A stretch of 64,000 nucleotides of DNA, taken from the NCBI RefSeq assembly GCF_902832885.1, contig NZ_CADFDK010000002.1, positions 248,001-312,000 on the forward strand, read 5' to 3'. Shown in pieces: positions 1 to 64,000 of this stretch. The stretch comes from Burkholderia seminalis DSM 23518. GTDB lineage: Bacteria; Pseudomonadota; Gammaproteobacteria; Burkholderiales; Burkholderiaceae. Positions within the stretch are counted from its first letter, which is position 1. Every line of letters starts with the position of its first letter. A program made the position numbers and the translations under genes. The notes under the pieces are model-generated. The model had not been told where the DNA came from. It was given only the letters and a program-made list of their open reading frames with translations, and ran no database searches.

Positions 1-773
1 AGTGGACGGGCCGCAGCGAGATCACCGCGAAGGCCGTCTCGTCGGGCGCCGTGAAGCTGATCGGCGACACGCTGCCCGGCGGCACCACCGAAGGCTGGTT
101 CGTGCCCGACTACGTGGTGAAGGGCGATCCGGCGCGCAACATCAAGCCGGTCGCGCCGGGGCTCGCGTCGGTCGACGATCTGCCGAAGTACAAGCAGGTG
201 TTCGCCGACGAGGAGGAGCCTGACAAGGGCCGCTTCCTGAACTGCCCGACCGGCTGGGACTGCGAGCGCGTGAACACGCGCCTGTTGCGCGTGCTGAAGC
301 TCGACCAGTCGTACACGAACTTCCATCCGGGCACGGGCGCGGCGCTGGATGCGGCGATCGCGTCCGCGTACCAGCGCGGCGCGCCGATCGTGTTCTATTA
401 CTGGGGCCCGGCCGCGCTGATGGCGAAATACAAGTTCACGGCGCTGAAGATGCCGGCCTTCAACGAAGCATGCTGGAAGACGTTGCGCGACGAGAGCAGC
501 ACGCACCAGTGCGCGTCGTCGTACATGGTGTCGCGGCTGACGGTCGGCGTGTCGAAGCCGTTCGCCGATGCGAACCCCGATCTCGTCGGCGTGTTCGGCA
601 AGGTGCGGTTTCCGATGGACTTCCTGAACCAGACGATCCTCGAGATGACGACGAAGAAGATCGACGGCGCGGCGATGGCCACGCAGTTCCTGAAGACCCG
701 CCCGGACATGTGGAAGCAGTGGGTGCCGGCCGACGTCGCGCGGAAGATCGCCGGCAGCCTGAAGGGCGCGTAA
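1..773 (+). CDS. glycine betaine/choline-type ABC transporter substrate-binding protein (3' part)
   Basis: The reading frame is open from base 3, so the 5' end lies outside the window; about 256 residues remain. The protein carries the OpuAC/ProX-type binding fold typical of quaternary-amine importers. Aromatic residues that usually form the ligand cage occur in the segments TGWDCERVN and FYYWGP. It is followed by a permease and an ATPase on the same strand, so it is the periplasmic subunit of a three-component importer. The exact ligand (betaine, proline betaine, choline or carnitine) cannot be read from the fragment. Confidence 0.85.
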   Translation, partial: WTGRSEITAKAVSSGAVKLIGDTLPGGTTEGWFVPDYVVKGDPARNIKPVAPGLASVDDLPKYKQVFADEEEPDKGRFLNCPTGWDCERVNTRLLRVLKLDQSYTNFHPGTGAALDAAIASAYQRGAPIVFYYWGPAALMAKYKFTALKMPAFNEACWKTLRDESSTHQCASSYMVSRLTVGVSKPFADANPDLVGVFGKVRFPMDFLNQTILEMTTKKIDGAAMATQFLKTRPDMWKQWVPADVARKIAGSLKGA

Positions 774-843
774 CCTGCGCGCGGCGGTGGGCCCGCGCTC
801 GCCGCCGTCGTCACGCGCCTTCGCGGCGCGACGGAGAATCAAC

Positions 844-1809
844 ATGAACGGCTTCTTCCTGCACCTGTCGATCGCCGATTGGGTCAACCGCGCGCTCGAG
901 ACGTTCGTCGCGCAATACGGCGACAGTTTTCATCACTTCAGCACGCTGCTGCTGCGCTACCTGCTCGTGCCGCTCGAAGGCGCGTTGCGCATGGCGCCGC
1001 CGTGGCTCGTGCTGCTGGTCGTCGGCGCGATCGCGTGGAATGCGACGCGCCGCATCGGCCTCGGCGCGCTCTTCATGCTGCTGCTCTACGCGATCGGCTG
1101 CTTCGGCCTGTGGGACAAGCTGATGCAGACGCTCGCGCTGATGCTCGTCGCGACGGTGCTGTCGGTCGCGATCGGCGTGCCGGTCGGCATTCTGGCGTCG
1201 CGCAGCGCGTGGTTGCGGCGGATGCTGCTGCCGGTGCTCGACGTGATGCAGACATTGCCGAGCTTCGTCTACCTGATCCCGGTGCTGATGCTGTTCGGCC
1301 TCGGCAAGGTACCCGCGATCCTCGCGACGATCATTTACGCGCTGCCGCCGCTGATCCGCCTGACCGATCTCGGCATCCGCCAGGTCGATCCGGACGTGAC
1401 GGAGGCCGCACGCGCGTTCGGCACCACGCGCTGGCAGCTGCTCGTCAACGTGCAATTGCCGCTCGCGCGGCCGAGCATCATGGCCGGCATCAACCAGACG
1501 ACGATGATGGCGCTGTCGATGGTCGTGATCGCGTCGATGATCGGCTCGCGCGGGCTCGGCGAGGACGTGCTCGCGGGCATCCAGACGCTCGACGTCGGCA
1601 AGGGCACGCAGGCCGGTCTCGCGATCGTGATTCTCGCGATCGTGATCGACCGGATCAGCCAGGGCTTCGGTCAGGAGCGGCGCGCGCGGCGGCGGCTTGC
1701 GCAGCAGCGCCGGCAGAAGGGAGCATCGCGCGTGCCGTACCGGCTGCCGCGCAACGCGTCGGCGCCGAGCGTCGATTCGAATCAGGCGACGCAATCGTCG
1801 CGCGCATAG
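844..1809 (+). CDS. quaternary-amine ABC transporter permease (ProW-like)
   Basis: A 321-residue inner-membrane permease with several hydrophobic helices. Its binding-protein-dependent transport domain contains the EAA-loop region ([16 protein letters not shown]) that docks on the ATPase. It sits between the binding-protein gene and the ATPase gene, in ProX-ProW-ProV-type order. I chose the ATG at 844 because GGAG lies just upstream; a longer in-frame start at 787 adds 19 low-quality Arg/Pro-rich residues. The last ~40 residues are basic and probably cytoplasmic. Family assignment is firm, substrate inferred. Confidence 0.9.
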
Positions 1810-1823
1810 GAGCGGAGACAGAC

Positions 1824-2645
1824 ATGGCGACCATCGACGTCAAACACGTGCACAAGCTGTTCGGGCCGCAGGCCGCGCATGCGCGCGTGCTCGACCTGCT
1901 GCGGGCCGGCAGGCGCAAGGCCGACGTGCTGGCCGAAACCGGCTGCAACGTCGGGCTCAACGACGTGAGCCTCGGCATCGAGTCGGGCGAGATCTTCGTG
2001 ATCATGGGGCTGTCGGGTTCCGGGAAATCGACGCTCGTGCGGCACTTCAACCGGCTGATCGAGCCGACGGCCGGCGAGATCGTGATCGACGGCAGCGACG
2101 TGATCAAGCTCGACGCGCACGGGCTGCGCGAGCTGCGCCGCTACAAGGTCAGCATGGTGTTCCAGAACTTCGGGTTGCTGCCGCACCAGACCGTGCTCGA
2201 CAACGCCGCGTATGCGCTGCGCACGCGGGGCGGGAAGCGGCACGACGCGGCCGACGCGGCGCGCAACTGGCTGACGAAGGTCGGGCTCGACGGCTACGGC
2301 GATCATTACCCGGACGAGCTGTCGGGCGGGATGCGGCAGCGCGTCGGGCTGGCGCGCGCGCTGGCGGCCGACACCGACGTGCTGCTGATGGACGAGGCAT
2401 TTTCGGCGCTCGATCCGCTGATCCGCACCGAGATGCAGGATCAGCTGCTCGAGCTGCAGACGACGCTGTCGAAGACGATCGTGTTCATCACGCACGATCT
2501 CGACGAGGCGCTGCGCATCGGCGACCGCATCGCGATCCTGCGCGACGGCACGCTCGTGCAGGTCGGCACGCCCGACGATATCCTGTCGCGGCCGGCCGAC
2601 GATTACGTGAAGCGGTTCGTCGAGAAGCGCACGAGCGTGAACTGA
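1824..2645 (+). CDS. quaternary-amine ABC transporter ATP-binding protein (ProV-like, no CBS domains)
   Basis: A 273-residue ATPase of the ProV/OpuAA family. Walker A is GLSGSGKST (about residues 62-70), the signature is LSGGMRQR, Walker B is VLLMDEAF and the switch histidine lies in ITHDLDEA. The N-terminal ~40-residue extension before the first strand is typical of this family. E. coli ProV has ~400 residues with two C-terminal CBS domains that sense ionic strength; this protein ends right after the ATPase core. It may therefore serve nutrient uptake more than osmotic gating (inference). The start is 14 bases after the permease stop, with GGAG upstream. Confidence 0.92.
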
Positions 2646-2663
2646 CCTGGCGCGTCGTCTTGC

Positions 2664-3695
2664 TCAGGCCGCACGGTGCGCGGCCGTCGTCAACACGATC
2701 TTGCCGATGTGCACGCCCGAATCGATCAGCGTGTGCGCATCGCGCGCGTCGTCGAGCGAGAAGGACCGAAACACCTGCGGCCTGACCGTGCCGGCCGCGA
2801 CGTGCGGCCACAGGTGCCGTTCCAGCTCGGCGATGAGCGCGCCTTTCTCCTCGGGCGTGCGCGAGCGCAGCGTCGAGCCGATGTGCGTCAGGCGCTTGGT
2901 CATCATCGGCCACACGTCGAGTTCCTTCGCCGGCCCGTTGAGCGCGCTCACCTGCAGGATCCGGCCGTTCATCGCCGCGGCCCGGTAATTGCGCGCGACG
3001 TAGTCGCCCGCGATGATGTCGAGGATCACGTCCACGCCGCGGCCGGCGGTGATCCTGTCGACTTCGGCGACGAAATCCTCTTCCCGGTAATGCACCGCGT
3101 GATCCGCGCCCAGCCGCAGGCTCGCGGCGCGATGAGCTTCCGAGCCGACCGTCGTGATGACGGTCGATGCACCCATTGCCTTCGCGATCATCGTCGCGGT
3201 GGTGCCGATGCCCGACGCGCCGCCGTGGACCAGCACCGATTCGCCGGCCTGCAGCCGTCCGCGCTGGATCAGGTTCAGCCACACCGTCAGGAACGTTTCC
3301 GGCATCGCCGCGGCTTCGATCATGTCGAGGCCGGGCGGCAGCTTCATCGTGGTGAGGCGGTGGGCGACCGCGTATTCCGCGTAGCCGCCGCCCGTCACCA
3401 GCGCGCTGACCCGATCGCCCGGGACGAATTCGCGCACGGCCTCGCCGGTCGCGACGACTTCGCCCGCGAGCTCGAGGCCCGGGATGTCGGACGCGCCGGG
3501 CGGCGGGTGGTAGTGCCCCTTGCGTTGCAGCACGTCCGGGCCGTTCACGCCGGCGGCGTGAACCCGGATCAGCACTTCGTCGGCGTTCGGCCGCGGCACC
3601 GGGCGCCGTGTCGTTGCCAGCACCTCGGGGCCGCCGGGGCGGGTGATTTCGACTGCCGCCATGTCGGCGGGAAGGGGCGCGTGCGTACCGGACAT
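2664..3695 (-). CDS. zinc-independent quinone oxidoreductase / medium-chain dehydrogenase
   Basis: A 343-residue member of the NADPH:quinone oxidoreductase branch of the medium-chain dehydrogenase/reductase superfamily (PIG3/QOR-like). The N-terminal GroES-like domain is followed by a nucleotide-binding domain with VHGGASGIGTTA. The structural-zinc cysteines of classic alcohol dehydrogenases are missing. It is transcribed divergently from a LysR-type gene (3818), with a 14-bp perfect palindrome between them, so that regulator probably controls it. Physiological substrate unknown; detoxification of quinones or enals is the family norm. Confidence 0.88.
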   Translation of the reverse strand: MSGTHAPLPADMAAVEITRPGGPEVLATTRRPVPRPNADEVLIRVHAAGVNGPDVLQRKGHYHPPPGASDIPGLELAGEVVATGEAVREFVPGDRVSALVTGGGYAEYAVAHRLTTMKLPPGLDMIEAAAMPETFLTVWLNLIQRGRLQAGESVLVHGGASGIGTTATMIAKAMGASTVITTVGSEAHRAASLRLGADHAVHYREEDFVAEVDRITAGRGVDVILDIIAGDYVARNYRAAAMNGRILQVSALNGPAKELDVWPMMTKRLTHIGSTLRSRTPEEKGALIAELERHLWPHVAAGTVRPQVFRSFSLDDARDAHTLIDSGVHIGKIVLTTAAHRAA

Positions 3696-3785
3696 GTTTG
3701 CCTCGCAACGGGTAGATGAGTGATCGGTGAAAAAAGTATAGGCTTCGGGGTTGATGAATTCGCGCAGCGATTTTCAAGACCACAG

Positions 3786-3799
3786 ATGCAAATTTGCAT
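3786..3799. promoter_or_regulatory. perfect 14-bp palindrome between divergent genes, LysR operator candidate
   Basis: ATGCAAATTTGCAT is a perfect inverted repeat in the gap between the quinone oxidoreductase gene (minus) and the LysR-type gene (plus). Its AT-rich centre stands out in GC-rich surroundings, and it ends 18 bases before the TTG start of the regulator. It could be an autoregulatory LysR site. Function inferred from position only. Confidence 0.5.
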
Positions 3800-3817
3800 C
3801 ACTTCAGGAGAAGGCCT

Positions 3818-4726
3818 TTGAACTGGGACGACGCGCGGATTTTTCTCGCCATCCACCGGGAACGCAGCCTGCGCGGCGCCGCGCGGGTGGTCGGGCTCGA
3901 CCAGGCGACGGTCGGCAGGCGGCTCGCGGCACTCGAGCGCGCGCTCGGCGCGACGCTGTTCCTGCGCACGTCGGCCGGTTACGTGCCGACCGCGGTGGGC
4001 GAGGTTGCGCTGCGCAACGTGGAGAAGATGGAGCAGTCGGTGATTGACCTGATGCGGCAGACCCAGGGCGTCGACCGGCGCCTTGCGGGTGACGTGCGCG
4101 TGACGACGACCGATACGATCGGGCTCGAATTCGTGATGCGCGCGATGCGCAACCTGCACGACGAGCATCCGGACGTGCGTGTGCTGCTCAACACGTCGAC
4201 GCAGGTGGAGAATCTCGCCAAGCGCGAGGCGGACATCGCCATCCGCACGATCAAGCCCGACAACCCCGATCTGCTCGTGCGCCGGCTTGCTGCGTGGCCG
4301 ACGGGGTTATACGCGTCGGCGGACTATCTGGACCGGCATGGCGAACCGGTGTCCGGCACCGGCTTCGACGGCCACGATCTCGTGTGCTTCCTGCCGCACC
4401 TGAATGCGCGCCGCCCGCTCACGATGGTCGGCGAGCCGGTTCGGGCCGGACGGATCGTGTCGGGGCTGAATTCGAATCTCATGCTGCGCGCGGCGGCGCG
4501 TGCCGGGCTCGGGCTCGCCGAACTCCCGGTGCCGATCGCGGAGCGAGACGGGCTGGTGCGCGTGTGGCCGGCGCGTACGTCGGCGCGCCCTTACGAAGTC
4601 TGGATGGTGACGCACAAGGATTTGCGGCATACCGCGCGGATGAGCGCGATGATCGATCACATCGTGCGGGTGTTCGACGCCGTGCCGGCATCGGGCGGTG
4701 CTTGGGGGGATGCCGGGCACGTGTGA
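3818..4726 (+). CDS. LysR-type transcriptional regulator
   Basis: A 302-residue LTTR with an N-terminal winged helix-turn-helix (LRGAARVVGLDQATVGRRLA) and a periplasmic-binding-like effector domain. I start it at TTG 3818 because AGGAGAAGG lies 7 bases upstream and gives the canonical N-terminus starting NWDDARIFLA; an upstream TTG at 3794 lies inside the palindrome and has no ribosome site. It is divergent from the quinone oxidoreductase gene, the usual arrangement for regulator and target. Confidence 0.9.
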   Translation: MNWDDARIFLAIHRERSLRGAARVVGLDQATVGRRLAALERALGATLFLRTSAGYVPTAVGEVALRNVEKMEQSVIDLMRQTQGVDRRLAGDVRVTTTDTIGLEFVMRAMRNLHDEHPDVRVLLNTSTQVENLAKREADIAIRTIKPDNPDLLVRRLAAWPTGLYASADYLDRHGEPVSGTGFDGHDLVCFLPHLNARRPLTMVGEPVRAGRIVSGLNSNLMLRAAARAGLGLAELPVPIAERDGLVRVWPARTSARPYEVWMVTHKDLRHTARMSAMIDHIVRVFDAVPASGGAWGDAGHV

Positions 4727-4845
4727 CGCGAGCCGGAAGGGCGGCAGGCCGCGACGGGATGCGGGCCGTCCGCGTCGATCGGCGCGGTGCAACGCGCCGC
4801 GCCGTGCCGTGCCGTGTTTCATTCCGGTTCGCGTATCGCCTGCCG

Positions 4846-5553
4846 TTACGGTTCGATCGACAGATACCGCGGATAGCGCCCGCTGCCGTAGTTGTCAGGC
4901 ATCCTGCATTTCTGGTAACACTGCGTCAGCCGGAACGCGGCCTTCTCCCGGTCCGTGTCGTCGCCGTCCTGCAGCCAGATCGCGTGGCTTTTCTCCGCGA
5001 GCAGGATCAGCAGGCGCCGTCTGGTGGCCGACAGGGCCGAACGCTCCAGCAGGTCGCAGACGAGATTGGCCGTGACCATGCCGAACAGCCGGCGGTGCTC
5101 GCGGCAGTCGCTGGACGCGAGCAAGTGCATCGCTTCGGCGAATGCCGCTTCCGCCTCGGCCGCGGATTGTTGAAGCGTGATCGCGGGGAGCGCGAGTGCC
5201 GTGACGTAGAGGCGATCGTCGGCGTCGAACCGGTCGAGCGGCGCATGCAAGTCCCGCGATTTCTCGAGCACCGCATGCTGGCGATCGATCCGCCGGCGCG
5301 CATCGGCCGGTGCATCGTCGTGCGCGTCCACGAGTCGTTCGAGCGCGTCCATTCCCGCTTCCCAGTCGCCGAGATGCTCGCCGAATACATGCGTCACGAG
5401 CGCCGCCAGCTCGACGAGGTCCTGCGCGCCCATCGGGCGCGCCAGCCGTTCCCGCAGGCGGGTCGCGACCGCTATCGGCTGCTTCGTATGCTCCTGCCAG
5501 TCCCGGATCAGCAATTCGCGCAATGGCTCGTCGTGTACTTGCATTGTTTCCAT
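4846..5553 (-). CDS. hypothetical alpha-helical protein
   Basis: I do not recognise this 235-residue protein. It is soluble, with no signal peptide or membrane segment, mostly helical and rich in Ala, Leu, Asp and Arg, with a cysteine-containing C-terminal part (LTQCYQKCRMPDNYG). The ATG at 5553 is preferred because GGAGG lies just upstream; the frame stays open to 5634, but that extension has no ribosome site and would leave little promoter room. It is divergent from the LysR gene at 5663, which may regulate it. Confidence 0.7.
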   Translation of the reverse strand: METMQVHDEPLRELLIRDWQEHTKQPIAVATRLRERLARPMGAQDLVELAALVTHVFGEHLGDWEAGMDALERLVDAHDDAPADARRRIDRQHAVLEKSRDLHAPLDRFDADDRLYVTALALPAITLQQSAAEAEAAFAEAMHLLASSDCREHRRLFGMVTANLVCDLLERSALSATRRRLLILLAEKSHAIWLQDGDDTDREKAAFRLTQCYQKCRMPDNYGSGRYPRYLSIEP

Positions 5554-5662
5554 GCATTCCTCCGTTCGGTTGCACAAATGGTAGGAGCGGGGATCGCGTG
5601 TGTACAGTGCAGGTTTGTCAGATATATGATGCATTCAACGCAAATCTGCGAGGAGCGCGGCG

Positions 5663-6565
5663 TTGAACCGGATCGACCTGAACCTGTTGCTGGCGCTGAA
5701 GGCGCTGATCGACGAGGAAAGCGTGTCGCGCGCGGCGCGCAGCCTCGATTTGAGTCCGTCCGCGATGAGCCGGACCCTTGCCCGCGTTCAGGACGCGATC
5801 GGCGACAAGGTGCTGGTACGCGCGGGCAAGGGCATGGTGGCGACCGAAACGGCGCGCCGGCTGAAGGCGCCGCTCGACCGCATCCTGCAGGATGTGGAAC
5901 AGCTGCTCGGTGCGCAGCACCGGTCGATCGACGCGCAACGCGTGTTCAACATCAGCGCCAACGACGGATTCATCGATTCGTTTGCGGTGCCCATCATCGA
6001 GCAGGCGTACGCGGCATGGTCGCATGCGAAGCTGCGGTTCCTGCCCAAGCACGAGAAGACGGTGGCGCGGCTGCGCAGCGGCGAAGTCGATATCGAAATC
6101 GGCGTGATCGGCGAGACGGGGCCGGAAATCATGGTCCGCAAGCTGTTCGACGACCGCATGGTCGGCGTGCTGCGCAAAGGCCATCGGCTGGCGCGGCGCC
6201 GGATGACGCTGGACGCGTACCTGTCCGTGCCGCACATCAGCGTGTCGCGCAAAGGGCGGTTTCACGGGCCGATCGACGATGCGCTCGGCGAGCAGGGGCG
6301 CGAGCGGAACGTGATCGCTGTGGTGCCGAACTTCAAATCGGGCATCGAGCTGGCCCGGCGTTCGGACTGGATCGTGCAGGTGCCGGAGAAGCACACCGCT
6401 CAGGCCCGGCGAGACGTCGTGACGTTCGAGTTGCCGGTCGCGACGCCGGGGCTGGCGATCTCGATCATGTGGCATCCCCGCTTCGACCGGGACACGGTGC
6501 ATGCCGGGCTGCGGGACCTGATCGTGAAGGTTTGCCGGCAGGTCGTGGACGCGGGGAACGGCTGA
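5663..6565 (+). CDS. LysR-type transcriptional regulator (NodD/SyrM-like)
   Basis: A 300-residue LTTR opening with the helix-turn-helix signature DLNLLLALKALIDEESVSRA. The effector domain contains an EVDIEIGVIG segment. Translation probably starts at TTG 5663 with GAGGAG upstream. It is divergent from the hypothetical gene at 4846-5553 and convergent with the GMC oxidoreductase gene, from which it is separated by a strong hairpin. Its target is uncertain. Confidence 0.9.
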   Translation: MNRIDLNLLLALKALIDEESVSRAARSLDLSPSAMSRTLARVQDAIGDKVLVRAGKGMVATETARRLKAPLDRILQDVEQLLGAQHRSIDAQRVFNISANDGFIDSFAVPIIEQAYAAWSHAKLRFLPKHEKTVARLRSGEVDIEIGVIGETGPEIMVRKLFDDRMVGVLRKGHRLARRRMTLDAYLSVPHISVSRKGRFHGPIDDALGEQGRERNVIAVVPNFKSGIELARRSDWIVQVPEKHTAQARRDVVTFELPVATPGLAISIMWHPRFDRDTVHAGLRDLIVKVCRQVVDAGNG

Positions 6566-6588
6566 GGGCCGGCGGCCGCCGCCGGCCC
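6566..6588. terminator. hairpin between convergent genes
   Basis: A perfect 10-bp stem (GGGCCGGCGG pairing with CCGCCGGCCC) with loop CCG lies directly after the LysR stop and before the end of the convergent GMC gene. There is no T-tract on either side, so it would be a bidirectional, non-canonical terminator or an mRNA end stabiliser. Confidence 0.45.
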
Positions 6589-6605
6589 TGCCGGCGTGGC
6601 GTCAC

Positions 6606-8273
6606 TCACTGTGCGACCGTCTCCCGTTGCGTCGACGGCATGCCGGCCCGCTCCGCCAGCGCAGCCTCCGCCAGAATCAGGTCCGCGCCCTTCTCCGCGA
6701 CCATCATCGTCGGTGCATTGATGTTGCCGGACGTGATGTTCGGGAAGACCGACGCATCGACGATCCGCAGCGCCTGCAGCCCGTGCACGCGCAGCGACGC
6801 ATCGACGACGGACGTCGTCGCGTCGGGCCCCATCGCGCACGAGCCGCACAGGTGGTAGATCGATCCCGATTGCTCGCGGAAATACTGCAGCATCGCTTCG
6901 TCGGTGTCGACCTGCGGCCCCGGCGAGATTTCCTCGACGGTCATCGACTTCAGTGCCGGCGCGCGCATCAGCGCCCGGATCACCTTGCTGCCCTGCACGG
7001 CTTCGTCGAGATCCTTCTGCGTGGTCAGCGCGTTGATGTGGATCTTCGCGGCATCTTCCGCGCGGTTCGACGCGATCTCGATCGTACCGCGGCTGGTCGG
7101 CCGGCACGGGTTGAACGCGATCAGGAAGCCCGAATACGGCTCGGGCTTGATGCTCGCACGGTCGCTCTTCGGAATCCGGTACGACAGCGGGTTGAAGTAC
7201 AGCTGCAGGTTCGGCTCCCGCACGTCAGCCGAGCCGCGGAAGAAGCCGCCGGCCTGGTTCACGCTCATCGCGAGCGGGCCGCGCTTCGTCAGCAGGTAGC
7301 GCAAGCCGATCTTCATCTTGCCGAGCAGCGTGCCCATCTCGTCGTTCAGCGTCGGCCGGTTCGCCTTGAAGTAGAAGCTCACGCACAGATGGTCCTGCAG
7401 GTTGCGGCCGACGGCCGGCAGCGCATGCACGAGCGGCACGCGCCGGCGCGCCAGCAGCGCCGGATCGCCGACGCCCGACAATTGCAGCAGCTTCGGCGTA
7501 TCGACCGCACCGGCCGCGAGGATCACCTCGCGCGCCGCGACGAGCGTTTCGTCGCCGCCTGCACCGGCCACGACCACGCCGGTCGCGCGCGTGCCGTCGA
7601 ACGTCACGCGCCGCACCATCACGCCCGAGCGCAGCGTGAGGTTCGCGCGCCCCAGTGCGGGCCGCAGGTACGCGAAGCTGCTCGAACAGCGCTCGCCGTT
7701 CTTCGTGTTCAGGTCGTAGATGCCGGCGCCTTCGAACTGCGCGCCGTTGAAATCGTCGGTGCGCGGCAGGTTCAGTTGAGCGCAGCCCTTCAGGAACTCG
7801 TGGACGATCGGATGCACGTCGGCCTTCATCGACGTGATGTGGATCGGCCCCGTCGAGCCGTGATGCCGCGGATCGGTGGCGCCGGCCGCGTGGGTTTCGA
7901 GCTTGCGGAAGTACGGCAGCACGTCGTCGTACGCCCAGCCGGGATTGCCGGCATTCGCCCAGTCGTCATAGTCGCTGCGTTGGCCGCGCACGTAGACCAT
8001 CGCATTGATCGACCCCGACCCGCCGACCACCTTGCCGCGCGGGCAGTACAGCTTGCGGTCGGCGAGCTGCGGCTCGGGTTCGCTGTAGTACATCCAGTTG
8101 TAGCGGCGGTTGTAGTAAGTCTTCGTGAAGCCGACCGGCACCTTGAACCAGAACGAGGCGTCGCGTTCGCCCGCCTCGAGCAGCAGCACCGAGTGGCGGC
8201 CCGATTCGCTGAGGCGGTTCGCCAGGATGCAGCCGGCCGAGCCCGCGCCGACGATGATGTAGTCGTAGCTCAT
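6606..8273 (-). CDS. GMC-family FAD oxidoreductase (choline dehydrogenase-like)
   Basis: A 555-residue flavoprotein. The dinucleotide fold DYIIVGAGSAGCILANRLSE is at the N-terminus. GMC signature 1 lies in GKVVGGSGSINAMVYVRG and signature 2 in GAVDTPKLLQLSGVG. The active-site histidine is in the C-terminal YHLCGSCAMG motif. The length fits choline/alcohol dehydrogenases of this family, but operon partners (dehydratase, MFS permease, AldA-like dehydrogenase) suggest a sugar or polyol alcohol instead of choline. It starts 16 bases after the stop of the enolase-family gene. Confidence 0.9.
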   Translation of the reverse strand: MSYDYIIVGAGSAGCILANRLSESGRHSVLLLEAGERDASFWFKVPVGFTKTYYNRRYNWMYYSEPEPQLADRKLYCPRGKVVGGSGSINAMVYVRGQRSDYDDWANAGNPGWAYDDVLPYFRKLETHAAGATDPRHHGSTGPIHITSMKADVHPIVHEFLKGCAQLNLPRTDDFNGAQFEGAGIYDLNTKNGERCSSSFAYLRPALGRANLTLRSGVMVRRVTFDGTRATGVVVAGAGGDETLVAAREVILAAGAVDTPKLLQLSGVGDPALLARRRVPLVHALPAVGRNLQDHLCVSFYFKANRPTLNDEMGTLLGKMKIGLRYLLTKRGPLAMSVNQAGGFFRGSADVREPNLQLYFNPLSYRIPKSDRASIKPEPYSGFLIAFNPCRPTSRGTIEIASNRAEDAAKIHINALTTQKDLDEAVQGSKVIRALMRAPALKSMTVEEISPGPQVDTDEAMLQYFREQSGSIYHLCGSCAMGPDATTSVVDASLRVHGLQALRIVDASVFPNITSGNINAPTMMVAEKGADLILAEAALAERAGMPSTQRETVAQ

Positions 8274-8289
8274 GTCGTGTCCTGTGCGC

Positions 8290-9507
8290 TCAGCCCTGCG
8301 CGGGCGCGAGATCCTTCACGTCGGCGGGTTTTTCGCCCATCTGCAGGTGCAGCCGCTCGCCCGTGTACGGCGCGTGATGGCGCACGACATCCATGTCGAG
8401 CTCGATGCCGAGGCCCGGCTCGTCCGACGGGATGATGTAGCCGTCTTCCCAGCGGATCGGCGTCTTCACGACCTCCGAATGGAACCCGCCCCACGTCATG
8501 ATGCTTTCCTGGATCAGGAAGTTCGGCGTGCAGGTCGCGAGCTGGATGCTCGCGGCGGCCCCCACCGGCCCGTTGTACAGGTGCGGCGCGATCTGGGCGT
8601 AGTGCACTTCCGCGAGCGCCGCGATCTTCTTCGCCTCGAGCAGGCCGCCCACGCGCGCGACGTTCGGTTGCAGGATCGATGCGCCGCCGGCCTGCAGCAG
8701 CTTGTGGAATTCGTACTTGGTCGTCAGCCGCTCGCCGGCCGCGACCGGAATCGACGTATGCCGCGCGACGTCGGCGATCGCTTCTTCCTGCCCCGGCGGC
8801 ACGGGCTCCTCGAACCACAGCGGGTCGTACTTCTCGAGCCGCTTCGCGAGCCGGATCGCCGACGACGGCACCATCTGCCCGTGCGTGCCGAACAGCAGAT
8901 CGGCCTTGCTGCCGACGGCTTCGCGCACGCGCCGGCAGAACAGTTCGCAGCGGTCGAGCACTTCGAGCGACAGCTGGTGACCCGAGTAGGCCGTGTACGG
9001 GCCGGCCGGATCGAACTTGACGGCGGTGAAGCCGAGCTTGACGTTCTCGGCCGCGCATTCGGCCGCGAGATCGGGATCGTCGTAGTCGTATTCGCCCTTC
9101 GCGTTCTTCGGATACAGGTACGTGTACGAGCGCAGCCGCTCGTGGATCTTCCCGCCGAGCAGTTCGTAGACGGGCTTGCCGGCCGCCTTGCCGACGATGT
9201 CCCAGCACGCCATCTCGAGGCCGCTGACGACGCCCATCATCGTCAGGTCGGGGCGTTGCGTGAAGCCGCTCGAATACGTCTGGCGGAACAGCCGCTCGAC
9301 GTGGTGCGGATCGTGGTTCAGCAGGTAGCGGTCGAACACGTCGTCGATGATCGGGCCCATCGCCTTCGGGTGGAACGTCGCCGAATAGATCTCGCCGACG
9401 CCTTCGATGCCGTCGTCGGTCTTCAGCTTCACGAAGATCCAGTACATCCCGCCGACGTGCGGCGGCGGCACGGCGACGATATGGGTGTCGAGCGAAACGA
9501 TCTTCAT
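8290..9507 (-). CDS. mandelate racemase/muconate-lactonizing-type enolase-superfamily dehydratase
   Basis: A 405-residue enolase-superfamily protein with an N-terminal capping domain and a C-terminal barrel. Visible barrel-end residues are FEEPV and AGERL (second and third metal-ligand glutamates) and IAPHLY (histidine). Aligning GTHGQ with the DFHGR motif of D-galactonate dehydratase puts Gly where the first metal-ligand Asp should be. Family annotation points to sugar-acid dehydration. Its start overlaps the end of the MFS gene by 4 bases (ATGA), so the two are translationally coupled. Confidence 0.88.
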   Translation of the reverse strand: MKIVSLDTHIVAVPPPHVGGMYWIFVKLKTDDGIEGVGEIYSATFHPKAMGPIIDDVFDRYLLNHDPHHVERLFRQTYSSGFTQRPDLTMMGVVSGLEMACWDIVGKAAGKPVYELLGGKIHERLRSYTYLYPKNAKGEYDYDDPDLAAECAAENVKLGFTAVKFDPAGPYTAYSGHQLSLEVLDRCELFCRRVREAVGSKADLLFGTHGQMVPSSAIRLAKRLEKYDPLWFEEPVPPGQEEAIADVARHTSIPVAAGERLTTKYEFHKLLQAGGASILQPNVARVGGLLEAKKIAALAEVHYAQIAPHLYNGPVGAAASIQLATCTPNFLIQESIMTWGGFHSEVVKTPIRWEDGYIIPSDEPGLGIELDMDVVRHHAPYTGERLHLQMGEKPADVKDLAPAQG

Positions 9508-10826
9508 GCGGACTCCTGGATGCGGTTGAGGCGGATTTTGAGGAACGCGGGGGCGCCCGCGCCGCAGAGCGCGATCGCCGCGATATAACCGAAATAGAGC
9601 TGGTAGCCGTGCGCGCCGGGCCAGGTCTGCGTCACGTAGCCGTTGATCAGCGGCACGAACACGTCGGGCGAGTAGCCGAGCACCGAGATCAGGCCGATCG
9701 CCAGGCCCGCGCAATGCGTCGGCACCTTGCAGTCGTCGAGCAGCGACCAGTACAGGCCGCGGATCGCGTAAGTGAGGATGCCGATGAACAGCACGAGCAC
9801 GACGAGCATCGCCTGCGGGCTGTGCGCGGGCGCGGCGATCAGCCCGACGAGCGACAGCGCGGCCAGCACCAGCGCCCAGAACAGCACGGACACTTTCGAC
9901 ACACGGTCGCCGAGGAAGCCGCCGCCGATGCCGCCGACGGGGCGCATCCACAGCTTGAGCGTCGTGATGAAGCCGGCCGCCGTCGCGCTGAGCCCGAAGT
10001 TGCCTTCGTGCAGGTATGCCGAGAAGCTGTAGGTTGCCCAGAACACCTGGTAGCCGCAGAACACGATCGCCGCGACGAGCCACAGCTCGGGAATCGCCGC
10101 GAGCGTCCCGAGGTCGCTCAGTACGTTTCCCTTCGCGCGTTTCGTCGCCGCCGCACGGTTGTCCGTGCGTGCCGGATCCTTCGCCAGCACAAGCAGGATG
10201 CCGAGCGCGATGCAGAAGAACGCGTACAGGTGCACGACGAGCTTGAAGCCGGACGCGTCGGTGCCGCCGCGTGCCTGCGTGACGTACGCGAACAGCGTGA
10301 TCGCGATCGTCGCGAGCAGTGCCTCGACGAGCCCGCGGCCGCCGTCGAGCAGCCCGAAGAAGCGGCCCTGTTCGTCGGGGCCCGCGATCATGTTCACGCG
10401 CTTGATCACGGCCGCCCAGAACGTGAGGCCGGTGGTCAGCCCCCAGCCGCCGAAGATCAGCACGAGCGTGTCGAACGACGGGCCGGTCGCGTAGACGAGC
10501 CCGAGCGCGCCCGTCGCGAGCAGCGAGAAGCAGATCAGCCAGCGCGGCGACAGGCGGTCGGCGAGCCAACCGCTCGGCAGGTAGCTGACGAGGAAGATCG
10601 TGCCGAGCGACGAGTACAGGTAGCCCAGCTGCACGTCGTCGATCCGGAAGAACTGCAGCATCGTCGGCTGGTACACCTGCCGCAGATACAGCATCGGGTA
10701 GATCGCGCCCGCGGCGATCACGAGCAGCAGCAGTTGCAGGTAGCGTTGCGCACGGGCGTGCTGCGGCGCGTGTGCGTCGTCGTGCAACGCGAGCGACGCG
10801 GCGGGCGTCGACGGTTGGGTCGGCAT
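9504..10826 (-). CDS. MFS transporter
   Basis: A 440-residue 12-helix major facilitator. Features include the loop motif GWLADRLSPRWLI after helix 2 and a central charged cytoplasmic loop (KDPARTDNRAAATKRAKGN). The start is placed at 10826 because GGAGGAAG precedes that ATG; a longer frame reaches 10841. Cotranscribed with the dehydratase and the GMC oxidoreductase, it presumably imports their substrate, likely a sugar acid or polyol (inference). Confidence 0.88.
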   Translation of the reverse strand: MPTQPSTPAASLALHDDAHAPQHARAQRYLQLLLLVIAAGAIYPMLYLRQVYQPTMLQFFRIDDVQLGYLYSSLGTIFLVSYLPSGWLADRLSPRWLICFSLLATGALGLVYATGPSFDTLVLIFGGWGLTTGLTFWAAVIKRVNMIAGPDEQGRFFGLLDGGRGLVEALLATIAITLFAYVTQARGGTDASGFKLVVHLYAFFCIALGILLVLAKDPARTDNRAAATKRAKGNVLSDLGTLAAIPELWLVAAIVFCGYQVFWATYSFSAYLHEGNFGLSATAAGFITTLKLWMRPVGGIGGGFLGDRVSKVSVLFWALVLAALSLVGLIAAPAHSPQAMLVVLVLFIGILTYAIRGLYWSLLDDCKVPTHCAGLAIGLISVLGYSPDVFVPLINGYVTQTWPGAHGYQLYFGYIAAIALCGAGAPAFLKIRLNRIQESA

Positions 10827-10935
10827 GATGTCTTCCTCCATCAGACTTCCTGTTCCAGGCGGTCTGCAGATTGGTCTTGTATTGATTCGGATCGGGGGCG
10901 CCGCGCACCGGAAACGGTGCGACGTCGTCGTCGCG

Positions 10936-12360
10936 TCAGTACTTCATGACGACGAGGCGCGTCTGCGTGAATTCGAGCATCCCGTGCTTGCCGTCGTCGC
11001 CGCCGAGGCCCGAGCGTTTCCAGCCGGCGTGGAAGCCCTGGTACGGATCGGCCGGCGTGCGGTTCACGTACAGCTCGCCCGCCTCGATCGCGTTCGCGAC
11101 GGTCATCGCGGTGCGGTAGCTCTCGGTGTAGAGCACCGACGACAGCCCGAACTGGTGGTCGTTCGCGAAGCCGATGGCCTCGTCGATCGTCCGGTAGCGC
11201 AGCACGGGCATGATCGGGCCGAAGGTTTCCTCCTGCACGATCTCCATGTCCTGCCGGCAGTTCGTCAGCAGCGTCGCCGGGTAGAAGAAGCCGCGGCCTT
11301 CGGGGATCGCACCGCCGGTTTCGCGTGTCGCGCCCGCCGCGATCGCGCGTTCGACCATCCCGTGGATGTGCGTGCGCGCCGAGGCGCTGACGAGCGGGCC
11401 CATCCGCGTGGCATCTTCCGCGCGGTCGCCGCTGCGTACCGCGCTCATCTTGTCCTTCAGCAGTGCGACGAAGCGGTCATGCACGCTGTCGTGCACATAC
11501 ACGCGCTCGATTGCCGTGCAGAGCTGGCCGCAGTGGGTCGTCTTCGACGCGACGAGCGCGGTGGCCGCGCGTTCGAGGTCGGCGTCGGGCGCGATGATCG
11601 CGGGCGTCTTGCCGCCGAGTTCCAGCGACGGCTTCGCGATGTTCGCCTTGCAGTAGTCGAGTACCTTGCGGCCCGCGTTCACGCTGCCGGTCAGCGTGAT
11701 CATGCCGACCGCCGGGTGCGTGCACAGCGCTTCGGCCGTCGCGTGGTCCATCGTCAGGACGTTGACGACGCCCGGCGGGAAGCCCGCGTCGTCGGCGGCC
11801 TTCGCGATCTCGAACGCGGACACCGGCGTGTGGTTGCTCGGTCGCACCACCACGGTGTTGCCGGCGATCAGCGCGGGCGCGACCTTGCGCAGCAGCGTGT
11901 AGACCGGATAGTTGAACGGGATCAGGCAGGCGACGACGCCGATCGGCTCGCGCTGCAGGAACAGGTTCTCGTCGGGCGTGTCGCTCGGGATGATCTCGCC
12001 TTCGATCCGGCGCGCCCACTCGGCGTGGTAGCGCGTGATCTGGCCCGCGTAGACGGCTTCGTTCGACGCGTCCTCGACGCTCTTGCCGGATTCCTGCGCA
12101 AGCGCCGCGCCGATGTCGGGCGCGCGCGCGGTCAGCGCGTCGGCGAAGCGGTGCAGGCAGGCCGCGCGCTCGGTGCTCGGCAGCTTGCGCCACGCCTTCT
12201 GCGCGGCGGCCGCGGCATCCACCGCGACGAGCACGTCGGCCGGCGTGGCGGCCGGCACGCGCGCGAACGGCGCCTCGGTGGCGGGATTGTGGACGACGAA
12301 AAACGCGTCGCTTTGCGGGGCGACGAAACGGCCGTTCACGTAGTTGCGTTCGGTGCGCAT
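10936..12360 (-). CDS. aldehyde dehydrogenase, AldA (lactaldehyde/glycolaldehyde) subfamily
   Basis: A 474-residue NAD-dependent aldehyde dehydrogenase. The catalytic cysteine is in HCGQLCTAIERVYV and the general-base glutamate in LELGGKTPAII. The C-terminus (GFHAGWKRSGLGGDDGKHG) closely resembles that of E. coli lactaldehyde dehydrogenase AldA, which supports small hydroxy-aldehydes as substrates. It is the first gene of the minus-strand set 12360-6606; 109 bases separate it from the MFS gene, so an internal promoter is possible. Confidence 0.88.
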   Translation of the reverse strand: MRTERNYVNGRFVAPQSDAFFVVHNPATEAPFARVPAATPADVLVAVDAAAAAQKAWRKLPSTERAACLHRFADALTARAPDIGAALAQESGKSVEDASNEAVYAGQITRYHAEWARRIEGEIIPSDTPDENLFLQREPIGVVACLIPFNYPVYTLLRKVAPALIAGNTVVVRPSNHTPVSAFEIAKAADDAGFPPGVVNVLTMDHATAEALCTHPAVGMITLTGSVNAGRKVLDYCKANIAKPSLELGGKTPAIIAPDADLERAATALVASKTTHCGQLCTAIERVYVHDSVHDRFVALLKDKMSAVRSGDRAEDATRMGPLVSASARTHIHGMVERAIAAGATRETGGAIPEGRGFFYPATLLTNCRQDMEIVQEETFGPIMPVLRYRTIDEAIGFANDHQFGLSSVLYTESYRTAMTVANAIEAGELYVNRTPADPYQGFHAGWKRSGLGGDDGKHGMLEFTQTRLVVMKY

Positions 12361-12682
12361 GAAGTGACTCCTCCGATGAATGCAGGCGGGTCGCTTCGGG
12401 TGGCGACACGCGCGGCGCGGGATAGAAGCCATTCTGTTCATGCGTTTAGCGCACGACAAACGACTTATTTTCGCGTCGAGCATGAGAAAAACGCACGTTA
12501 CTCGGTGAATCGACCGGATTCGCCCGTCCGGCAAGGCTGTCGCGGCGGCGGTGGGACGGGCGCGGGAGGCGGCCCTGTTGCATTTTCCGACGGGTCCGAG
12601 TGCGGACCCGCGCGGGAGGCGGTATGGTGTCGCCCGCGGCCGACGGCCGACGGCCGACGCTGGCGCGGAGGCGGTGCGCAGG
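12361..12682. promoter_or_regulatory. 322-bp intergenic region with direct repeats and a hairpin
   Basis: No convincing gene. The part next to 12360 should hold the promoter of the aldehyde dehydrogenase gene. Further right are a 12-bp direct repeat (CGCGGGAGGCGG at 12561-12572 and 12611-12622), a hairpin at 12591-12610 and three tandem copies of GGCCGAC at 12638-12658. The repeats lie immediately downstream of the LysR stop at 12683. Confidence 0.6.
12591..12610 (-). terminator. possible terminator hairpin downstream of the LysR gene
   Basis: CGGGTCCG pairs perfectly with CGGACCCG around loop AGTG. It lies 73 bases past the stop of the minus-strand LysR gene. No T-tract follows on that strand, so termination is uncertain. 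Confidence 0.3.
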
Positions 12683-13621
12683 TCAGCCCAGCGGCACCTG
12701 CGGCAGCGGCGACGACGGTTCGAGGTGGCGTTTCGCGAGCCAGACTTCCTGCTGGAGCCAGTCGCGGAACTGGACGATGTGGGGCAGGTTCGTCTGCTCG
12801 GGCCGCGTGACGAACCAGTACGACTGGTGGCCGTCGACATGCACGTTGAGCACCTGCATCAGTTGCCCGGCGGCGAGCTCGCGCGCGACCATGTGGCGGT
12901 CGGCGATCGTGATCCCGAGACCGTCGATCGCCGCGCGGATCGCATGGTCGAGCAGGTCGAATTCGTAGCCGCCGCGCGTGTCGACGTCGGCGATGCCGGC
13001 GGCCTTCAGCCAGTGCTGCCACGTCAGGTAGCGCTGGTCGTCGGTCGCGAGCACGTGCAGCAGCGTGAAGCGGTTCAGGTCGATCGGCGCGCCGTCCTGT
13101 CGCAGCCGCGCGTACAGCGCGGGCGCGCAGACGGCGATATGCTGCTCCTGCATCAGCAGCGCGTTGTCGAAGCCGTCCCACTCGCCGTCGCCGAACCGGA
13201 TCGCGCAGTCGAGCACGCGCGATTCGCCGAGGCTGTCGTGGATGCGGGTCGTCAGGCTCAGTTCGAATTCGGGATGCGCGTCGCGAAGCCGGCCGAGGCG
13301 CGGCATCAGCCAGCGCGCGGCGAAGGTCGGCGGCACGTTCGCGCGCAGGCGGTTCAGGTGGGTCTTTTCCTGCAGGCTGCGCACGGTGAGCTCGATCTTG
13401 TCGAACGATTGCTGCAGCGCGCGCAGCAGTACACGGCCGGCCGCCGTCAGTTCGAGCTGGTGATGGCGGCGCTCGAGCAGCGTTTCGCCGAGCTGGCCTT
13501 CGAGCTGGCGGACCTGGCGGCTCACCGCGCTCTGCGTCACGTTGAGCAGTTCGGCCGCACGCGTGAAGCTGCCGGTGCGGCCGGCCATCTCGAAGGCTTT
13601 CAGCGCATTCAGCGCCGGCAT
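12683..13621 (-). CDS. LysR-type regulator, GcvA-like
   Basis: A 312-residue LTTR of the GcvA/AmpR branch, with the helix-turn-helix signature GSFTRAAELLNVTQSAVSRQ. The start at 13621 (sequence MPALNALKAFEMAG) is the usual GcvA-like N-terminus; a much longer frame exists upstream but is low-complexity. It is divergent from a second, distinct GcvA-like gene at 13809. Either may control the upstream AldA/MFS/dehydratase/GMC operon. Confidence 0.9.
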   Translation of the reverse strand: MPALNALKAFEMAGRTGSFTRAAELLNVTQSAVSRQVRQLEGQLGETLLERRHHQLELTAAGRVLLRALQQSFDKIELTVRSLQEKTHLNRLRANVPPTFAARWLMPRLGRLRDAHPEFELSLTTRIHDSLGESRVLDCAIRFGDGEWDGFDNALLMQEQHIAVCAPALYARLRQDGAPIDLNRFTLLHVLATDDQRYLTWQHWLKAAGIADVDTRGGYEFDLLDHAIRAAIDGLGITIADRHMVARELAAGQLMQVLNVHVDGHQSYWFVTRPEQTNLPHIVQFRDWLQQEVWLAKRHLEPSSPLPQVPLG

Positions 13622-13763
13622 CTTGCGTCTCACGGGGCGGTGTCGTGTTTGGTGCGGGATGCTTATTGTAGGCGGGAGACCGAGCGCGCGGGGGCGACGA
13701 CTGAAGCGATGAAGGATGCCGGACCTCCGGGTTTGCACGGCATGACGGCCGCCGATACGGCGA

Positions 13764-13790
13764 ACGATACAAACGATACAAACGATACGA
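13764..13790. repeat. short tandem repeat, three 9-bp units
   Basis: Two copies of ACGATACAA and one ACGATACGA lie head to tail between two divergent LysR genes, ending 18 bases before the ATG at 13809. The tract is AT-rich relative to its surroundings and could be spacing-variable. Confidence 0.7.
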
Positions 13791-13808
13791 ACGAAGGGGA
13801 CACACATC

Positions 13809-14684
13809 ATGCGACGCCTGCCATCGTTGATCGCGCTGCGATTTTTCGAGGAGACCGCGCGTCACCTGAGCTTCAATCGCGCGGCGGTTTCGCTGTGCGT
13901 GACGCAAGGCGCGGTGAGCCGGCAGATCCGGCTGCTCGAGGAAGCGCTCGGCGCGCGGCTGTTCGAGCGCGATCACAAGGGCGTGCGCCTGACCGACGCG
14001 GGCCGGCGGTTGCTGCCGTTCGTCGGGCAGGCGTTCGACACGATCGAGCGGGGCGTCGGTGAAGTCGCCGCCGCGCGGCCGGGCGCGAAGCGGCGCCTGA
14101 CGGTGTCGCTGCCGCCGACGTTTGCAACGCAGTGGTTTTCGCCGCGCCTCGGCGCGCTCGCGGAAGCATTGCCTGACGTCGAGCTGTCGATCCGCACCGA
14201 GCCGGCCGACGATTGCCATTGCCACATCCGCTTCGGGCGCACGGCGCGCGCCGGAATGCAATCCGAACTGCTGATGATGGAGCGGCATGCGCTCGTCGGC
14301 GCCCCGCGTTATCGCGGCGACGCGCTCGACGTGCTGCTCGGCCGGCTGCCGTCGCTGCATGTGCTGCACGAGGGCAAGCGTCTCGCGCTATGGGCCGACT
14401 GGTGCGAGCAGGCGGGCATGCCGGTCACGCGGATCGGCGACGGTATCGAGTTTTCCACGCTCGAACAGGCGATTCGCGCGGCGCGCAAGGGCGCGGGGCT
14501 CGCGGTGGTCGACCTGAACATGATCGAGGAGGAGATCGGCGAGGGCAGCCTCGTTCAGTTGTCGCCGGTGCAACCGATCGGGCCGTTCGGATACTGGCTC
14601 GATGTCGAGCCGGAGAGCGTCGCGCTCGAGCATGTGGTTGCGTTTGCCGCGTGGTTGCGACAGCAGGCGGGGAAGCGGGGGTAG
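13809..14684 (+). CDS. LysR-type regulator, GcvA-like
   Basis: A 291-residue LTTR with the GcvA-type N-terminus (RLPSLIALRFFEETARHLSF) and the recognition-helix region SLCVTQGAVSRQIRLLEEAL. GAAGGGGA lies 7-8 bases before the ATG. It is divergently paired with the other GcvA-like gene (12683-13621); the two share the subfamily but little sequence, so this is not a recent duplication. No adjacent downstream target on the plus strand. Confidence 0.9.
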   Translation: MRRLPSLIALRFFEETARHLSFNRAAVSLCVTQGAVSRQIRLLEEALGARLFERDHKGVRLTDAGRRLLPFVGQAFDTIERGVGEVAAARPGAKRRLTVSLPPTFATQWFSPRLGALAEALPDVELSIRTEPADDCHCHIRFGRTARAGMQSELLMMERHALVGAPRYRGDALDVLLGRLPSLHVLHEGKRLALWADWCEQAGMPVTRIGDGIEFSTLEQAIRAARKGAGLAVVDLNMIEEEIGEGSLVQLSPVQPIGPFGYWLDVEPESVALEHVVAFAAWLRQQAGKRG

Positions 14685-15069
14685 GCGTGACGATGTCGGT
14701 ACCGAGGCGCGGCTGATCCGTTCGTGGAGGCCGGTCGGCTCGGTCCGTCCCCGCCTTGCCGTGCAGGGGTTTCGGTATCTGTGAACGATCGTTACCGGGA
14801 ACGGGGCGGCGGCGCGATCGTTACCCGTTCGCGCCGCGCGGTTTCGTTTCGTCGCGGCGGTTACGAATCCGGGGGCAGCCCGAAGTGCGCCAGCGTTTGT
14901 CGGCGCGCCAGGGCTTCTGCCTGGGCATCCGTGAAGATCGGCAACTGGCACTTCGCGGGATCGATGCGCGCCACGTTGAAGACGTCGCGTCGACGCGGGG
15001 CGACACGCGATCGTGCGCAGCCCGGCGGACGGACCGTCGGGCCGAGTCGCGGCCGTGCGTTTTCCGCCG
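14685..15069. other. 385-bp gap with a possible coding remnant
   Basis: Between the convergent LysR and MFS genes. On the minus strand, 14861-14974 reads as a protein-like 37-residue stretch (includes DPAKCQLPIFTDAQAEALA) ending in a stop, without a ribosome site and with no start better than GTG 14974. I see no promoter or terminator I would defend. Confidence 0.35.
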
Positions 15070-16443
15070 TCAGTGCCCCGACGCCTCCTCCAGCGTCAGA
15101 TGCTTCGTCTCGGGTGCCCAAGCGATCGACACGATCATCCCGACGAGCAGCACGCCCGCCAGCGCGAACATCGTCGCGTGAAACCCGAGCGTCGCGATGC
15201 CGACCGGCAGCAGGAACGTGCCGATCGCCGAGCCGAGCCGGCTGCACGCGATCGCGAGGCCGACGCCGCTTGCGCGCACTTCGGTCGGGAAGCACTCGGG
15301 CGGGAACACGCCGACGAGGTTGCTGAACGCCGACATCGTCAGCGTGAACACCGCGAACGCGACCATCATCGCCAGCGCCGCCGACGACGGCAGCATCGCG
15401 AGCGCGGCGAGCGACGCGCACGTCACCGCGAACGAGCCGATCAGGAAGCCGCGCCGCGATAGCCGGATCGTCAGCCAGATGCCGATCAGCGCGCCCAGCA
15501 CGAGGAAGCCGTTCAGCAGCAGGTCCGCGCCGAAGCCCTCGGCGAGGCCGATCGTCGTCAGGATCGTCGGCAGGAACGTGTAGATCGCGAAGTACGGAAT
15601 CACGAGGCACACGAAGAACGCGCAGTTGAAGACGGTCCGGCGGATCAGGTCGCGCTGGAACAGTCGCGCAAAACCCGTATTCGCATGCGGTTCGGCCGAG
15701 CCGTCGAGCATCACGTGCGGCCCGAAGTGCTTCGCGACGATCGCACGCGCTTCCCGCTCGCGGCCCTTGCCGAGCAGCCAGCGCGGCGATTCGGGTGTGC
15801 CGATGCGCAGCACCAGCACGATCAGCGCGGGCAAGGCGGCCGACGCGAGCAGCCAGCGCCATGCGTCCGGCGTGACGTCGCTGTAGGCGAGGCCAAGCAC
15901 GTTCGCGGCCACATAACCGATCGTCCAGATCACGCTGAACGAACCGAGCAGCGCACCCCGATGCTTGCGCGGCGAGAATTCGGCGAGGATCGCGTGGCCG
16001 ACCGTGAAGTCGCCGCCCATCCCGAAGCCGATCAGCACGCGCAACGCGCACAGTTCGAGCGGCGAGCTGACGAAGCACTGCGCGAACGCGGCCGCCGTGA
16101 TGATCACGAAGCTCGTCAGGAAGATCTTCTGCCGGCCCATGCGGTCGGACAGCCAGCCGAACACGAGGCTGCCGAAGAAGATGCCGATCAGCGCCGAACA
16201 GCCGATCATTCCCATCCAGAACGCGTCGATCGGCATCTGCCTGCCGAGCGCGGCGAGTGCGTAGCCGATCGTGCCGAGTGTGTAGCCCTCGGTAAAATGC
16301 GCGCCGAACGTCAGGCCGGCGATCTTCACGTGGAAACGGTTGAGCGGTACGTCGTCGAGCGCGACGGTGCGGCGCGGCGCATCGGCGCCGCGTGATGGCG
16401 GCAGCGCGCGTGCGGTGCCGGATTGAACGTGGGCTTGGGTCAA
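15070..16443 (-). CDS. MFS transporter, sugar/aromatic-acid porter type
   Basis: A 457-residue 12-helix transporter. The loop 2-3 motif GWLSDRMGRQK, the helix 4 segment RVLIGFGMGGDFTVG and the central PESPRWLLGKGRE match the metabolite:H+ symporter/sugar porter families. A Tyr- and Phe-rich helix 7 region suggests an organic acid. It lies downstream of the GabD-like gene on the same strand (114-bp gap) and may import the precursor that pathway consumes; substrate not determinable. Confidence 0.88.
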   Translation of the reverse strand: MTQAHVQSGTARALPPSRGADAPRRTVALDDVPLNRFHVKIAGLTFGAHFTEGYTLGTIGYALAALGRQMPIDAFWMGMIGCSALIGIFFGSLVFGWLSDRMGRQKIFLTSFVIITAAAFAQCFVSSPLELCALRVLIGFGMGGDFTVGHAILAEFSPRKHRGALLGSFSVIWTIGYVAANVLGLAYSDVTPDAWRWLLASAALPALIVLVLRIGTPESPRWLLGKGREREARAIVAKHFGPHVMLDGSAEPHANTGFARLFQRDLIRRTVFNCAFFVCLVIPYFAIYTFLPTILTTIGLAEGFGADLLLNGFLVLGALIGIWLTIRLSRRGFLIGSFAVTCASLAALAMLPSSAALAMMVAFAVFTLTMSAFSNLVGVFPPECFPTEVRASGVGLAIACSRLGSAIGTFLLPVGIATLGFHATMFALAGVLLVGMIVSIAWAPETKHLTLEEASGH

Positions 16444-16557
16444 GCTGCCTCCGGAATTGTCATGCGTGAGGCGCGCGGGCGCCGGACGCGCCGCGCGAGT
16501 CGTGCGAAACGCCGCGCGGCCGGGCGGCGCGCGGCGCGGATCGACCGCCGGGCGCGG

Positions 16558-18009
16558 TCAGCGGCCGAGGCCGGCCATCAGCGTGTACTTGAGTTCCACG
16601 TATTCGTCGAGGCCGTACTTCGAGCCTTCGCGGCCGAGCCCGGATTGCTTGACGCCGCCGAACGGTGCGACTTCGGTCGAGATGATCCCGTCGTTGACGC
16701 CGACCATTCCGCTTTCCAGCGCGCCCGATACACGCCATGCGCGGCCGAGGTCGCGCGTGTAGAAATACGCGGAGAGCCCGAACGGCGTGTCGTTGGCCGC
16801 GGCGACGGCTTCGTCCTCGGTCGCGAAGCGGAAGCAGCCCGCGACGGGGCCGAAGGTTTCTTCTTCGGCGATCAGCATGTCCGGCGTCATGCCGGTCAGT
16901 ACGGTCGGCTCGTAGAACGTGCCGCCGAGCGCGTGACGCTTGCCGCCGGCGAGCACATGCGCGCCTTTCGCGGTCGCATCGGCCACGTGCCGCTCGACCT
17001 TGCCGAGCGCCGCTTCGTTGATCAGCGGCCCCTGGTCGACTTCACCGGCGAGCGCATTGCCGACGCGCAGCTTGCGCACGGCGTCCGCCAGCTTGCGCGT
17101 GAATGCGTCGTACACGCCGTCCTGCACGAGGAAGCGGTTGACGCATACGCAGGTTTGCCCCGTATTGCGGAACTTCGACGCGATCGCGCCGACGACTGCC
17201 GCGTCGAGATCGGCATCGTCGAACACGATGAACGGCGCGTTGCCGCCGAGTTCGAGCGACAGCTTCTTCAGCGTGTCGGCCGACTGCTTCGCGAGCAGCT
17301 TGCCGACGCCCGTCGAGCCGGTGAACGACAGCTTGCGCACGACGGACGAACTCGTCAGCGTCTCGCCGATGGCGACCGCATCGCCCGACACGACGTTGAA
17401 CACGCCGGCCGGCACGCCCGCGCGTTCGGCGAGCACCGCGAGCGCGAACGCGGACAGCGGCGTTTCCTCGGACGGCTTCAGCACCATCGTGCAGCCGGCG
17501 GCGAGCGCGGGGCCGGCCTTGCGCGTGATCATCGCGAGCGGGAAATTCCAAGGCGTGATCGCCGCGACGACGCCGACGGGTTCGCGCGTGACGACGATCC
17601 GCGAATCCGGCTTCGGGCTCGGGATCACGTCGCCGTACATGCGCTTCGCTTCTTCCGCGAACCATTCGAGAAAGCTCGCCGCATAGGCCACTTCGCCGCG
17701 TGCTTCCGCGAGCGGCTTGCCCTGTTCGCGCGTCAGCAATTCGGCGAGTGCGTCGCGGTGTTCGAGCATCAGCTCGCCCCAGCGCTTCACGCGGGCTCCG
17801 CGTTCCTTCGCGGTCAGTGCGCGCCACGCGGGAAACGCGTGCGAAGCCGCATCGATCGCGCGCTGCGTGTCGTCGGCGCCGCCTTTCGCGACCTTCGCGA
17901 TCGTCTCGCCGGTCGCCGGGTTCAGCACCGGATAGGTTGCGTCGCTCGCGCCGTGCGGTTCATGCCATTCGCCGCCGATGTAGTGGCCGGTCCTCAGAAA
18001 TTCGTTCAT
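16558..18009 (-). CDS. gabD: succinate-semialdehyde dehydrogenase-like NAD(P)+ aldehyde dehydrogenase
   Basis: A 483-residue aldehyde dehydrogenase matching E. coli GabD in length (482) and pattern. The catalytic cysteine lies in NTGQTCVCVNRFLV and the base glutamate in LELGGNAPFIVFDD. The conserved DVIPSPKPDSRIVV segment before TPWNFPLAMITRK is typical of GabD. Succinate semialdehyde is the expected substrate, which could link to 4-aminobutyrate from the guanidinobutyrase gene at 47479. The local context (aldo/keto reductase, Fae-like protein) leaves other semialdehydes possible. Start at ATG 18009. Confidence 0.85.
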   Translation of the reverse strand: MNEFLRTGHYIGGEWHEPHGASDATYPVLNPATGETIAKVAKGGADDTQRAIDAASHAFPAWRALTAKERGARVKRWGELMLEHRDALAELLTREQGKPLAEARGEVAYAASFLEWFAEEAKRMYGDVIPSPKPDSRIVVTREPVGVVAAITPWNFPLAMITRKAGPALAAGCTMVLKPSEETPLSAFALAVLAERAGVPAGVFNVVSGDAVAIGETLTSSSVVRKLSFTGSTGVGKLLAKQSADTLKKLSLELGGNAPFIVFDDADLDAAVVGAIASKFRNTGQTCVCVNRFLVQDGVYDAFTRKLADAVRKLRVGNALAGEVDQGPLINEAALGKVERHVADATAKGAHVLAGGKRHALGGTFYEPTVLTGMTPDMLIAEEETFGPVAGCFRFATEDEAVAAANDTPFGLSAYFYTRDLGRAWRVSGALESGMVGVNDGIISTEVAPFGGVKQSGLGREGSKYGLDEYVELKYTLMAGLGR

Positions 18010-18031
18010 CGTGTGTCGTTCCCTCAGTGCT

Positions 18032-19054
18032 TCAGTCTGCCGCGAAACTGCCCTGCGCCGGGCGCGCTTCGCGCGCAATGCGCTTGCCGGCCGTGTAGTC
18101 GTTGATCAGGTCGCACGGCGTGTAGTTGCGCTCCAGTTCGTGCAGCTCGTCTTCGGTGAGCTGCGTTTCGAGCGCGCCGAGTGCCGTGTCGAATTGCGCG
18201 ACGGAATCCGCACCGACCAGCATGCTCGCGACGCCCGGGCGACTCAGCACCCAGGCCTGCGCGATCTGCGCGGGCAGTACGCCGCGCCGCTTCGCGACCT
18301 TCGCGACAGACGCGGCGATCGCGAGCGACGACATATCGCCATACATCTGCGCGGTGAAGAAGTCGGTCTGGTTGCGCGTCGATTGCGGCTCGCAGGTGAG
18401 CAGGCCGCGCGCGAGCGGGCTGAACACCGACACGCCGACGCCCTGGTCGATGCAGTACGGCACCATCTCGCGCTCTTCCTCGCGATACGCGAGGTTGAGC
18501 TGCAGCTGCATGTTGATCGGCTTGTCCCAGCCGTTTCGTTCGCATGCCTGCATGATCTTCGCGAACTGCCACGTGTACATCGTCGATACGCCGATGTAGC
18601 GCGCCTTGCCCGCGCGCACGATGTCGTGCAGCGTGCTCATCGTTTCCTCGACGGGCGTGTTCACGTCGAAGAAATGCAGCATGAAGATGTCGACGTAATC
18701 CATCCCGAGGCGCTTGAGCGAGCCGTCGATACCGTCGAGCACGTGCTTGCGCGAATGGCCGCCCGCGTTCGGATAGCTGCCCATGTCGTAGCCGACCTTG
18801 GTCGTCACGACGAGCTCTTCACGGCGCGCGTTGCGCTTCAGGATGCGGCCGACGACTTCCTCGCCGACCCCCGTCGAGTAAAAGTCCGCGAGATCGACGA
18901 AGTTGACGCCGGCGTCGAGCGCGCGGCGCACGATCGGCTCGCTCTGCGCCTCGTCGAAGATCCACGGCTTCCACTCGGGCGTGCCCATGTTCATCGTGCC
19001 GAGACACAGGCGGGACACCTTCAGGCCGGACTGGCCGAGGCGGACGTATTCCAT
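18032..19054 (-). CDS. aldo/keto reductase
   Basis: A 340-residue NADP-type reductase with the TIM-barrel AKR fold. Catalytic-type residues appear in LADFYSTG (Asp and Tyr), VVTTKVG (Lys) and IFMLHFFD (His). GGAGG precedes the ATG, and the stop is 22 bases before the GabD-like gene, so they form one transcript. It reduces aldehydes or ketones; the specific substrate is unknown. Confidence 0.88.
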   Translation of the reverse strand: MEYVRLGQSGLKVSRLCLGTMNMGTPEWKPWIFDEAQSEPIVRRALDAGVNFVDLADFYSTGVGEEVVGRILKRNARREELVVTTKVGYDMGSYPNAGGHSRKHVLDGIDGSLKRLGMDYVDIFMLHFFDVNTPVEETMSTLHDIVRAGKARYIGVSTMYTWQFAKIMQACERNGWDKPINMQLQLNLAYREEEREMVPYCIDQGVGVSVFSPLARGLLTCEPQSTRNQTDFFTAQMYGDMSSLAIAASVAKVAKRRGVLPAQIAQAWVLSRPGVASMLVGADSVAQFDTALGALETQLTEDELHELERNYTPCDLINDYTAGKRIAREARPAQGSFAAD

Positions 19055-19100
19055 GCTTCCTCCTGGAGCGGCCTCGCCGGCCGCATGTTGTCTGGGTCCG

Positions 19101-19625
19101 TCAGTTCTTTTTCGGCGTGTAGAACGGGTTCGACACGTCGCGCGCGGCGGCGAACACGGCATCGCGATGCGGCAGCCCTTCCATCGCGGCGACGATCGCG
19201 TTGCGGCACGCGCGGTAATTGTTCTCGAACACCGCGTCGAGGTCGTCGGCCCGCGGGTTGACCCAGTTCGCCGACACGACGACCCAGTCGTTCTCCGCTT
19301 CCGGCGGCAGCGTGCCGTTCTCGAGCGCTTCGGCGACGGCCTTCGCGATGCCCGCCTGCGACGCGCCCCACGTGGCATTGCCGTGGAAGTCGTTGGCGAT
19401 CTGCGCCTTGTTCACGTACAGCGTGAGCGGCTTGGTCGGCACGCCCGGCTGAGCGATCACGACGAACGGCGCGTGCCCGGCCGACGGCGTCGCGAGCGCG
19501 GTCGCGAACGCCTGCCCGGCCGGGCCGTTGCGCGGGCCGACCAGCACGTTGATGTGCGCGAGGTTGACGCCGGGGCCTTCGAAGCCTTCGCCGATGTAGA
19601 GCGGCCTGGATTGGGATGCGGTCAT
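19101..19625 (-). CDS. formaldehyde-activating enzyme (Fae)-like protein
   Basis: A 174-residue protein of the Fae family, which in methylotrophs condenses formaldehyde with tetrahydromethanopterin. Conserved pieces are the GEGFEGPGVNLAHINVLVGP opening, with the catalytic-type histidine at residue 24, and the KPLTLYVNKAQIAN segment. The tail (ANWVNPRADDLDAVFENN) also fits. No methanopterin pathway genes are nearby; instead it heads an operon with an aldo/keto reductase and a GabD-like dehydrogenase. It is thus probably a divergent paralog handling another aldehyde or cofactor. Confidence 0.82.
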   Translation of the reverse strand: MTASQSRPLYIGEGFEGPGVNLAHINVLVGPRNGPAGQAFATALATPSAGHAPFVVIAQPGVPTKPLTLYVNKAQIANDFHGNATWGASQAGIAKAVAEALENGTLPPEAENDWVVVSANWVNPRADDLDAVFENNYRACRNAIVAAMEGLPHRDAVFAAARDVSNPFYTPKKN

Positions 19626-19950
19626 TGCGATGTCTCGTCGATGAAGTTGGTGTGAGGCGATTGTGGTGGGCCGCGACGCGGCCGGTGAATCGATGTTTTC
19701 TGATCGAGGTATGAGTTTTCGTCGTCTCCGGGAATGCCCTGGGCCCGGTGCGCAAACGCCCGCCGGGCGGCCCGCGGCCGCCATCGTGACGGCAGGCGCG
19801 ATGGGGTTGGCGGGTGGGCGTTCGCGTACCGGCTCCGGGTTTGTCATACCCGGGCGGGGGTTGGAGGGCCGGACGCGTCTGGACAACAATCGGCGTACTC
19901 CAAGCCCTATCTTTCGTCGTCCCTTCCATTTTCGAAAGCGAGTAATTTCG
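19626..19950. promoter_or_regulatory. 325-bp divergent promoter region
   Basis: It separates the minus-strand Fae-like/AKR/GabD operon from the plus-strand LysR gene and should contain both promoters and the LysR operator. I see no clear long palindrome; the AT-richer part lies at 19900-19950, next to the LysR start. Confidence 0.5.
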
Positions 19951-20868
19951 ATGGCTGCCATTCAGAAGCCCGATTGGTCGAAGCTCAGTTCCCTCGATCC
20001 GGAGCTGATCCGCGCATTCGTCGCGGTCGTCGAAAGCGGCGGCTTCACCGCGGCGGCGCGGCAACTGCATCGCACGCAGTCGACGATCAGCCTGCGTATC
20101 CGCACGCTCGAGGAGCGGCTCGACACGCATCTGTTCATGCGCAACAGCCGGCGACTCGAACTGTCGCGCGACGGCGAGAACTTCCTGATCCACGCACGGC
20201 GGATCATCCAGGTGCAGAACGATGCGATCCTCGCGCTGAAGCAGGCGAGCAGCGACCGAGGCATCGTGCGCTTCGGACTGCCGGAGGACTACGCGGAGCT
20301 GTGGCTGCCCGACCTGCTGAAGTCGTTCTATGCGATGCGGCCGGGGGCGCGCCTGCACGTGCATTGCCGCACGTCGCTCGAGTTGCTCGACCGGCTGCAG
20401 GCCGGAGAACTCGACGTCGCGCTCGTCGTGCGGCATGGGCCGAATGCGGGCGGGCGGCTGCTCGGCCGTCACGACGTCGTGTGGGCCGCGCATCGGGATT
20501 TTGCACTCGGCCCGCGGGCGTCGGTGCCGCTCGCGCTGTTTCCCGAGACGTGCTGTTACCGGCAGCGCGGGCTGCAGGCGCTGGCGAGCGCCGAGCGGCC
20601 GTGTCATGTCGTCTATACGAGCCAGAGCCCGACCGGCATCAAGATCGCGGTGAACCATGGCGCGGCCGTGACGATGATCGATCGCTGCACGCTGCCCGAG
20701 AACTGGCGCGTGCTTGGCGAGGCGGACGGATTCCCGCCGCTGCCGGCGGCCGATCTCGAACTGCATCGCTCGCCCGGCATCTGCGATCCGCTGACCGACG
20801 ATCTCGTGTCGCTGATCGAATCGATGGTCGACGAACGACGGCGCGCGTCGCTCGAGGCGTTTGCATAG
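19951..20868 (+). CDS. LysR-type transcriptional regulator
   Basis: A 305-residue LTTR with DNA-binding signature FTAAARQLHRTQSTISLRIR. The effector domain contains RFGLPEDYAELWLPDLL, seen in regulators close to the LrhA/HexA branch. It is divergent from the Fae-like operon, its most likely target. The ATG at 19951 gives a family-length protein. Confidence 0.9.
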   Translation: MAAIQKPDWSKLSSLDPELIRAFVAVVESGGFTAAARQLHRTQSTISLRIRTLEERLDTHLFMRNSRRLELSRDGENFLIHARRIIQVQNDAILALKQASSDRGIVRFGLPEDYAELWLPDLLKSFYAMRPGARLHVHCRTSLELLDRLQAGELDVALVVRHGPNAGGRLLGRHDVVWAAHRDFALGPRASVPLALFPETCCYRQRGLQALASAERPCHVVYTSQSPTGIKIAVNHGAAVTMIDRCTLPENWRVLGEADGFPPLPAADLELHRSPGICDPLTDDLVSLIESMVDERRRASLEAFA

Positions 20869-20960
20869 CGCAGCGGTCGCGCGGCAGGGGAGGCGTGGGG
20901 TCGAATCGGTACGGCGCGCTGCGCTCTGCATGCCGTTTTTTGCGTCGCCGCGGCATTTTT

Positions 20961-20990
20961 TTGCACGACGTTTATGCCGTCTCTTCTAAG
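20961..20990 (+). promoter_or_regulatory. putative sigma70 promoter
   Basis: TTGCAC, 18 bases, then TCTAAG, in an AT-rich patch after the LysR stop. It would give a transcript starting near 20997, upstream of the 116-residue unknown gene at 21034, and would exclude the alternative start at 20974. Confidence 0.4.
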
Positions 20991-21033
20991 CTGGGGGACA
21001 TGTCGAACAGCCGGGACGGCTCCCGTCCGCTCC

Positions 21034-21384
21034 ATGACCTTCATCCATCCCTTTCCCGCCTTCGATGTCGCCGGCCGCCAAATGCGCGCCGGCACCCGCA
21101 CCCGCGTCATTCCGTTGCCGCCGCCGCGCCCGCGCCTGCAGTTGCCCGTCACGCTGACGGCCGATTCCGGCGAGCACGCGCGCGAGCGGCTCGCGGCGCT
21201 GCTGCATTCGCCGCTCGGCGTGTATGTCGTCCGCGCCCGCGCGGTGCGCGACGTGATCCACGTTCATTTCGAGATCGCGCCGGAAGACCTGGACTTCACG
21301 CTGCACATGCTGATCGCGCAGCAGGCCGATGCGGTGATCGGGCCCGTCGCGCGCCGGTTGCATGTCGGGCCGCGGGCCCGATGA
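21034..21384 (+). CDS. hypothetical protein, 116 aa
   Basis: Not recognised. The N-terminal third is proline/arginine-rich, followed by an ordered part (LLHSPLGVYVVRARAVRDVI then FTLHMLIAQQADAVIGPVAR) with alternating strands and helices suggestive of a small alpha/beta domain. ATG 21034 is taken because a promoter-like element ends at 20990; the frame also opens at 20974. No strong ribosome site is visible, so the start is uncertain. Confidence 0.6.
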   Translation: MTFIHPFPAFDVAGRQMRAGTRTRVIPLPPPRPRLQLPVTLTADSGEHARERLAALLHSPLGVYVVRARAVRDVIHVHFEIAPEDLDFTLHMLIAQQADAVIGPVARRLHVGPRAR

Positions 21385-21530
21385 CGCGGGGAACGGTTGT
21401 TGCTCGTACACAGACGGTTCGTTTGCTCCGCCGCCGGATCGCCGGTCGCCATGGCTGTCCATCGGCCGGCGGCGCCGGAGGTTCGCGCGCCGCGTCGTGC
21501 GCGGCGCTACCCCCTGAATACGGAGTGACC

Positions 21531-22091
21531 ATGTACATCCCGGAAGAAGTGCGTGTCGCGCGGCCGGCAAGCCGCCGCGCGCGGACGGCATCGCTGCCGT
21601 CAGGGCAGCAACTCGCGCGTCAGCTGCTGACGACGGTACGCGTGGCCGAAGTGCTGCTGCATCAAGCGATCGTCCTGCCGCCCCGGCATCAGTGGTCGGT
21701 CGACACCGAACGGGTCGACGCGATCGGCGGCCCGCTCGCGGCGTGGGAGACCTGCGTGATCTGGCGGATCGGCAAGGTATTCGGCGCGACGGTCAGCCCG
21801 GCCGCGCGCGTCAACGATCCCGCACAGGTGGCGGTCGAGATCCGGCTTTATCTGCCTGAGCAGGCGTATGTGGCCGAGCGGCGCGTGAGCATCTTCGGGC
21901 GCCGCCACGGCCACCGGTTCGGTGCGACGCTGTCGGTCGCATCGGGCGCGCAGTGGGGCGGGCGGCGCTCCGAGCACGTGGCGCCGGAACACCGGTACGT
22001 GTGCGGCGACACGCTCGAAGCGCTCGTCGATGCGGTCGCCGCGCATGTCAACGCGGCGCTGGGCGCGGCAGGGTTCGGCGCGACGCGCTGA
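21531..22091 (+). CDS. hypothetical protein, 186 aa
   Basis: Not recognised. The first 25 residues are basic and probably disordered. The rest is a compact alpha/beta sequence with a tryptophan-rich centre (LAAWETCVIWRIGKVFGATV) and no signal peptide or membrane helix. CGGAG lies 6 bases before the ATG. It follows the 116-residue unknown gene on the same strand, and its stop directly abuts the stop of the convergent LysR gene with no spacer. Confidence 0.72.
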   Translation: MYIPEEVRVARPASRRARTASLPSGQQLARQLLTTVRVAEVLLHQAIVLPPRHQWSVDTERVDAIGGPLAAWETCVIWRIGKVFGATVSPAARVNDPAQVAVEIRLYLPEQAYVAERRVSIFGRRHGHRFGATLSVASGAQWGGRRSEHVAPEHRYVCGDTLEALVDAVAAHVNAALGAAGFGATR

Positions 22092-22967
22092 TCACGCGTC
22101 GCCGGTCTGCCCGGTCTGGCGCTGCAGGTCTTCCATCAGTTGTTCCGCGAGAAAGTCGCACGGCGGCCGCTTCGATTTCGTGCTGCGCGCGAGGATCAGT
22201 TCGAGCGGCGGCAGGTCCGGCAAGCCGTGCGAGCGGCCGAGCATCGACAGTTGCGCGGGAATCGCGCAGCGCGCGAGCGGCGCGACCGCGAGGCCGGCCT
22301 CGACCATGCTGAGCAGCCCGAGCAGGCTCGGGCTTTCATACGACGTGCGGTACGGCACCTTCGCGCGTTCGAGGCTGCGGATCGCGTTCTCGCGCGCGAC
22401 GCTGCCCGGCATGAACACCGCGATCGGCAACGGCCGTTCTTCCCATACGCGCGGCCCGTTCGTCATCGCGGCCCACGCCATCGGCTCGTGGCGGATGAAG
22501 TCGCCGGTCAGCCCCTTGATGCGCGTGCCGCACACGAGATCCACGGTGCCTTCCTTGATCAGCGGCGCGAGCGCACTGCTCGGCAACCCCATCACCTGGA
22601 TCTCGACCTTCGGATAGGTCGCCGAAAATTTCTTCAGGACCGACGGCAGCAGCGACGACGCGTAGTCGTCCGGCACGCCGATCACGACCTTGCCGGTCAC
22701 TTCCGGCCGCACCACGGCCGCCCACGCCTCGTCGCGCAGCGCCAGCATTCGTCTGGCGAATCCCAGCAGCACCTCGCCCTCGCGCGTCAGCACGATGCTG
22801 CGCGGCTTGCGCACGAACAGCGGCCGGCCGATCGCGTCCTCCAGGCTCTTGATCTGCATGCTCACGGCAGACTGCGAGCGGTTCACGGCCTCGGCCGCGC
22901 GGGTCATGTTGCCGGTCTCCGCGACGGCGACGACGGTGGCCAGCACGTCGTGATCGAGCATCTTCAT
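22092..22967 (-). CDS. LysR-type transcriptional regulator
   Basis: A 291-residue LTTR with the motif GNMTRAAEAVNRSQSAVSMQ in the DNA-binding domain and a VGVPDDYASSLLPSVLKKF-like effector opening (position ~98 onward). It is divergent from the DUF3422 gene at 23129, with an inverted repeat between them, which makes that gene the probable target. Confidence 0.9.
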   Translation of the reverse strand: MKMLDHDVLATVVAVAETGNMTRAAEAVNRSQSAVSMQIKSLEDAIGRPLFVRKPRSIVLTREGEVLLGFARRMLALRDEAWAAVVRPEVTGKVVIGVPDDYASSLLPSVLKKFSATYPKVEIQVMGLPSSALAPLIKEGTVDLVCGTRIKGLTGDFIRHEPMAWAAMTNGPRVWEERPLPIAVFMPGSVARENAIRSLERAKVPYRTSYESPSLLGLLSMVEAGLAVAPLARCAIPAQLSMLGRSHGLPDLPPLELILARSTKSKRPPCDFLAEQLMEDLQRQTGQTGDA

Positions 22968-22993
22968 CGGTATCAGGAAAACTGAACGTAACG

Positions 22994-23021
22994 ATCAACA
23001 TTATGCGTTTTTATTGTTGAT
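22994..23021. promoter_or_regulatory. inverted repeat, LysR operator candidate
   Basis: Arms ATCAACA and TGTTGAT (7 bp, perfect) are separated by a 14-base AT-rich spacer. The site lies 27 bases upstream of the minus-strand LysR start and about 107 upstream of the DUF3422 gene, in the divergent gap. Operator role inferred. Confidence 0.45.
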
Positions 23022-23128
23022 GTGTGTCTGCCATAGTGCGATCACGCTGGCGTCCTGCCCACGGGTGGCGCGGCATTCAGGCCGGTCGACCCGGTGTGCA
23101 GCACTGAACGAGGAAGCGTGGGGTATCG

Positions 23129-24448
23129 ATGATCGACCATCCGTTGCGCGCCGCGCTGGCCGCCGAATTGCATGCCAGGCCGTTTCTGCGGCTCGCCGAA
23201 GCCGTGTCGCTCACGCACTACGCGATCTACGCGGACGGCCAGCCCGATATCCACGAAACGCTGCTGCACGCGCTGTGCCGCGACACCGGCATTGCCGCGC
23301 CGCACGAAGGCGCGACGCACCACGCGGTGCAGTCGCCGTGCGGCTGGCACCTGAAGTGGGAGCGTCACACCGAATTCTCGACTTTCACGTTCGTCGCGCC
23401 GCGTCGCGACACCGGCTACTTTGACGATCTCGCGATCGAAGGCATTCCGGCCGCGTGGTTCGCGCGGCTGGCCGGCATCCGTTTCGTCGCGGTGAGGATG
23501 GAACTGCTGTCGGGCGACGCCGCGCGACGCGTGTGCGGCGACCTGCGGCGCTGGATCGACGGGCCCGCGCTCGTCGGCAGCAACGTGCTCGGCGGCGGCA
23601 AGGTGTTCTGCGACTGGCACGTGCGCGACGACGGTTTCATGCGTTTTCTCGTCATCGACGAGGATTTCCGCGAGGAGCAGGGCGGCCGCCTGCTGCAGCG
23701 CCTGTATGAAATCGAAACGTACCGGATGATGGCCTTGCTCGCGTTGCCTGTCGCGCGCCGGATGAGCCGCGAGCTCGACGAGATCCACGCGGCGCTGCAT
23801 GCGTTGATGCAGCGGATGGACGCGAGCGGCGCCGACGGCGACGACACGGCGCTGCTCGTCAAGCTCACGCATCTCGCGGTGCGGGTCGAGTCGCTGGCGG
23901 GGGCCGGCGCACGCTTCAGTGCGTCGCGCGCGTACGAAAAGCTCGTGCTGGCGCGCATTCAGGAACTGCGCGAAGAGCGGATCGAAGGGATGCCGACGAT
24001 CGCCGAATTCATGGAGCGGCGCTTCGCGCCGGCGATGGAAACGTGCCGCAGCGTATGGGCGCGCCACGAGCAGATCGCCGCGCGGATCGCCCGCGCGGTC
24101 GACCTGCTGCGCACGCGCGTGAACCTCGCGCAGGAAAAGGACGTGACGCGCCTGCTGGCCGGGATGGAGCGCACCGCGCTCAACCAGCTGCATCTGCAGC
24201 ATGCGGTCGAAGGTCTGTCGGTGGCGGCTATTTCGTACTACGTGCTGTCGCTCGCGACGGCGGCGTTCAAGGCGCTGCACGTGATGAACCTGCCGGTCGA
24301 TCCGGAGCTGGCGGAAGGCCTGCTGATCGCACCGGTCGTGTTCGCGGTGATCCACATCACGCGGCGCACACGCGCGCAGCTTGCGCGGTCGGAAGCCGCG
24401 CATGACGGTGCGCCCGTGCAGGTGACGGCGTTGAAGCGCGTCGGTTAG
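23129..24448 (+). CDS. DUF3422 family membrane-anchored protein
   Basis: A 439-residue protein of the conserved proteobacterial DUF3422 family. The N-terminal domain starts with the typical HPLRAALAAELHARPFLRLA segment, the middle is long and helical (coiled-coil-like, residues ~190-370), and two hydrophobic segments near the C-terminus (from about residue 365) anchor it in the inner membrane. Molecular function is unknown. A small gene follows 34 bases downstream and is probably cotranscribed. Confidence 0.85.
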   Translation: MIDHPLRAALAAELHARPFLRLAEAVSLTHYAIYADGQPDIHETLLHALCRDTGIAAPHEGATHHAVQSPCGWHLKWERHTEFSTFTFVAPRRDTGYFDDLAIEGIPAAWFARLAGIRFVAVRMELLSGDAARRVCGDLRRWIDGPALVGSNVLGGGKVFCDWHVRDDGFMRFLVIDEDFREEQGGRLLQRLYEIETYRMMALLALPVARRMSRELDEIHAALHALMQRMDASGADGDDTALLVKLTHLAVRVESLAGAGARFSASRAYEKLVLARIQELREERIEGMPTIAEFMERRFAPAMETCRSVWARHEQIAARIARAVDLLRTRVNLAQEKDVTRLLAGMERTALNQLHLQHAVEGLSVAAISYYVLSLATAAFKALHVMNLPVDPELAEGLLIAPVVFAVIHITRRTRAQLARSEAAHDGAPVQVTALKRVG

Positions 24449-24482
24449 CCGATCAAGAACACAATCAAGGAAAGGAGTGGAG

Positions 24483-24686
24483 ATGACTTTTTCGCAGAAT
24501 CAAGCGGGGTTTTACAGCGGTTTCGATGCAGCGTCCGACGAGCCGGCATCGGACGATGCCGGTGTGCCGGAAGCGGCGCGCGTGACGTCGTATCAGGCCG
24601 TGCTGCAGGAACCGATGACGTCGCTCGTCGGGAATACGCTCGATCGGCCGGAGGTCGCGGCGGTGGCGATTCTCGGGTACAACTGA
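24483..24686 (+). CDS. small hypothetical protein, 67 aa
   Basis: Not recognised. Acidic, Ala-rich N-terminal half, no membrane segment. An excellent ribosome site (AAGGAG, 5 bases before the ATG at 24483) and its position just after the DUF3422 gene support real translation. A GTG six bases earlier overlaps that ribosome site and is rejected. Confidence 0.62.
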   Translation: MTFSQNQAGFYSGFDAASDEPASDDAGVPEAARVTSYQAVLQEPMTSLVGNTLDRPEVAAVAILGYN

Positions 24687-24723
24687 CGCGATCGTTCGCG
24701 CCGATCCGGCGTAGCGCCGGCGT

Positions 24724-25656
24724 TCATGATCCGGCCGTCCCTGGGCGTGCCGGACGTGGTTCGCCTTCTTTTTTCCCTTTCCCCGCCCCCAGCGCGAGCG
24801 CCAGCTCGACGAACGCACGCGCGGCCGCGCTCCGGTACGCGCCCTTGCGCTGCAGCAGCACGGCCGTGCGCCGCAGGACGGCCGGATCGAGCGCGACGGC
24901 GACGAGATCGTCATGCCCCGTCGCGATCGTCGCGGGCAGCAGCGTCGCGAGGTTCGTGCGGCGCACGATCTCGATCACCGCACCCAGCGAATTCGCCTCC
25001 ATCAGCACGCGCGGCTGCACATCGTGCTCGCGGAAATAGCGGTCGATCTGCACGCGTGTCGCGAACTCCGCGGTGAGCAACACGAGCGACGCGTCGTGCA
25101 GCGCGCGCTGGCCGGCCTTGCGTTTTCCCGCGAGTGCATGCCGACGGCTCACGACGAGCGCGAGCGTTTCGACCAGCAGTGCCTCTACTGCGATATCCGC
25201 CGACTGCACGTCCTCGAATGCGATGCCGACGTCGAGCTCGTCGTCGACGAGCAGCGTCTCGATACGCTCCTGCGACAGCTCGCGCACCGACAGCGTCACG
25301 TCCGGATAGCGGCCGTGGAACGCCTCGACGAGCGGCCCGACGAGATAGCTCGTGAAGGTCGGCGTGACCGCGATCCGCAGCGAACCGCGGCTGAGATCCT
25401 GCACGTCGTGAATCGCGCGCCGGCCTTCAGCGAGATCGTGCAGCGCCTGCCGTGCGTAGCGGAAATACACGTCGCCGGCATCGGTCAGCCGCGTGACGCG
25501 CCCGGTGCGGTCGAACAGTTGCGCGCCGAGCGTCTCCTCGAGCTGGCGGATCTGCTGCGACAGCGCGGGCTGCGACACGTGCAGCGCGGCGGCCGCGCGC
25601 GTGAAGCTGCGGTGCTCGGCGACGGCCAGGAAGTAGTTGATATGGCGCAGCAGCAT
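24724..25656 (-). CDS. cynR: cyanate operon LysR-type activator
   Basis: A 310-residue LTTR with opening [20 protein letters not shown] and DNA-binding motif [20 protein letters not shown], typical of CynR. It is divergent from carbonic anhydrase and cyanase genes, the same arrangement as E. coli cynR-cynTS. In E. coli CynR activates in response to cyanate. The C-terminal ~20 residues are a basic, low-complexity tail. Confidence 0.9.
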
Positions 25657-25666
25657 GGCGATTCCT

Positions 25667-25681
25667 ATAAGGCGTACTTAT
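25667..25681. promoter_or_regulatory. T-N11-A inverted repeat, CynR operator candidate
   Basis: ATAAG-GCGTA-CTTAT is a 15-bp interrupted palindrome in the 113-bp gap between cynR and cynT, starting 11 bases before the cynR start codon. It has the T-N11-A form typical of LysR-type sites. Confidence 0.5.
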
Positions 25682-25769
25682 CCGATTGATCATAAATCAG
25701 TCTTTTACGTTATTGGAAGCGCGGCGTAACCTGCCCTTCACCGATTCCACCTGCACCGGAGAACACGCG

Positions 25770-26429
25770 ATGAAGGACATCATCGAAGGCTTCCTGAAGT
25801 TCCAGCGCGACGCGTATCCGGAACGCGCCGCGCTGTTCCGCGATCTCGCGCGCAGCCAGCACCCGCGTGCGCTGTTCATCTCGTGCTCGGACAGCCGGCT
25901 CGTGCCGGAGCTCGTCACGCAGCGCGAACCGGGCGACCTGTTCGTGATCCGCAACGCCGGCAACATCGTGCCGTCGTACGGCCCCGAGCCGGGCGGCGTG
26001 TCGGCGTCGGTCGAATATGCGGTCGCCGCGCTGCGCGTGACCGACGTCGTGATCTGCGGTCATTCGGATTGCGGCGCGATGACCGCGATCGCGACCTGTC
26101 AGTGCCTGGACCACATGCCGGCCGTCGGCCACTGGCTGCGCTATGCCGATTCGGCGCGCGTCGTGAACGAGGCGCGCCCGCACCGCAGCGAACGCGAGCT
26201 GATCGACTCGATGGTGCGCGAGAACGTCGTCGCGCAACTCGCCAACCTGAAGACGCACCCCGCCGTGCGGCTCGCGCTCGAAGAAGGACGTCTCGCGCTG
26301 CACGGCTGGGTCTACGACATCGAATCGGGCTGTATCGACGCCTACGACGGCGCGGCCGGCCGGTTCGTGCCCCTCGCGGACCACCCCGGTGTCCGCGCGA
26401 CTCCCGCGACGCTTGCCGCCGCGGCCTGA
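25770..26429 (+). CDS. cynT: carbonic anhydrase of the cyanate operon
   Basis: A 219-residue beta-class carbonic anhydrase, the same length as E. coli CynT. Zinc-ligand candidates are Cys39 ([10 protein letters not shown]), His98 and Cys101 (CGHSDCGAM), with Asp41 and Arg43 of the active-site dyad. It supplies the bicarbonate that cyanase consumes and keeps CO2 from being lost. Cotranscribed with cynS, 36 bases downstream. Confidence 0.95.
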
Positions 26430-26465
26430 ATCCGGATTGCTCCCACCCCACCACGAGGAATTGCC

Positions 26466-26936
26466 ATGATCCAGTCCCAGCACAGCCAGACTGCCCGCCA
26501 CGCGCTTGCGGAAACCGTCGTGCTCGCGAAAGCGCGCAAGAACCTGTCGTTCGCCGAGCTCACCGAAGGCACGGGCCTGAGCGAAGCGTTCGTCACCGCC
26601 GCGCTGCTCGGCCAGCATGCGCTGCCGGCCGATGCGGCGCGCGTGGTCGCCGACAAGCTCGGCCTCGACGACGATGCGGTACTGCTGCTGCAGACGATCC
26701 CGCTGCGCGGCAGCATCGACGATCGCGTGCCGACCGACCCGACGATCTACCGTTTCTACGAAATGCTGCAGGTGTACGGCACGACGCTGAAGGCGCTCGT
26801 CCACGAGAAGTTCGGCGACGGCATCATCAGCGCGATCAACTTCCGGCTCGACGTGAAGAAGGTCGACGATCCCGAAGGCGGTTCGCGTGCGGTGATCACG
26901 CTCGACGGCAAGTACCTGCCGACCAAGCCGTTCTGA
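26466..26936 (+). CDS. cynS: cyanase (cyanate hydratase)
   Basis: A 156-residue cyanase, full family length. The catalytic residues Arg96, Glu99 and Ser122 are at exactly the canonical positions (YRFYEML and GIISAINF). The N-terminal half is a helix-turn-helix-like bundle. It converts cyanate and bicarbonate to ammonia and CO2, allowing cyanate detoxification and use as nitrogen source. GAGGA lies just before the ATG. Confidence 0.97.
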
Positions 26937-27143
26937 CGTTTGCGCGGCGCGGTGGCAGCGGTGCCGCATGCGCCCGACGTGCGCCGGCCGCCGAGGGTGC
27001 AGCGGACGCGCGAGCGGCACCGCACGGCCGCCCGAAAGGCGGCGTTCTCGGTGGCGTGAGCGTGTGGCGGCGCGCTATAGTCATGCGACGCCCGCCGCGG
27101 GTACCGCGCACCCGGCGGCTTCATTCACGCACGCGTTCGCCCG

Positions 27144-27578
27144 ATGACTACCCCTGCCGACGTCACCCTGCAACTGACCGATACCGAACAGCCGGCCGCC
27201 CGCCATTTCATCAGCCGCAAGCTCGGCGAATTCAACCATGCGATGACGGGGCGCGCCGACTCGGCCGCGCTCGACGTCTACGTGACCGATCCCGCGACCG
27301 GCGAGATATTGGGCGGCCTGACGGGCCGCACGTCGCTCGGCCTCTTTTTCATCGACCTGTTCTACCTGCCCGAATCGCTGCGCGGCGGCGGATTCGGCAG
27401 CCGGCTGCTGCGCGAGGCCGAAGCGGAGGCGAAGCGGCGCGGCTGCGCGCGTGCGGTGCTGTACACGATCTCGTTCCAGGCACCGGACTTCTACCGGAAG
27501 CAGGGCTACGAGACGTTCGGCGAAGTGCCTTGCGAGCCCGAAGGCGCGGCGCGCGTGTTCATGGTCAAGGTGCTTTGA
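27144..27578 (+). CDS. GNAT-family N-acetyltransferase
   Basis: A 144-residue single-domain acetyltransferase. The acetyl-CoA-binding motif A is around ESLRGGGFGSRLLREAEAEA, preceded by the strand FFIDLFYLP, and motif B is in SFQAPDFYRKQGYETFGEV. These are the hallmarks of the small GNATs that acylate metabolites or antibiotics. A 207-bp gap separates it from cynS, so it is probably a separate unit. Substrate unknown. Confidence 0.85.
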   Translation: MTTPADVTLQLTDTEQPAARHFISRKLGEFNHAMTGRADSAALDVYVTDPATGEILGGLTGRTSLGLFFIDLFYLPESLRGGGFGSRLLREAEAEAKRRGCARAVLYTISFQAPDFYRKQGYETFGEVPCEPEGAARVFMVKVL

Positions 27579-27665
27579 GCGCTGCGTGGCGGTGCGGGCT
27601 ACTTCCTGACGCCTGCCGACATCGCGGACGACCGGCCGGCACAGGCAACGCCCGCATGGCGCGCG

Positions 27666-28562
27666 TTACCGCCCCGGCGCGGCCCGCTCGACGATCATGT
27701 CGTAGAGCGCACGCGCGGCCGGTGACAGTTGCGCGCTCTTGCGCGTGACGAGCACGAGCGTGCGCGACACCGACGGCTCGACGAGCTCGATCGTGCGGAT
27801 CATCGGATACGCGTTCTTCTGGATTGCGAGTTTCGGCACGACGGCCGCACCGAGCCCTTCCGCGACGAGCCCGAGCGCCGTCGAACTGCGCTGCACTTCG
27901 TAGAACGAATGCAGCGACACGCCGCTCGTCTTCAGCGCGCCTTCGAGCAGCCCGCGATTGCCGCTCACCTCGCCGGCGAAGATCAGCGGATGCGGCTGCA
28001 GCGCCGCCCAGCGGATGCGCCGGCGCCTCGCGAGCGGATGATCGTCGCGGCACACGAGCACGTAGGGATCGTGCGTGAGCGGCACGCTGACAAGTTCGGG
28101 ATGCTGGTCGCCGGCGATGCTGATGCCGAATTCGGCTTCGCGCCGCAGCACGGCCTGCAGCACCGACGCCGACGCATGGTCGAGGATCTTCACGCGATCG
28201 TGCGGGCGATGCCCGGAGAACGCGCGCAGGATGCGCGGCAGGTATTGCACGCCGACCGTCGGCACGCACGCGATCGTGACGTCGCCGCGCTGGCTCAGGC
28301 CCGTCTCGCGGATTTCGGTCAGCGCGTCGGACAACTCGTTCAGCAGCCGGCGCGCTTGCGGCAGAAAGCGCCGGCCGATCTCGGTCAGCGTGGTGCGGCG
28401 CGTCGTGCGCTCGACCAGCGCGACGCCGAGATAGGATTCGAGCTTGCGCAGCCGCTGCGTGATCGCCGTTTGCGTGACGTGCAGCGTGTCGGCCGCCTGC
28501 CGGAAGCTGCCGCCGTCGGCGATCGCGACGAAGGCCTGGACACCGAGCGTATCGATCTTCAT
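27666..28562 (-). CDS. LysR-type transcriptional regulator
   Basis: A 298-residue LTTR with the DNA-binding signature GSFRQAADTLHVTQTAITQR. The effector domain starts after GLSQRGDVTIACVPTVGVQY. It is divergent from the trans-aconitate methyltransferase gene with a 129-bp AT-rich gap, so that gene is a candidate target. Confidence 0.9.
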   Translation of the reverse strand: MKIDTLGVQAFVAIADGGSFRQAADTLHVTQTAITQRLRKLESYLGVALVERTTRRTTLTEIGRRFLPQARRLLNELSDALTEIRETGLSQRGDVTIACVPTVGVQYLPRILRAFSGHRPHDRVKILDHASASVLQAVLRREAEFGISIAGDQHPELVSVPLTHDPYVLVCRDDHPLARRRRIRWAALQPHPLIFAGEVSGNRGLLEGALKTSGVSLHSFYEVQRSSTALGLVAEGLGAAVVPKLAIQKNAYPMIRTIELVEPSVSRTLVLVTRKSAQLSPAARALYDMIVERAAPGR

Positions 28563-28691
28563 CAGAATTTTGAATCAATAACGATATTAAATTCATTTTA
28601 CTGAAGGTCGGATACGGTCGCAGAATGCGCTGGATCGGCGGCTGCCCGGATCCCGGCGCGCATGCCGCCTCCGCCCACAAGGAGAATCATC

Positions 28692-29477
28692 GTGACGACC
28701 CCACTCGATCAATACGCGAACCAGTACGTGCGGTTCGAGGACGAACGCACGCGGCCGGTGCGCGACCTGCTGGCCGCCGTGCCGAAGACGCCGATCCGTA
28801 CCGCGATCGACATCGGCTGCGGGCCCGGCAATTCGACCGAGGCGCTGATGGCACGCGCGCCGGACGCGACGATCCACGGGATCGACGCATCGGCGGACAT
28901 GATCGCGGCCGCGCGCAAGCGGCTGCCGGCGTTGCGGTTCGATCTTGCCGATGTCGCCACGTGGGACGATCCGGGCGGCTATGACCTGATCCTGTCGAAC
29001 GCGGTGCTGCAGTGGGTGCCCGCGCACGACACGCTGTTCCCGATGCTCGTCGGCCGGCTCGCGCCGGGCGGCCATCTCGCGGTGCAGATGCCGGACAACC
29101 TCGACGAGCCCGCGCACCGGCTGATGCGCGAGGTCGCCGCGGCCGGGCCGTGGGCCGACAAGCTGAAAGGGGCGGCGCGTACCGAGCGGTTCGATGCGCG
29201 CTACTACCATGCGCTGCTGTCGCCGCTGTGTTCGCGCGTGGACGTGTGGCGCACGACCTACTATCACCCGCTGCGCGGCGGTGCGGACGCGGTCGTCGAA
29301 TGGTTCAAGGGCAGTGCGCTGCGGCCGTTCCTTGCCGCGCTCGACGATGCCGAGCAGCGCGCGTTCCTCGCGCGTTATCGCGACGCGATCGCCGGGCCGG
29401 ACGGTTATCCGGTACTCGACGACGGCACCGTGCTGCTGCCGTTCCCGCGCCTGTTCATCGTGGCGACTCGGAAGTAA
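28692..29477 (+). CDS. tam: trans-aconitate 2-methyltransferase
   Basis: A 261-residue SAM-dependent methyltransferase. Motif I is AIDIGCGPGNSTEAL; the acidic ribose-binding residue follows in IHGIDAS. The SNAVLQWVPAHDTLFP segment and the YYHPLRGGADAVVEWFKGS region are diagnostic for Tam. It methylates trans-aconitate, an inhibitor formed from the TCA cycle. I use GTG 28692, preceded by AAGGAG at 7 bases; an upstream ATG at 28662 lacks one. Confidence 0.88.
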   Translation: MTTPLDQYANQYVRFEDERTRPVRDLLAAVPKTPIRTAIDIGCGPGNSTEALMARAPDATIHGIDASADMIAAARKRLPALRFDLADVATWDDPGGYDLILSNAVLQWVPAHDTLFPMLVGRLAPGGHLAVQMPDNLDEPAHRLMREVAAAGPWADKLKGAARTERFDARYYHALLSPLCSRVDVWRTTYYHPLRGGADAVVEWFKGSALRPFLAALDDAEQRAFLARYRDAIAGPDGYPVLDDGTVLLPFPRLFIVATRK

Positions 29478-29507
29478 TTCGGCCATGACGTGACGGGCGG
29501 CGGGGCG

Positions 29508-30098
29508 TCAGCGCACCGGCCGCACCGATGCGGGATCGACCGTGCGGCTCCGAGCGGTCTGCCCGTCGCGCAGGTCCTTGTACCAGAACAGCGCGACTTC
29601 CCCGGCGTTCTCGCCGCCTGCATACAGGAAGCGGTCGTGGCCGCCGAGCGTAAAGCCCGCGCGCGCATAAGTGGAGCAGGCCGCGACGTTGTTCGCCTGC
29701 GTTTCCAGCCGCATGAAGCCGAACCCGTGATGGCGCGCCCAGGCTTCCGCGGCCGCCAGCAGGAATTGCCCGATACCGAGGCGCCGATGCTCGCGGTCGA
29801 CGGCCAGCTCGGCGATTTCGGCCATGCCGTTCCAGCGCTCGGCGACCGCGACGAACCCGGCGAACCGCCCGCCGGCGGTCGCGCGAAAGAGCGCTGTCTT
29901 GCCCGACGCTTCATCGGCCCAGCCGGCCGGATCGAACCCGTAGTTTTTGCGGCGCGCGGGCAACGCGCGCAGGTCGAGCAAATCCTGATACGGCGCATTC
30001 AGCTCCCATGCGATGTCGAACGAGAAGTCGCATTGGTCCAGCTCGTCGGCGGCAAGCGAGATCGCCGGTTCGATGCTGATGTGCTCGGCTCGGTCCAT
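29508..30098 (-). CDS. GNAT acetyltransferase, streptothricin-acetyltransferase-like
   Basis: A 196-residue GNAT. The acetyl-CoA motif lies in ELAVDREHRRLGIGQFLLAA. The segments MRLETQANNVAACSTYARAG and FTLGGHDRFLYAG match the pattern of streptothricin acetyltransferases (Sat family). It may acetylate an amine antibiotic or a related small amine; resistance is an inference from family resemblance. Start at ATG 30098, with AGGA upstream. Convergent with tam. Confidence 0.78.
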   Translation of the reverse strand: MDRAEHISIEPAISLAADELDQCDFSFDIAWELNAPYQDLLDLRALPARRKNYGFDPAGWADEASGKTALFRATAGGRFAGFVAVAERWNGMAEIAELAVDREHRRLGIGQFLLAAAEAWARHHGFGFMRLETQANNVAACSTYARAGFTLGGHDRFLYAGGENAGEVALFWYKDLRDGQTARSRTVDPASVRPVR

Positions 30099-30608
30099 AT
30101 GTCGGTGTCCTGTCTTCGGCGGAGGGTGTGGTCTCGTTGGTGGCGCGATCGCCGGCGCACCGATGTGCATCGAATCGCGCCCGTTCCCGTTCTTCGTTTT
30201 CTGCATCTGCACCATTCGCTGCATGCGAAACCGGTACAGACACGGCTGTGTGCCCGCCTGATTATGCTGGATTTCGGCGTCGTCACGGCGTTGCTGCCGG
30301 TGCGATGACGACCGCCGCGCGTCGTGTCTCCCATTCGCGACGGCAGTCGATCGTCAGCGGATGAAAGACGACAGGAAACCGAATGATTGTTTACCGTTTT
30401 GAACAACTCGACATGTTCTGTCAAACAGTTTGACGGTCTTGGCGCCGTCAAGCATCGCGTCGTCCACTGCTCCACGAATGCCGGAAGAGAGGCTGACCTG
30501 CATCGCCGGCGCAACGCGGATCGGCCTGCGTCACCGGTTTTTGCCGCGGCGCGCGTCATGCACGCGCGCCGGCCGGAACGTTGAAGCGACGACGAAACGG
30601 CCGCGACC
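30099..30608. promoter_or_regulatory. 510-bp intergenic region with a palindrome, no gene seen
   Basis: It lies upstream of the acetyltransferase gene and downstream of the phospholipase C gene. Short frames here have no ribosome site and unnatural composition. The 30370-30440 part is AT-rich and holds the palindrome at 30420-30434. Confidence 0.5.
30420..30434. promoter_or_regulatory. perfect 15-bp inverted repeat, operator candidate
   Basis: GTCAAAC-A-GTTTGAC, two 7-bp arms around a single central A. The form suits a dimeric repressor. It lies 322 bases upstream of the acetyltransferase start and 175 beyond the phospholipase stop, so the controlled gene is unclear. Confidence 0.45.
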
Positions 30609-33056
30609 TCAGATGCTGATCGCGATGGGGCCTGCCAGCGGCGTATAGCCGTCGTCGAACAGCAGCCACGCATCGTACTGGCCCGATGCAAGCGTGCTGT
30701 TCGCGGTCGACGAGAACAGCAGCGAGCCGATGCTCTTGGGCAGGTACGCCCACGACTTGTAGCCGCCCCGGGTCGGTTGCGCGCCGCGCGGATAGATGCC
30801 GACCCAGTTCTTCGGGCTGTGGCGCCACGGCGGCACGACGTAGTCGAACCGCAGCGTGGCGTACGACGACCCCTGCGACGCCAGCGCCGCGACGAATTTC
30901 CCGTTCGTATTGCCGATCGCCGAATCCGTCAGCAACGTGCCGGATTGCGTCTGCACGCAGCCGGCGATACGGCGCAGGAAGTTCGGATCGTTCGCGTCGC
31001 GGATGCTCGCGTCGTACCAGCCGGCGTCGCCGTACCACGTGACGGCCTGCGTCGCACCGGCCGGTACGCTGACCGACTGCGCGCGGTTCATCCCGTACGC
31101 ATTGTCGACGAGCTGGAACGTCGTCGTGCTCGAACCGGCCGAATTGTCGAGCGTGATCTGCACGTTGCCGTTCTGCACGTCGTAGCAGAGCGACACTTCG
31201 CCGGTCGATCCCGCGTTCCCCGCTGCGCCGATGGTGCCGCGGAACGTCTGCAGGAACCCGTTCGGGCCGTAGATCGAATAGTCGTAGCCGCCCGCCGAAT
31301 TCAGCGCGAGCGAATCCGTGAGGCACGCGCCGGTGCCGGCGTCGATCGTGTACTGCCGCGGCGTCGTGCTCGTGCCGTCGACCCATGCCTGCAGGTGCAC
31401 GCCGGCCGCACCCGTGTTGGTCATCGTCAGCGCGAGCGTCTTGCCGGAGCGGTTGACGCGGCCCTGGACGAAGAACTCGTACGGCAGCCGGCACGCGGTG
31501 TTGCGGCCGGCCGTTTGCGCCGGAACCGCCGTGGTGGTGGCCGGCGGAATCAGCACCGTCGAGCCGTTCGGGTCCATGTTGCTGGCCGCCGCCGGAATCG
31601 CCGGAATCGTCTGGTCGGGATTCGCGAAGTCGAACGCCGACGTGAGATCGCCGCACACCGTGCGGCGCCACGGCGTGATGTTGGTCTCCTGCAGCCCGAA
31701 GCGCGCTTCCAGAAAACGGATCACCGACGTGTGATCGAAGACCTGCGAGTTGACCTTGCCGCCTTTCGACCACGGCGAGATCACGAACATCGGCACGCGC
31801 GGGCCCAGCCCGATCGGGACATCGCCGCTCGCGGCGCCGTCCGATGCGGCGCCGCTGCCGGCGACGAATTCCGCGGCCGTCGAGACCGTCGACCGGCCGG
31901 TGCCGGCGGCGGCGCTCGACGGGACGGCCGGCGGCACGTGGTCGAACAGGCCGTCGTTCTCGTCGTACATCACGAGCAGCACGGTGCTGGCCCACACCGC
32001 CGGATTCGACGTCAGCGCGTTGAGCACGTTGCTGACATACCATTCGCCGCCGCTCGCGGCCCACGACGGGTGTTCGCAATACGCATAGGGCGCGGCGATC
32101 CACGATACCTGCGGCAGCGTGCCGTTCGCGACGTCGGCCCGCAGTTGACTGAACAGACGGGTGTCGTACTCCGTGCCGCCGCCGGTCGGGTCGATCTGCG
32201 TGCCGTCGAGCGCCGGCGCGAGCGGATCATTCGCGCCGAGGTTCTGGTACTGCTTGAAGTTCAGGATGACGTTGTCGCCGTAGTTGCCGTTCCACCAGAG
32301 ATCCTTGCTCGACCCGTTGTATTCGCCGTAGCCGTGGCCGGCATCGAGGCCGTTGCCCTTGTCCTGGTAGAACTTCCACGTGACGCCGGCCGTGTTCAGG
32401 CGTTCCGGCATCGTGGTCCAGCCGGTGCCGGTCATCGTGTTCGTCGTGTACGGCGAATAACCGGCGACGTTGCCGCAGCAGCCGGTCCACAGATACAGGC
32501 GGTTCGGGTCGGTCGGGCCGAGCATCGAGCAGTGGTACGCGTCGCACACGGTGAACGCGCTGGCCAGCGCGTAGTAGAACGGGATGTCGTTCTGCGTGAA
32601 GTAGTACATCGTGCCGCTGGTCTTCGCGGCGACCCAGTTGTCGTAGCGGCCGTTGTTCCATGCGCTGTGCGTGCCGCTCCAGCTGTGATCGAGGTCGCCG
32701 TAGTACGTGTCGCCGTTCGCGACGCCGGAAACGGGCGGCGACGGGTTGAACGGGAACACGTAGGACAGCGTCGATGGCTGGCGCCAGACCGGGTAGCCGC
32801 TGGAAATCACGACGGGCCGCGGATCGCCGAAGCCGCGCGCGCCGCGCAGCGTGCCGAGATAGTGGTCGAACGACCGGTTTTCCTGCATCAGGATGACGAC
32901 GTGCTTGACGTCCTGGATCGTGCCGGTGACGGTGGCGGCCGGAATCGATTGTGCGCGCAGGATGCTTTCGGGCAGCATGCCCGTCACCGCGGTGGCGCCG
33001 GCGAGCTTCAGCGCATCGGCGAGGAACTGACGTCGTGTCGTGGGTTTGTTTTGCAT
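30609..33056 (-). CDS. phospholipase C, Tat-exported, phosphoesterase family
   Basis: An 815-residue secreted phosphoesterase (AcpA/PlcN-type). A twin-arginine signal (TTRRQFLADALKLAGAT, residues 6-22) leads into the catalytic opening VVILMQENRSFDHYLGTLRG. The catalytic domain is followed by C-terminal beta domains of the phospholipase C type. Beyond these is an extra ~90-residue module with SPKNWVGIYPRG and GYKSWAYLPKS, making it ~120 residues longer than non-haemolytic PLCs. It probably cleaves phosphatidylcholine; downstream context on the upstream side (HAD phosphatase, choline binding protein) supports that. Confidence 0.9.
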   Translation of the reverse strand: MQNKPTTRRQFLADALKLAGATAVTGMLPESILRAQSIPAATVTGTIQDVKHVVILMQENRSFDHYLGTLRGARGFGDPRPVVISSGYPVWRQPSTLSYVFPFNPSPPVSGVANGDTYYGDLDHSWSGTHSAWNNGRYDNWVAAKTSGTMYYFTQNDIPFYYALASAFTVCDAYHCSMLGPTDPNRLYLWTGCCGNVAGYSPYTTNTMTGTGWTTMPERLNTAGVTWKFYQDKGNGLDAGHGYGEYNGSSKDLWWNGNYGDNVILNFKQYQNLGANDPLAPALDGTQIDPTGGGTEYDTRLFSQLRADVANGTLPQVSWIAAPYAYCEHPSWAASGGEWYVSNVLNALTSNPAVWASTVLLVMYDENDGLFDHVPPAVPSSAAAGTGRSTVSTAAEFVAGSGAASDGAASGDVPIGLGPRVPMFVISPWSKGGKVNSQVFDHTSVIRFLEARFGLQETNITPWRRTVCGDLTSAFDFANPDQTIPAIPAAASNMDPNGSTVLIPPATTTAVPAQTAGRNTACRLPYEFFVQGRVNRSGKTLALTMTNTGAAGVHLQAWVDGTSTTPRQYTIDAGTGACLTDSLALNSAGGYDYSIYGPNGFLQTFRGTIGAAGNAGSTGEVSLCYDVQNGNVQITLDNSAGSSTTTFQLVDNAYGMNRAQSVSVPAGATQAVTWYGDAGWYDASIRDANDPNFLRRIAGCVQTQSGTLLTDSAIGNTNGKFVAALASQGSSYATLRFDYVVPPWRHSPKNWVGIYPRGAQPTRGGYKSWAYLPKSIGSLLFSSTANSTLASGQYDAWLLFDDGYTPLAGPIAISI

Positions 33057-33097
33057 GATCGCTCCTTGTCCTGGATGGCGGGTAGGGCCGGGGCCGG

Positions 33098-33358
33098 TCA
33101 ATGGCACGCGCTTGCGCAGTGCAGGACCGGCGCGGACGCCGAACCCGGTGCCGACGCGCGCGCGGCGGCGACAGTGCCCGCCGCGCCCGGGTCGCCGTCG
33201 CCGCAGGCGGCCAGCGCGCACAGCAGCGCGATCATGAAAACGCCGCGCCAGTGCGGAATACGGCTTTCCGCGGGGCGAGGCGGGACGACTTGATTTCGAT
33301 CCGATTCGAATCGGATTCCTGATTGATCGGGATGGTTGCTGCGTGCTCCGTATTTCAT
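33098..33358 (-). CDS. small putative lipoprotein
   Basis: An 86-residue frame with a hydrophobic stretch ending in a lipobox (MIALLCALAACGDGDPGA) and an Ala/Ser-rich mature part with two cysteines at the end. The ATG at 33358 has GGAGGGGA directly upstream, which argues for translation. However, the lipobox then begins ~46 residues in, unusually late. An internal ATG would shorten it but lose the charged n-region. It lies 41 bases before the phospholipase gene and could be its accessory lipoprotein. Not a recognised family. Confidence 0.5.
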   Translation of the reverse strand: MKYGARSNHPDQSGIRFESDRNQVVPPRPAESRIPHWRGVFMIALLCALAACGDGDPGAAGTVAAARASAPGSASAPVLHCASACH

Positions 33359-33403
33359 TTCCCCTCCAGACATGAAAATGGACAGCAGAGAATATCGCCC
33401 GAA

Positions 33404-34084
33404 TCAGAACAACTTCATGACAGGCCAGCCGCGTTTGCCGGCGACCTGAGAAAGCTTCGAGTCGGGATTGGTCGCGACCGGATGCGTGACGTAGTCGAGC
33501 AGCGGCACGTCGTTGATCGAATCGCTGTAGAAGTAGGTCCGTTCGAAATCGGACGGCAGGTAGCCGAGCGATTTCAGCCATGCCGCCGTGCGCACGATCT
33601 TGCCTTCCCGGAAACTCGGCACGCCGATGCTGCGCCCGGTGAACCGCCCGGCCGGCGTGCCGTCGTCGGTATCGAGCTCGATGCCGAGCAGGTGCTCGAT
33701 CCCGAACTCGGCCGCGATCGGCCGTGTGACGAAGACGTTGGTCGCCGTCACGATGCAGCAGAGATCGCCGTTCTCGCGATGCCGGTCGACCAGCGCGCGT
33801 GCCTCCGGTGTAATCGCCGGCCGGATCACCTCGTCCATGAACTGCGCATGCCACCGTTCGAGCTGCGCGCGCGAGTAGCGCGTGAGCGGCGCGAGCGTCA
33901 CGGCGAGATACGCATCCATGTCGAGCGTGCCGGCCGCATAGTGGCCGTAGTGCTCGTCGATCAGCGCCGTGTGCGCGTCGTCCTCCTGCCAGCCGACCCG
34001 CGTGATGAAGCGGCTCCAGGCCTGGTCGCTGTCGAGCGGCAGCAGCGTGTGATCGAGGTCGAACAGCGCGAGATTCTTGTGCAT
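33404..34084 (-). CDS. HAD-IB family phosphatase
   Basis: A 226-residue haloacid-dehalogenase phosphatase of the phosphoserine-phosphatase-like IB class. Motif I is LFDLDHTLLP (Asp9 and Asp11), motif II IVTATN, motif III the lysine in FREGKIVR and motif IV YSDSINDVPLL. It is intracellular, with no signal peptide. It is 23 bases downstream of the choline-binding protein gene, so choline-phosphate is an attractive but unproven substrate; the assignment as phosphatase is firm. Confidence 0.9.
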   Translation of the reverse strand: MHKNLALFDLDHTLLPLDSDQAWSRFITRVGWQEDDAHTALIDEHYGHYAAGTLDMDAYLAVTLAPLTRYSRAQLERWHAQFMDEVIRPAITPEARALVDRHRENGDLCCIVTATNVFVTRPIAAEFGIEHLLGIELDTDDGTPAGRFTGRSIGVPSFREGKIVRTAAWLKSLGYLPSDFERTYFYSDSINDVPLLDYVTHPVATNPDSKLSQVAGKRGWPVMKLF

Positions 34085-34107
34085 GGGCCTTTCCCTGTAT
34101 GGCGTAT

Positions 34108-35052
34108 TTACGCGCCGATGAGCTTCTCGATCGCGTCCCTGGCGTTTTTCCCGTCGATGGTCGTGACGCCGTCGAGCCACTTCGACAGCACGCCCGGGTT
34201 CTTCTTCGCCCATTCCTTCGCGACCGCGACCGGATCGGCGTGATTCATGATCGGCACCATCAGCTGGTTTTCCTCGTCGGTCGTGAATTTCAGGTTGGTC
34301 AGCAGCCGGCCGACGTTCGGGCAGCGTTCGAGATAGCCGGGCGTGACGAGCGTGTAGACCTTCGCCGAGCCGTAGTTCGGACCGAACACGGTGTCGCCGC
34401 CGTCGAGATACGCGATCTTGTAGTTGATGTTCATCGGATGCGGCTCCCACGCCAGGAACACGATCATCCGGTGTTCCTGCACCGCGCGCGTGACCTGGAC
34501 GAGCATCCCGGCCTCGCTCGATTCGACCAGCTTGAAGCCGCCGAGCCCGAATTCGTTCCTGTCGATCATCCGCTGGACCAGTGCATTGCCGTTGTTGCCG
34601 GCGCCGATCCCGTAGATCTTGCCGTCGAGCTGGTCGCGGAATCTGGCGATGTCGGCGAAGCTCCTGAGGCCCTTGTCCGACGCATACTGCGGCACGGCCA
34701 GCGTGTAGCGCGCGCCGACCAGGTTGGGTTGCGGCAGCAGGTGCACGGCGCCGGCGTCGACGAACGGCTTCACGGTCGGCGTCATGCTCGGATCCCAGTA
34801 GCCGAGGAACGCATCGATCTGCGCTTTCTTCACGCCGGCCAGCACGATCGGCGGCGACGCGATCGTCTTGGTTGCCTCGTAGCCGAGCCCGTCCAGGAGC
34901 ATCATCGCGACGCCGGTGGTGGCCGCGATGTCGCTCCAGCCCACATCGCCGAGCGTCACCTTCCTGCAGGTATCGCCCTCGGACGCATGAGCGGGCGCCG
35001 TTAGAAATGCCGCCAGCAGCGTCGCAGCCAGCATCCATGCTTTCTTGATCAT
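34108..35052 (-). CDS. choX: choline ABC transporter substrate-binding protein
   Basis: A 314-residue periplasmic binding protein with a clear signal peptide (cleavage after AHA, residue 23). The aromatic choline box is complete: Trp39 (GDVGWSDI), Trp86 (LGYWDPSM), Tyr116 (GARYTLAV) and Trp202 (FLAWEPHP), nearly the same numbering as the Sinorhizobium ChoX ligand residues. AGGAG lies 7 bases before the ATG. No permease or ATPase gene adjoins it, so it must use a transporter encoded elsewhere. It heads the minus-strand set with the HAD phosphatase. Confidence 0.9.
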   Translation of the reverse strand: MIKKAWMLAATLLAAFLTAPAHASEGDTCRKVTLGDVGWSDIAATTGVAMMLLDGLGYEATKTIASPPIVLAGVKKAQIDAFLGYWDPSMTPTVKPFVDAGAVHLLPQPNLVGARYTLAVPQYASDKGLRSFADIARFRDQLDGKIYGIGAGNNGNALVQRMIDRNEFGLGGFKLVESSEAGMLVQVTRAVQEHRMIVFLAWEPHPMNINYKIAYLDGGDTVFGPNYGSAKVYTLVTPGYLERCPNVGRLLTNLKFTTDEENQLMVPIMNHADPVAVAKEWAKKNPGVLSKWLDGVTTIDGKNARDAIEKLIGA

Positions 35053-35214
35053 GATGGTCTCCTAAGCAAGTGTTTCGGATCGTGTTACCTGATTGGTCTG
35101 ACGATTGATCGTGTGGATCGGATGAAACAAACGAACCTGGGTCTGGCTTTGTCGTTTTGCGTACCGTATATTAGAAAGCACAAAATCGCAAGATTGCACA
35201 AAAATACAACCCGG

Positions 35215-35262
35215 CGAACGCGAAGGCGAACGCGAACGCGAACGCGAAGGCGAACGCGAACG
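35215..35262. repeat. hexanucleotide tandem repeat, eight units
   Basis: Eight consecutive 6-bp units, six CGAACG and two CGAAGG, lie in the 295-bp gap between choX (minus) and the MgtC-like gene (plus). The tract ends 85 bases before the MgtC-like start. AT-rich sequence with likely promoter elements lies on the choX side (35140-35210). Such tracts can vary in copy number. Confidence 0.85.
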
Positions 35263-35347
35263 CGGCCGGGCGAAGCCGGGGCGAGCCGCGCAGCGGTCCG
35301 TGCGGTCCGTGCGTCATCAAGTGAATCCGTCAGGAAGGAGTGTTCGA

Positions 35348-36028
35348 ATGATCAGTCAGCTGGAAATCGTTTCCCGCCTGTTGCTGGCGGCCCTGCTCGG
35401 CAGCATCGTCGGCATCGAGCGCGAGCGTCTGTCATGGGCGGCCGGGTTGCGCACGCATATGCTGGTGGCCGTGGGCGCCGCGCTGGTGATGATCGTGTCG
35501 GCGTTCGGCTTCGCGGATATCCAGGAGGCGAAGAACGTGTCGCTCGACCCGTCGCGGGTCGCCGCGCAGGTCGTATCGGGTATCGGTTTTCTCGGCGCGG
35601 GGTCGATCATGTTGCGCGGCGAGATCATCCGCGGGCTGACGACCGCGGCGAGCCTGTGGGTCGTCGCGGCGGTCGGACTGGCGGTGGGCGGCGGCATGTA
35701 CGTGGCCGCGATCGCCGCGACGGCGATCGTGCTGGCGATCCTGGCCGGGCTGAAGCCGATCGAGAAGCGCTTTTTCGCCGCGCGGCAGCGCTGGGGCGTG
35801 CGCATCCTCGCGAGCCGAGGCGCCGTGAAACTGACGTCGCTGCAGTCGATGCCCGGCATCGACCAGGCGCGCATCGTCCAGTTCATCATCGAGCAGGACG
35901 ACGCGACACCCGACGACGACCGCATCCACGTGGTGTTCTCGAAGATGACGAGCCGCGAATTCCAGGTGGTCCGTCAATCGCTGCAGACCCTCGTCGGCGT
36001 CAAAAAAATGGAAGAAAGCGCCGGGTAG
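35348..36028 (+). CDS. MgtC/SapB family inner-membrane protein
   Basis: A 226-residue protein with about four hydrophobic helices in the first 140 residues. It has the family motifs GSIVGIERE and VSGIGFLGAGSIM followed by RGLTTAASLWVVAAVGLAVG. A soluble C-terminal ~90-residue domain follows. MgtC proteins matter for growth in low magnesium and inside host cells; the biochemical role is debated. AAGGAG precedes ATG 35348. The DeoR gene follows 44 bases downstream. Confidence 0.9.
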   Translation: MISQLEIVSRLLLAALLGSIVGIERERLSWAAGLRTHMLVAVGAALVMIVSAFGFADIQEAKNVSLDPSRVAAQVVSGIGFLGAGSIMLRGEIIRGLTTAASLWVVAAVGLAVGGGMYVAAIAATAIVLAILAGLKPIEKRFFAARQRWGVRILASRGAVKLTSLQSMPGIDQARIVQFIIEQDDATPDDDRIHVVFSKMTSREFQVVRQSLQTLVGVKKMEESAG

Positions 36029-36072
36029 ACGGCCGTTCGAATAAGATTGACAGACTTTTCCGAGGACATTTC

Positions 36073-36840
36073 ATGTGGCAAGAAGAGCGATACCAGAGGA
36101 TCCGGCTTCTGTTATCGAAGATGCAGCGCGTGTCCACCGACCGAATCATGGCCGACCTGAACGTGTCGCGCGAAACCGTGCGCCGCGATCTCGTCGACCT
36201 CGAGGCGCTCGGTGAACTGAAGCGTGTGCACGGCGGCGCGGTGCAGGTCGGCGACGAAGCGCCGATCGCCGAGCGCGCGCAGACGCACGTGAAGGCGAAG
36301 CTGGCGATCGCGCGCGCGGCCGCGCGGCTCGTCACGGGCTCGCAGACGCTGTTCATCGACGCCGGCACGACCACCACGCTGCTGGCCGAGGAACTGGCGA
36401 AGTTGTCGGGCCTCACGATCGTCACGAACTCGATCGACGTCGCGCTGAAGATGCGCTCGAGCGACCCGGCGCAAGGCAGGAACGAAACGATCCTGCTCGG
36501 CGGGATGATCGGCAGCCGCGCGGCCGCGACGGTCGGCGACGGCACGGTCGCCGAGATCTTCCGCTACCGCGCCGATCTCGCACTGCTGTCGCCGGTGGGC
36601 GTCGATGCCGTTCGCGGCGCGACGAACTACGACCGGATGGAAACCGAGGTGGCGCGCGCGATGGTGAGCAACGCGGCGGACGTGGCGATCCTGGCCGATT
36701 TCAGCAAGCTCGGCACGAACAGCCGGATCAGCTTCTGCGAGCCCGCTCGGATCGGCACGCTGGTGACCGACCAGAAGGCGGAATCGGTCGACAGCTACAA
36801 GCGCATCAGGAAGGCCGTCGGGAACGTCGTGCTGGCATAG
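36073..36840 (+). CDS. DeoR-family transcriptional regulator
   Basis: A 255-residue regulator. The N-terminal helix-turn-helix is in RVSTDRIMADLNVSRETVRR and the C-terminal sugar-phosphate-sensor domain includes LFIDAGTTTTLLAEEL and LLGGMIGSRAAATVGD. This family usually represses carbohydrate genes and binds a phosphorylated sugar. It follows the MgtC-like gene on the same strand and may be cotranscribed. No sugar genes adjoin it. Confidence 0.9.
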   Translation: MWQEERYQRIRLLLSKMQRVSTDRIMADLNVSRETVRRDLVDLEALGELKRVHGGAVQVGDEAPIAERAQTHVKAKLAIARAAARLVTGSQTLFIDAGTTTTLLAEELAKLSGLTIVTNSIDVALKMRSSDPAQGRNETILLGGMIGSRAAATVGDGTVAEIFRYRADLALLSPVGVDAVRGATNYDRMETEVARAMVSNAADVAILADFSKLGTNSRISFCEPARIGTLVTDQKAESVDSYKRIRKAVGNVVLA

Positions 36841-37080
36841 CGCCCGCGGGCAGGGGCGATCGGCTGCCGTCTACGGCCGATGTGGCGCGCCGTTTGCACC
36901 CGGACCGCTGTCGGCCGACGACGGCGCGCCGCCGCCGTTCCCGGGCGCCGACCGGCTGCCCGCGCCGCGCCGCGTGAAGCGGCTCGCCGGCATCGTCGCG
37001 CGCCTGCCGGGGGCCGGGCGCGGCGTTTTCCGTGCAGGCCATCGTGTATGCTTGCCCGCATCGATCACTCGGCGGACAAC

Positions 37081-37446
37081 ATGAAGACTTCGGCACACCC
37101 CAAGCCTGAGGTGCGGTTCAGGATGCGTATCCAGCAGGCCGACACGATCGCGCTCGGCCCGGGCAAGGTCGCGCTGCTCGAGGCGGTGCGCGAGCACGGT
37201 TCGATTTCGGCGGCGGCGCGCAGCCTGAAAATGTCGTACCGGCGTGCGTGGCTGCTGATGGACGAACTGAACCGTTCGCTGAAATCGCCCGCGACGGTGT
37301 CCGAGCATGGCGGGCAGAGCGGCGGCGGCAGCGTGCTGACGCCGGTCGGCGAGGAGATCATCCGCCTTTATCGCGGGATCGAGGCGCGCGCTTACGCGGC
37401 GTGCGCGGACGACATCGCCGCGCTCACGAAAATGGTGCGTCGCTGA
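37081..37446 (+). CDS. ModE-like DNA-binding protein without molybdate-binding domain
   Basis: A 121-residue protein consisting only of the ModE/LysR-type winged helix (SISAAARSLKMSYRRAWLLM) plus a C-terminal helix. Full ModE has ~260 residues with two Mop domains; they are absent here. Such short forms sense molybdate indirectly or act as constitutive partners. A ModE-box-like palindrome lies 2 kb away, before the DUF2325 unit at 39417. The start could also be ATG 37048. Confidence 0.85.
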   Translation: MKTSAHPKPEVRFRMRIQQADTIALGPGKVALLEAVREHGSISAAARSLKMSYRRAWLLMDELNRSLKSPATVSEHGGQSGGGSVLTPVGEEIIRLYRGIEARAYAACADDIAALTKMVRR

Positions 37447-37470
37447 CGGGGGCGTTGTGCCGGCGCTGGC

Positions 37471-38817
37471 CTACCCGTGCCGCAGGCAGAAGCGTGACGG
37501 GTCGCTCGCGGCGCCATCCGGCGCGATGACGTCGCGTGCCCGTGCATCGAGCCGTCCGATCAATTCGACGAAGCTCGCGACGCTGGCGGTCCGCAACGGG
37601 TAGTACGCGATGTGGTGGCGTTCGCAGATACGCTTGAGCAGGTTCATCGAATCGTGATCGATGCAGTCGACCGGGAAGACGACCATCTGCGCGCCCGGCA
37701 GCGCGGCGGCCAGCAGGCCCTTGCGATCCTCGACGCCGCCGTCGTGCAGCGTCACTTCGCCGCCCGACGCCTCGACGATCCGCCGGATCGCCCGGTTCGA
37801 ACCGGGCCGCCCGCCGACGTAGACGACGCGCCTGCCCTGCAGCATCGACAGCGCATTCGCCGCCGGGGCGGCCGGGTCGGCCGCCGACGCCTGCACCGCC
37901 TGTTCGATCGCGCTCGCCTCCGCGCGCAGCGTCTTCACCATCGCCGTCAGGTCGTCGAGCCGCGCGCGCATCGCGCGGGCGCTCGCCTGTTCCGCGGCGA
38001 TCCGCTCCTCGGCGGCCTCGCGGCGGCTCGTGTGCAGCGCAAGCCGTTCGTCGCGCGCGGCCAGCGCCTCGCGCAGTTCGTGCACTTCGTCGCGCAACGC
38101 GCTTTCGGCGGCCAGCGGCCGCGCGTGGTGGCGGGCGTGGAGCGCGTCCCGTTCCTGCAGTGCTGCGTCGCGCTGCGTGCTCATCTCGTGCAGGCGTGCC
38201 TGCTGCCGTTCGAGCTTCGCATGCAATGCCGCGTTCTCTTCCTCCAGCGCGACCAGCCGCCGGATATCGGCGCGATTGGCCGCGCCGACCAGGTGCGACA
38301 GCATGTGCAGGTCGCCGAATGCGGCCTGGCGCACGCCCATCGTCGTGCGCGGATGCGTCATCAGTGCCCAGTACGCGGGCGGAATGTCGCCGCGCTTGAG
38401 CGCTTCCTTCCAGCGCGTGAGCAGTTCGTCCGCGTCCTTTGCGTTGTCGAACGCGCGTATCGCGCCCGCATGGCGTTCGTCGAGCGCCTTGTGCAACGCC
38501 TTGGCGCCGGCCGTGCCGTCGATCGCGAGCGCGACGGCCGCGTGATGGATGTCGAGGTCGGTCGCACGCTGCCGGTCGAGGTCGGTGAACTTCGGCACGA
38601 GCTTGCGCAGTTCGTGCGTGGTCAGGCAGGTGCCGATGATCGAGCAGTGCAGGTTCGCATCGAGTTCGGACAGGCGCGCGCGGCGCTTCAACTCGGCCTG
38701 TTGCGCGCGGGACGGCGCGCAGCACGCGTCGATCCGCGCGCCGGTGGCCGCGGACGGAAGGCCGCCGGACGACGGGAGATCCGCCGTGCGGGCCAGGCGA
38801 AAGGGCGGAGCGTGCAT
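37471..38817 (-). CDS. DUF2325 domain protein with coiled-coil middle
   Basis: A 448-residue protein. A cysteine-containing N-terminal region (CSIIGTCLTTHELRKLV) resembles other DUF2325 proteins. A long coiled coil spans about residues 195-310. The C-terminal DUF2325 domain (GRRVVYVGGRPGSNRAIRRI to the end) has a Rossmann-like opening. Family members often sit beside molybdenum or nitrogenase genes, which fits the neighbouring ModE-like gene. Biochemical function unknown. Confidence 0.83.
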   Translation of the reverse strand: MHAPPFRLARTADLPSSGGLPSAATGARIDACCAPSRAQQAELKRRARLSELDANLHCSIIGTCLTTHELRKLVPKFTDLDRQRATDLDIHHAAVALAIDGTAGAKALHKALDERHAGAIRAFDNAKDADELLTRWKEALKRGDIPPAYWALMTHPRTTMGVRQAAFGDLHMLSHLVGAANRADIRRLVALEEENAALHAKLERQQARLHEMSTQRDAALQERDALHARHHARPLAAESALRDEVHELREALAARDERLALHTSRREAAEERIAAEQASARAMRARLDDLTAMVKTLRAEASAIEQAVQASAADPAAPAANALSMLQGRRVVYVGGRPGSNRAIRRIVEASGGEVTLHDGGVEDRKGLLAAALPGAQMVVFPVDCIDHDSMNLLKRICERHHIAYYPLRTASVASFVELIGRLDARARDVIAPDGAASDPSRFCLRHG

Positions 38818-38934
38818 GTTGACCTCTATCCGGCACGATCGGACCGGAGACGGATGCGCGAAAGATTTGCGAAATATACCACGGAATATAACGGGAACAA
38901 TTCCGGGGAAACCATCGGGCGATGCGGGGGATGG

Positions 38935-39417
38935 TCAGCAGGACAGCGCCGGACGGCAGGGTTGCGGTAGCGCGGCCGGCGCCGCGGGCGAAAGGGGGAG
39001 CGATGCCGGCGCGTGGCGCGCCATCACGGATTCGACGCACAGCCCGACGAACAGCACGTCGACGCGCTCGAGCGCGGCAACCGCGTCGCGCATCGCGACC
39101 GGGTCGTTGCTGAACGAATCGGAAAACACGTCGTCGCGCGTGCGTTCGAGGCCGCGCGCGTGGCCGATCGCGCGTTCGAGGTCGGGCAGGCGCGTGAAGC
39201 GGGCGGCGCGTGCGTCGCGTTCGAGCGTCGCCAGCAGTTCACGAAAGCCCATTGCCGACAACGCTTCGTCCGGCATCGCGCCGGTGTGCGCGGCGGAGAG
39301 CATCCGGATGAAACGCACGATGCTGCCGCGCAGGCGCCGGAACGCGTCGACGACATCCGTGACCTGCCGCGCCCGGGTGTCGCTCGACAGCGGCTTGAGT
39401 GCGCTGATCTTGCGCAT
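38935..39417 (-). CDS. hypothetical protein, 160 aa
   Basis: Not recognised. Mostly helical (residues 15-130), no signal peptide, with a proline- and cysteine-rich tail (AALPQPCRPALSC). It lies 117 bases upstream of the DUF2325 gene on the same strand, so a joint transcript is likely. The ATG at 39417 gives a natural N-terminus (MRKISALKPLSSDTRARQVT). Upstream frame extends to 39540 across an AT-rich palindrome and is rejected. Confidence 0.65.
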   Translation of the reverse strand: MRKISALKPLSSDTRARQVTDVVDAFRRLRGSIVRFIRMLSAAHTGAMPDEALSAMGFRELLATLERDARAARFTRLPDLERAIGHARGLERTRDDVFSDSFSNDPVAMRDAVAALERVDVLFVGLCVESVMARHAPASLPLSPAAPAALPQPCRPALSC

Positions 39418-39492
39418 AGGTGGCTGGTCGTGTGTGGCGCGTAGTAGAACGCGATCTGTCGGAATGTGAGGCGTGCTGCGTCTCCGGTTATC

Positions 39493-39514
39493 GATATATT
39501 CTATTGGATATATC
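39493..39514. promoter_or_regulatory. ModE-box-like inverted repeat
   Basis: GATATAT, 8 bases, ATATATC: perfect 7-bp arms of alternating A/T, preceded by TC. Molybdate-responsive ModE sites are palindromes of TATATA-type arms flanked by CG. It lies 76 bases upstream of the minus-strand gene at 39417, at a promoter-proximal distance, and a ModE-like protein is encoded at 37081. Role inferred. Confidence 0.55.
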
Positions 39515-39615
39515 AATGGCGGGGCCGACTGATAATGCACCGCTGAAGCTGCTGAGAGCCAGGAGACGTGTTCGAGCGACGCGTGAATCGAGAAAGCGGA
39601 AGACTTCGGTGTTGA

Positions 39616-40833
39616 TTAGCGCGTTCCGTCGGTGAGGGATTTCAGTTGTGTATCGATCCAGGACCGGATAGCACCGTCGAGGCGAACGTAAATTCCACCG
39701 TCACCACAAGCAGCCAAGCCGGGTGTTTCGATCGCCCGCGAAGTAATGGCAGCCAGAACAAAAGTTTTGGCGCCGGTGATCGCGTCTTTGCTTTCTACAA
39801 ACAGAGGGCCGCCGCTGTCGCCGTTGCATGTATCCCTGCCAAGCAAGGGGTGTCCCGCAACCAGTTCGAAATGGGCATTACAACCGTAATAGGACGTGTC
39901 GCTTGCGCGGCCGCTTGGTCCTTGAACGACACCGGTGCAATCCGGCGACGCGACCGGAAGATCAACCATCATCTTGCGACCGGTGACATTGTCTTCCGTA
40001 CGCCCGAAGCCGACGGCTCGCAGCGTCGTCGCATTATTAATTTCAGCTGGCACGGCGATCCTGGTCGGTTCGATCCCATCCGGAAAAGCATTCTCCATGA
40101 AGACGAGGCCAACATCGGCCATGGTCGCTCGCGGTGAGCCGCACGTTTTCATGACAGCCGTGGACTTGACTCTATATTCGTCACCATTGCCGAGCATATC
40201 GGCTCCGACGAACACAGATTCAGTTGCGCCGTCACATATGCAGTGCTGCGCGGTCAGGACAGCGCTTTTGCCGATCACAACGCCGGTGCATAGTCCTTTA
40301 CCCGTGAGGGCGACCGTATTCACGAATTGTTTGGTTGGGAGCCCGCCGTAGACGCGATCGCGAGATTCGCTTAGCAAGACTAGGAGATTGCGGGTGAATC
40401 GTGGATCGCTATCGGTTTTGGTTGGTAGGCGGGGGGGTATCGGTCGCTCTCCACCGTCGACGGGAGTGCCCCCGACGATATCGACGATCGACGAGTGCAA
40501 CTGCTGCGCGGTTGCTTCCGACAAGTCTTTTGAGTTGTTCCGGAGGTAGCTGGAAATTTCGTTCATCGCTTTGGGTGACGACAGAATACTCGTCGGATAG
40601 GCAAGCGCTAGTGCCTTACGAAGCTCAGTGGTGAAGGTTGGTGTTCCCTTTTTTGCGAGTATGGACGCATAAGCGTTCGCCGCGCTTGCTGCCTTTTGCT
40701 GTGCGTCGACAAACCCTTGGCCGACAATCGGTGTTTGAACGATTTCCTTGTTGTCGTCGGCGCGGCATGTATTGATAGCGGAAAATATTGTCAGGACGAT
40801 GTATACAGTTGGAATAACGTGTCTCACGTTCAT
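39616..40833 (-). CDS. secreted trypsin-like serine protease with large propeptide
   Basis: A 405-residue chymotrypsin-fold (S1) protease. Signal peptide about residues 1-25, then a ~135-residue propeptide, then the classical activation site Arg160-VYGG. The triad is His197 (LTAQHC), Asp240 (ADVGLVF) and Ser340 (CNGDSGGPLF). Asp334, six residues before the serine, is the S1-pocket residue of trypsins, predicting cleavage after Arg/Lys and possible self-activation. Cysteine pairs fit an exported enzyme. Second gene of a low-GC pair, 28 bases after the unknown secreted protein. Confidence 0.88.
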   Translation of the reverse strand: MNVRHVIPTVYIVLTIFSAINTCRADDNKEIVQTPIVGQGFVDAQQKAASAANAYASILAKKGTPTFTTELRKALALAYPTSILSSPKAMNEISSYLRNNSKDLSEATAQQLHSSIVDIVGGTPVDGGERPIPPRLPTKTDSDPRFTRNLLVLLSESRDRVYGGLPTKQFVNTVALTGKGLCTGVVIGKSAVLTAQHCICDGATESVFVGADMLGNGDEYRVKSTAVMKTCGSPRATMADVGLVFMENAFPDGIEPTRIAVPAEINNATTLRAVGFGRTEDNVTGRKMMVDLPVASPDCTGVVQGPSGRASDTSYYGCNAHFELVAGHPLLGRDTCNGDSGGPLFVESKDAITGAKTFVLAAITSRAIETPGLAACGDGGIYVRLDGAIRSWIDTQLKSLTDGTR

Positions 40834-40861
40834 GAGTAATATCCCCGGATATCTATTGCAA

Positions 40862-42316
40862 TTAGCCTATTTCTGGATCGGGAACAGGGAGCCCCGCCTT
40901 GCGATACGCATCGTTGCGGCTGATCTTGGCTTTGAGTAATCCGATTCTCGCTGTCGTAACTTCGGAGCGCGGCGCATTAGCAGCCAAAAGCTCATCTAGT
41001 GAGTCTTGCGCACCTTGAACTGCCAGATCGGCGAGCATGACCCCTTGCGCGTTTTGCCGAGCGATATCTTGGGCAGTCTGGCGAGCCTTTTCCTGTTCCG
41101 ACGGAAGCAGCGACTTGGCGGAGGTTTTGAGCGTTTCCTTGGAGTCGTCGATGGCCTTCGCGAATACTTTTGCCCACTCGGCGCCATGACGAGTTTCCGT
41201 CAAGGTTACGTTGGAGAGAAACAAACCGACAGGTGTACGTTTGTCGGTCAGATTGCACCCAGTTAGACGGTTGTCGGCCGTCACGCGGTAGTTCGGGCAG
41301 ATTTGAGCCGCCCATGCTACTGATTCCCGACTGATCAGGGCGTTGTCTGTCGCGATGTCGAGACGAGCGCTTTCTGCTGCAAGATCGTGAATACATCTTT
41401 CATCGTAGTATTTATGATCGGCCGGAAGGGTCTTGTTCTTGCTCTGAATATCGGTGCAATATTTGCGCAGTATTTGCTGTACTTCAGGTCGAGAGAACTC
41501 GTCGGGCCGGGGTTCCGGTTTGGCGCGTCTCGATTGCCAGTCGGCATCGAGGATGGTGGCGGCCATGATTTCCCGCGCAGCCTTTTTTTCACGTTGCTTG
41601 CGTTCCGCTGTGATATCGGGAAACGACGATGGAAGCGATATTGGGCCGCTGACGAGTCGGCTGAGCGCTGCTGCGCCGAGTTTTCCGTCAGGACCAGGCG
41701 ACTCGACGGTCATGGTGAATGTCGCAGATGCGAACGGAGCGGACGACGAAAACTGAGTCAGTGACACCGAAACGTTGTAGTCACGTTTTGAAGCAGAAAA
41801 GATAGAACGGCTTTCCACTCTGAGACTTTCTACATAAATTGGCTGTAGTCGATACACGCCTTTGTCGTTGTCGCTGTTAATTAATTTTGCTTCGAACCTG
41901 AAGTAAGGGGTTTGCAAGCCGGCCAGATCTCCAACGGCCCAGATGCCGAATTCGGGGGCACTTTTCGAGCCCTCAAAGACACCTCGAACGACCACAAGAC
42001 ATCGAATTTTTTTTGATGAATACAGTCCACCAGTTACATCGATCTCGTAAAGGTGGTCATCGATACTTGCAGAACTGGTTTCCGCTTTGTCGCTCACCGC
42101 CTTCGTAAGGGCCGCACTGGCATAATCGATACTGGCACCAATGGCATAGGGGATGAGCGCAGCCGCGATTGGAAATATGCGATTACCTGTGTCGCTGACG
42201 CGCGGTTCACTTGGACAATGTTCCATCCAAGTGACACGGGTTTGGAGCCCTTGCGCACATGCGAGCGGACATAGGAGCATTGCGGCCAGAGCGACCGTCA
42301 GTTTTTTGATGAACAT
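40862..42316 (-). CDS. secreted protein of unknown function, 484 aa
   Basis: Not recognised. A clear signal peptide (LTVALAAMLLCPLACA, cleavage near residue 21) is followed by a glycine/alanine-rich hydrophobic segment (residues ~47-70), a beta-rich middle, and a long charged helical C-terminal half with lysine/arginine clusters (AERKQREKKAAREIMAA). Six or more cysteines suggest disulfides. GC content and codon use are clearly lower than the flanking genes. It is the first gene of a two-gene transcript with the trypsin-like zymogen and could be its substrate, inhibitor or anchor (inference). Confidence 0.8.
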   Translation of the reverse strand: MFIKKLTVALAAMLLCPLACAQGLQTRVTWMEHCPSEPRVSDTGNRIFPIAAALIPYAIGASIDYASAALTKAVSDKAETSSASIDDHLYEIDVTGGLYSSKKIRCLVVVRGVFEGSKSAPEFGIWAVGDLAGLQTPYFRFEAKLINSDNDKGVYRLQPIYVESLRVESRSIFSASKRDYNVSVSLTQFSSSAPFASATFTMTVESPGPDGKLGAAALSRLVSGPISLPSSFPDITAERKQREKKAAREIMAATILDADWQSRRAKPEPRPDEFSRPEVQQILRKYCTDIQSKNKTLPADHKYYDERCIHDLAAESARLDIATDNALISRESVAWAAQICPNYRVTADNRLTGCNLTDKRTPVGLFLSNVTLTETRHGAEWAKVFAKAIDDSKETLKTSAKSLLPSEQEKARQTAQDIARQNAQGVMLADLAVQGAQDSLDELLAANAPRSEVTTARIGLLKAKISRNDAYRKAGLPVPDPEIG

Positions 42317-42342
42317 GGCTACCCCCGAACGCGCCCATTTTG

Positions 42343-42371
42343 TATATAGCTGATTTGAATTTCTTTGTCAT
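42343..42371 (-). promoter_or_regulatory. sigma70-type promoter of the secreted protein/protease operon
   Basis: On the minus strand: ATGACA, exactly 17 bases, TATATA. Transcription would begin near 42336, about 20 bases before the ATG at 42316. It is one of the best matches to the standard promoter consensus in this GC-rich window. Confidence 0.7.
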
Positions 42372-42627
42372 CGTGCAGTTTGAGTGATAGGTGATGGTTG
42401 CCGCGGATGCAAGCAACAATAGTGACTGCGGATAGCAGGAAACGTCGATGAGATTGATCAGATGATTGAGATCGTGCTGAGAGTTATCCAGTTGCGTCGA
42501 TATGTCGAAGACGTTCTGTTCTCAAATGCGGGCTCCACGAGGGTGCAGGCGAATCCAGCGTCGAGAGTGAGGCGAGATATCGGGGCTACTGAATACAAGC
42601 AATATTTGGGCTGACCCGCATCACTTC

Positions 42628-42665
42628 AAAAAAGACGACACCGTGCCGCAAGGCAGGGTGTCGTC
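42628..42665 (-). terminator. rho-independent terminator after motB
   Basis: Arms GACGACACC and GGTGTCGTC pair perfectly, extended by TGCC/GGCA towards a short loop, and are followed on the minus strand by six T. It lies 59 bases past the motB stop and is flanked by the 18-bp repeat shared with the terminator at 45915. Confidence 0.85.
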
Positions 42666-42682
42666 AACGGCCTGAACGGCCG
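42665..42682. repeat. 18-bp repeat beside a terminator (copy 1)
   Basis: CAACGGCCTGAACGGCCG occurs here and again at 45951-45968, each time abutting the gene-proximal foot of an intrinsic terminator of a minus-strand gene. The inner part GGCC-TGAAC-GGCC can itself form a small hairpin. Confidence 0.8.
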
Positions 42683-42723
42683 CGCTCATCGGTTGACCGT
42701 CGCCGGCTGCGGCCGCGCGCGCG

Positions 42724-43659
42724 TCACGGGCGGACGGCAGGCACGATGCCGGGCGTCTCGCCGACGGTCGTGCGGCCACCGTCGCGAAAGAACGCCTGCT
42801 CGGCGGCATTGTTCATGACGAGGATGCTGATGCGGCGATTGGTCGGCTCGTCCGACACGTTCCGGTCGAGCGGCAGCACATCCGCGAGCCCGCGCACCTG
42901 CAGCAGCTTCGCTTCCCGCAACCCGCCGGCGACCAGCGCGCGCCGCGCGGCGTTCGCGCGATCGCTGGACAACTCCCAGTTCGAATAGCCGGTCGGGCCG
43001 CCGGGATAGGGCGTCGAATCGGTATGGCCGGCGATCGACACGCGGTTGTCGACCTCGTCGAGCGCCGCGCCGACTTGCGCGAGGATCGCGGTCGCATAGC
43101 TTTCGGGTTGCGAACTGCCCGACGCGAACATCGGCCGCTTGAGCGAATCGACGATCTCGATGCGCAGGCCCTCGTGGGTGATCGCGATCCGGATCTGGTC
43201 CTGGTAGGCGCGCAACGACGGACTCCGTGCGATCGCCGCGGTCAGCTTTGCCTTCAGGCGCTCGAGTTTTTGCGTATCGGCGTTGTCGGCGACGGCTGCG
43301 GGCGAGCTGGCCGGCACCGGTTGCGCTTTCGTGTCGATGGCCGGCGCGGGGTCCGACAGGTCGCGGCCGCCACCCTGCACGACGCTCGGGCGCGGCGCCT
43401 GGGCGTCTTTCCCGCCGGACAGGAGCGTCGACAGCGGCGTATTGAAGTAGTCCTCGATCCCTTGTTTGTCGTACTTCGAGACGGAGCCGAGCAGCCACAT
43501 CAGCAGGAAGAACGCCATCATCGCCGTGACGAAATCGGCGTACGCGATTTTCCATGCACCGCCGTGGTGGGCGTCATGGTCGCCGCCTTTCTTGCGGCGC
43601 ACGACGACGCGCGATGCCGAGGCGGGCTGCTTCGACGAACTGGAGCGATGGTCGGCCAT
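42724..43659 (-). CDS. motB: flagellar stator protein MotB
   Basis: A 311-residue MotB. One N-terminal membrane helix contains the proton-carrying Asp42 (IAYADFVTAMMAFFLLMWLL). A linker follows, then an OmpA-like peptidoglycan-binding domain (IAGHTDSTPYPGG with NWELSSDRANAARRAL). It anchors the stator to the cell wall. It follows motA with a 27-base gap. No chemotaxis or flagellar genes are adjacent, so this is an isolated, possibly auxiliary stator pair. Confidence 0.95.
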   Translation of the reverse strand: MADHRSSSSKQPASASRVVVRRKKGGDHDAHHGGAWKIAYADFVTAMMAFFLLMWLLGSVSKYDKQGIEDYFNTPLSTLLSGGKDAQAPRPSVVQGGGRDLSDPAPAIDTKAQPVPASSPAAVADNADTQKLERLKAKLTAAIARSPSLRAYQDQIRIAITHEGLRIEIVDSLKRPMFASGSSQPESYATAILAQVGAALDEVDNRVSIAGHTDSTPYPGGPTGYSNWELSSDRANAARRALVAGGLREAKLLQVRGLADVLPLDRNVSDEPTNRRISILVMNNAAEQAFFRDGGRTTVGETPGIVPAVRP

Positions 43660-43686
43660 GGCGTGTTCCGTTTCCTCGCGTATCCG

Positions 43687-44556
43687 TTATGCCGCCTTGG
43701 GCGACTTGGTCGCGCGGACGGCGTCGTCGAGTTCCTTGAAGCTCGGGCGATCGGCGGTGAACAGCACCTTGCGGCCGAACTCCACCGCAACCGACGGCGC
43801 GTAGCCGCTCATCGACGCGAGCAGCACGGCCTTCACGCACTGGAACGGCTTGGCCGCGGCACGGCCTTTCGCGTTGAGCAGATCCGCGAGCGGACCGATG
43901 AAGCCATAGGAGAGCAGGATGCCGAGGAAGGTGCCGACGAGCGCGCCGGCGATCATCTTGCCGAGCACGGCGGGCGGCGCGCCGACCGAGCCCATCGTAT
44001 GCACGACACCCATCACCGCGGCGACGATGCCGAACGCCGGCAGGCCATCGGCCATCTTCTGGATGGCGTTGGCCGCGACCGACGCCTCCGCATGATGCGT
44101 ATGCAGTTCCTCGTCCATCAGGTCCTGCATCTCCAGCACGTTCACGTTGCCGCTCGACATCATCCGCAGGTAATCGACGATGAAGTCGAGCAGGTGATGG
44201 TCGGCGAGCACATGCGAATATTTCTGGAACAGCGGGCTTTGTTCGGGCGCATCGACATCGGCCTCGAGCGCCATCATGCCGTCCTTGCGCGCCTTGTGCA
44301 GCAGCTCGTACAGCAGCGCGATCAGTTCGACGTACTGTTGTTTCGTATAGCCGCCGCCCTTGAAGCAGGTCGGCAGGGTCTTGATGGTCTTCTTCAGCGT
44401 CGTGACGGGATTGCTGACGACGAACGCGCCCAGCGCGGCGCCGAAAATGCACAGCAGCTCGAACGGCTGCAGCAAGGCAGGCAAATGGCCGCCCACGCCG
44501 ACAAAACTGCCGATCACCGACCCGATCACGACGATCCATCCGATGGCTACAAACAT
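43687..44556 (-). CDS. motA: flagellar stator protein MotA
   Basis: A 289-residue MotA with four membrane helices and a large cytoplasmic loop. Conserved parts include the start FVAIGWIVVIGSVIGSFVGVG, the loop EALMALEADVD-like region, and the helix 3/4 block GLPAFGIVAAVMGVVHTMGS. With MotB it forms the proton-driven stator. Start at ATG 44556, with GAGG upstream. An FNR-type site lies ~210 bases upstream in the gap shared with the lipase gene. Confidence 0.95.
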   Translation of the reverse strand: MFVAIGWIVVIGSVIGSFVGVGGHLPALLQPFELLCIFGAALGAFVVSNPVTTLKKTIKTLPTCFKGGGYTKQQYVELIALLYELLHKARKDGMMALEADVDAPEQSPLFQKYSHVLADHHLLDFIVDYLRMMSSGNVNVLEMQDLMDEELHTHHAEASVAANAIQKMADGLPAFGIVAAVMGVVHTMGSVGAPPAVLGKMIAGALVGTFLGILLSYGFIGPLADLLNAKGRAAAKPFQCVKAVLLASMSGYAPSVAVEFGRKVLFTADRPSFKELDDAVRATKSPKAA

Positions 44557-44948
44557 GATTACCTCGTCCGCGACGTGCGCTGCTGGTTCCGTTGTCGATA
44601 AGCGGGCGGGACAGCCCGGCTGTCTCGCTCCATGCCCGCGACGCGATGCCGGTCGGCGGGTGTTGATGCAATAACGGCGCGCGTCGCGGCGGCTGAACCC
44701 GTGATTCCACGCATCCCGCGCGATTCGTGCCTGGCACACGTTTGCGGGCGCCGAAGCGCGCGATTTTGTTGATCGAGGTCAAAAAGTACGTGGCGATCGC
44801 GCGAGTTTCCGAGTGGAGGCGACCCGGAAACGTCGGCAGCCGAACGGCCTGGCCCGCACGCCGGCAGGGTTTTCATCAGGACATCCAACGCGCCGCACGA
44901 TCCATCATGGAGAAAGCGCTGTCGCAGCCAACCGCAGGAGGGTGCCCC
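44557..44948. promoter_or_regulatory. 392-bp divergent region between motA and the patatin gene
   Basis: No gene. It contains an inverted repeat GACAGCC-C-GGCTGTC at 44610-44624, nearer motA, and an FNR/ANR-type site at 44769-44782. Both promoters should lie here. Confidence 0.55.
44769..44782. promoter_or_regulatory. FNR/ANR/Dnr-type box
   Basis: TTGATCGAGGTCAA matches the CRP/FNR-family low-oxygen consensus TTGAT-N4-ATCAA with one mismatch. It lies 166 bases before the lipase GTG and 212 bases before motA. Confidence 0.55.
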
Positions 44949-45833
44949 GTGAATTCCGATTCCACGCCTTCGACCGCCTTCGTGTTCGCCGGCGGCGGCA
45001 GTCTGGGCGCGATCGAGGTCGGCATGCTCCGTGAGCTGATCGCGAGCGGCGAACGGCCCGATTGCGTCGTCGGCGCGTCGGCGGGCGCGATCAATGCCGC
45101 CTATTTCGGGGGCCGGCCGGACAGGGACGGCGTCGCGATGCTCGCCGCGCTGTGGTGCAGCATCCGCCGCCAGGACATCATGCCGTTCTCGATGCGCGGC
45201 ATCGTCGCGATGCTGCTGCGCAACCGGCCCCATCTGGTCGAGGCCGACGCGCTGCGCCTGCTGCTGGAAAAGAACCTGCCGTACCGGCGGATCGAGCAGG
45301 CCGCGCTGCCGCTGCACATCGTCGCGACCGACGTGCTGAGCGGTCGCGAAGTCGTGCTGTCCGCCGGCCCGGTCGTGGATGCCGTGCAGGCCAGCGCGGC
45401 GATTCCCGGCGTGTTTCCGTCGGTCCGCATCGGCGGCGTGGAACTGGTCGACGGCGGCGTCGCGAACAATACGCCGATCTCCGTCGCGATCGCGCTCGGC
45501 GTCAAGCGGATCGTCGTGCTGCCGGCCGGGTTCGCCTGTGCGTTGCGCGTGCCGCCGCGCAGCGCGATCGCGCATGCGACGCACGCGCTGACGCTCGTGA
45601 TCGCGCGGCAACTGGTGCGCGATCTGGAGCTGTACGCGGCCCGCGCGCACATCCATGTCGTGCCGCCGCTCTGCCCGCTCGAGGTGTCGTCATACGATTA
45701 CTCGAAGTGCGCGCAACTGATCGACGCGGCGGCGCAACGCACGCGCGCGTGGATCGATGCCGGCGGGCTCGCGCAATGTGCGATTCCCGACCCGCTGCGC
45801 GAGCACGATCACGCCGCGGCGCTGTCGCATTGA
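44949..45833 (+). CDS. patatin-like phospholipase
   Basis: A 294-residue patatin-family lipid acyl hydrolase. The oxyanion loop is FVFAGGGSLGAIEVG, the nucleophile Ser44 lies in VGASAG, and the catalytic Asp168 in ELVDGGVANN; the dyad is complete. No signal peptide, so it acts in the cytoplasm or is delivered by another route. GTG 44949 is chosen because AGGAGG sits 7 bases before it; an earlier ATG at 44907 has none. A low-oxygen regulator may control it. Confidence 0.9.
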   Translation: MNSDSTPSTAFVFAGGGSLGAIEVGMLRELIASGERPDCVVGASAGAINAAYFGGRPDRDGVAMLAALWCSIRRQDIMPFSMRGIVAMLLRNRPHLVEADALRLLLEKNLPYRRIEQAALPLHIVATDVLSGREVVLSAGPVVDAVQASAAIPGVFPSVRIGGVELVDGGVANNTPISVAIALGVKRIVVLPAGFACALRVPPRSAIAHATHALTLVIARQLVRDLELYAARAHIHVVPPLCPLEVSSYDYSKCAQLIDAAAQRTRAWIDAGGLAQCAIPDPLREHDHAAALSH

Positions 45834-45914
45834 GGCGCGCTCGCGCGCCGCTCGAACGCGTGACCGGCGCACGCGGGCCGCCGGTCCTCTGCCTGGAAAT
45901 CCGACGTGTACCTG

Positions 45915-45950
45915 AAAAAAGCGGCACCGTGCCATCCGCCACGGTGCCGC
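45915..45950 (-). terminator. rho-independent terminator after the aminoaldehyde dehydrogenase gene
   Basis: Perfect 11-bp stem (GCGGCACCGTG with CACGGTGCCGC) and 8-base loop, followed on the minus strand by six T. It lies 24 bases past the dehydrogenase stop and also faces the end of the convergent lipase gene. Confidence 0.9.
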
Positions 45951-45968
45951 CAACGGCCTGAACGGCCG
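45951..45968. repeat. 18-bp repeat beside a terminator (copy 2)
   Basis: Identical to 42665-42682 and in the same position and orientation relative to a terminator hairpin, although the hairpin stems differ in sequence. Confidence 0.8.
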
Positions 45969-45974
45969 CACGGG

Positions 45975-47456
45975 TCAGTCGATCGCGCGCATCGCGTGGC
46001 GCAGTTCCTGATAGCTGCGCAGCCCGGTGACGCCGAGTTCGCGGCCGATCCCGCTGAGCCCGAAGCCGCCCCAGCACACGTGCGGGTAGATCAGCTGCGG
46101 CGCATTGATCCACACGAGCCCCGCCCGCACGCGCTGCTGGAATTGCTTCGCGACGTCGGCATCGCGCGTGACGACGGTCGCGACGAGCCCGTAACGCGTG
46201 TCGTTCGCGAGTGCGATCGCTTCGTCGTCGGTGCGGAACGATTTCACGCAGGCGACGGGGCCGAATATTTCGTCGGTCCACAACGGGTTGTCGGCGGCCG
46301 GCTCGGCGATCACGACGGGCGCCATGAAAAAGCCTTCGCCGCCGGCCTCCGCGACCCGTCCGCTGAACGCAATGCGTGCGCCCGCGTCGATGCCCTGCTG
46401 GAGCATCGCTTCGACGCGCGCACGCTGTGCGGCCGAGATCAGCGGCCCCATCGCGACCTGTTCGTCGGTCGGCGGCGCGACGACGAGTGCGCGCACGGCC
46501 GTCTCGAACGCGGTCATGAAGCGGCGGTAGAGGCTGTCGTGCACGAGAATGCGCGCGGTGGCCGAGCACATCTGGCCCGCGTTCGTGAACGCGCCCGCAA
46601 TCGCGAGCGGTACCGCGACGTCGAGATCCGCATCGTCGCGGACGATCAGCGACGACTTGCCGCCGAGTTCGAGCGTCACGCGCTTCATGTCTTCGGCCGC
46701 GGCCCGCATCACCTTGCGGCCGGCCGCCGTGCTGCCGGTAAACGAGATCTTGTGGATCAGCGGATGCGCGGTCAGTGCCGCGCCGACCTCGGCGCCGCCG
46801 TTCACGACGTTGACGACGCCGGCCGGCACGCCGGCTTCGGCGACGATGTCGAGCAGCGCGTGCTCGGTCGGCGACGTGAGTTCGGACGGCTTCAGCACGA
46901 CCGCGCAGCCGGCCGCGAGCGCGGGCGCGAGCTTCCACGCGGTCGTGACCATCGGGAAGTTCCACGGCATCACCAGGGCGGCGACGCCGACCGCGTCGTG
47001 GAACCGCTCGGCCGTGACGGCGTCGCTCGGCAGTGCGACGGGCTCGGCCGCGAACAGCGCTCGGTCTTCGCACAGCTTCGCGTAGTACGCGAACGTCGCG
47101 GCGACGTCGCCGACGTCGGCGTCGGCCTCGAACGGCGGCTTGCCGCTGACCTGCATCTGCAGCGCGGCCAGCCGGTCGCGTGCGGCTTCGACGCGCTCGG
47201 CGATCGTCGCGAGCACGCGGCCGCGCGCGGCGGGCGGCGTGTCGCGCCAGCCGGCGAAGGCGTCGCGCGCGGCGCGCACCGCGGCGTCGACGTGCGCGGG
47301 CGTCGCGAATTCCTGCCAGCCGATCGCGTCGCCGGTCGATGCGTTGAAGATCGGCGCGCCGGCCGTATCGGAATGCGTGCGGACTGGCTGGCCGGCGATG
47401 CGCGCGGCGGGCAGCACGAACGCGGGTGCGGAACGGGAAAGTTCGGCGGTGGACAT
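45975..47456 (-). CDS. aldehyde dehydrogenase, aminoaldehyde/betaine-aldehyde type
   Basis: A 493-residue NAD-dependent aldehyde dehydrogenase. The catalytic Cys is in NAGQMCSATARILV and the base Glu in LELGGKSSLIV. The C-terminus (INAPQLIYPHVCWGGFGLSG) differs from true betaine-aldehyde dehydrogenases. Downstream of a guanidinobutyrase gene by 22 bases, it likely oxidises 4-guanidinobutyraldehyde or 4-aminobutyraldehyde (KauB-like role). The start may be ATG 47456 or 47465; the former has better ribosome-site spacing. Confidence 0.87.
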   Translation of the reverse strand: MSTAELSRSAPAFVLPAARIAGQPVRTHSDTAGAPIFNASTGDAIGWQEFATPAHVDAAVRAARDAFAGWRDTPPAARGRVLATIAERVEAARDRLAALQMQVSGKPPFEADADVGDVAATFAYYAKLCEDRALFAAEPVALPSDAVTAERFHDAVGVAALVMPWNFPMVTTAWKLAPALAAGCAVVLKPSELTSPTEHALLDIVAEAGVPAGVVNVVNGGAEVGAALTAHPLIHKISFTGSTAAGRKVMRAAAEDMKRVTLELGGKSSLIVRDDADLDVAVPLAIAGAFTNAGQMCSATARILVHDSLYRRFMTAFETAVRALVVAPPTDEQVAMGPLISAAQRARVEAMLQQGIDAGARIAFSGRVAEAGGEGFFMAPVVIAEPAADNPLWTDEIFGPVACVKSFRTDDEAIALANDTRYGLVATVVTRDADVAKQFQQRVRAGLVWINAPQLIYPHVCWGGFGLSGIGRELGVTGLRSYQELRHAMRAID

Positions 47457-47478
47457 GGGCGTCATCCTGTCGGTCGGG

Positions 47479-48429
47479 TTAGCGGTAGGCGACGCCCGGC
47501 ATCACGCAGAGCATCTCGAACGCGAGGTTCGCGCCCGTGAGCGCGGTGGTGCCGGCCGGATCGTACGGCGGCGACACTTCGACGAGGTCCGCGCCGACGA
47601 TGTTCAGGCCCTTCATCCCGCGCACGATTTCGAGTCCCTGCTGAATGGTGAGGCCGCCGATTTCCGGCGTGCCGGTGCCGGGCGCGAACGACGGGTCGAG
47701 CCCGTCGATGTCGAAGCTCAGGTAGACCGGCGTGTCGCCGACGCGTTCGCGCACCTGCGCCATCAGCGGCACGAGCGACTTGTTCCAGCATTCTTCCGCC
47801 TGCACGACGGTGAAGCCCTGCTCGCGGCACCAGTCGAAATCGTCCGCGTGGTAGCCGGTGCCGCGCAGGCCGATCTGCGTGACCTTGTCGCATTGCAGCA
47901 GTCCGTCTTCCACCGCGCGGCGGAACGGCGTGCCGTGCGCGATCTTCTCGCCGAACATCGTGTCGTTCACGTCCGCATGCGCATCGATATGCACGACGGC
48001 AACCTTGCCGTACTTTTTATGCAGCGCGCGCAGGATCGGCCATGCGATCGTGTGGTCGCCGCCGAGCGTGATCGGCCGGCAGCCGTTCGCGACGATCTCG
48101 TCGTAGGCCTCCTCGATGCGGCGCACCGAGTCCTTCAGGTCGTACGGGTTGGTCGCGACGTCGCCGATGTCGGCCACCTGCAGCGAATCGAACGGCGCCG
48201 CGCGCGTGGCCATGTTGTACGGGCGCAGCAGCACGGATTCGGTGCGGATCTGGCGCGGGCCGAAGCGCGAGCCCGAGCGGTTCGACGTGCCGAGGTCGAG
48301 CGGCACGCCGACGAAGCACACGTCGAGGCCGTCGGTCGTCGCGGCCTGCGGCAGCCGCATCATCGTGGCGATGCCGCCAAAACGCGGCATGTCGTTGCCG
48401 CCCATCGGTTGATTGAGTTCGCGGGGCAT
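47479..48429 (-). CDS. gbuA: guanidinobutyrase (agmatinase/ureohydrolase family)
   Basis: A 316-residue ureohydrolase. Manganese ligands lie in LGGDHTIAWP, VHIDAHADVND and SFDIDGLDP. The N-terminus LNQPMGGNDMPRFGGIATMM and the segment YNMATRAAPFDSLQVADIGD follow Pseudomonas guanidinobutyrase GbuA nearly residue for residue, which favours 4-guanidinobutyrate over agmatine. The products are 4-aminobutyrate and urea. First gene of the minus-strand pair with the aldehyde dehydrogenase. Confidence 0.88.
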   Translation of the reverse strand: MPRELNQPMGGNDMPRFGGIATMMRLPQAATTDGLDVCFVGVPLDLGTSNRSGSRFGPRQIRTESVLLRPYNMATRAAPFDSLQVADIGDVATNPYDLKDSVRRIEEAYDEIVANGCRPITLGGDHTIAWPILRALHKKYGKVAVVHIDAHADVNDTMFGEKIAHGTPFRRAVEDGLLQCDKVTQIGLRGTGYHADDFDWCREQGFTVVQAEECWNKSLVPLMAQVRERVGDTPVYLSFDIDGLDPSFAPGTGTPEIGGLTIQQGLEIVRGMKGLNIVGADLVEVSPPYDPAGTTALTGANLAFEMLCVMPGVAYR

Positions 48430-48602
48430 GGGGCCGTCTCCTTTTTCCAGGGTAAAGCGATCGGCCGATGGTAGAGGAGAACGCCTGCGCGAAGATTTTG
48501 AAGTCGCAACGTTTACATCGACGGGTCTCGATGCGAGTGGCGCCGCCGCATCGACGCCGCGCAACCGAAGGCGGCCGCGCGGCCGGCGCGGGCGGCGGGC
48601 GG

Positions 48603-49487
48603 TCAGCGGGAGAGGACGGGCGGCGTGGCGGCGTCGTGCGATCCGGCGGAAGGGAACGCGGTGGTGGCCGAGCCCCACGCGGCGAGTTCGCGTTTGGTCC
48701 GCACGCCGAGCTTCGCGAACGCGCGCTTCACGTACGACTCGGCCGACGCGACGCGCACGCCGAGGATGCCGGCGGTCTCGGGCACGGTCTTGCCGGAGAG
48801 CAGGTGCTTGCAGGTTTCGTATTCGCGTTTCGACAGCTTCACGCCGTCGGCGGCGATGCGCGCGTCGAACTGCGCGAGCGGATGGATCTCCGGTGTCGGA
48901 TGCGCGACGCGCCGCACGGCGGTGGTCGACGCGTGGAGTTCGAGCAAGGGGAACAGCACGTCGCTGATGCCGCGGAAGCGGTTCATCTCGGCGAGCGTGA
49001 ACGGCGGCCGGTCGCGGCCGCGCTCCAGCGCGATCGAGTGCTGCGAATAGCGCGTGCCGCGCGCGAGCACGCATTCGTGGCCGATCTGCACGTCGTCGAA
49101 CAGCCGCTGACGGAATTCGCCGGGCGGGATCGCCGCGATGTCGCGCACGACGAGCATCGTGCCCGTCTTGCCGCGCAACCCGGCGAACAGCGGGTCGCTG
49201 TCGAGAAAGCGCTCGTAGTAGAGCGTCATCACGTCGGAGATTTCATGAGGGGCGGTGCCGATGCCGCTGCTGCCGATCCATTCGCATCGGTAGCCGGTGG
49301 GCATCGTGCCGTCGACGCGCGAGCGTTCGACGTGCGCGACGTCGAGCGGCACGACGTCGTTCAGCAGTTGCGTGAGGCGCGGCACGAAGTGAGGCGTGCC
49401 GACCGTCTCGATCAGCTCGCCCAGCGCCTTGAACGACACGTTGAAGCGGTCGTTGTCGCGGTGGAAGGGGTTCACGTTGAGCAGCAT
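48603..49487 (-). CDS. LuxR-family transcriptional regulator (copy 1)
   Basis: A 294-residue regulator with a C-terminal LuxR/FixJ helix-turn-helix (LSKREYETCKHLLSGKTVPE to YVKRAFAKLGVRTKREL). The ~200-residue N-terminal domain is unrelated to receiver or autoinducer domains that I recognise. It is a paralog of the gene at 53934-54764; both N-termini align through VGTPHFV/VGTPDFV. It is divergent from the cupin gene, whose promoter carries the shared element. ATG 49487 has GGGGAA upstream. Confidence 0.88.
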   Translation of the reverse strand: MLLNVNPFHRDNDRFNVSFKALGELIETVGTPHFVPRLTQLLNDVVPLDVAHVERSRVDGTMPTGYRCEWIGSSGIGTAPHEISDVMTLYYERFLDSDPLFAGLRGKTGTMLVVRDIAAIPPGEFRQRLFDDVQIGHECVLARGTRYSQHSIALERGRDRPPFTLAEMNRFRGISDVLFPLLELHASTTAVRRVAHPTPEIHPLAQFDARIAADGVKLSKREYETCKHLLSGKTVPETAGILGVRVASAESYVKRAFAKLGVRTKRELAAWGSATTAFPSAGSHDAATPPVLSR

Positions 49488-49599
49488 GCGGTTCCCCGGT
49501 GAAAAGCGGCGCGATTGTAGCGTCGGCAACGGAAAACGTCATTAGGGGGAAACACCGTCGGTTGTCCTGCCGACCTGCCCGCCCCCGCAAAACATCGCT

Positions 49600-49647
49600 T
49601 GTCCCCCCTGAAGGGGGGCATACCGGGGCAGTGTAAATGAGTAACTT
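49600..49647 (+). promoter_or_regulatory. regulon promoter element A (before the cupin gene)
   Basis: TGTCCCC, 13 bases, ATACCGG, 15 bases, TAACTT (-10). It contains a CCCCCC-TGAA-GGGGGG palindrome. The same layout and spacing recur at 54914-54961 and 56831-56878. The second half-site occupies the place of a -35 box, as at activator-dependent promoters. The start codon is at 49686. Confidence 0.75.
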
Positions 49648-49685
49648 TGTCTCTGCTTTTTTCAATCAAGAGACGAAAGATTCCG

Positions 49686-50030
49686 ATGACCAAACTGATC
49701 AAGGACATCCTGCCGCTGGGCGCAGGCGTGGGCGAATTCACGAAGCTCGACTTCGGGATGGACGAAAGCGACTGGCGCGCGGCCGAAGGCAAGAGCGGCA
49801 ACTACATCGTCGGCTGGTGGGAAGGCAAGGCCGGCTCGGTGGAGTTTCCGGAAACCGCGGCCGACGAAGCGGTGTGGCTCGTCGAGGGCCGGATCGCGCT
49901 GACCGACGTCGAAGGCAACCGCAAGGAATTCACGCCGGGCCAGGGTTACCTGCTGCCGGCCGGCTTCGCGGGCCGCTGGGAGACGATCGAGGACGCGAAG
50001 AAGTTCTACGTGCTGCTCGAACAGTCGTGA
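49686..50030 (+). CDS. cupin-domain protein
   Basis: A 114-residue single cupin of the EutQ/DUF861 type. The strand pattern and motif ADEAVWLVEGRIALTD plus FTPGQGYLLPAGFAGRWET fit, with few metal-binding histidines, so a catalytic role is doubtful. Such cupins often accompany FAD amine oxidases. It is the first gene behind regulon promoter A and is followed by a terminator-like hairpin before the oxidase gene, which may reduce read-through. Confidence 0.85.
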   Translation: MTKLIKDILPLGAGVGEFTKLDFGMDESDWRAAEGKSGNYIVGWWEGKAGSVEFPETAADEAVWLVEGRIALTDVEGNRKEFTPGQGYLLPAGFAGRWETIEDAKKFYVLLEQS

Positions 50031-50039
50031 TGTCCGAAG

Positions 50040-50095
50040 CCGCCGCCGGGGTGTCGTCGTCCGTGTGACGCGCATCCGGCGGCGGTTTCGTTTTT
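50040..50095 (+). terminator. terminator-like hairpin between cupin and oxidase genes
   Basis: CCGCCGCCGG at 50040 pairs with CCGGCGGCGG at 50076 (10 bp), followed by TTTCGTTTTT. The loop is 26 bases, long for an intrinsic terminator. It could set unequal expression within the operon. Confidence 0.5.
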
Positions 50096-50115
50096 CGCGT
50101 GTGATGGCTGGGATC

Positions 50116-51588
50116 ATGGAAATGGAAGTCAACGAAGCAAAACAGACCGCGCCGGTGCAGGCGCCGCGTGGCACGCCGGTCGCACCGGTCGCACCGGTCG
50201 CGCTGGGCGTCGAGGCGGCGCTCGCGAATACCAGGCTGTTCCCGTACTGGCTCGACAACCCGGCCGCGCCGGCCACCGAGCCGGAACTCGTCGGCGACGT
50301 GACGGCCGACCTGCTGATCGTCGGCGGCGGCTTCACGGGGCTGTGGTCGGCCGTGCAGGCGAAGGAACAGATGCCGCACCTGAACGTGGTGCTGATCGAG
50401 GCGGGCAAGGTCGCGCACGGCGCATCGGGCCGAGCGGGCGGGATCATCTCGACGTCGGTGATGCACGGGCTGCCGAATGCGGTGCGCGTGTTCCCGAACG
50501 ACATCGCGGAACTCGAGGCGTTCGGCCATCACAACCTCGATGGCTTCGAGGAAACGCTGAAGCGCTACGACATCGACGCCGACATCGAGTGGAACGGCGA
50601 GATGACGGTGGCGGTCGATCCCGAGCACCTTGCGCACCTGAAGGGCGACTACGACCTGCATCGCGAGTACGGCCACGACGTCGTGCTGCTGAACCGCGAG
50701 GAAACGCTCGAACAACTGAATTCGCCGCTGTTCGCGGGCGCGCTGTGGTCGCGCAACCGCAGCGGCATCGTGCATCCGGCGAAGCTCGCGTGGGGGCTGA
50801 AGCGCGCGGCGCTGTCGCTCGGCGTGAAACTGTACGAGCACACGCCGCTGACGACCGTGACCGACGAAGGCGGCACGGTGTTCGTGACGACGCCGAAGGG
50901 CAGCGTGCGCGCGCCGCGTGTCGTGTTCGGCAGCGGCACCGCGAAGGTCGGGATTCCGGACATCAACCGCCGCGTGATGCAGGTGCGCGATCACGTGCTC
51001 GCCACCGAGCCGCTGACCGACGAGCAGCTCGCGCGGATCGGCTGGAAGAATCGCCAGGGCGTGTACGACACGCGCACGCAGCTCAACTATTTCCGGCTGA
51101 CGAAGCACAACAACATCATCTTCGGCGGCCTCGTCAGCTATCACTTCGACGGCGATCCGGAGCCGCACCAGGACGGCCGGCGCGAAACGTACTACCGGCT
51201 CGCGGAAGCGTTCTACCGCACGTTCCCGCAACTGAGCGACGTGCGTTTCTCGCACGCATGGGGCGGCCCGATCGATTATTGCTCGCGCGGCTCGGTGTTC
51301 GCGAAACGCTATCTCGGCGGCAAGGCCGTGTTCGTCGCCGGCTATACGGGTTTCGGCGTCGCGGCGAGCCGGTTCGGCGCGTTCATGGGGCTGAACATCC
51401 TGTTCGACCGCGACAGCCCCGAGCGCAAGCTCGACATCGCGAACCAGAGCCCGAGCTACATCCCGCCGGAGCCGATGCGCTGGGTCGCCGCGAAGATCAC
51501 GTTCCACGCGTTCGACGGCGCGGATGCCGAAGGCGGCTGGAAGCGCGCGTGGATCAGCGGCCTCAAGGCGATGGGCTTCCCGATGTAA
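50116..51588 (+). CDS. FAD-dependent amine oxidoreductase (DAO/PuuB-like)
   Basis: A 490-residue flavoprotein of the D-amino-acid-oxidase fold. The FAD motif is DLLIVGGGFTGLWSAVQAKE, with the flavin-loop segment HGASGRAGGIISTS. The C-terminal GYTGFGVAASRFGA matches gamma-glutamylputrescine-oxidase-like proteins. It probably oxidises an amine to the aldehyde used by the dehydrogenase at 45975. Several in-frame ATGs (50104, 50116, 50122) exist without a strong ribosome site, so the start is approximate. Confidence 0.85.
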   Translation: MEMEVNEAKQTAPVQAPRGTPVAPVAPVALGVEAALANTRLFPYWLDNPAAPATEPELVGDVTADLLIVGGGFTGLWSAVQAKEQMPHLNVVLIEAGKVAHGASGRAGGIISTSVMHGLPNAVRVFPNDIAELEAFGHHNLDGFEETLKRYDIDADIEWNGEMTVAVDPEHLAHLKGDYDLHREYGHDVVLLNREETLEQLNSPLFAGALWSRNRSGIVHPAKLAWGLKRAALSLGVKLYEHTPLTTVTDEGGTVFVTTPKGSVRAPRVVFGSGTAKVGIPDINRRVMQVRDHVLATEPLTDEQLARIGWKNRQGVYDTRTQLNYFRLTKHNNIIFGGLVSYHFDGDPEPHQDGRRETYYRLAEAFYRTFPQLSDVRFSHAWGGPIDYCSRGSVFAKRYLGGKAVFVAGYTGFGVAASRFGAFMGLNILFDRDSPERKLDIANQSPSYIPPEPMRWVAAKITFHAFDGADAEGGWKRAWISGLKAMGFPM

Positions 51589-51594
51589 GCGACA

Positions 51595-51617
51595 CGGCGG
51601 CCCGGGCCGGGCCGCCG
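51595..51617 (+). other. intercistronic hairpin
   Basis: A perfect 10-bp stem, CGGCGGCCCG with CGGGCCGCCG, loop GGC, between the oxidase stop and the MFS start. No T-tract follows, so mRNA stabilisation or pausing is more likely than termination. Confidence 0.5.
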
Positions 51618-51675
51618 CCATATCCAACTCCCCCGAGGAGACGGTCCGCGCCGCGGACACGGAGAGAGACATCGC

Positions 51676-52866
51676 ATGAACGTTGTGAATCTGCAGGATG
51701 AAGCGCGGCAGGAAAGCGCGTTGTTCGTCGTCGTGATGCTGCTGCTCGGCATCCTCGGACCGACGGTTTTCCTCGGCCTGCCGGCGATCGTCGGACAGGT
51801 CGAGCGCCATTGGGGCTTCGGCGAAGCGGCGCTCGGGCTGTCGAGTTTCATCGAGGTGCTCGGCGAATCGACGGGTACGCTGCTCGTCGCGTTCGTGCTC
51901 GGCCGCCAGCCGGTCCGGCTCGTGCTCGCGGGCGCGGTGACGCTCGCGGCCGGCGCGAACCTCGGCACGCTCGCGACGCACGGGCTCGTCGCCTATTCGA
52001 CGCTGCAGTTCATCGCGGGCGTCGGCTCGGGCGGGCTGAACGGGATCGCGCTGCGCTACCTGTCGTATTCGCGCGCGCCGGAGCGCAATCTCGGGATCAT
52101 GCTGATGGGGCAGGTGATGTGGAGCATGGTGCTGCTTGCGTATGTCTTCCCGATGCTGAGCGGCATGTGGGGCGCGCGCGGCGTGTTCTGTTTCGTCGCG
52201 TGCGTGCTCGGCATGTTCGTGCTCGCGACACCGCTGTTCCGCCGCGGCGAGACGATGGCCGCGCCGACGCCGGTCGGGGTTGCCGGCCGCATCGACCGCC
52301 AGGGCGCGATGCTCGTGCTGTGCGCGCAGCTCGCGCTGTACGGCGGCGTGGGCGTCGTATGGACCTTCCTCGAGAAGATCGGCACCGATGCGGGCCTGAG
52401 CGGCAAGTCGGTGTCGCTCGTGCTCGGCATCGCGAACGTCGCGAGCCTCGTGATCTGCGCGGCGATGCCGAAGCTCGGTGCGGGCGCGGGCCTGCGTCGC
52501 TGGACGCTCGTGAACCTCGGCGGCTGCGCGGTCGCGGCCGTGCTGCTCGCGATGCCGGCATCGGTCGCGACGTTCACGCTCGGCGCGATCGTGTTCATCG
52601 GCTGCTGGACCGGCGGCGCGCTGCTGATCTACGCGACGATTCCGCAGTACGACCTGATCGGCCAGTCGGCCGCGCTGTCGCCGGGCTGCGTCGCGTTCGG
52701 CTATGGAGTGGGCTCGGTCGCGGGCGGGTCGCTGATCGAGCGCGCGGGCACGCAGTCGGCATTGATCGCGGCGATCGCGCTGTGCGCGGCGGCGTTCCTC
52801 TGCTACGGGCGGCTGCGGCCGGCCGTGTTCGGCATCGCGCGCCCGCTCGCGGCGGTATCGGAGTGA
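51676..52866 (+). CDS. MFS transporter
   Basis: A 396-residue major facilitator with about 12 helices, starting VVVMLLLGILGPTVFLGLPA. The helix 2-3 loop motif is weak. A central loop has PTPVGVAGRIDRQGAM. It lies 87 bases after the FAD oxidase gene and probably belongs to the same transcript. Direction and substrate are not evident; an amine or its oxidation product is likely from context. Confidence 0.85.
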   Translation: MNVVNLQDEARQESALFVVVMLLLGILGPTVFLGLPAIVGQVERHWGFGEAALGLSSFIEVLGESTGTLLVAFVLGRQPVRLVLAGAVTLAAGANLGTLATHGLVAYSTLQFIAGVGSGGLNGIALRYLSYSRAPERNLGIMLMGQVMWSMVLLAYVFPMLSGMWGARGVFCFVACVLGMFVLATPLFRRGETMAAPTPVGVAGRIDRQGAMLVLCAQLALYGGVGVVWTFLEKIGTDAGLSGKSVSLVLGIANVASLVICAAMPKLGAGAGLRRWTLVNLGGCAVAAVLLAMPASVATFTLGAIVFIGCWTGGALLIYATIPQYDLIGQSAALSPGCVAFGYGVGSVAGGSLIERAGTQSALIAAIALCAAAFLCYGRLRPAVFGIARPLAAVSE

Positions 52867-52997
52867 CAGGGTTGCGACGCGCGCCGCTGCCGATGGCGGC
52901 GCGCGTCCCGTTCGGTTCATCGGCGAAGGCGGCGGGCGGGGCGCGCGAGGCGCGCCGTGCCGGCCGGGCAACGCGCGTACGCGCAGCGGCTTGACGC

Positions 52998-53918
52998 ATG
53001 TTTTCGAATACCACCGATCTCGATCTCCGGCTCATCCGGGTCTTTCTGGCCGTCGTCGACGCACGCGGCATCACGGCTGCCGAGGCGTCGCTCGGCGTGC
53101 GGCAGTCGACCATCAGCACGCAGCTGTCGGCGCTCGAGGCGCGCGTCGGCTTCAAGCTGTGCGATCGCGGGCGCGGCGGCTTTCGGCTGACGTCGAAGGG
53201 CGAACGCTTCGCGGCCACGGCGCGTACGCTCGTCGCGGCGACCTCCGAATTCGTCGCGCGCGTGCGCGACATCGACCGCAAGCTGGTCGGCACGCTGTCG
53301 ATCGGCCTGATCGGCCAGGCGCCGCTCGTCGAGAACGCGCGGGTGGCCGACGCGATCGGCGCGTTCCGCCAGCGCGACCAGGCCGTCACGTTCTCGATGA
53401 AGGTCGCCTCGCCGCAGGAGCTCGAGGAAAGCCTCGTCAACAACCAGCTCGATCTCGCGATCGGCTATTTCTGGCATCGCGTGCCGGGCCTGCTCTATAC
53501 GCCGCTGTTCACCGAGCAGCAGGTGATCTATTGCGGGCGCGGGCATCCGCTGTTCCATGCGTCGCGGCCCGTGACGGCGGACGATCTGCAGCTTCACGAC
53601 TGGGTGTGGCGTACCTACCCGGTGCCGGAGGAGCAGTATCCGTTGCCGGAGCGCCGCGTGACCGCGAGCGCGGACAGCATCGAGGCCGCGACCATTCTGA
53701 TCCTGTCGGGCGGCCATCTCGGCTATCTGCCCGCGCACTACGCGGAGCCGTTCGAACAGCGCGGGCTCGTGAAGGCCGTCGGCCGTGCGACGTTCAGCTT
53801 CGACGTGCCGCTGCATCTCGCGATGAAGCGCAGCACGAGCGACAAGCCGATCGTCGACGCGTTCTGCGAGGACTTGCTGCGCGCCTTCAACATCAAGGCG
53901 GCCGCGCTGGCCGCGTAA
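52998..53918 (+). CDS. LysR-type transcriptional regulator
   Basis: A 306-residue LTTR with DNA-binding motif GITAAEASLGVRQSTISTQL. The effector domain has the LSIGLIGQAPLVENARVAD opening. It follows the MFS gene by 131 bases and converges on the LuxR copy 2 gene, their stops 15 bases apart. It may add a substrate-specific input to the polyamine/guanidino regulon. Confidence 0.88.
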   Translation: MFSNTTDLDLRLIRVFLAVVDARGITAAEASLGVRQSTISTQLSALEARVGFKLCDRGRGGFRLTSKGERFAATARTLVAATSEFVARVRDIDRKLVGTLSIGLIGQAPLVENARVADAIGAFRQRDQAVTFSMKVASPQELEESLVNNQLDLAIGYFWHRVPGLLYTPLFTEQQVIYCGRGHPLFHASRPVTADDLQLHDWVWRTYPVPEEQYPLPERRVTASADSIEAATILILSGGHLGYLPAHYAEPFEQRGLVKAVGRATFSFDVPLHLAMKRSTSDKPIVDAFCEDLLRAFNIKAAALAA

Positions 53919-53933
53919 ATCCGGGCCGCGCGC

Positions 53934-54764
53934 TCAGCAGTCGACGAGCGTCCAGTCGAACAGCTCGCGGCGCGTGCGCACGCCGAGCTTCGCGAACGCG
54001 CGCTTTACGTACGACTCGGCCGTCGACAGCTTCACGTCCAACTGCTGCGCGGCCTCGGGCACCGAGCGCCCGCACAGCATCAGCCGGCAGATCTCGTGCT
54101 CGCGGCGCGACAACTGCACGTCCTGGCGTTCGAGGCGCGCGTCGAAGCTCGCCTGCGATCCGACGTTCACCGATACCGTTGCCACGCGCCGCGCCGCGCA
54201 GGTACGCGCATGCAGCTCGAACATCGGGAACAGCAGATCGACCATCTGCCGGAAATGGAACAGCTCGTCCGTCGTGAACGCGGCCCGCCCGACTGCGCGC
54301 GCGAGCCCGAGCGCGTACTGCAGGTGCGCGGTGCCGTGCACGAGCAGGCATTCCTGCGCGATGCCGGGTTCGTCGAAGATGCGCCGGCGGAACTCGCCCT
54401 GCGCGATGCCGTCGACATGGCGCTGCACGAGCAGCGTGCCGGCCTTGCCGCGCAGCGGCGCGACCAGCGGGTCGGTCTGGCAATAGTGCTGGTAGTAAAT
54501 GTCCATCACGCGCAGCGTATCGGCCGCGACACGCAGGCTGCCGCTGCCGAGCCATTCGACGACGAAGCCCGACGTGCTGCCCGCGTCCGCGCGCCAGCGT
54601 TCGAGGTGCACGGCGTCGGCGTGGATGCTGTCGTTGACGAACGCGGTGACCGCGCCGACGAAATCCGGCGTGCCGACCGCACGCAGCGTCGCGCCGAGCG
54701 TGTCGGGGCGCACGCCGATCAGGTAGTGGCCGCGGGCGGCGGGGTCGGGCTGGAGCAGTCGCAT
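53934..54764 (-). CDS. LuxR-family transcriptional regulator (copy 2)
   Basis: A 276-residue paralog of the regulator at 48603-49487. The C-terminal helix-turn-helix runs LSRREHEICRLMLCGRSVPE to YVKRAFAKLGVRTRREL; the shared N-terminal domain has VGTPDFVGAVTAFVND. ATG 54764 aligns with the start of copy 1; a GTG at 54836 would lengthen it without a ribosome site. It is divergent from the amidohydrolase gene, with regulon element B between them, mirroring copy 1 and the cupin gene. Confidence 0.88.
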   Translation of the reverse strand: MRLLQPDPAARGHYLIGVRPDTLGATLRAVGTPDFVGAVTAFVNDSIHADAVHLERWRADAGSTSGFVVEWLGSGSLRVAADTLRVMDIYYQHYCQTDPLVAPLRGKAGTLLVQRHVDGIAQGEFRRRIFDEPGIAQECLLVHGTAHLQYALGLARAVGRAAFTTDELFHFRQMVDLLFPMFELHARTCAARRVATVSVNVGSQASFDARLERQDVQLSRREHEICRLMLCGRSVPEAAQQLDVKLSTAESYVKRAFAKLGVRTRRELFDWTLVDC

Positions 54765-54913
54765 GGTCGGGTGCAGGCGGTCAGGGGACAGCGCGACGTT
54801 ACGCGAACGCCGCGCGTGCGTCAGCCGGGTATTCACCGGTCAACCCCGCGGATTTCGCGCGTTGTCCCCAAAACGACGACAAGACCGGGTACGCGGTGGC
54901 GTGAATTCGCCGA

Positions 54914-54961
54914 AGCCCCCGCGGCGGGGGGGCATACCGGTGTGAATCGTCTGTCTATAGT
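54914..54961 (+). promoter_or_regulatory. regulon promoter element B (before the amidohydrolase gene)
   Basis: AGCCCCC, 13 bases, ATACCGG, 15 bases, TATAGT (-10). Same geometry as elements A and C; the C/G-run palindrome CCCCC-GCGGC-GGGGG lies inside. A looser copy (TGTCCCC, 12 bases, AGACCGG) occurs just upstream at 54863-54888. Start codon at 55002. Confidence 0.75.
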
Positions 54962-55001
54962 GAAAGCACTTCGAAAACCTGATGACCACCGAGGACAGGC
55001 A

Positions 55002-56726
55002 ATGCAGATTCAACCGACGCAGGTCGCCGCGACGCCGGCGGATTTCGTTCTGACCAACGCGAAGGTCTACACCGTCGATCCGCACCGGCCGTGGGCGCAG
55101 GCCGTTGCCGTGCGCGACGGCCGGATCGTCCACGTCGGCGACGTGGCGGCCGTGCAGGCGTACGTCGGTGCGCGGACGAAGGTCGTCGACGCGGCCGGCC
55201 GGCTCGTGCTGCCGGGCTTCGTCGAGTCGCACTGGCACTTCGAGACGACCGCGTTCGCGTTCCAGGCGTTCGTGAATCACGAGGATCCGCAGAAGGTGCT
55301 GGGCGCGCTGCGTGCCTACGTCGAATCGCATCCGGACGAGCCGGCGATCACCGGGATGGGCTGGGTGCAGGCGACGATCCCGCCAGCCATGCTGCGCAAG
55401 GAGACGCTCGACGCGATCTGCGCGGATCGCCCGGTGTGCCTGCTGTCGACGGATTTCCATTCGATGTGGGTGAACTCGAAGGCGCTGGAGATCGCCGGTA
55501 TCGACGCGTCGACGCCGCCCGTGCAGGCAGGCGCGAGCTGGTTCGAGAAGGACGCGGTGACGGGCGAGCCGACCGGCCTGATCGTCGACGGCGCCGCGTA
55601 TTCGTTGCTGATGCAGCGGATCAGCGCGGCCGGCCTGCTGCCGACCGGCATCGACCTGTACCTGAAATCGATTCCGCCGTGGCAGAAGAAGCTGTGCGCG
55701 GCCGGCGTGACGACCGTGTTCGATGCCGGCTTCTTCGACGCGAGCGGCGACCAGTCGCTGCTGTACGAGACGCTGCAGACGATGGAGCGCGCGGGCGACC
55801 TGAAGCTGCGCGTGGTGGGCAGCGTCGCGGTGATCGGCGAGATCGACGATCCGGTCGGCACGCTCGTCCGGTATCGCGAGCAGTACGATTCGCCGCTCGT
55901 GAAGGCGCGCGCGCTGAAGCTGTTCCTCGACGGCACCGAGGCGAACCACACCGCCTACCTGCTCGAACCGTACGCGGATCGCCCCGACACCTGCGGCGCG
56001 CCGACGATGCCGGCCGACACGTTCAACCGCTATCTGGTCGAAGCCGATCGCGCGAACGCGAACGTGATGGTCCATTGCGTCGGCGACGCGGCGGTGCGAA
56101 TGGCGCTCGACGGCTTCGACGAGGTCAACCGCGCGAACCCGCCGCGCGACCGCCGCCACGTGATCACGCACGCGTTTCTCACGCATCCGGACGACATCCC
56201 GCGCTTTCGCCGCGCGGGCGTGATGGCGAACACGCAGTTGCAGTGGGGCGTGGTCGACGCGTACACCGAGCAGCTGCGCGACCACTACGGCCACGCACGC
56301 TGGAGCAACATGTACAAGTTCCGCACGTTCCTCGACGCAGGCGTGACGGTGTCGATCGGCATGGACGGCCTCGCGTGCCAGTGCCGCTGCCAGCACAAGC
56401 CGCTCGAGCACATCGAGTCGGGCCACACGCGCCAGCTCGCGGGCGAACCCGATGCGCCGGTGTTTCCGGACATCGCCGAGCGCCTGAGCATTCCGCAGCT
56501 GATCGCCGCGTACACGATCCACGGCGCGTACCAGCTCGGGATGGAGCACGAGGTCGGCTCGCTGACACCCGGCAAGCGCGCGGATCTCGTCGTGCTCGAG
56601 AACGACCTGTTCGAGGTCGGCCAATACGACATCGGCCGCATCGACGTCGGGCTGACGATGATGGGCGGCCGCATCACGCACGTGGGCAACGATTTCGGGG
56701 CACGCACGGGTATCCAGGCGTCCTGA
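55002..56726 (+). CDS. YtcJ-like metal-dependent amidohydrolase
   Basis: A 574-residue amidohydrolase of family 3. The first metal motif is FVESHWHFE (His-X-His), with further ligand regions in MVHCVGDAAVR and HVITHAF. The C-terminal GSLTPGKRADLVVLEND is the standard end of the composite beta domain. It hydrolyses an amide or related bond. No signal peptide. GAGGAC lies before the ATG; it stands behind regulon element B and is probably cotranscribed into the PotF gene region. Confidence 0.88.
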   Translation: MQIQPTQVAATPADFVLTNAKVYTVDPHRPWAQAVAVRDGRIVHVGDVAAVQAYVGARTKVVDAAGRLVLPGFVESHWHFETTAFAFQAFVNHEDPQKVLGALRAYVESHPDEPAITGMGWVQATIPPAMLRKETLDAICADRPVCLLSTDFHSMWVNSKALEIAGIDASTPPVQAGASWFEKDAVTGEPTGLIVDGAAYSLLMQRISAAGLLPTGIDLYLKSIPPWQKKLCAAGVTTVFDAGFFDASGDQSLLYETLQTMERAGDLKLRVVGSVAVIGEIDDPVGTLVRYREQYDSPLVKARALKLFLDGTEANHTAYLLEPYADRPDTCGAPTMPADTFNRYLVEADRANANVMVHCVGDAAVRMALDGFDEVNRANPPRDRRHVITHAFLTHPDDIPRFRRAGVMANTQLQWGVVDAYTEQLRDHYGHARWSNMYKFRTFLDAGVTVSIGMDGLACQCRCQHKPLEHIESGHTRQLAGEPDAPVFPDIAERLSIPQLIAAYTIHGAYQLGMEHEVGSLTPGKRADLVVLENDLFEVGQYDIGRIDVGLTMMGGRITHVGNDFGARTGIQAS

Positions 56727-56830
56727 CCGGGCATCCCGGCTGACGACGCGGTGACGCCGGCTTTCAGGCGGCTTCCGTTTTCGCGGGCCGCCGCATCCCG
56801 GCCGGAACCGGATGCGCCGATTGTGACGCG

Positions 56831-56878
56831 TGTCCCCCTATTGGCAGGGCAGACCGGCCAATTTCCTCTGGCTACATT
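56831..56878 (+). promoter_or_regulatory. regulon promoter element C (before the polyamine-binding protein gene)
   Basis: TGTCCCC, 13 bases, AGACCGG, 15 bases, TACATT (-10). Exact spacing match with elements A and B; the internal palindrome is weaker (CCCCTATTGGCAGGG). Start codon at 56940, 62 bases past the -10. Confidence 0.75.
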
Positions 56879-56939
56879 TTCCCGGACCGAAGCAACCACC
56901 GCTCGCCGGGAGCGGATCACGATACCGACGGAGGAAAAC

Positions 56940-58055
56940 ATGGCAGGGGAGTGGAAACGGCATCTGGGGACGGCATGCGCGGCGCTCGCGCTGGGCGGGT
57001 TCGCGTGGGCCGGCACGCCCGTCGCGCACGCGGCGGACGTCGTCAACGTGTACAACTGGGGCAACTCGATCGGCAAGGCGACGATCGCGAACTTCGAGAA
57101 GGCGACCGGCATCAAGGTCGTCTACCAGGAGTTCGATTCGAACGAGACGCTGCAGGCGAAGCTGCTGTCGGGCACGTCGGGCTACGACGTCGTCGTGCCG
57201 TCCGACATCTTCTGGGCGCGGCAGCTGCAGGCCGGCATCTACCGCAAGATCGACCGGAGCCAGGTGCCGAACTACGGGCTGCTCGATCCGGAAATCATGA
57301 AGGTGCTGGCGAAGGACGATCCGGGCAACCAGTTCGGCATTCCGTGGACGTGGGGCACCGACGGGCTCGGGATGAACGTCGAGAAGGTGAAGGCCGCGCT
57401 CGGCAACGATGCGCCGCTCGACAGCTGGTCGCTGCTGTTCGATCCGAAGGTCGTGCAGAAGCTGAAGCACTGCGGCGTGTCGGTGCTCGATTCGCCGGTC
57501 GATGCGTTCGGGATGGCGTTCGTGTACCTGAAGAAGGATCCGAACACGACGAACCCGGCCGACTACCAGGCCGCCTATGAGCTGCTGAAGACGGTGCGGC
57601 CGTACATCACGCAGTTCAACTCGAGCAGCTACATCAACGATCTTGCGGGCGGCGACATCTGCCTCGCGCTCGGCTGGTCGGGCGACGTGAACTCCGCGCG
57701 GATCGCGGCCGCTTCCGCGAAGAAGTCGTATCACATCAAGTACGTGATTCCGACCGAGGGCAGCGCGATGTGGTTCGACATGATGGCGATTCCGAAGGAT
57801 GCGCCGCATCCGGACGCCGCACTGAAGTTCGTGAACTTCGTGCTGTCGGAGCAGGAGAGCGCGAACCTGACCAACGACACGTCGTATCCGTCGGCCGTGC
57901 CGTCGTCGAGGCATCTCGTGCGCGCCGAAGTGACGAGCGACCCGGCCGTGTTCCCGCCCGCCGACGTGATCCGCCGGCTGAGCCTCAGCAAGCCGGTTCC
58001 GCCCGAGCTGATGCGTCTGCAGAACCGTCTCTGGACGAAGCTGAAGACCGAGTAA
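56940..58055 (+). CDS. polyamine ABC transporter substrate-binding protein (PotF-like)
   Basis: A 371-residue periplasmic binding protein with signal peptide (cleavage after AHA, about residue 31). The mature start VVNVYNWGNSIGKATIANFE and motifs such as SGYDVVVPSDIFWARQLQAG and AMWFDMMAIPKDAPHP are typical of PotF/SpuD putrescine- or spermidine-binding proteins. No permease or ATPase follows, so it may pair with a transporter elsewhere. GAGGAAAAC precedes the ATG. Alternative ligands: guanidinobutyrate or agmatine. Confidence 0.9.
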   Translation: MAGEWKRHLGTACAALALGGFAWAGTPVAHAADVVNVYNWGNSIGKATIANFEKATGIKVVYQEFDSNETLQAKLLSGTSGYDVVVPSDIFWARQLQAGIYRKIDRSQVPNYGLLDPEIMKVLAKDDPGNQFGIPWTWGTDGLGMNVEKVKAALGNDAPLDSWSLLFDPKVVQKLKHCGVSVLDSPVDAFGMAFVYLKKDPNTTNPADYQAAYELLKTVRPYITQFNSSSYINDLAGGDICLALGWSGDVNSARIAAASAKKSYHIKYVIPTEGSAMWFDMMAIPKDAPHPDAALKFVNFVLSEQESANLTNDTSYPSAVPSSRHLVRAEVTSDPAVFPPADVIRRLSLSKPVPPELMRLQNRLWTKLKTE

Positions 58056-58097
58056 GCCGGCCGCCGCCTCCCGCACTCCCGCATACCTTTCGCGCGC

Positions 58098-58118
58098 CCC
58101 GCCGCTGATCGCGGCGGG
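58098..58118 (+). other. intercistronic hairpin after the PotF-like gene
   Basis: CCCGCCGC and GCGGCGGG pair around loop TGATC, 43 bases past the stop. No T-tract. Hairpins after binding-protein genes often protect the upstream message; here it separates that gene from the outer-membrane protein gene. Confidence 0.45.
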
Positions 58119-58152
58119 CGGGGGCGCGCTCGTCCCGACGACCACCCAGAAC

Positions 58153-59724
58153 ATGAAGATCAAACACATGACGGCGCTGTGCCTGCTCGCATTCGAAGCG
58201 GCTTCGGCGATGGCGCACACGGCGCCGCAGGCGCCCGACGCGAGCAGGATGAAGGCGCTGCAGGCGCAGGTCACCGCGCTGCAGCAGCAGGTGAACGAGC
58301 TGCGCGCGAGCATGCTGGCGGCGCAGCCTGCCGGCGCCGCACCAACGGCCCATGCCGCCTCGGGCGGCGTGAAGATCGGTTCGATCAGCACGGCGGCGGC
58401 AGCCGATTCCGCGCCTGCCTTCACGAACGACGACCTGCAGCAGATGCGCGAGCAGATCGCGAATGCATCGCTGAAGGTCGACTCGCTGCAGGAAGCCGCG
58501 ACGACCGGCCCGCTCGCGGGCCTGAGCATCACCGGCTACGTCGATCCCGTGTACCTGTTCAACCGCGCGCAGCGTACGTCGGGCTTCCAGTTCCTGAACC
58601 ACGACCCGGGCGCGTACGATTACTACAACAGCACGATCGGCGACGTCTATCTCGACATCAAGAAGACCTTCGGCGTCGGCCCGATGGCGCCGTCCGCGGA
58701 GATCGTGATCCAGCCGAACCGCGGCTTCGGCAACGTGTTCGGCAATTCGCACGGCGGCGTCGGCAACAACATCGTCACGCAGGCGCAGGTCAACGTGCCG
58801 CTCACCACGACGCGCACGTTCGAGATCGGCATGATGCCGAGCCTCGCGGGTTACGAAGTGCAGCCGTCGAACCAGATGCTCACGCTCACGCACGGGCTGC
58901 TGTACGACTTCAGCGAGCCGGGCAACCTGATCGGCATCGGGCTGAAGGGGTCCAACGCGGCGATGACGCGCTTCTGGCAGGTCGTGATCGGCAACGAGGT
59001 GCTGCGTACGGCCGGTGCGATCGCGAACGCGGCGAACAACACGACCAAGACCAACTGGACGCCGACGATCACCGCGCGCTTCGACAACGCGACGTCGACG
59101 GCCTTCGACTTCGGGATCTCCGGGATGCTCGGCCGGCAGTCGCTGTTCTCGCCGTGCGCGGTGGCGGGCGGCTACGGCTACCAGTGCAACGGCGCGTCGC
59201 CGACCGGCTTCTACAAGTACGTGGAAGCCGACATGACCTATACGCACGACAAGACACAGGTCAACGCGCAGGTCGACTACGGCGAGCTGCAGAAGGGCGC
59301 ATGGAACGGCGGCACGGCCCGCTGGTACGGGATGTCGCTGCTCGGCCATACGAAGTGGACGACGTCGTGGGTCGGCCGCATGGGCGCGACGCTGCGCTTC
59401 GACTACCTGAACAACACGTCGAACGGCGGCGGCGGCACGAACATCCAGTACGGGCTCGCGGGCGGCAACCCGTCGGTGAACGGCACGAGCGGCTTCGGCA
59501 TCGATCCGGCGTGCTTCCAGGGCTCGGCGACCAACGGCACCGAATGCAAGGGCGCGCGGCGTTATGCGATCACGGCGGACCTGTTGTTCTATCCGACGCA
59601 GCAGATCACCGTGAAGGTCGAATACCGCCACGACGCGGCGAACCATCCGGTGTTCCTGAAGAGCAACGGCACGTACGCGCGCAGCAACGACCTCGCCGGG
59701 ATGCAGTTCATCTACTCGTTCTGA
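58153..59724 (+). CDS. outer-membrane beta-barrel protein with coiled-coil start (DUF3138-like)
   Basis: A 523-residue protein with signal peptide (cleavage after AMA, residue 21). A short coiled coil with Gln-rich heptads (ALQAQVTALQQQVNELRASM) follows, then a long beta-rich part with alternating aromatic strands ending in Phe (GMQFIYSF), the outer-membrane assembly signal. This architecture fits a trimeric porin-like channel. Cotranscribed with the PotF-like gene; it may admit the cluster's substrate through the outer membrane. Confidence 0.8.
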   Translation: MKIKHMTALCLLAFEAASAMAHTAPQAPDASRMKALQAQVTALQQQVNELRASMLAAQPAGAAPTAHAASGGVKIGSISTAAAADSAPAFTNDDLQQMREQIANASLKVDSLQEAATTGPLAGLSITGYVDPVYLFNRAQRTSGFQFLNHDPGAYDYYNSTIGDVYLDIKKTFGVGPMAPSAEIVIQPNRGFGNVFGNSHGGVGNNIVTQAQVNVPLTTTRTFEIGMMPSLAGYEVQPSNQMLTLTHGLLYDFSEPGNLIGIGLKGSNAAMTRFWQVVIGNEVLRTAGAIANAANNTTKTNWTPTITARFDNATSTAFDFGISGMLGRQSLFSPCAVAGGYGYQCNGASPTGFYKYVEADMTYTHDKTQVNAQVDYGELQKGAWNGGTARWYGMSLLGHTKWTTSWVGRMGATLRFDYLNNTSNGGGGTNIQYGLAGGNPSVNGTSGFGIDPACFQGSATNGTECKGARRYAITADLLFYPTQQITVKVEYRHDAANHPVFLKSNGTYARSNDLAGMQFIYSF

Positions 59725-59811
59725 CGGCCGGCGCGTGCCGATTTGTTCGTATGGCGAAACACTTTACGGGCCGCGCCGGCCCGGGTCTCATTCGACACAG
59801 GAGGTTTGATC

Positions 59812-60888
59812 TTGAAGCTGCACACATTCGCGACCGACATCACCGATCCGCATGAGCGGGGCCGTCTGATCGGCGCGCGCTTCGCGCCCGCGATCCGCGA
59901 TACGGTTGCGCGCTATCTCGCGTTCTTCCCGAAGCTCGGCATCGAGCCGCAGCGCGCGCGGGCGATCGGCGAAGCGAGCCTCGCCGCGCTCGACGCATGG
60001 TGCCCACGCCTGGCCGCCGAAGTCGAGGCGATCGCCGAGGGCGTCGACCTGCCGTACTGGCAGCTCGCGTGCCTGAACGCGCGCACCGAGATTCTCGCGA
60101 CCGCGCCCGCGTCGGCCGAAGGCGAATGCTCGACGACCGTCTACGCGCCGGCGGGCCCGCACGCGCCGCGCACGCTGCAGACGTGGGACTGGCACGACAG
60201 CCTCGCGCCGCAGGGGCTGCTGATGCAGTTCGCGACGCCGCAGGGCCGCACGGTCAAGCTGTTCGCCGAATTCGGGATGCTCGCGAAGCTCGGCGTGAAC
60301 AGCGCCGGGCTCGGGCTGCACTTCAACATCCTGCATCACGCGAGCGACGACGGCAGCGCGGGCGTGCCCGTGCATGCGATCGCGCGGCGTCTGCTCGAAG
60401 AGGCGACGACGGTGCAGGAGGCGATCGAACTCGCGCGCACCGCGCGCGTGAGCGCATCGACGGTGCTGACCGTGTTCACGCGGCGCGACGCGAACCCGCG
60501 TGCGGCGAGCATCGAACTGAGCCCGTCGGGTGTCGGTGTGGTCGTGCCGCGCCCGGACGGCTGGCTGCTGCACACGAACCACTTCCTCGATCGCGCGTTG
60601 AGCGGCGGCGAGTGCATGCCCGACAGTTCCACCACGCGCGAGCGCTTCGCGTACCTGAACGAGGTCGTGACGGGCATGACGGGCGCCGATGTGCGCGAAC
60701 GCGCGGCGGCGATGTGCGGTGCGGCCGGCGACGCGGCCGTCGTGTGTTTCCACCCGGATCCGTCGATGCCCGACACCGAGCGCTGGGAAACGCTGCTGAC
60801 CGTCGGCATCGATACCGATGCGTGCGCGCTCGACTATGTGGCCGGCAATCCGCACGATCTCGCGCGCGACGGGTTCACGCGGTTCTGA
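59812..60888 (+). CDS. C45-family peptidase / acyl-CoA:6-APA acyltransferase-like Ntn hydrolase
   Basis: A 358-residue N-terminal-nucleophile hydrolase. The predicted self-cleavage site is Gly-Glu-|Cys106 in EGECSTTVYAP; Cys106 would be the catalytic N-terminus. The segment TWDWHDSLAPQGLLM fits the family. Members hydrolyse or transfer acyl groups on amides (penicillin acyltransferase, aminoacylases). TTG 59812 has a near-perfect ribosome site, AGGAGG 7 bases upstream. In this cluster it could deacylate N-acyl amines (inference). Confidence 0.88.
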   Translation: MKLHTFATDITDPHERGRLIGARFAPAIRDTVARYLAFFPKLGIEPQRARAIGEASLAALDAWCPRLAAEVEAIAEGVDLPYWQLACLNARTEILATAPASAEGECSTTVYAPAGPHAPRTLQTWDWHDSLAPQGLLMQFATPQGRTVKLFAEFGMLAKLGVNSAGLGLHFNILHHASDDGSAGVPVHAIARRLLEEATTVQEAIELARTARVSASTVLTVFTRRDANPRAASIELSPSGVGVVVPRPDGWLLHTNHFLDRALSGGECMPDSSTTRERFAYLNEVVTGMTGADVRERAAAMCGAAGDAAVVCFHPDPSMPDTERWETLLTVGIDTDACALDYVAGNPHDLARDGFTRF

Positions 60889-60946
60889 CGCGGCACGCAG
60901 ACAGCGGCAAGGCCGGGACGGCTCGTATGGGCCGCCCTCGTGACGC

Positions 60947-62326
60947 TCATGCGTCGATGCGCTCGACCTTGCCGACGAGCAGCCCGTACGACAGGCTGCC
61001 GGCGAGCGCCATCGCGGCGATGTAGGTGATCGCACGCGAGAAGTCGGCGCCGTCGACCAGCAACCCGATCACGATCGGCGTCGCGATCGCGGACAGGTTG
61101 CCGATCAGGTTGAAGACGCCGCCCGTGAGACCGAGGAGCCGCGCGGGCGCGAGCCCCGATACGAGCGACCACGTGATCGACGCGAAGCCGTTGCCGAAGA
61201 ATGCGATCGTCATGAACGCGATGACCCAGCCCGTCGACGACACGTAGTTCGCGCCGATGATGCAGGTCGAGACCAGCAGCCCCGAGATGATCGGCAGCTT
61301 GCGCGCGAAGCCCTGCGACGCACCGCGGCGCATCAGCCAGTCCGACAGCACGCCCGAGCACAGCACGCCGACGAACGCGGCGAGGAACGGCAGCGATGCG
61401 AGGAAGCCCGACTTGATGAAATCCATCCCGCGGTATTTGACGAGGTAGGTCGGGAACCATGTCAGGAAGAACCACAGCGTCGAGTTCAGCGCGAACTGGC
61501 CGAGGTAGATGCCCCACAGCTTGCGCCGGCCGAGCACGACGCCGAGGTCGCGCCACGTCGACGGCGCGCGTTCGCTGCGTGCCGCGATGCGGTCCTCCAG
61601 ATCGACGAGCCCGCCGCCGTCGCGGATCAGCGCGATCTCGGCCGAGTTGACGCCGCGAAACGCGCGCGGTTCGCGATAGACGGCATACCAGATCGCGGCC
61701 CATGCGATGCCGGCGAGGCCCGTCGCGACGAACACCATGTGCCAGCCGAGATGCACCTGCAGCCATGCGAGCACCGGCGTGAGGAACGCGAGGCCGACGA
61801 ATTGCCCGGACGTGTAGCCGCCGATCGCACTTGCGCGTTCGCGGGTCGGGAACCACGTCGTGACCACACGGTTGTTGATCGGGTAGGCCGGCGCTTCCAG
61901 CGCGCCGACCGCGAGACGCAGCACGATCAGCCCGACGAACGAACCCGCGAAGCCGAGCAGCAGCGTCGCGGCCGACCACAGCGCAAGCGCGCCCGCATAC
62001 AGCACGCGCGGCGACACCTTGTCGACGAGCCAGCCGCCCGGGATCTGCATCAGCGCATAGGTCCAGCCGAATGCGGAGAACACCAGGCCCGCGCGGACCG
62101 GATCGATATTCAGTTCCTTGAACAGCGCGGGTGCGGCGATCGACAGGTTGCTGCGGTCGAGATAGTTGATCACGACCGTGACGAACAGCAGTGCGAGGAT
62201 CAGCAGGCGCTTGCGGCTCGGCTGCGTGGTTGCAGCTGCGCGGGACGCGGATTCGGGGGCGATGCCGCCCTGCGCGGTCGGGCGCTCAGGCGGTTTCGCG
62301 TGGGTGCGTGACGCGGATTGGGCCAC
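60947..62326 (-). CDS. MFS transporter, anion:cation symporter (GudP/ExuT-like) family
   Basis: A 459-residue transporter with a long hydrophilic N-terminus (38 residues), then 12 helices. Typical ACS-family parts: INYLDRSNLSIAAPALFKEL, the GWLVDKVSPR loop and PAYPINNRVVTTWFP. Usual substrates are organic acids such as glucarate or hydroxycinnamates. Convergent with the C45 gene. A good palindrome lies 115 bases upstream of the start, and a TTGACG-16-TCTAAC promoter candidate between. Confidence 0.9.
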   Translation of the reverse strand: MAQSASRTHAKPPERPTAQGGIAPESASRAAATTQPSRKRLLILALLFVTVVINYLDRSNLSIAAPALFKELNIDPVRAGLVFSAFGWTYALMQIPGGWLVDKVSPRVLYAGALALWSAATLLLGFAGSFVGLIVLRLAVGALEAPAYPINNRVVTTWFPTRERASAIGGYTSGQFVGLAFLTPVLAWLQVHLGWHMVFVATGLAGIAWAAIWYAVYREPRAFRGVNSAEIALIRDGGGLVDLEDRIAARSERAPSTWRDLGVVLGRRKLWGIYLGQFALNSTLWFFLTWFPTYLVKYRGMDFIKSGFLASLPFLAAFVGVLCSGVLSDWLMRRGASQGFARKLPIISGLLVSTCIIGANYVSSTGWVIAFMTIAFFGNGFASITWSLVSGLAPARLLGLTGGVFNLIGNLSAIATPIVIGLLVDGADFSRAITYIAAMALAGSLSYGLLVGKVERIDA

Positions 62327-62600
62327 GGTCGTCTCCTGTGTTCTATGCCCGGCCTGCGCCCGCGAGCGGGGCGGCCGAATCGGATGGCGTTGGGGCGAAC
62401 GTTAGAGCCGTGGCGGGACGCGCGTCAACATTTGGACAGGCATCCCTATTAATGGGATGTTTGGCGTTCAGTATGTGGGAACGTGTGGCGGTAGCGCTGT
62501 ATCGCGCGCCAGTCTGAAACGGGAAGCATAGGTTTGTCGCCCGTATGCTTTAGAGACTCGACCATAGATGCCCGGGTGCACGTCAATTGGACGAGTCTGA
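62327..62600. promoter_or_regulatory. upstream region of the ACS transporter gene, no gene seen
   Basis: It contains the transporter's promoter candidate (62390-62428 on the minus strand) and the palindrome at 62441-62459. Beyond 62480 the base composition drops towards the AT-rich region that follows. No supported coding sequence. Confidence 0.5.
62441..62459. promoter_or_regulatory. perfect interrupted palindrome, operator candidate
   Basis: CATCCC-TATTAAT-GGGATG, 6-bp arms around an AT-rich 7-base centre. It sits just upstream of a TTGACG (-35 candidate) on the minus strand, so an activator of the ACS transporter could bind here. Confidence 0.6.
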
Positions 62601-62872
62601 AATTTGAAATTCGTGGTTTCCACTCAACATCTTGGCAGTTTTTGACAATTGCCTTTCAGCGTTTCGGTAAGCTCGCGTCCAATAAACCAACCGTGGTGTC
62701 GAATGCAGCATCGGAGAAATATCCCCTTCTCGGCCCGGTTATCAATGGAGTGTCGAATACCATGAGCGGCAGCGATATTTAAAATAAGGTTCAAGAGATA
62801 CTCAATTCTTATTGGCAAGGTGTCGTGAAATCGACAACGGGAAATGCTGGAGGGAATGGTGCGAAAAATTAA
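62600..62872 (+). pseudogene. decayed 3' end of an unidentified gene
   Basis: Frame 2 reads a natural sequence ending SEKYPLLGPVINGVSNTMSG-SDI, meets TAA at 62780-62782, and continues in the same frame for 29 residues of equally natural sequence (NKVQEILNSYWQGVVKSTTG..GNGAKN) to a second TAA at 62870-62872. A single change from GAA or a similar codon would create the internal stop. The left boundary is vague; no start or ribosome site is visible. Family unknown. The next gene starts inside or just after its end. Confidence 0.5.
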
Positions 62873-63131
62873 GATGATCGAGGATGGGAATTTTCCTCGA
62901 TGGATGAGATTTAGTTTGATTGTGATGGGGGTGTTGGCGATGTATGTCGCAGTGAAATTCATTCCACCATCAATTTTTGGAGGGATTGTATTATTGGCTG
63001 GCTTCGGGGTGGCTTTGATCGGAGGCTTTACAAGTCGCGCCGCGATGTTGAAGATCAAGCCCTTCGATAACAGCTACAAAAAGGCGCGCAAGAGTTACGA
63101 AGCGAAGAGCGATGAACGGAACAAGTCCTGA
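62856..63131 (+). CDS. small membrane protein
   Basis: About 91 residues with two membrane helices (residues ~20-36 and ~42-60) and a lysine-rich C-terminus (KKARKSYEAKSDERNKS). Not recognised. Low GC. Candidate starts are ATG 62844, ATG 62856, GTG 62859 and ATG 62874; GGAGGG at 62849 best serves GTG 62859, while ATG 62874 follows the remnant's stop directly. The start is therefore uncertain by up to 10 codons. A lipoprotein gene follows 68 bases later. Confidence 0.62.
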   Translation: MVRKIKMIEDGNFPRWMRFSLIVMGVLAMYVAVKFIPPSIFGGIVLLAGFGVALIGGFTSRAAMLKIKPFDNSYKKARKSYEAKSDERNKS

Positions 63132-63199
63132 GTCCAATACGCTCAGATATTTTTCGATTTTATAATGTAAACATTTATACTTATTAAATAAAAATCATC

Positions 63200-63751
63200 A
63201 TGAAAATCCGATGCCTTGCCGCACTTCTCTTGCCACTCGTTAGCGCATGCTCTGTGCTTGCGCCGGATCTTGCCGACGAAAACCAGGGATTGAAAGGTCA
63301 AGCTGCGGAAAGCCTGGAGCAATTCTACGGAACCTACCGCGTGTTGAACATCAAAGGTCGAAACTGGAATGTATCGACGGTATCAGTGATTCGAGGTGAC
63401 GCTGCCGGAAATAACCTTCCCCTGTTTCGTCTCTACAGGAACGACGGCAAACAGTTCGATGCAATCACGCCACGCGTGTGCGAAACCTCGGGCACCCGTA
63501 AGAAACCTGAAGGCAGCACTGGCACTTACGTGACGTGCGGCCTAACCGGAATGATGTCGAGTGAGCCGTTCGTCATCTTCGACAACTTTCCAATGGAGTA
63601 TTCATCGAACAATCTCATCTTTAAGGAGAAATCGTTCGAAATCAAGCCTGGGGAGTATCGCCTGTACCTTGCTTATAAAAATGGAGGCTCAGCGGACTTC
63701 GAACTGGTTCGCGTCAACGACACGAGTTCGAACATACCAGCGGCAAAGTAA
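63200..63751 (+). CDS. putative lipoprotein, unknown function
   Basis: A 183-residue protein with a lipoprotein signal (RCLAALLLPLVSAC; acylated Cys about residue 17) and a beta-rich mature part with two more cysteines (TPRVCETSGT and TYVTCGLTG). Codon use is unlike the GC-rich genes to the left. Upstream is very AT-rich (63140-63195), a likely promoter. Not a recognised family; position before a candidate secreted/outer-membrane protein suggests an accessory role. Confidence 0.75.
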   Translation: MKIRCLAALLLPLVSACSVLAPDLADENQGLKGQAAESLEQFYGTYRVLNIKGRNWNVSTVSVIRGDAAGNNLPLFRLYRNDGKQFDAITPRVCETSGTRKKPEGSTGTYVTCGLTGMMSSEPFVIFDNFPMEYSSNNLIFKEKSFEIKPGEYRLYLAYKNGGSADFELVRVNDTSSNIPAAK

Positions 63752-63793
63752 CTAGGGGTGGTTGCATAGAGTCTGTAGACGTGGTCCAGACAG

Positions 63794-64000
63794 GTGTCTG
63801 CAGGCAAATCGGTCGAAAACGATGCGCCGATAACATGCTTGACTGAATTGCAGCCAACGATCAGATATCTAGAAAAACACACGAGAACTATTCGCCGGGG
63901 GAATTCTGCTGCGGCAGCACTGCTGCTTATCGCGACCAGTGTGTCGGCGCAGGAAGCGCCGCGCCTGATCATTCCGGGCAACGACCAGCAAACCCGACAG
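63794..64000 (+). CDS. 5' end of an exported protein, TpsB-type candidate
   Basis: The frame is open to the window edge. A long basic n-region (TRTIRRGNS) leads into a hydrophobic core AAAALLLIATSVSA with cleavage before QEAPRLIIPGNDQQ. Extended signal sequences followed by a Gln-rich stretch occur in FhaC/ShlB outer-membrane transporters of two-partner secretion, but only ~50-69 residues are visible, so the family is a guess. Starts possible at GTG 63794 or TTG 63848; neither has a good ribosome site. Confidence 0.5.
   Translation, partial: MSAGKSVENDAPITCLTELQPTIRYLEKHTRTIRRGNSAAAALLLIATSVSAQEAPRLIIPGNDQQTRQ

What the first reader, a model, noticed from the sequence alone, without database searches (positions are those of the whole stretch)
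49600..56878. A shared bipartite promoter element with invariant spacing at three promoters of the guanidino/polyamine block
Seen directly: 49600, 54914 and 56831 each start a layout of WGYCCCC, exactly 13 bases, AKACCGG, exactly 15 bases, and a -10-like TANNNT. The three genes behind them (cupin, amidohydrolase, PotF-like) belong to one functional block. Two of the elements lie between a LuxR-type gene and its divergent neighbour. The second half-site replaces the -35 box, the geometry of an activator-dependent promoter. A looser fourth copy with a 12-base gap is at 54863-54888, and a CCCCCTAAT half-site precedes LuxR copy 1. Inference: the two paralogous LuxR-type proteins recognise this element and define a small regulon.
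Basis: partly seen in the sequence, partly recalled or inferred. Interest (0 to 1): 0.8.

Follow-up and report, generated by a model that had tools for sequence, protein, structure and literature searches.

The report
LuxR-type operator of polyamine-gene promoters
Three metabolic gene promoters in this Burkholderia genome share an almost identical on-switch sequence that, judging from many related bacteria, is the landing site of the LuxR-type regulator proteins encoded next door.

Summary
The three copies are real: the full layout occurs 3 times in the window, 0 in 100 shuffles; the two-box motif occurs exactly 3 times in the 8-Mb genome, all here. The parsing needs correcting. The unit is one 21-bp dyad, TGYCCCC-N7-GGGGGCA (right arm degenerate in the PotF copy), overlapping a poor -35 (CAKACC), then 17 bp and TANNNT; its centre is near -44, as in class II LuxR-type promoters. 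In 398 family genomes the relaxed dyad-promoter pattern gives 102 sites in 70 genomes, none in the reversed control; 67 of the 70 encode a LuxR1 homologue, and 71 of 102 sites lie within 400 nt of one. Loci with an intact cupin gene keep the element in 40 of 40, those without in 1 of 13. Of ten distant LuxR-PotF pairs found by protein alone, nine have the dyad and six the exact -10 distance. Best reading: a small regulon activated by GerE/LuxR-type proteins lacking a recognisable AHL-binding domain. Binding, ligand, start sites and each paralogue's share are untested. Keyword searches listed no paper on it.

The parts
49600..49620 (+). dyad operator 1 (TGTCCCCCCTGAAGGGGGGCA), centre 49610, before the cupin-DAO-MFS-LysR gene row
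   Evidence: strict element in 40 of 40 loci with intact cupin
49619..49624 (+). weak -35 CATACC, 17 bp before the -10
49642..49647 (+). -10 TAACTT
54914..54934 (+). dyad operator 2 (AGCCCCCGCGGCGGGGGGGCA) before the amidohydrolase gene
   Evidence: element in 25 of 26 loci
54933..54938 (+). weak -35 CATACC
54956..54961 (+). -10 TATAGT, the same in 25 of 25 loci with the element
56831..56851 (+). dyad operator 3 (TGTCCCCCTATTGGCAGGGCA) before the PotF-like gene
   Evidence: element in 26 of 27 loci; the 27th (L098) has a 20-bp version
56850..56855 (+). weak -35 CAGACC
56873..56878 (+). -10 TACATT
54863..54881 (.). upstream auxiliary dyad TGTCCCC..GACA, about 52 bp (5 helical turns) before dyad 2; possible LuxR site
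   Evidence: present in 22 of 26 loci, at 52.5 bp in 20 and 53.5 in 2
49514..49552 (-). predicted LuxR1 promoter: CCCCCT half-site abutting ATGACG-N17-TACAAT
   Evidence: only sigma-70-like hit in 49400-57000; 0.6 expected in shuffles
48603..49484 (-). LuxR1 gene (GerE domain, 293 aa), divergent from cupin
53934..54764 (-). LuxR2 gene (GerE domain, 276 aa), divergent from amidohydrolase; 45% identical to LuxR1
49686..50030 (+). cupin gene, first gene behind operator 1
   Evidence: Cupin_3
50104..51588 (+). FAD-dependent oxidase (DAO)
55002..56726 (+). amidohydrolase gene behind operator 2
   Evidence: Amidohydro_3
56940..58055 (+). PotF-like solute-binding protein gene behind operator 3
   Evidence: SBP_bac_8

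Best explanation
The element is the operator of GerE/LuxR-type activators encoded beside it. A homodimer of LuxR1 (and probably LuxR2) binds the dyad TGYCCCC-N7-GGGGGCA, one subunit per arm; the right subunit sits against a -35 (CAKACC) too poor for sigma-70 alone and contacts RNA polymerase (class II geometry, dyad centre near -44), switching on the cupin/FAD-oxidase row, the amidohydrolase gene and the PotF-like gene. Shown here: the element, its symmetry, its fixed distance to the -10, its conservation and its tight linkage to this LuxR subfamily. Inferred: binding, activation rather than repression, response to a polyamine or guanidino compound, and the division of labour between the paralogues.
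For: Full layout 3 vs 0 in 100 shuffles; only 3 exact matches genome-wide. Dyad-promoter pattern: 102 sites in 70 of 398 family genomes, no control match in any listed row; LuxR1 homologue in 87 of 398, both in 67; 71 of 102 sites within 400 nt of a LuxR homologue, 69 of these divergent, 24 more at about 2.1 kb (the PotF site). Strict element kept in 40 of 40 loci with cupin, 1 of 13 where cupin is lost or truncated. Named set: 58 of 60 cupin loci (regex there also allows CANNNT as -10); the other two (L237, L240) differ by one base. Ten distant LuxR-PotF pairs found by protein only: dyad in 9 (two of them one base off), TANNNT exactly 21 nt after the right arm in 6 (L098, L157, L184, L185, L186, L252). 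Arms covary within sites (permutation p 0.00045, 22 site types). LuxR1 and LuxR2 identical over AESYVKRAFAKLGVRT. None of the three promoters scores as sigma-70-like. TraR class II boxes lie about 45 nt upstream and overlap the -35 (PMC3907764, passages).
Against: No binding or expression data. Open, intact-looking LuxR1 genes persist in genomes where the block is gone and no strict site remains, so LuxR1 may have other targets there or be decaying; one cupin-less locus (L079) still has the strict element. Some LuxR homologues have no such site nearby: L093 (52%), L094-L097 and L258-L259 (about 60% to LuxR2), L181 (LuxR match starts at residue 32 of the query), L183. L103-L105 have the dyad but no TANNNT at 21 nt. 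Seven of 102 pattern sites are not placed as described. Genomes are related, so the counts are not independent.
Confidence: 0.85

Rival explanations
1. The LysR-type protein encoded in the same block (52998-53918), not LuxR, binds the element.
For: The LysR gene lies in the block and is found with cupin in most loci.
Against: Elements occur beside LuxR-amidohydrolase-MFS and LuxR-PotF pairs with no such LysR homologue detected in the stretch held (L138, L142, L143, L146, L147; L184-L186; L253, L256).
Confidence: 0.06
2. The G/C dyad is an RNA hairpin (attenuator or terminator) or a DNA secondary structure rather than a protein site.
For: Copies 1 and 2 are C-run/G-run inverted repeats, 16 of 21 positions self-complementary.
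Against: The dyads lie upstream of the conserved -10 boxes and outside the predicted LuxR1 transcript; copy 3 is only 12 of 21 self-complementary yet strongly conserved; the distance to the -10 is fixed in most sites while dyad length varies 19-22.
Confidence: 0.03
3. AKACCGG and TANNNT are the -35 and -10 of an alternative sigma factor; the C-run is incidental.
For: CAKACC-N17-TANNNT is nearly invariant in the genus.
Against: The C/G arms are as conserved as the -35 at the cupin site; beyond AKACC the bases vary at the amidohydrolase and other sites; the pattern tracks the LuxR genes. No sigma-factor gene was looked for.
Confidence: 0.04
4. LuxR proteins bind as repressors, or LuxR1 and LuxR2 act antagonistically on shared sites.
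For: A site over the -35 could also block polymerase; the two proteins share the stretch where the recognition helix should lie.
Against: The -35 boxes are poor and none of the three promoters scores as sigma-70-like, which fits need of an activator; TraR class II precedent.
Confidence: 0.12

Closest known systems
TraR class II promoters (tra boxes) of Agrobacterium (PMC3907764, passages seen)
   Same: LuxR-type regulator, dyad about 45 nt upstream of the start, partly overlapping the -35
   Different: Other sequence and length (18 bp against 19-22 here); TraR is an AHL receptor, no AHL-binding domain is recognisable here
LuxR solos of Proteobacteria (PMC10134790, listing and abstract start only)
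   Same: LuxR-type regulator with no luxI partner noted here (not searched for)
   Different: Solos are defined as quorum-sensing-type receptors; 0 of 38 homologues here match an autoinducer-binding Pfam model
NarL/GerE/DesR-type GerE proteins in the Protein Data Bank
   Same: Best sequence matches of the C-terminal domain
   Different: The matches cover only the C-terminal part; no receiver domain was found by Pfam

Membership tests
GerE/LuxR-type DNA-binding proteins | PF00196 domain at the C-terminus | tested here: met
   38 of 38 homologues match at E up to 0.1; LuxR1 24.8 and LuxR2 35.5 bits, cut-off 23.5
AHL-type LuxR solo | N-terminal autoinducer-binding domain (Pfam) | tested here: not met
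   0 of 38 members match such a model at E up to 0.1; a remote fold relation is not excluded, the structure job did not return
Class II LuxR-type activated promoter | dyad overlapping the -35, centre about -42 to -45 | tested here: met
   centre 32 bp before the first base of the -10 at all three, about -44 if that base is -12
Class II LuxR-type activated promoter | regulator binds and activates | not testable with these tools
   needs footprint and reporter assay
Class II LuxR-type activated promoter | mapped start site a few nt after the -10 | not testable with these tools
   a TSS map of B. cenocepacia exists (PMC4603805, passages seen); its supplementary tables are out of reach here
Regulon of one operator | operator conserved before orthologous genes across species | tested here: met
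   cupin 40 of 40, amidohydrolase 25 of 26, PotF 26 of 27 loci

The most novel reading that the evidence does not exclude
A widespread subfamily of GerE/LuxR-type regulators of Burkholderiales with an undescribed, non-AHL sensor domain reads a polyamine or guanidino signal and owns a portable promoter module (dyad, CAKAC, about 17 bp, TANNNT) that travels with PotF, amidohydrolase, cupin/oxidase or agmatinase genes; two paralogues with the same putative recognition helix share one operator and integrate two signals, helped at the amidohydrolase promoter by a second dyad five helical turns upstream.
Probability: 0.3. Interest if true: 0.62.

Novelty: new member of a known kind. Interest (0 to 1): 0.5.

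Why it matters
It assigns an operator, and therefore a target list, to a LuxR-type subfamily for which my keyword searches listed no described function, and links it to amine metabolism rather than quorum sensing. The operator is so specific that the regulon can be read from sequence in related genomes, natural gene losses already serve as controls, and a two-plasmid reporter in a laboratory strain would test it directly.

Tried and rejected
In one search the sites in G127 and G538 (genus g12, genomes of about 1.7-1.8 Mb) come without a LuxR1 homologue and without block genes in the stretches held (L172; L154); I treat both as probable chance or another system. G011:C1 (L156) likewise had no block gene.

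Led nowhere: literature searches showed no paper on this operator or these LuxR proteins among the rows listed; only titles and abstract starts were seen. Structure prediction of LuxR1 was queued and not finished, so no fold comparison was made. Which paralogue binds which site could not be decided.
Full report
OBSERVATION. The complete 48-base layout has 3 matches in the window and 0 in 100 dinucleotide shuffles. In the whole genome of 7.97 Mb the motif without the -10 has 3 exact matches, all in this block, and 8 one-mismatch matches; the reversed pattern gave 3 in the same search. None of the 8 has TANNNT 15 bases on. With 3 mismatches allowed the motif is at chance level in the window, so only close copies count.

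ANATOMY. The copies are dyads. Copy 1 is TGTCCCCCCTGAAGGGGGGCA, copy 2 AGCCCCCGCGGCGGGGGGGCA, copy 3 TGTCCCCCTATTGGCAGGGCA; 16, 16 and 12 of 21 positions are self-complementary. AKACCGG is the last base of the right arm plus the -35 region: CAKACC, then 17 bp, then TANNNT. In all three the dyad centre is 32 bp before the first base of the -10, about -44 if that base is -12. A sigma-70 scan of 49400-57000 finds only a candidate for LuxR1 (ATGACG-N17-TACAAT, minus strand; 0.6 expected in shuffles), not these three, which fits promoters that need an activator. In B. cenocepacia the mapped -10 consensus is TAnAAT and the -35 is weak, TTGCC (PMC4603805, passages).

GENES. By Pfam: arginase family, GerE (LuxR1), Cupin_3, FAD oxidase, MFS, LysR, GerE (LuxR2), Amidohydro_3, solute-binding protein, DUF3138/BBP2. 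LuxR1 and LuxR2 are 45% identical and identical over AESYVKRAFAKLGVRT, where the recognition helix of GerE proteins should lie (helix position recalled, not from a structure).

CONSERVATION IN THE GENUS. Of 65 genomes, 53 have a LuxR1 homologue; I fetched the best locus of 51 of the 52 other genomes (G236 left out, contig end) and seven further loci. Among 53 loci with LuxR1 at 60% identity or more (52 fetched plus the window), the 40 with an intact cupin gene all keep the strict element; of 13 with cupin lost or truncated, 1 does (L079). I looked at the genes around LuxR1 in eight of those 13: the cupin-oxidase block is gone, with an MFS fragment left in L053 and a LysR fragment in L087, and none of the eight has the strict element. 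In L087 the dyad is intact and the -10 is changed; L053 has one change in the dyad region and one in the -10; the others are decayed or absent. So selection on the element follows the target gene. The amidohydrolase element is in 25 of 26 loci (the exception, L092, has the gene directly behind cupin) and the PotF element in 26 of 27 (the exception, L098, has a 20-bp variant). GGGGCATACC at 49615-49624 is identical in 36 of 36 aligned loci. In 14 of the 40 cupin loci LuxR2, amidohydrolase and PotF are absent, each of those 14 genomes shows only one LuxR1/2 homologue at E 1e-30, and the cupin element is kept, so LuxR1 suffices there. Where amidohydrolase or PotF is present beside cupin, LuxR2 is present too, except in L092.

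FAMILY-WIDE TEST. The relaxed pattern TGYCC-N10-12-GGRCAKACC-N17-TANNNT gives 102 sites in 70 of 398 family genomes and no reversed-control match in any listed row. A separate protein search of a family set of 398 (the same handles recur) finds LuxR1 homologues at E 1e-30 or better in 87; 67 genomes have both (Fisher p is tiny, but the genomes are related and I do not lean on it). Of 102 sites, 71 lie within 400 nt of a LuxR homologue, 69 of those divergent; 24 are PotF sites about 2.1 kb from LuxR2; 7 are others: G209:C15 (5 kb; the PotF site of L092), G544:C41 (15 kb), G676 (a 29% LuxR homologue beside it, below the cut-off), and G011:C1, G209:C1, G127, G538, which have none close. Of the 20 genomes with LuxR but no strict site, 11 are the cupin-less genomes of the genus; the other nine I fetched: five have the cupin element with one changed letter (G055, G554, G633, G645, G664), two have the dyad before PotF (G075, G171), and two do not fit simply: G013 has none, G686 has one LuxR with a short match and no site and one LuxR-agmatinase locus with a one-substitution element. 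In named genomes 58 of 60 loci with cupin have the element (the -10 there allowed as TANNNT or CANNNT); the other two differ by one base. Named genera are Burkholderia, Paraburkholderia and Caballeronia; that the unnamed genera g1, g20 and g10 are these three I infer from equal contig lengths.

INDEPENDENT LINK TO LuxR. Ten loci came in because they encode a distant LuxR homologue and turned out to have PotF beside it: L098, L103, L104, L105, L157 (own genome, contig C3), L181, L184, L185, L186, L252. The dyad lies in front of PotF in nine (L157 and L252 one base off; not L181), and TANNNT stands exactly 21 nt after the right arm, as in the window, in six (L098, L157, L184, L185, L186, L252), not in L103-L105. 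The other distant LuxR loci found by protein and lacking PotF did less well: L093-L097, L183, L258 and L259 have no element; L182 has a one-substitution element before an agmatinase-like gene; L253, L254 and L256, with amidohydrolase, have it. The reversed control of the one-substitution search gave 0 hits in 1.47 Mb. Dyad length varies from 19 to 22 while the right arm keeps its distance to the -10, as expected if the promoter-proximal subunit touches polymerase. Across 22 site types the two arms match each other better than arms of other sites (7.0 against 6.24 of 9, permutation p 0.00045, mainly the Y/R position 3; site types are related, so p is approximate).

COUNTER-EVIDENCE. LuxR-like loci without the element are listed above; near L093 a different inverted repeat, CTGTTCC..GGAACAG, lies upstream. 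Orphan LuxR1 genes remain open without any strict site, which the model does not explain except as relics or regulators of something else. Nothing here measures binding or expression.

ADDITIONAL FEATURES. Before the amidohydrolase gene a second dyad, TGTCCCCAAAACGAYGACA in most loci (54863-54881), is present in 22 of 26 loci, 52.5 bp from the main dyad in 20 and 53.5 in 2, about five helical turns. It may serve cooperative binding or the LuxR2 promoter. A largely conserved CCCCCT half-site abuts the LuxR1 -35, which suggests autoregulation. Both are inference.

COMPARISON. The geometry is that of TraR class II promoters, where the box lies about 45 nt upstream and partly overlaps the -35 (PMC3907764, passages). 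The proteins share the GerE domain (38 of 38) but none of the 38 matches an autoinducer-binding model, and sequence search against solved structures finds only the C-terminal domain. They work like class II LuxR-type activators; they are not shown to be AHL receptors. Keyword searches listed no paper on this operator; the lists were capped at 10 or 20 rows and most subscription papers are not in that library.

VERDICT. New regulator-operator pair of a familiar kind.

Noticed in passing
window 54863-54881: Second conserved dyad five helical turns upstream of the amidohydrolase operator, between LuxR2 and amidohydrolase.
   Followed up: partly
window 49514-49552 (minus strand): Predicted LuxR1 promoter with a largely conserved CCCCCT half-site directly before its -35, suggesting autoregulation.
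   Followed up: partly
L157:7094-9326 (own genome, contig C3): A third LuxR-PotF pair in the same genome with a weak dyad and CAGACA-N17-TACAGT.
   Followed up: partly
L064, L066, L075, L080, L082, L084, L085: Open orphan LuxR1 genes where the catabolic block is gone and the operator has decayed or is absent.
   Followed up: partly
L182:1567-2606: Distant LuxR (34%) beside an agmatinase-like gene (38%) with a one-substitution version of the element in front of it.
   Followed up: partly
L138, L139, L141, L142 (G544): One genome of the Paraburkholderia group with four LuxR paralogues, each with its own dyad variant; useful for matching protein changes to operator changes.
   Followed up: no
L093 upstream of the LuxR1-like gene: A LuxR1-like gene (52%) with a different inverted repeat, CTGTTCCTCGCAGGAACAG, possibly a changed specificity.
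   Followed up: no
L154:6972-7018 and L172 (site in G127): TGCCCAC..ATGGGCATACC elements in two small g12 genomes without a LuxR1 homologue or block genes nearby; may be another system or chance.
   Followed up: partly
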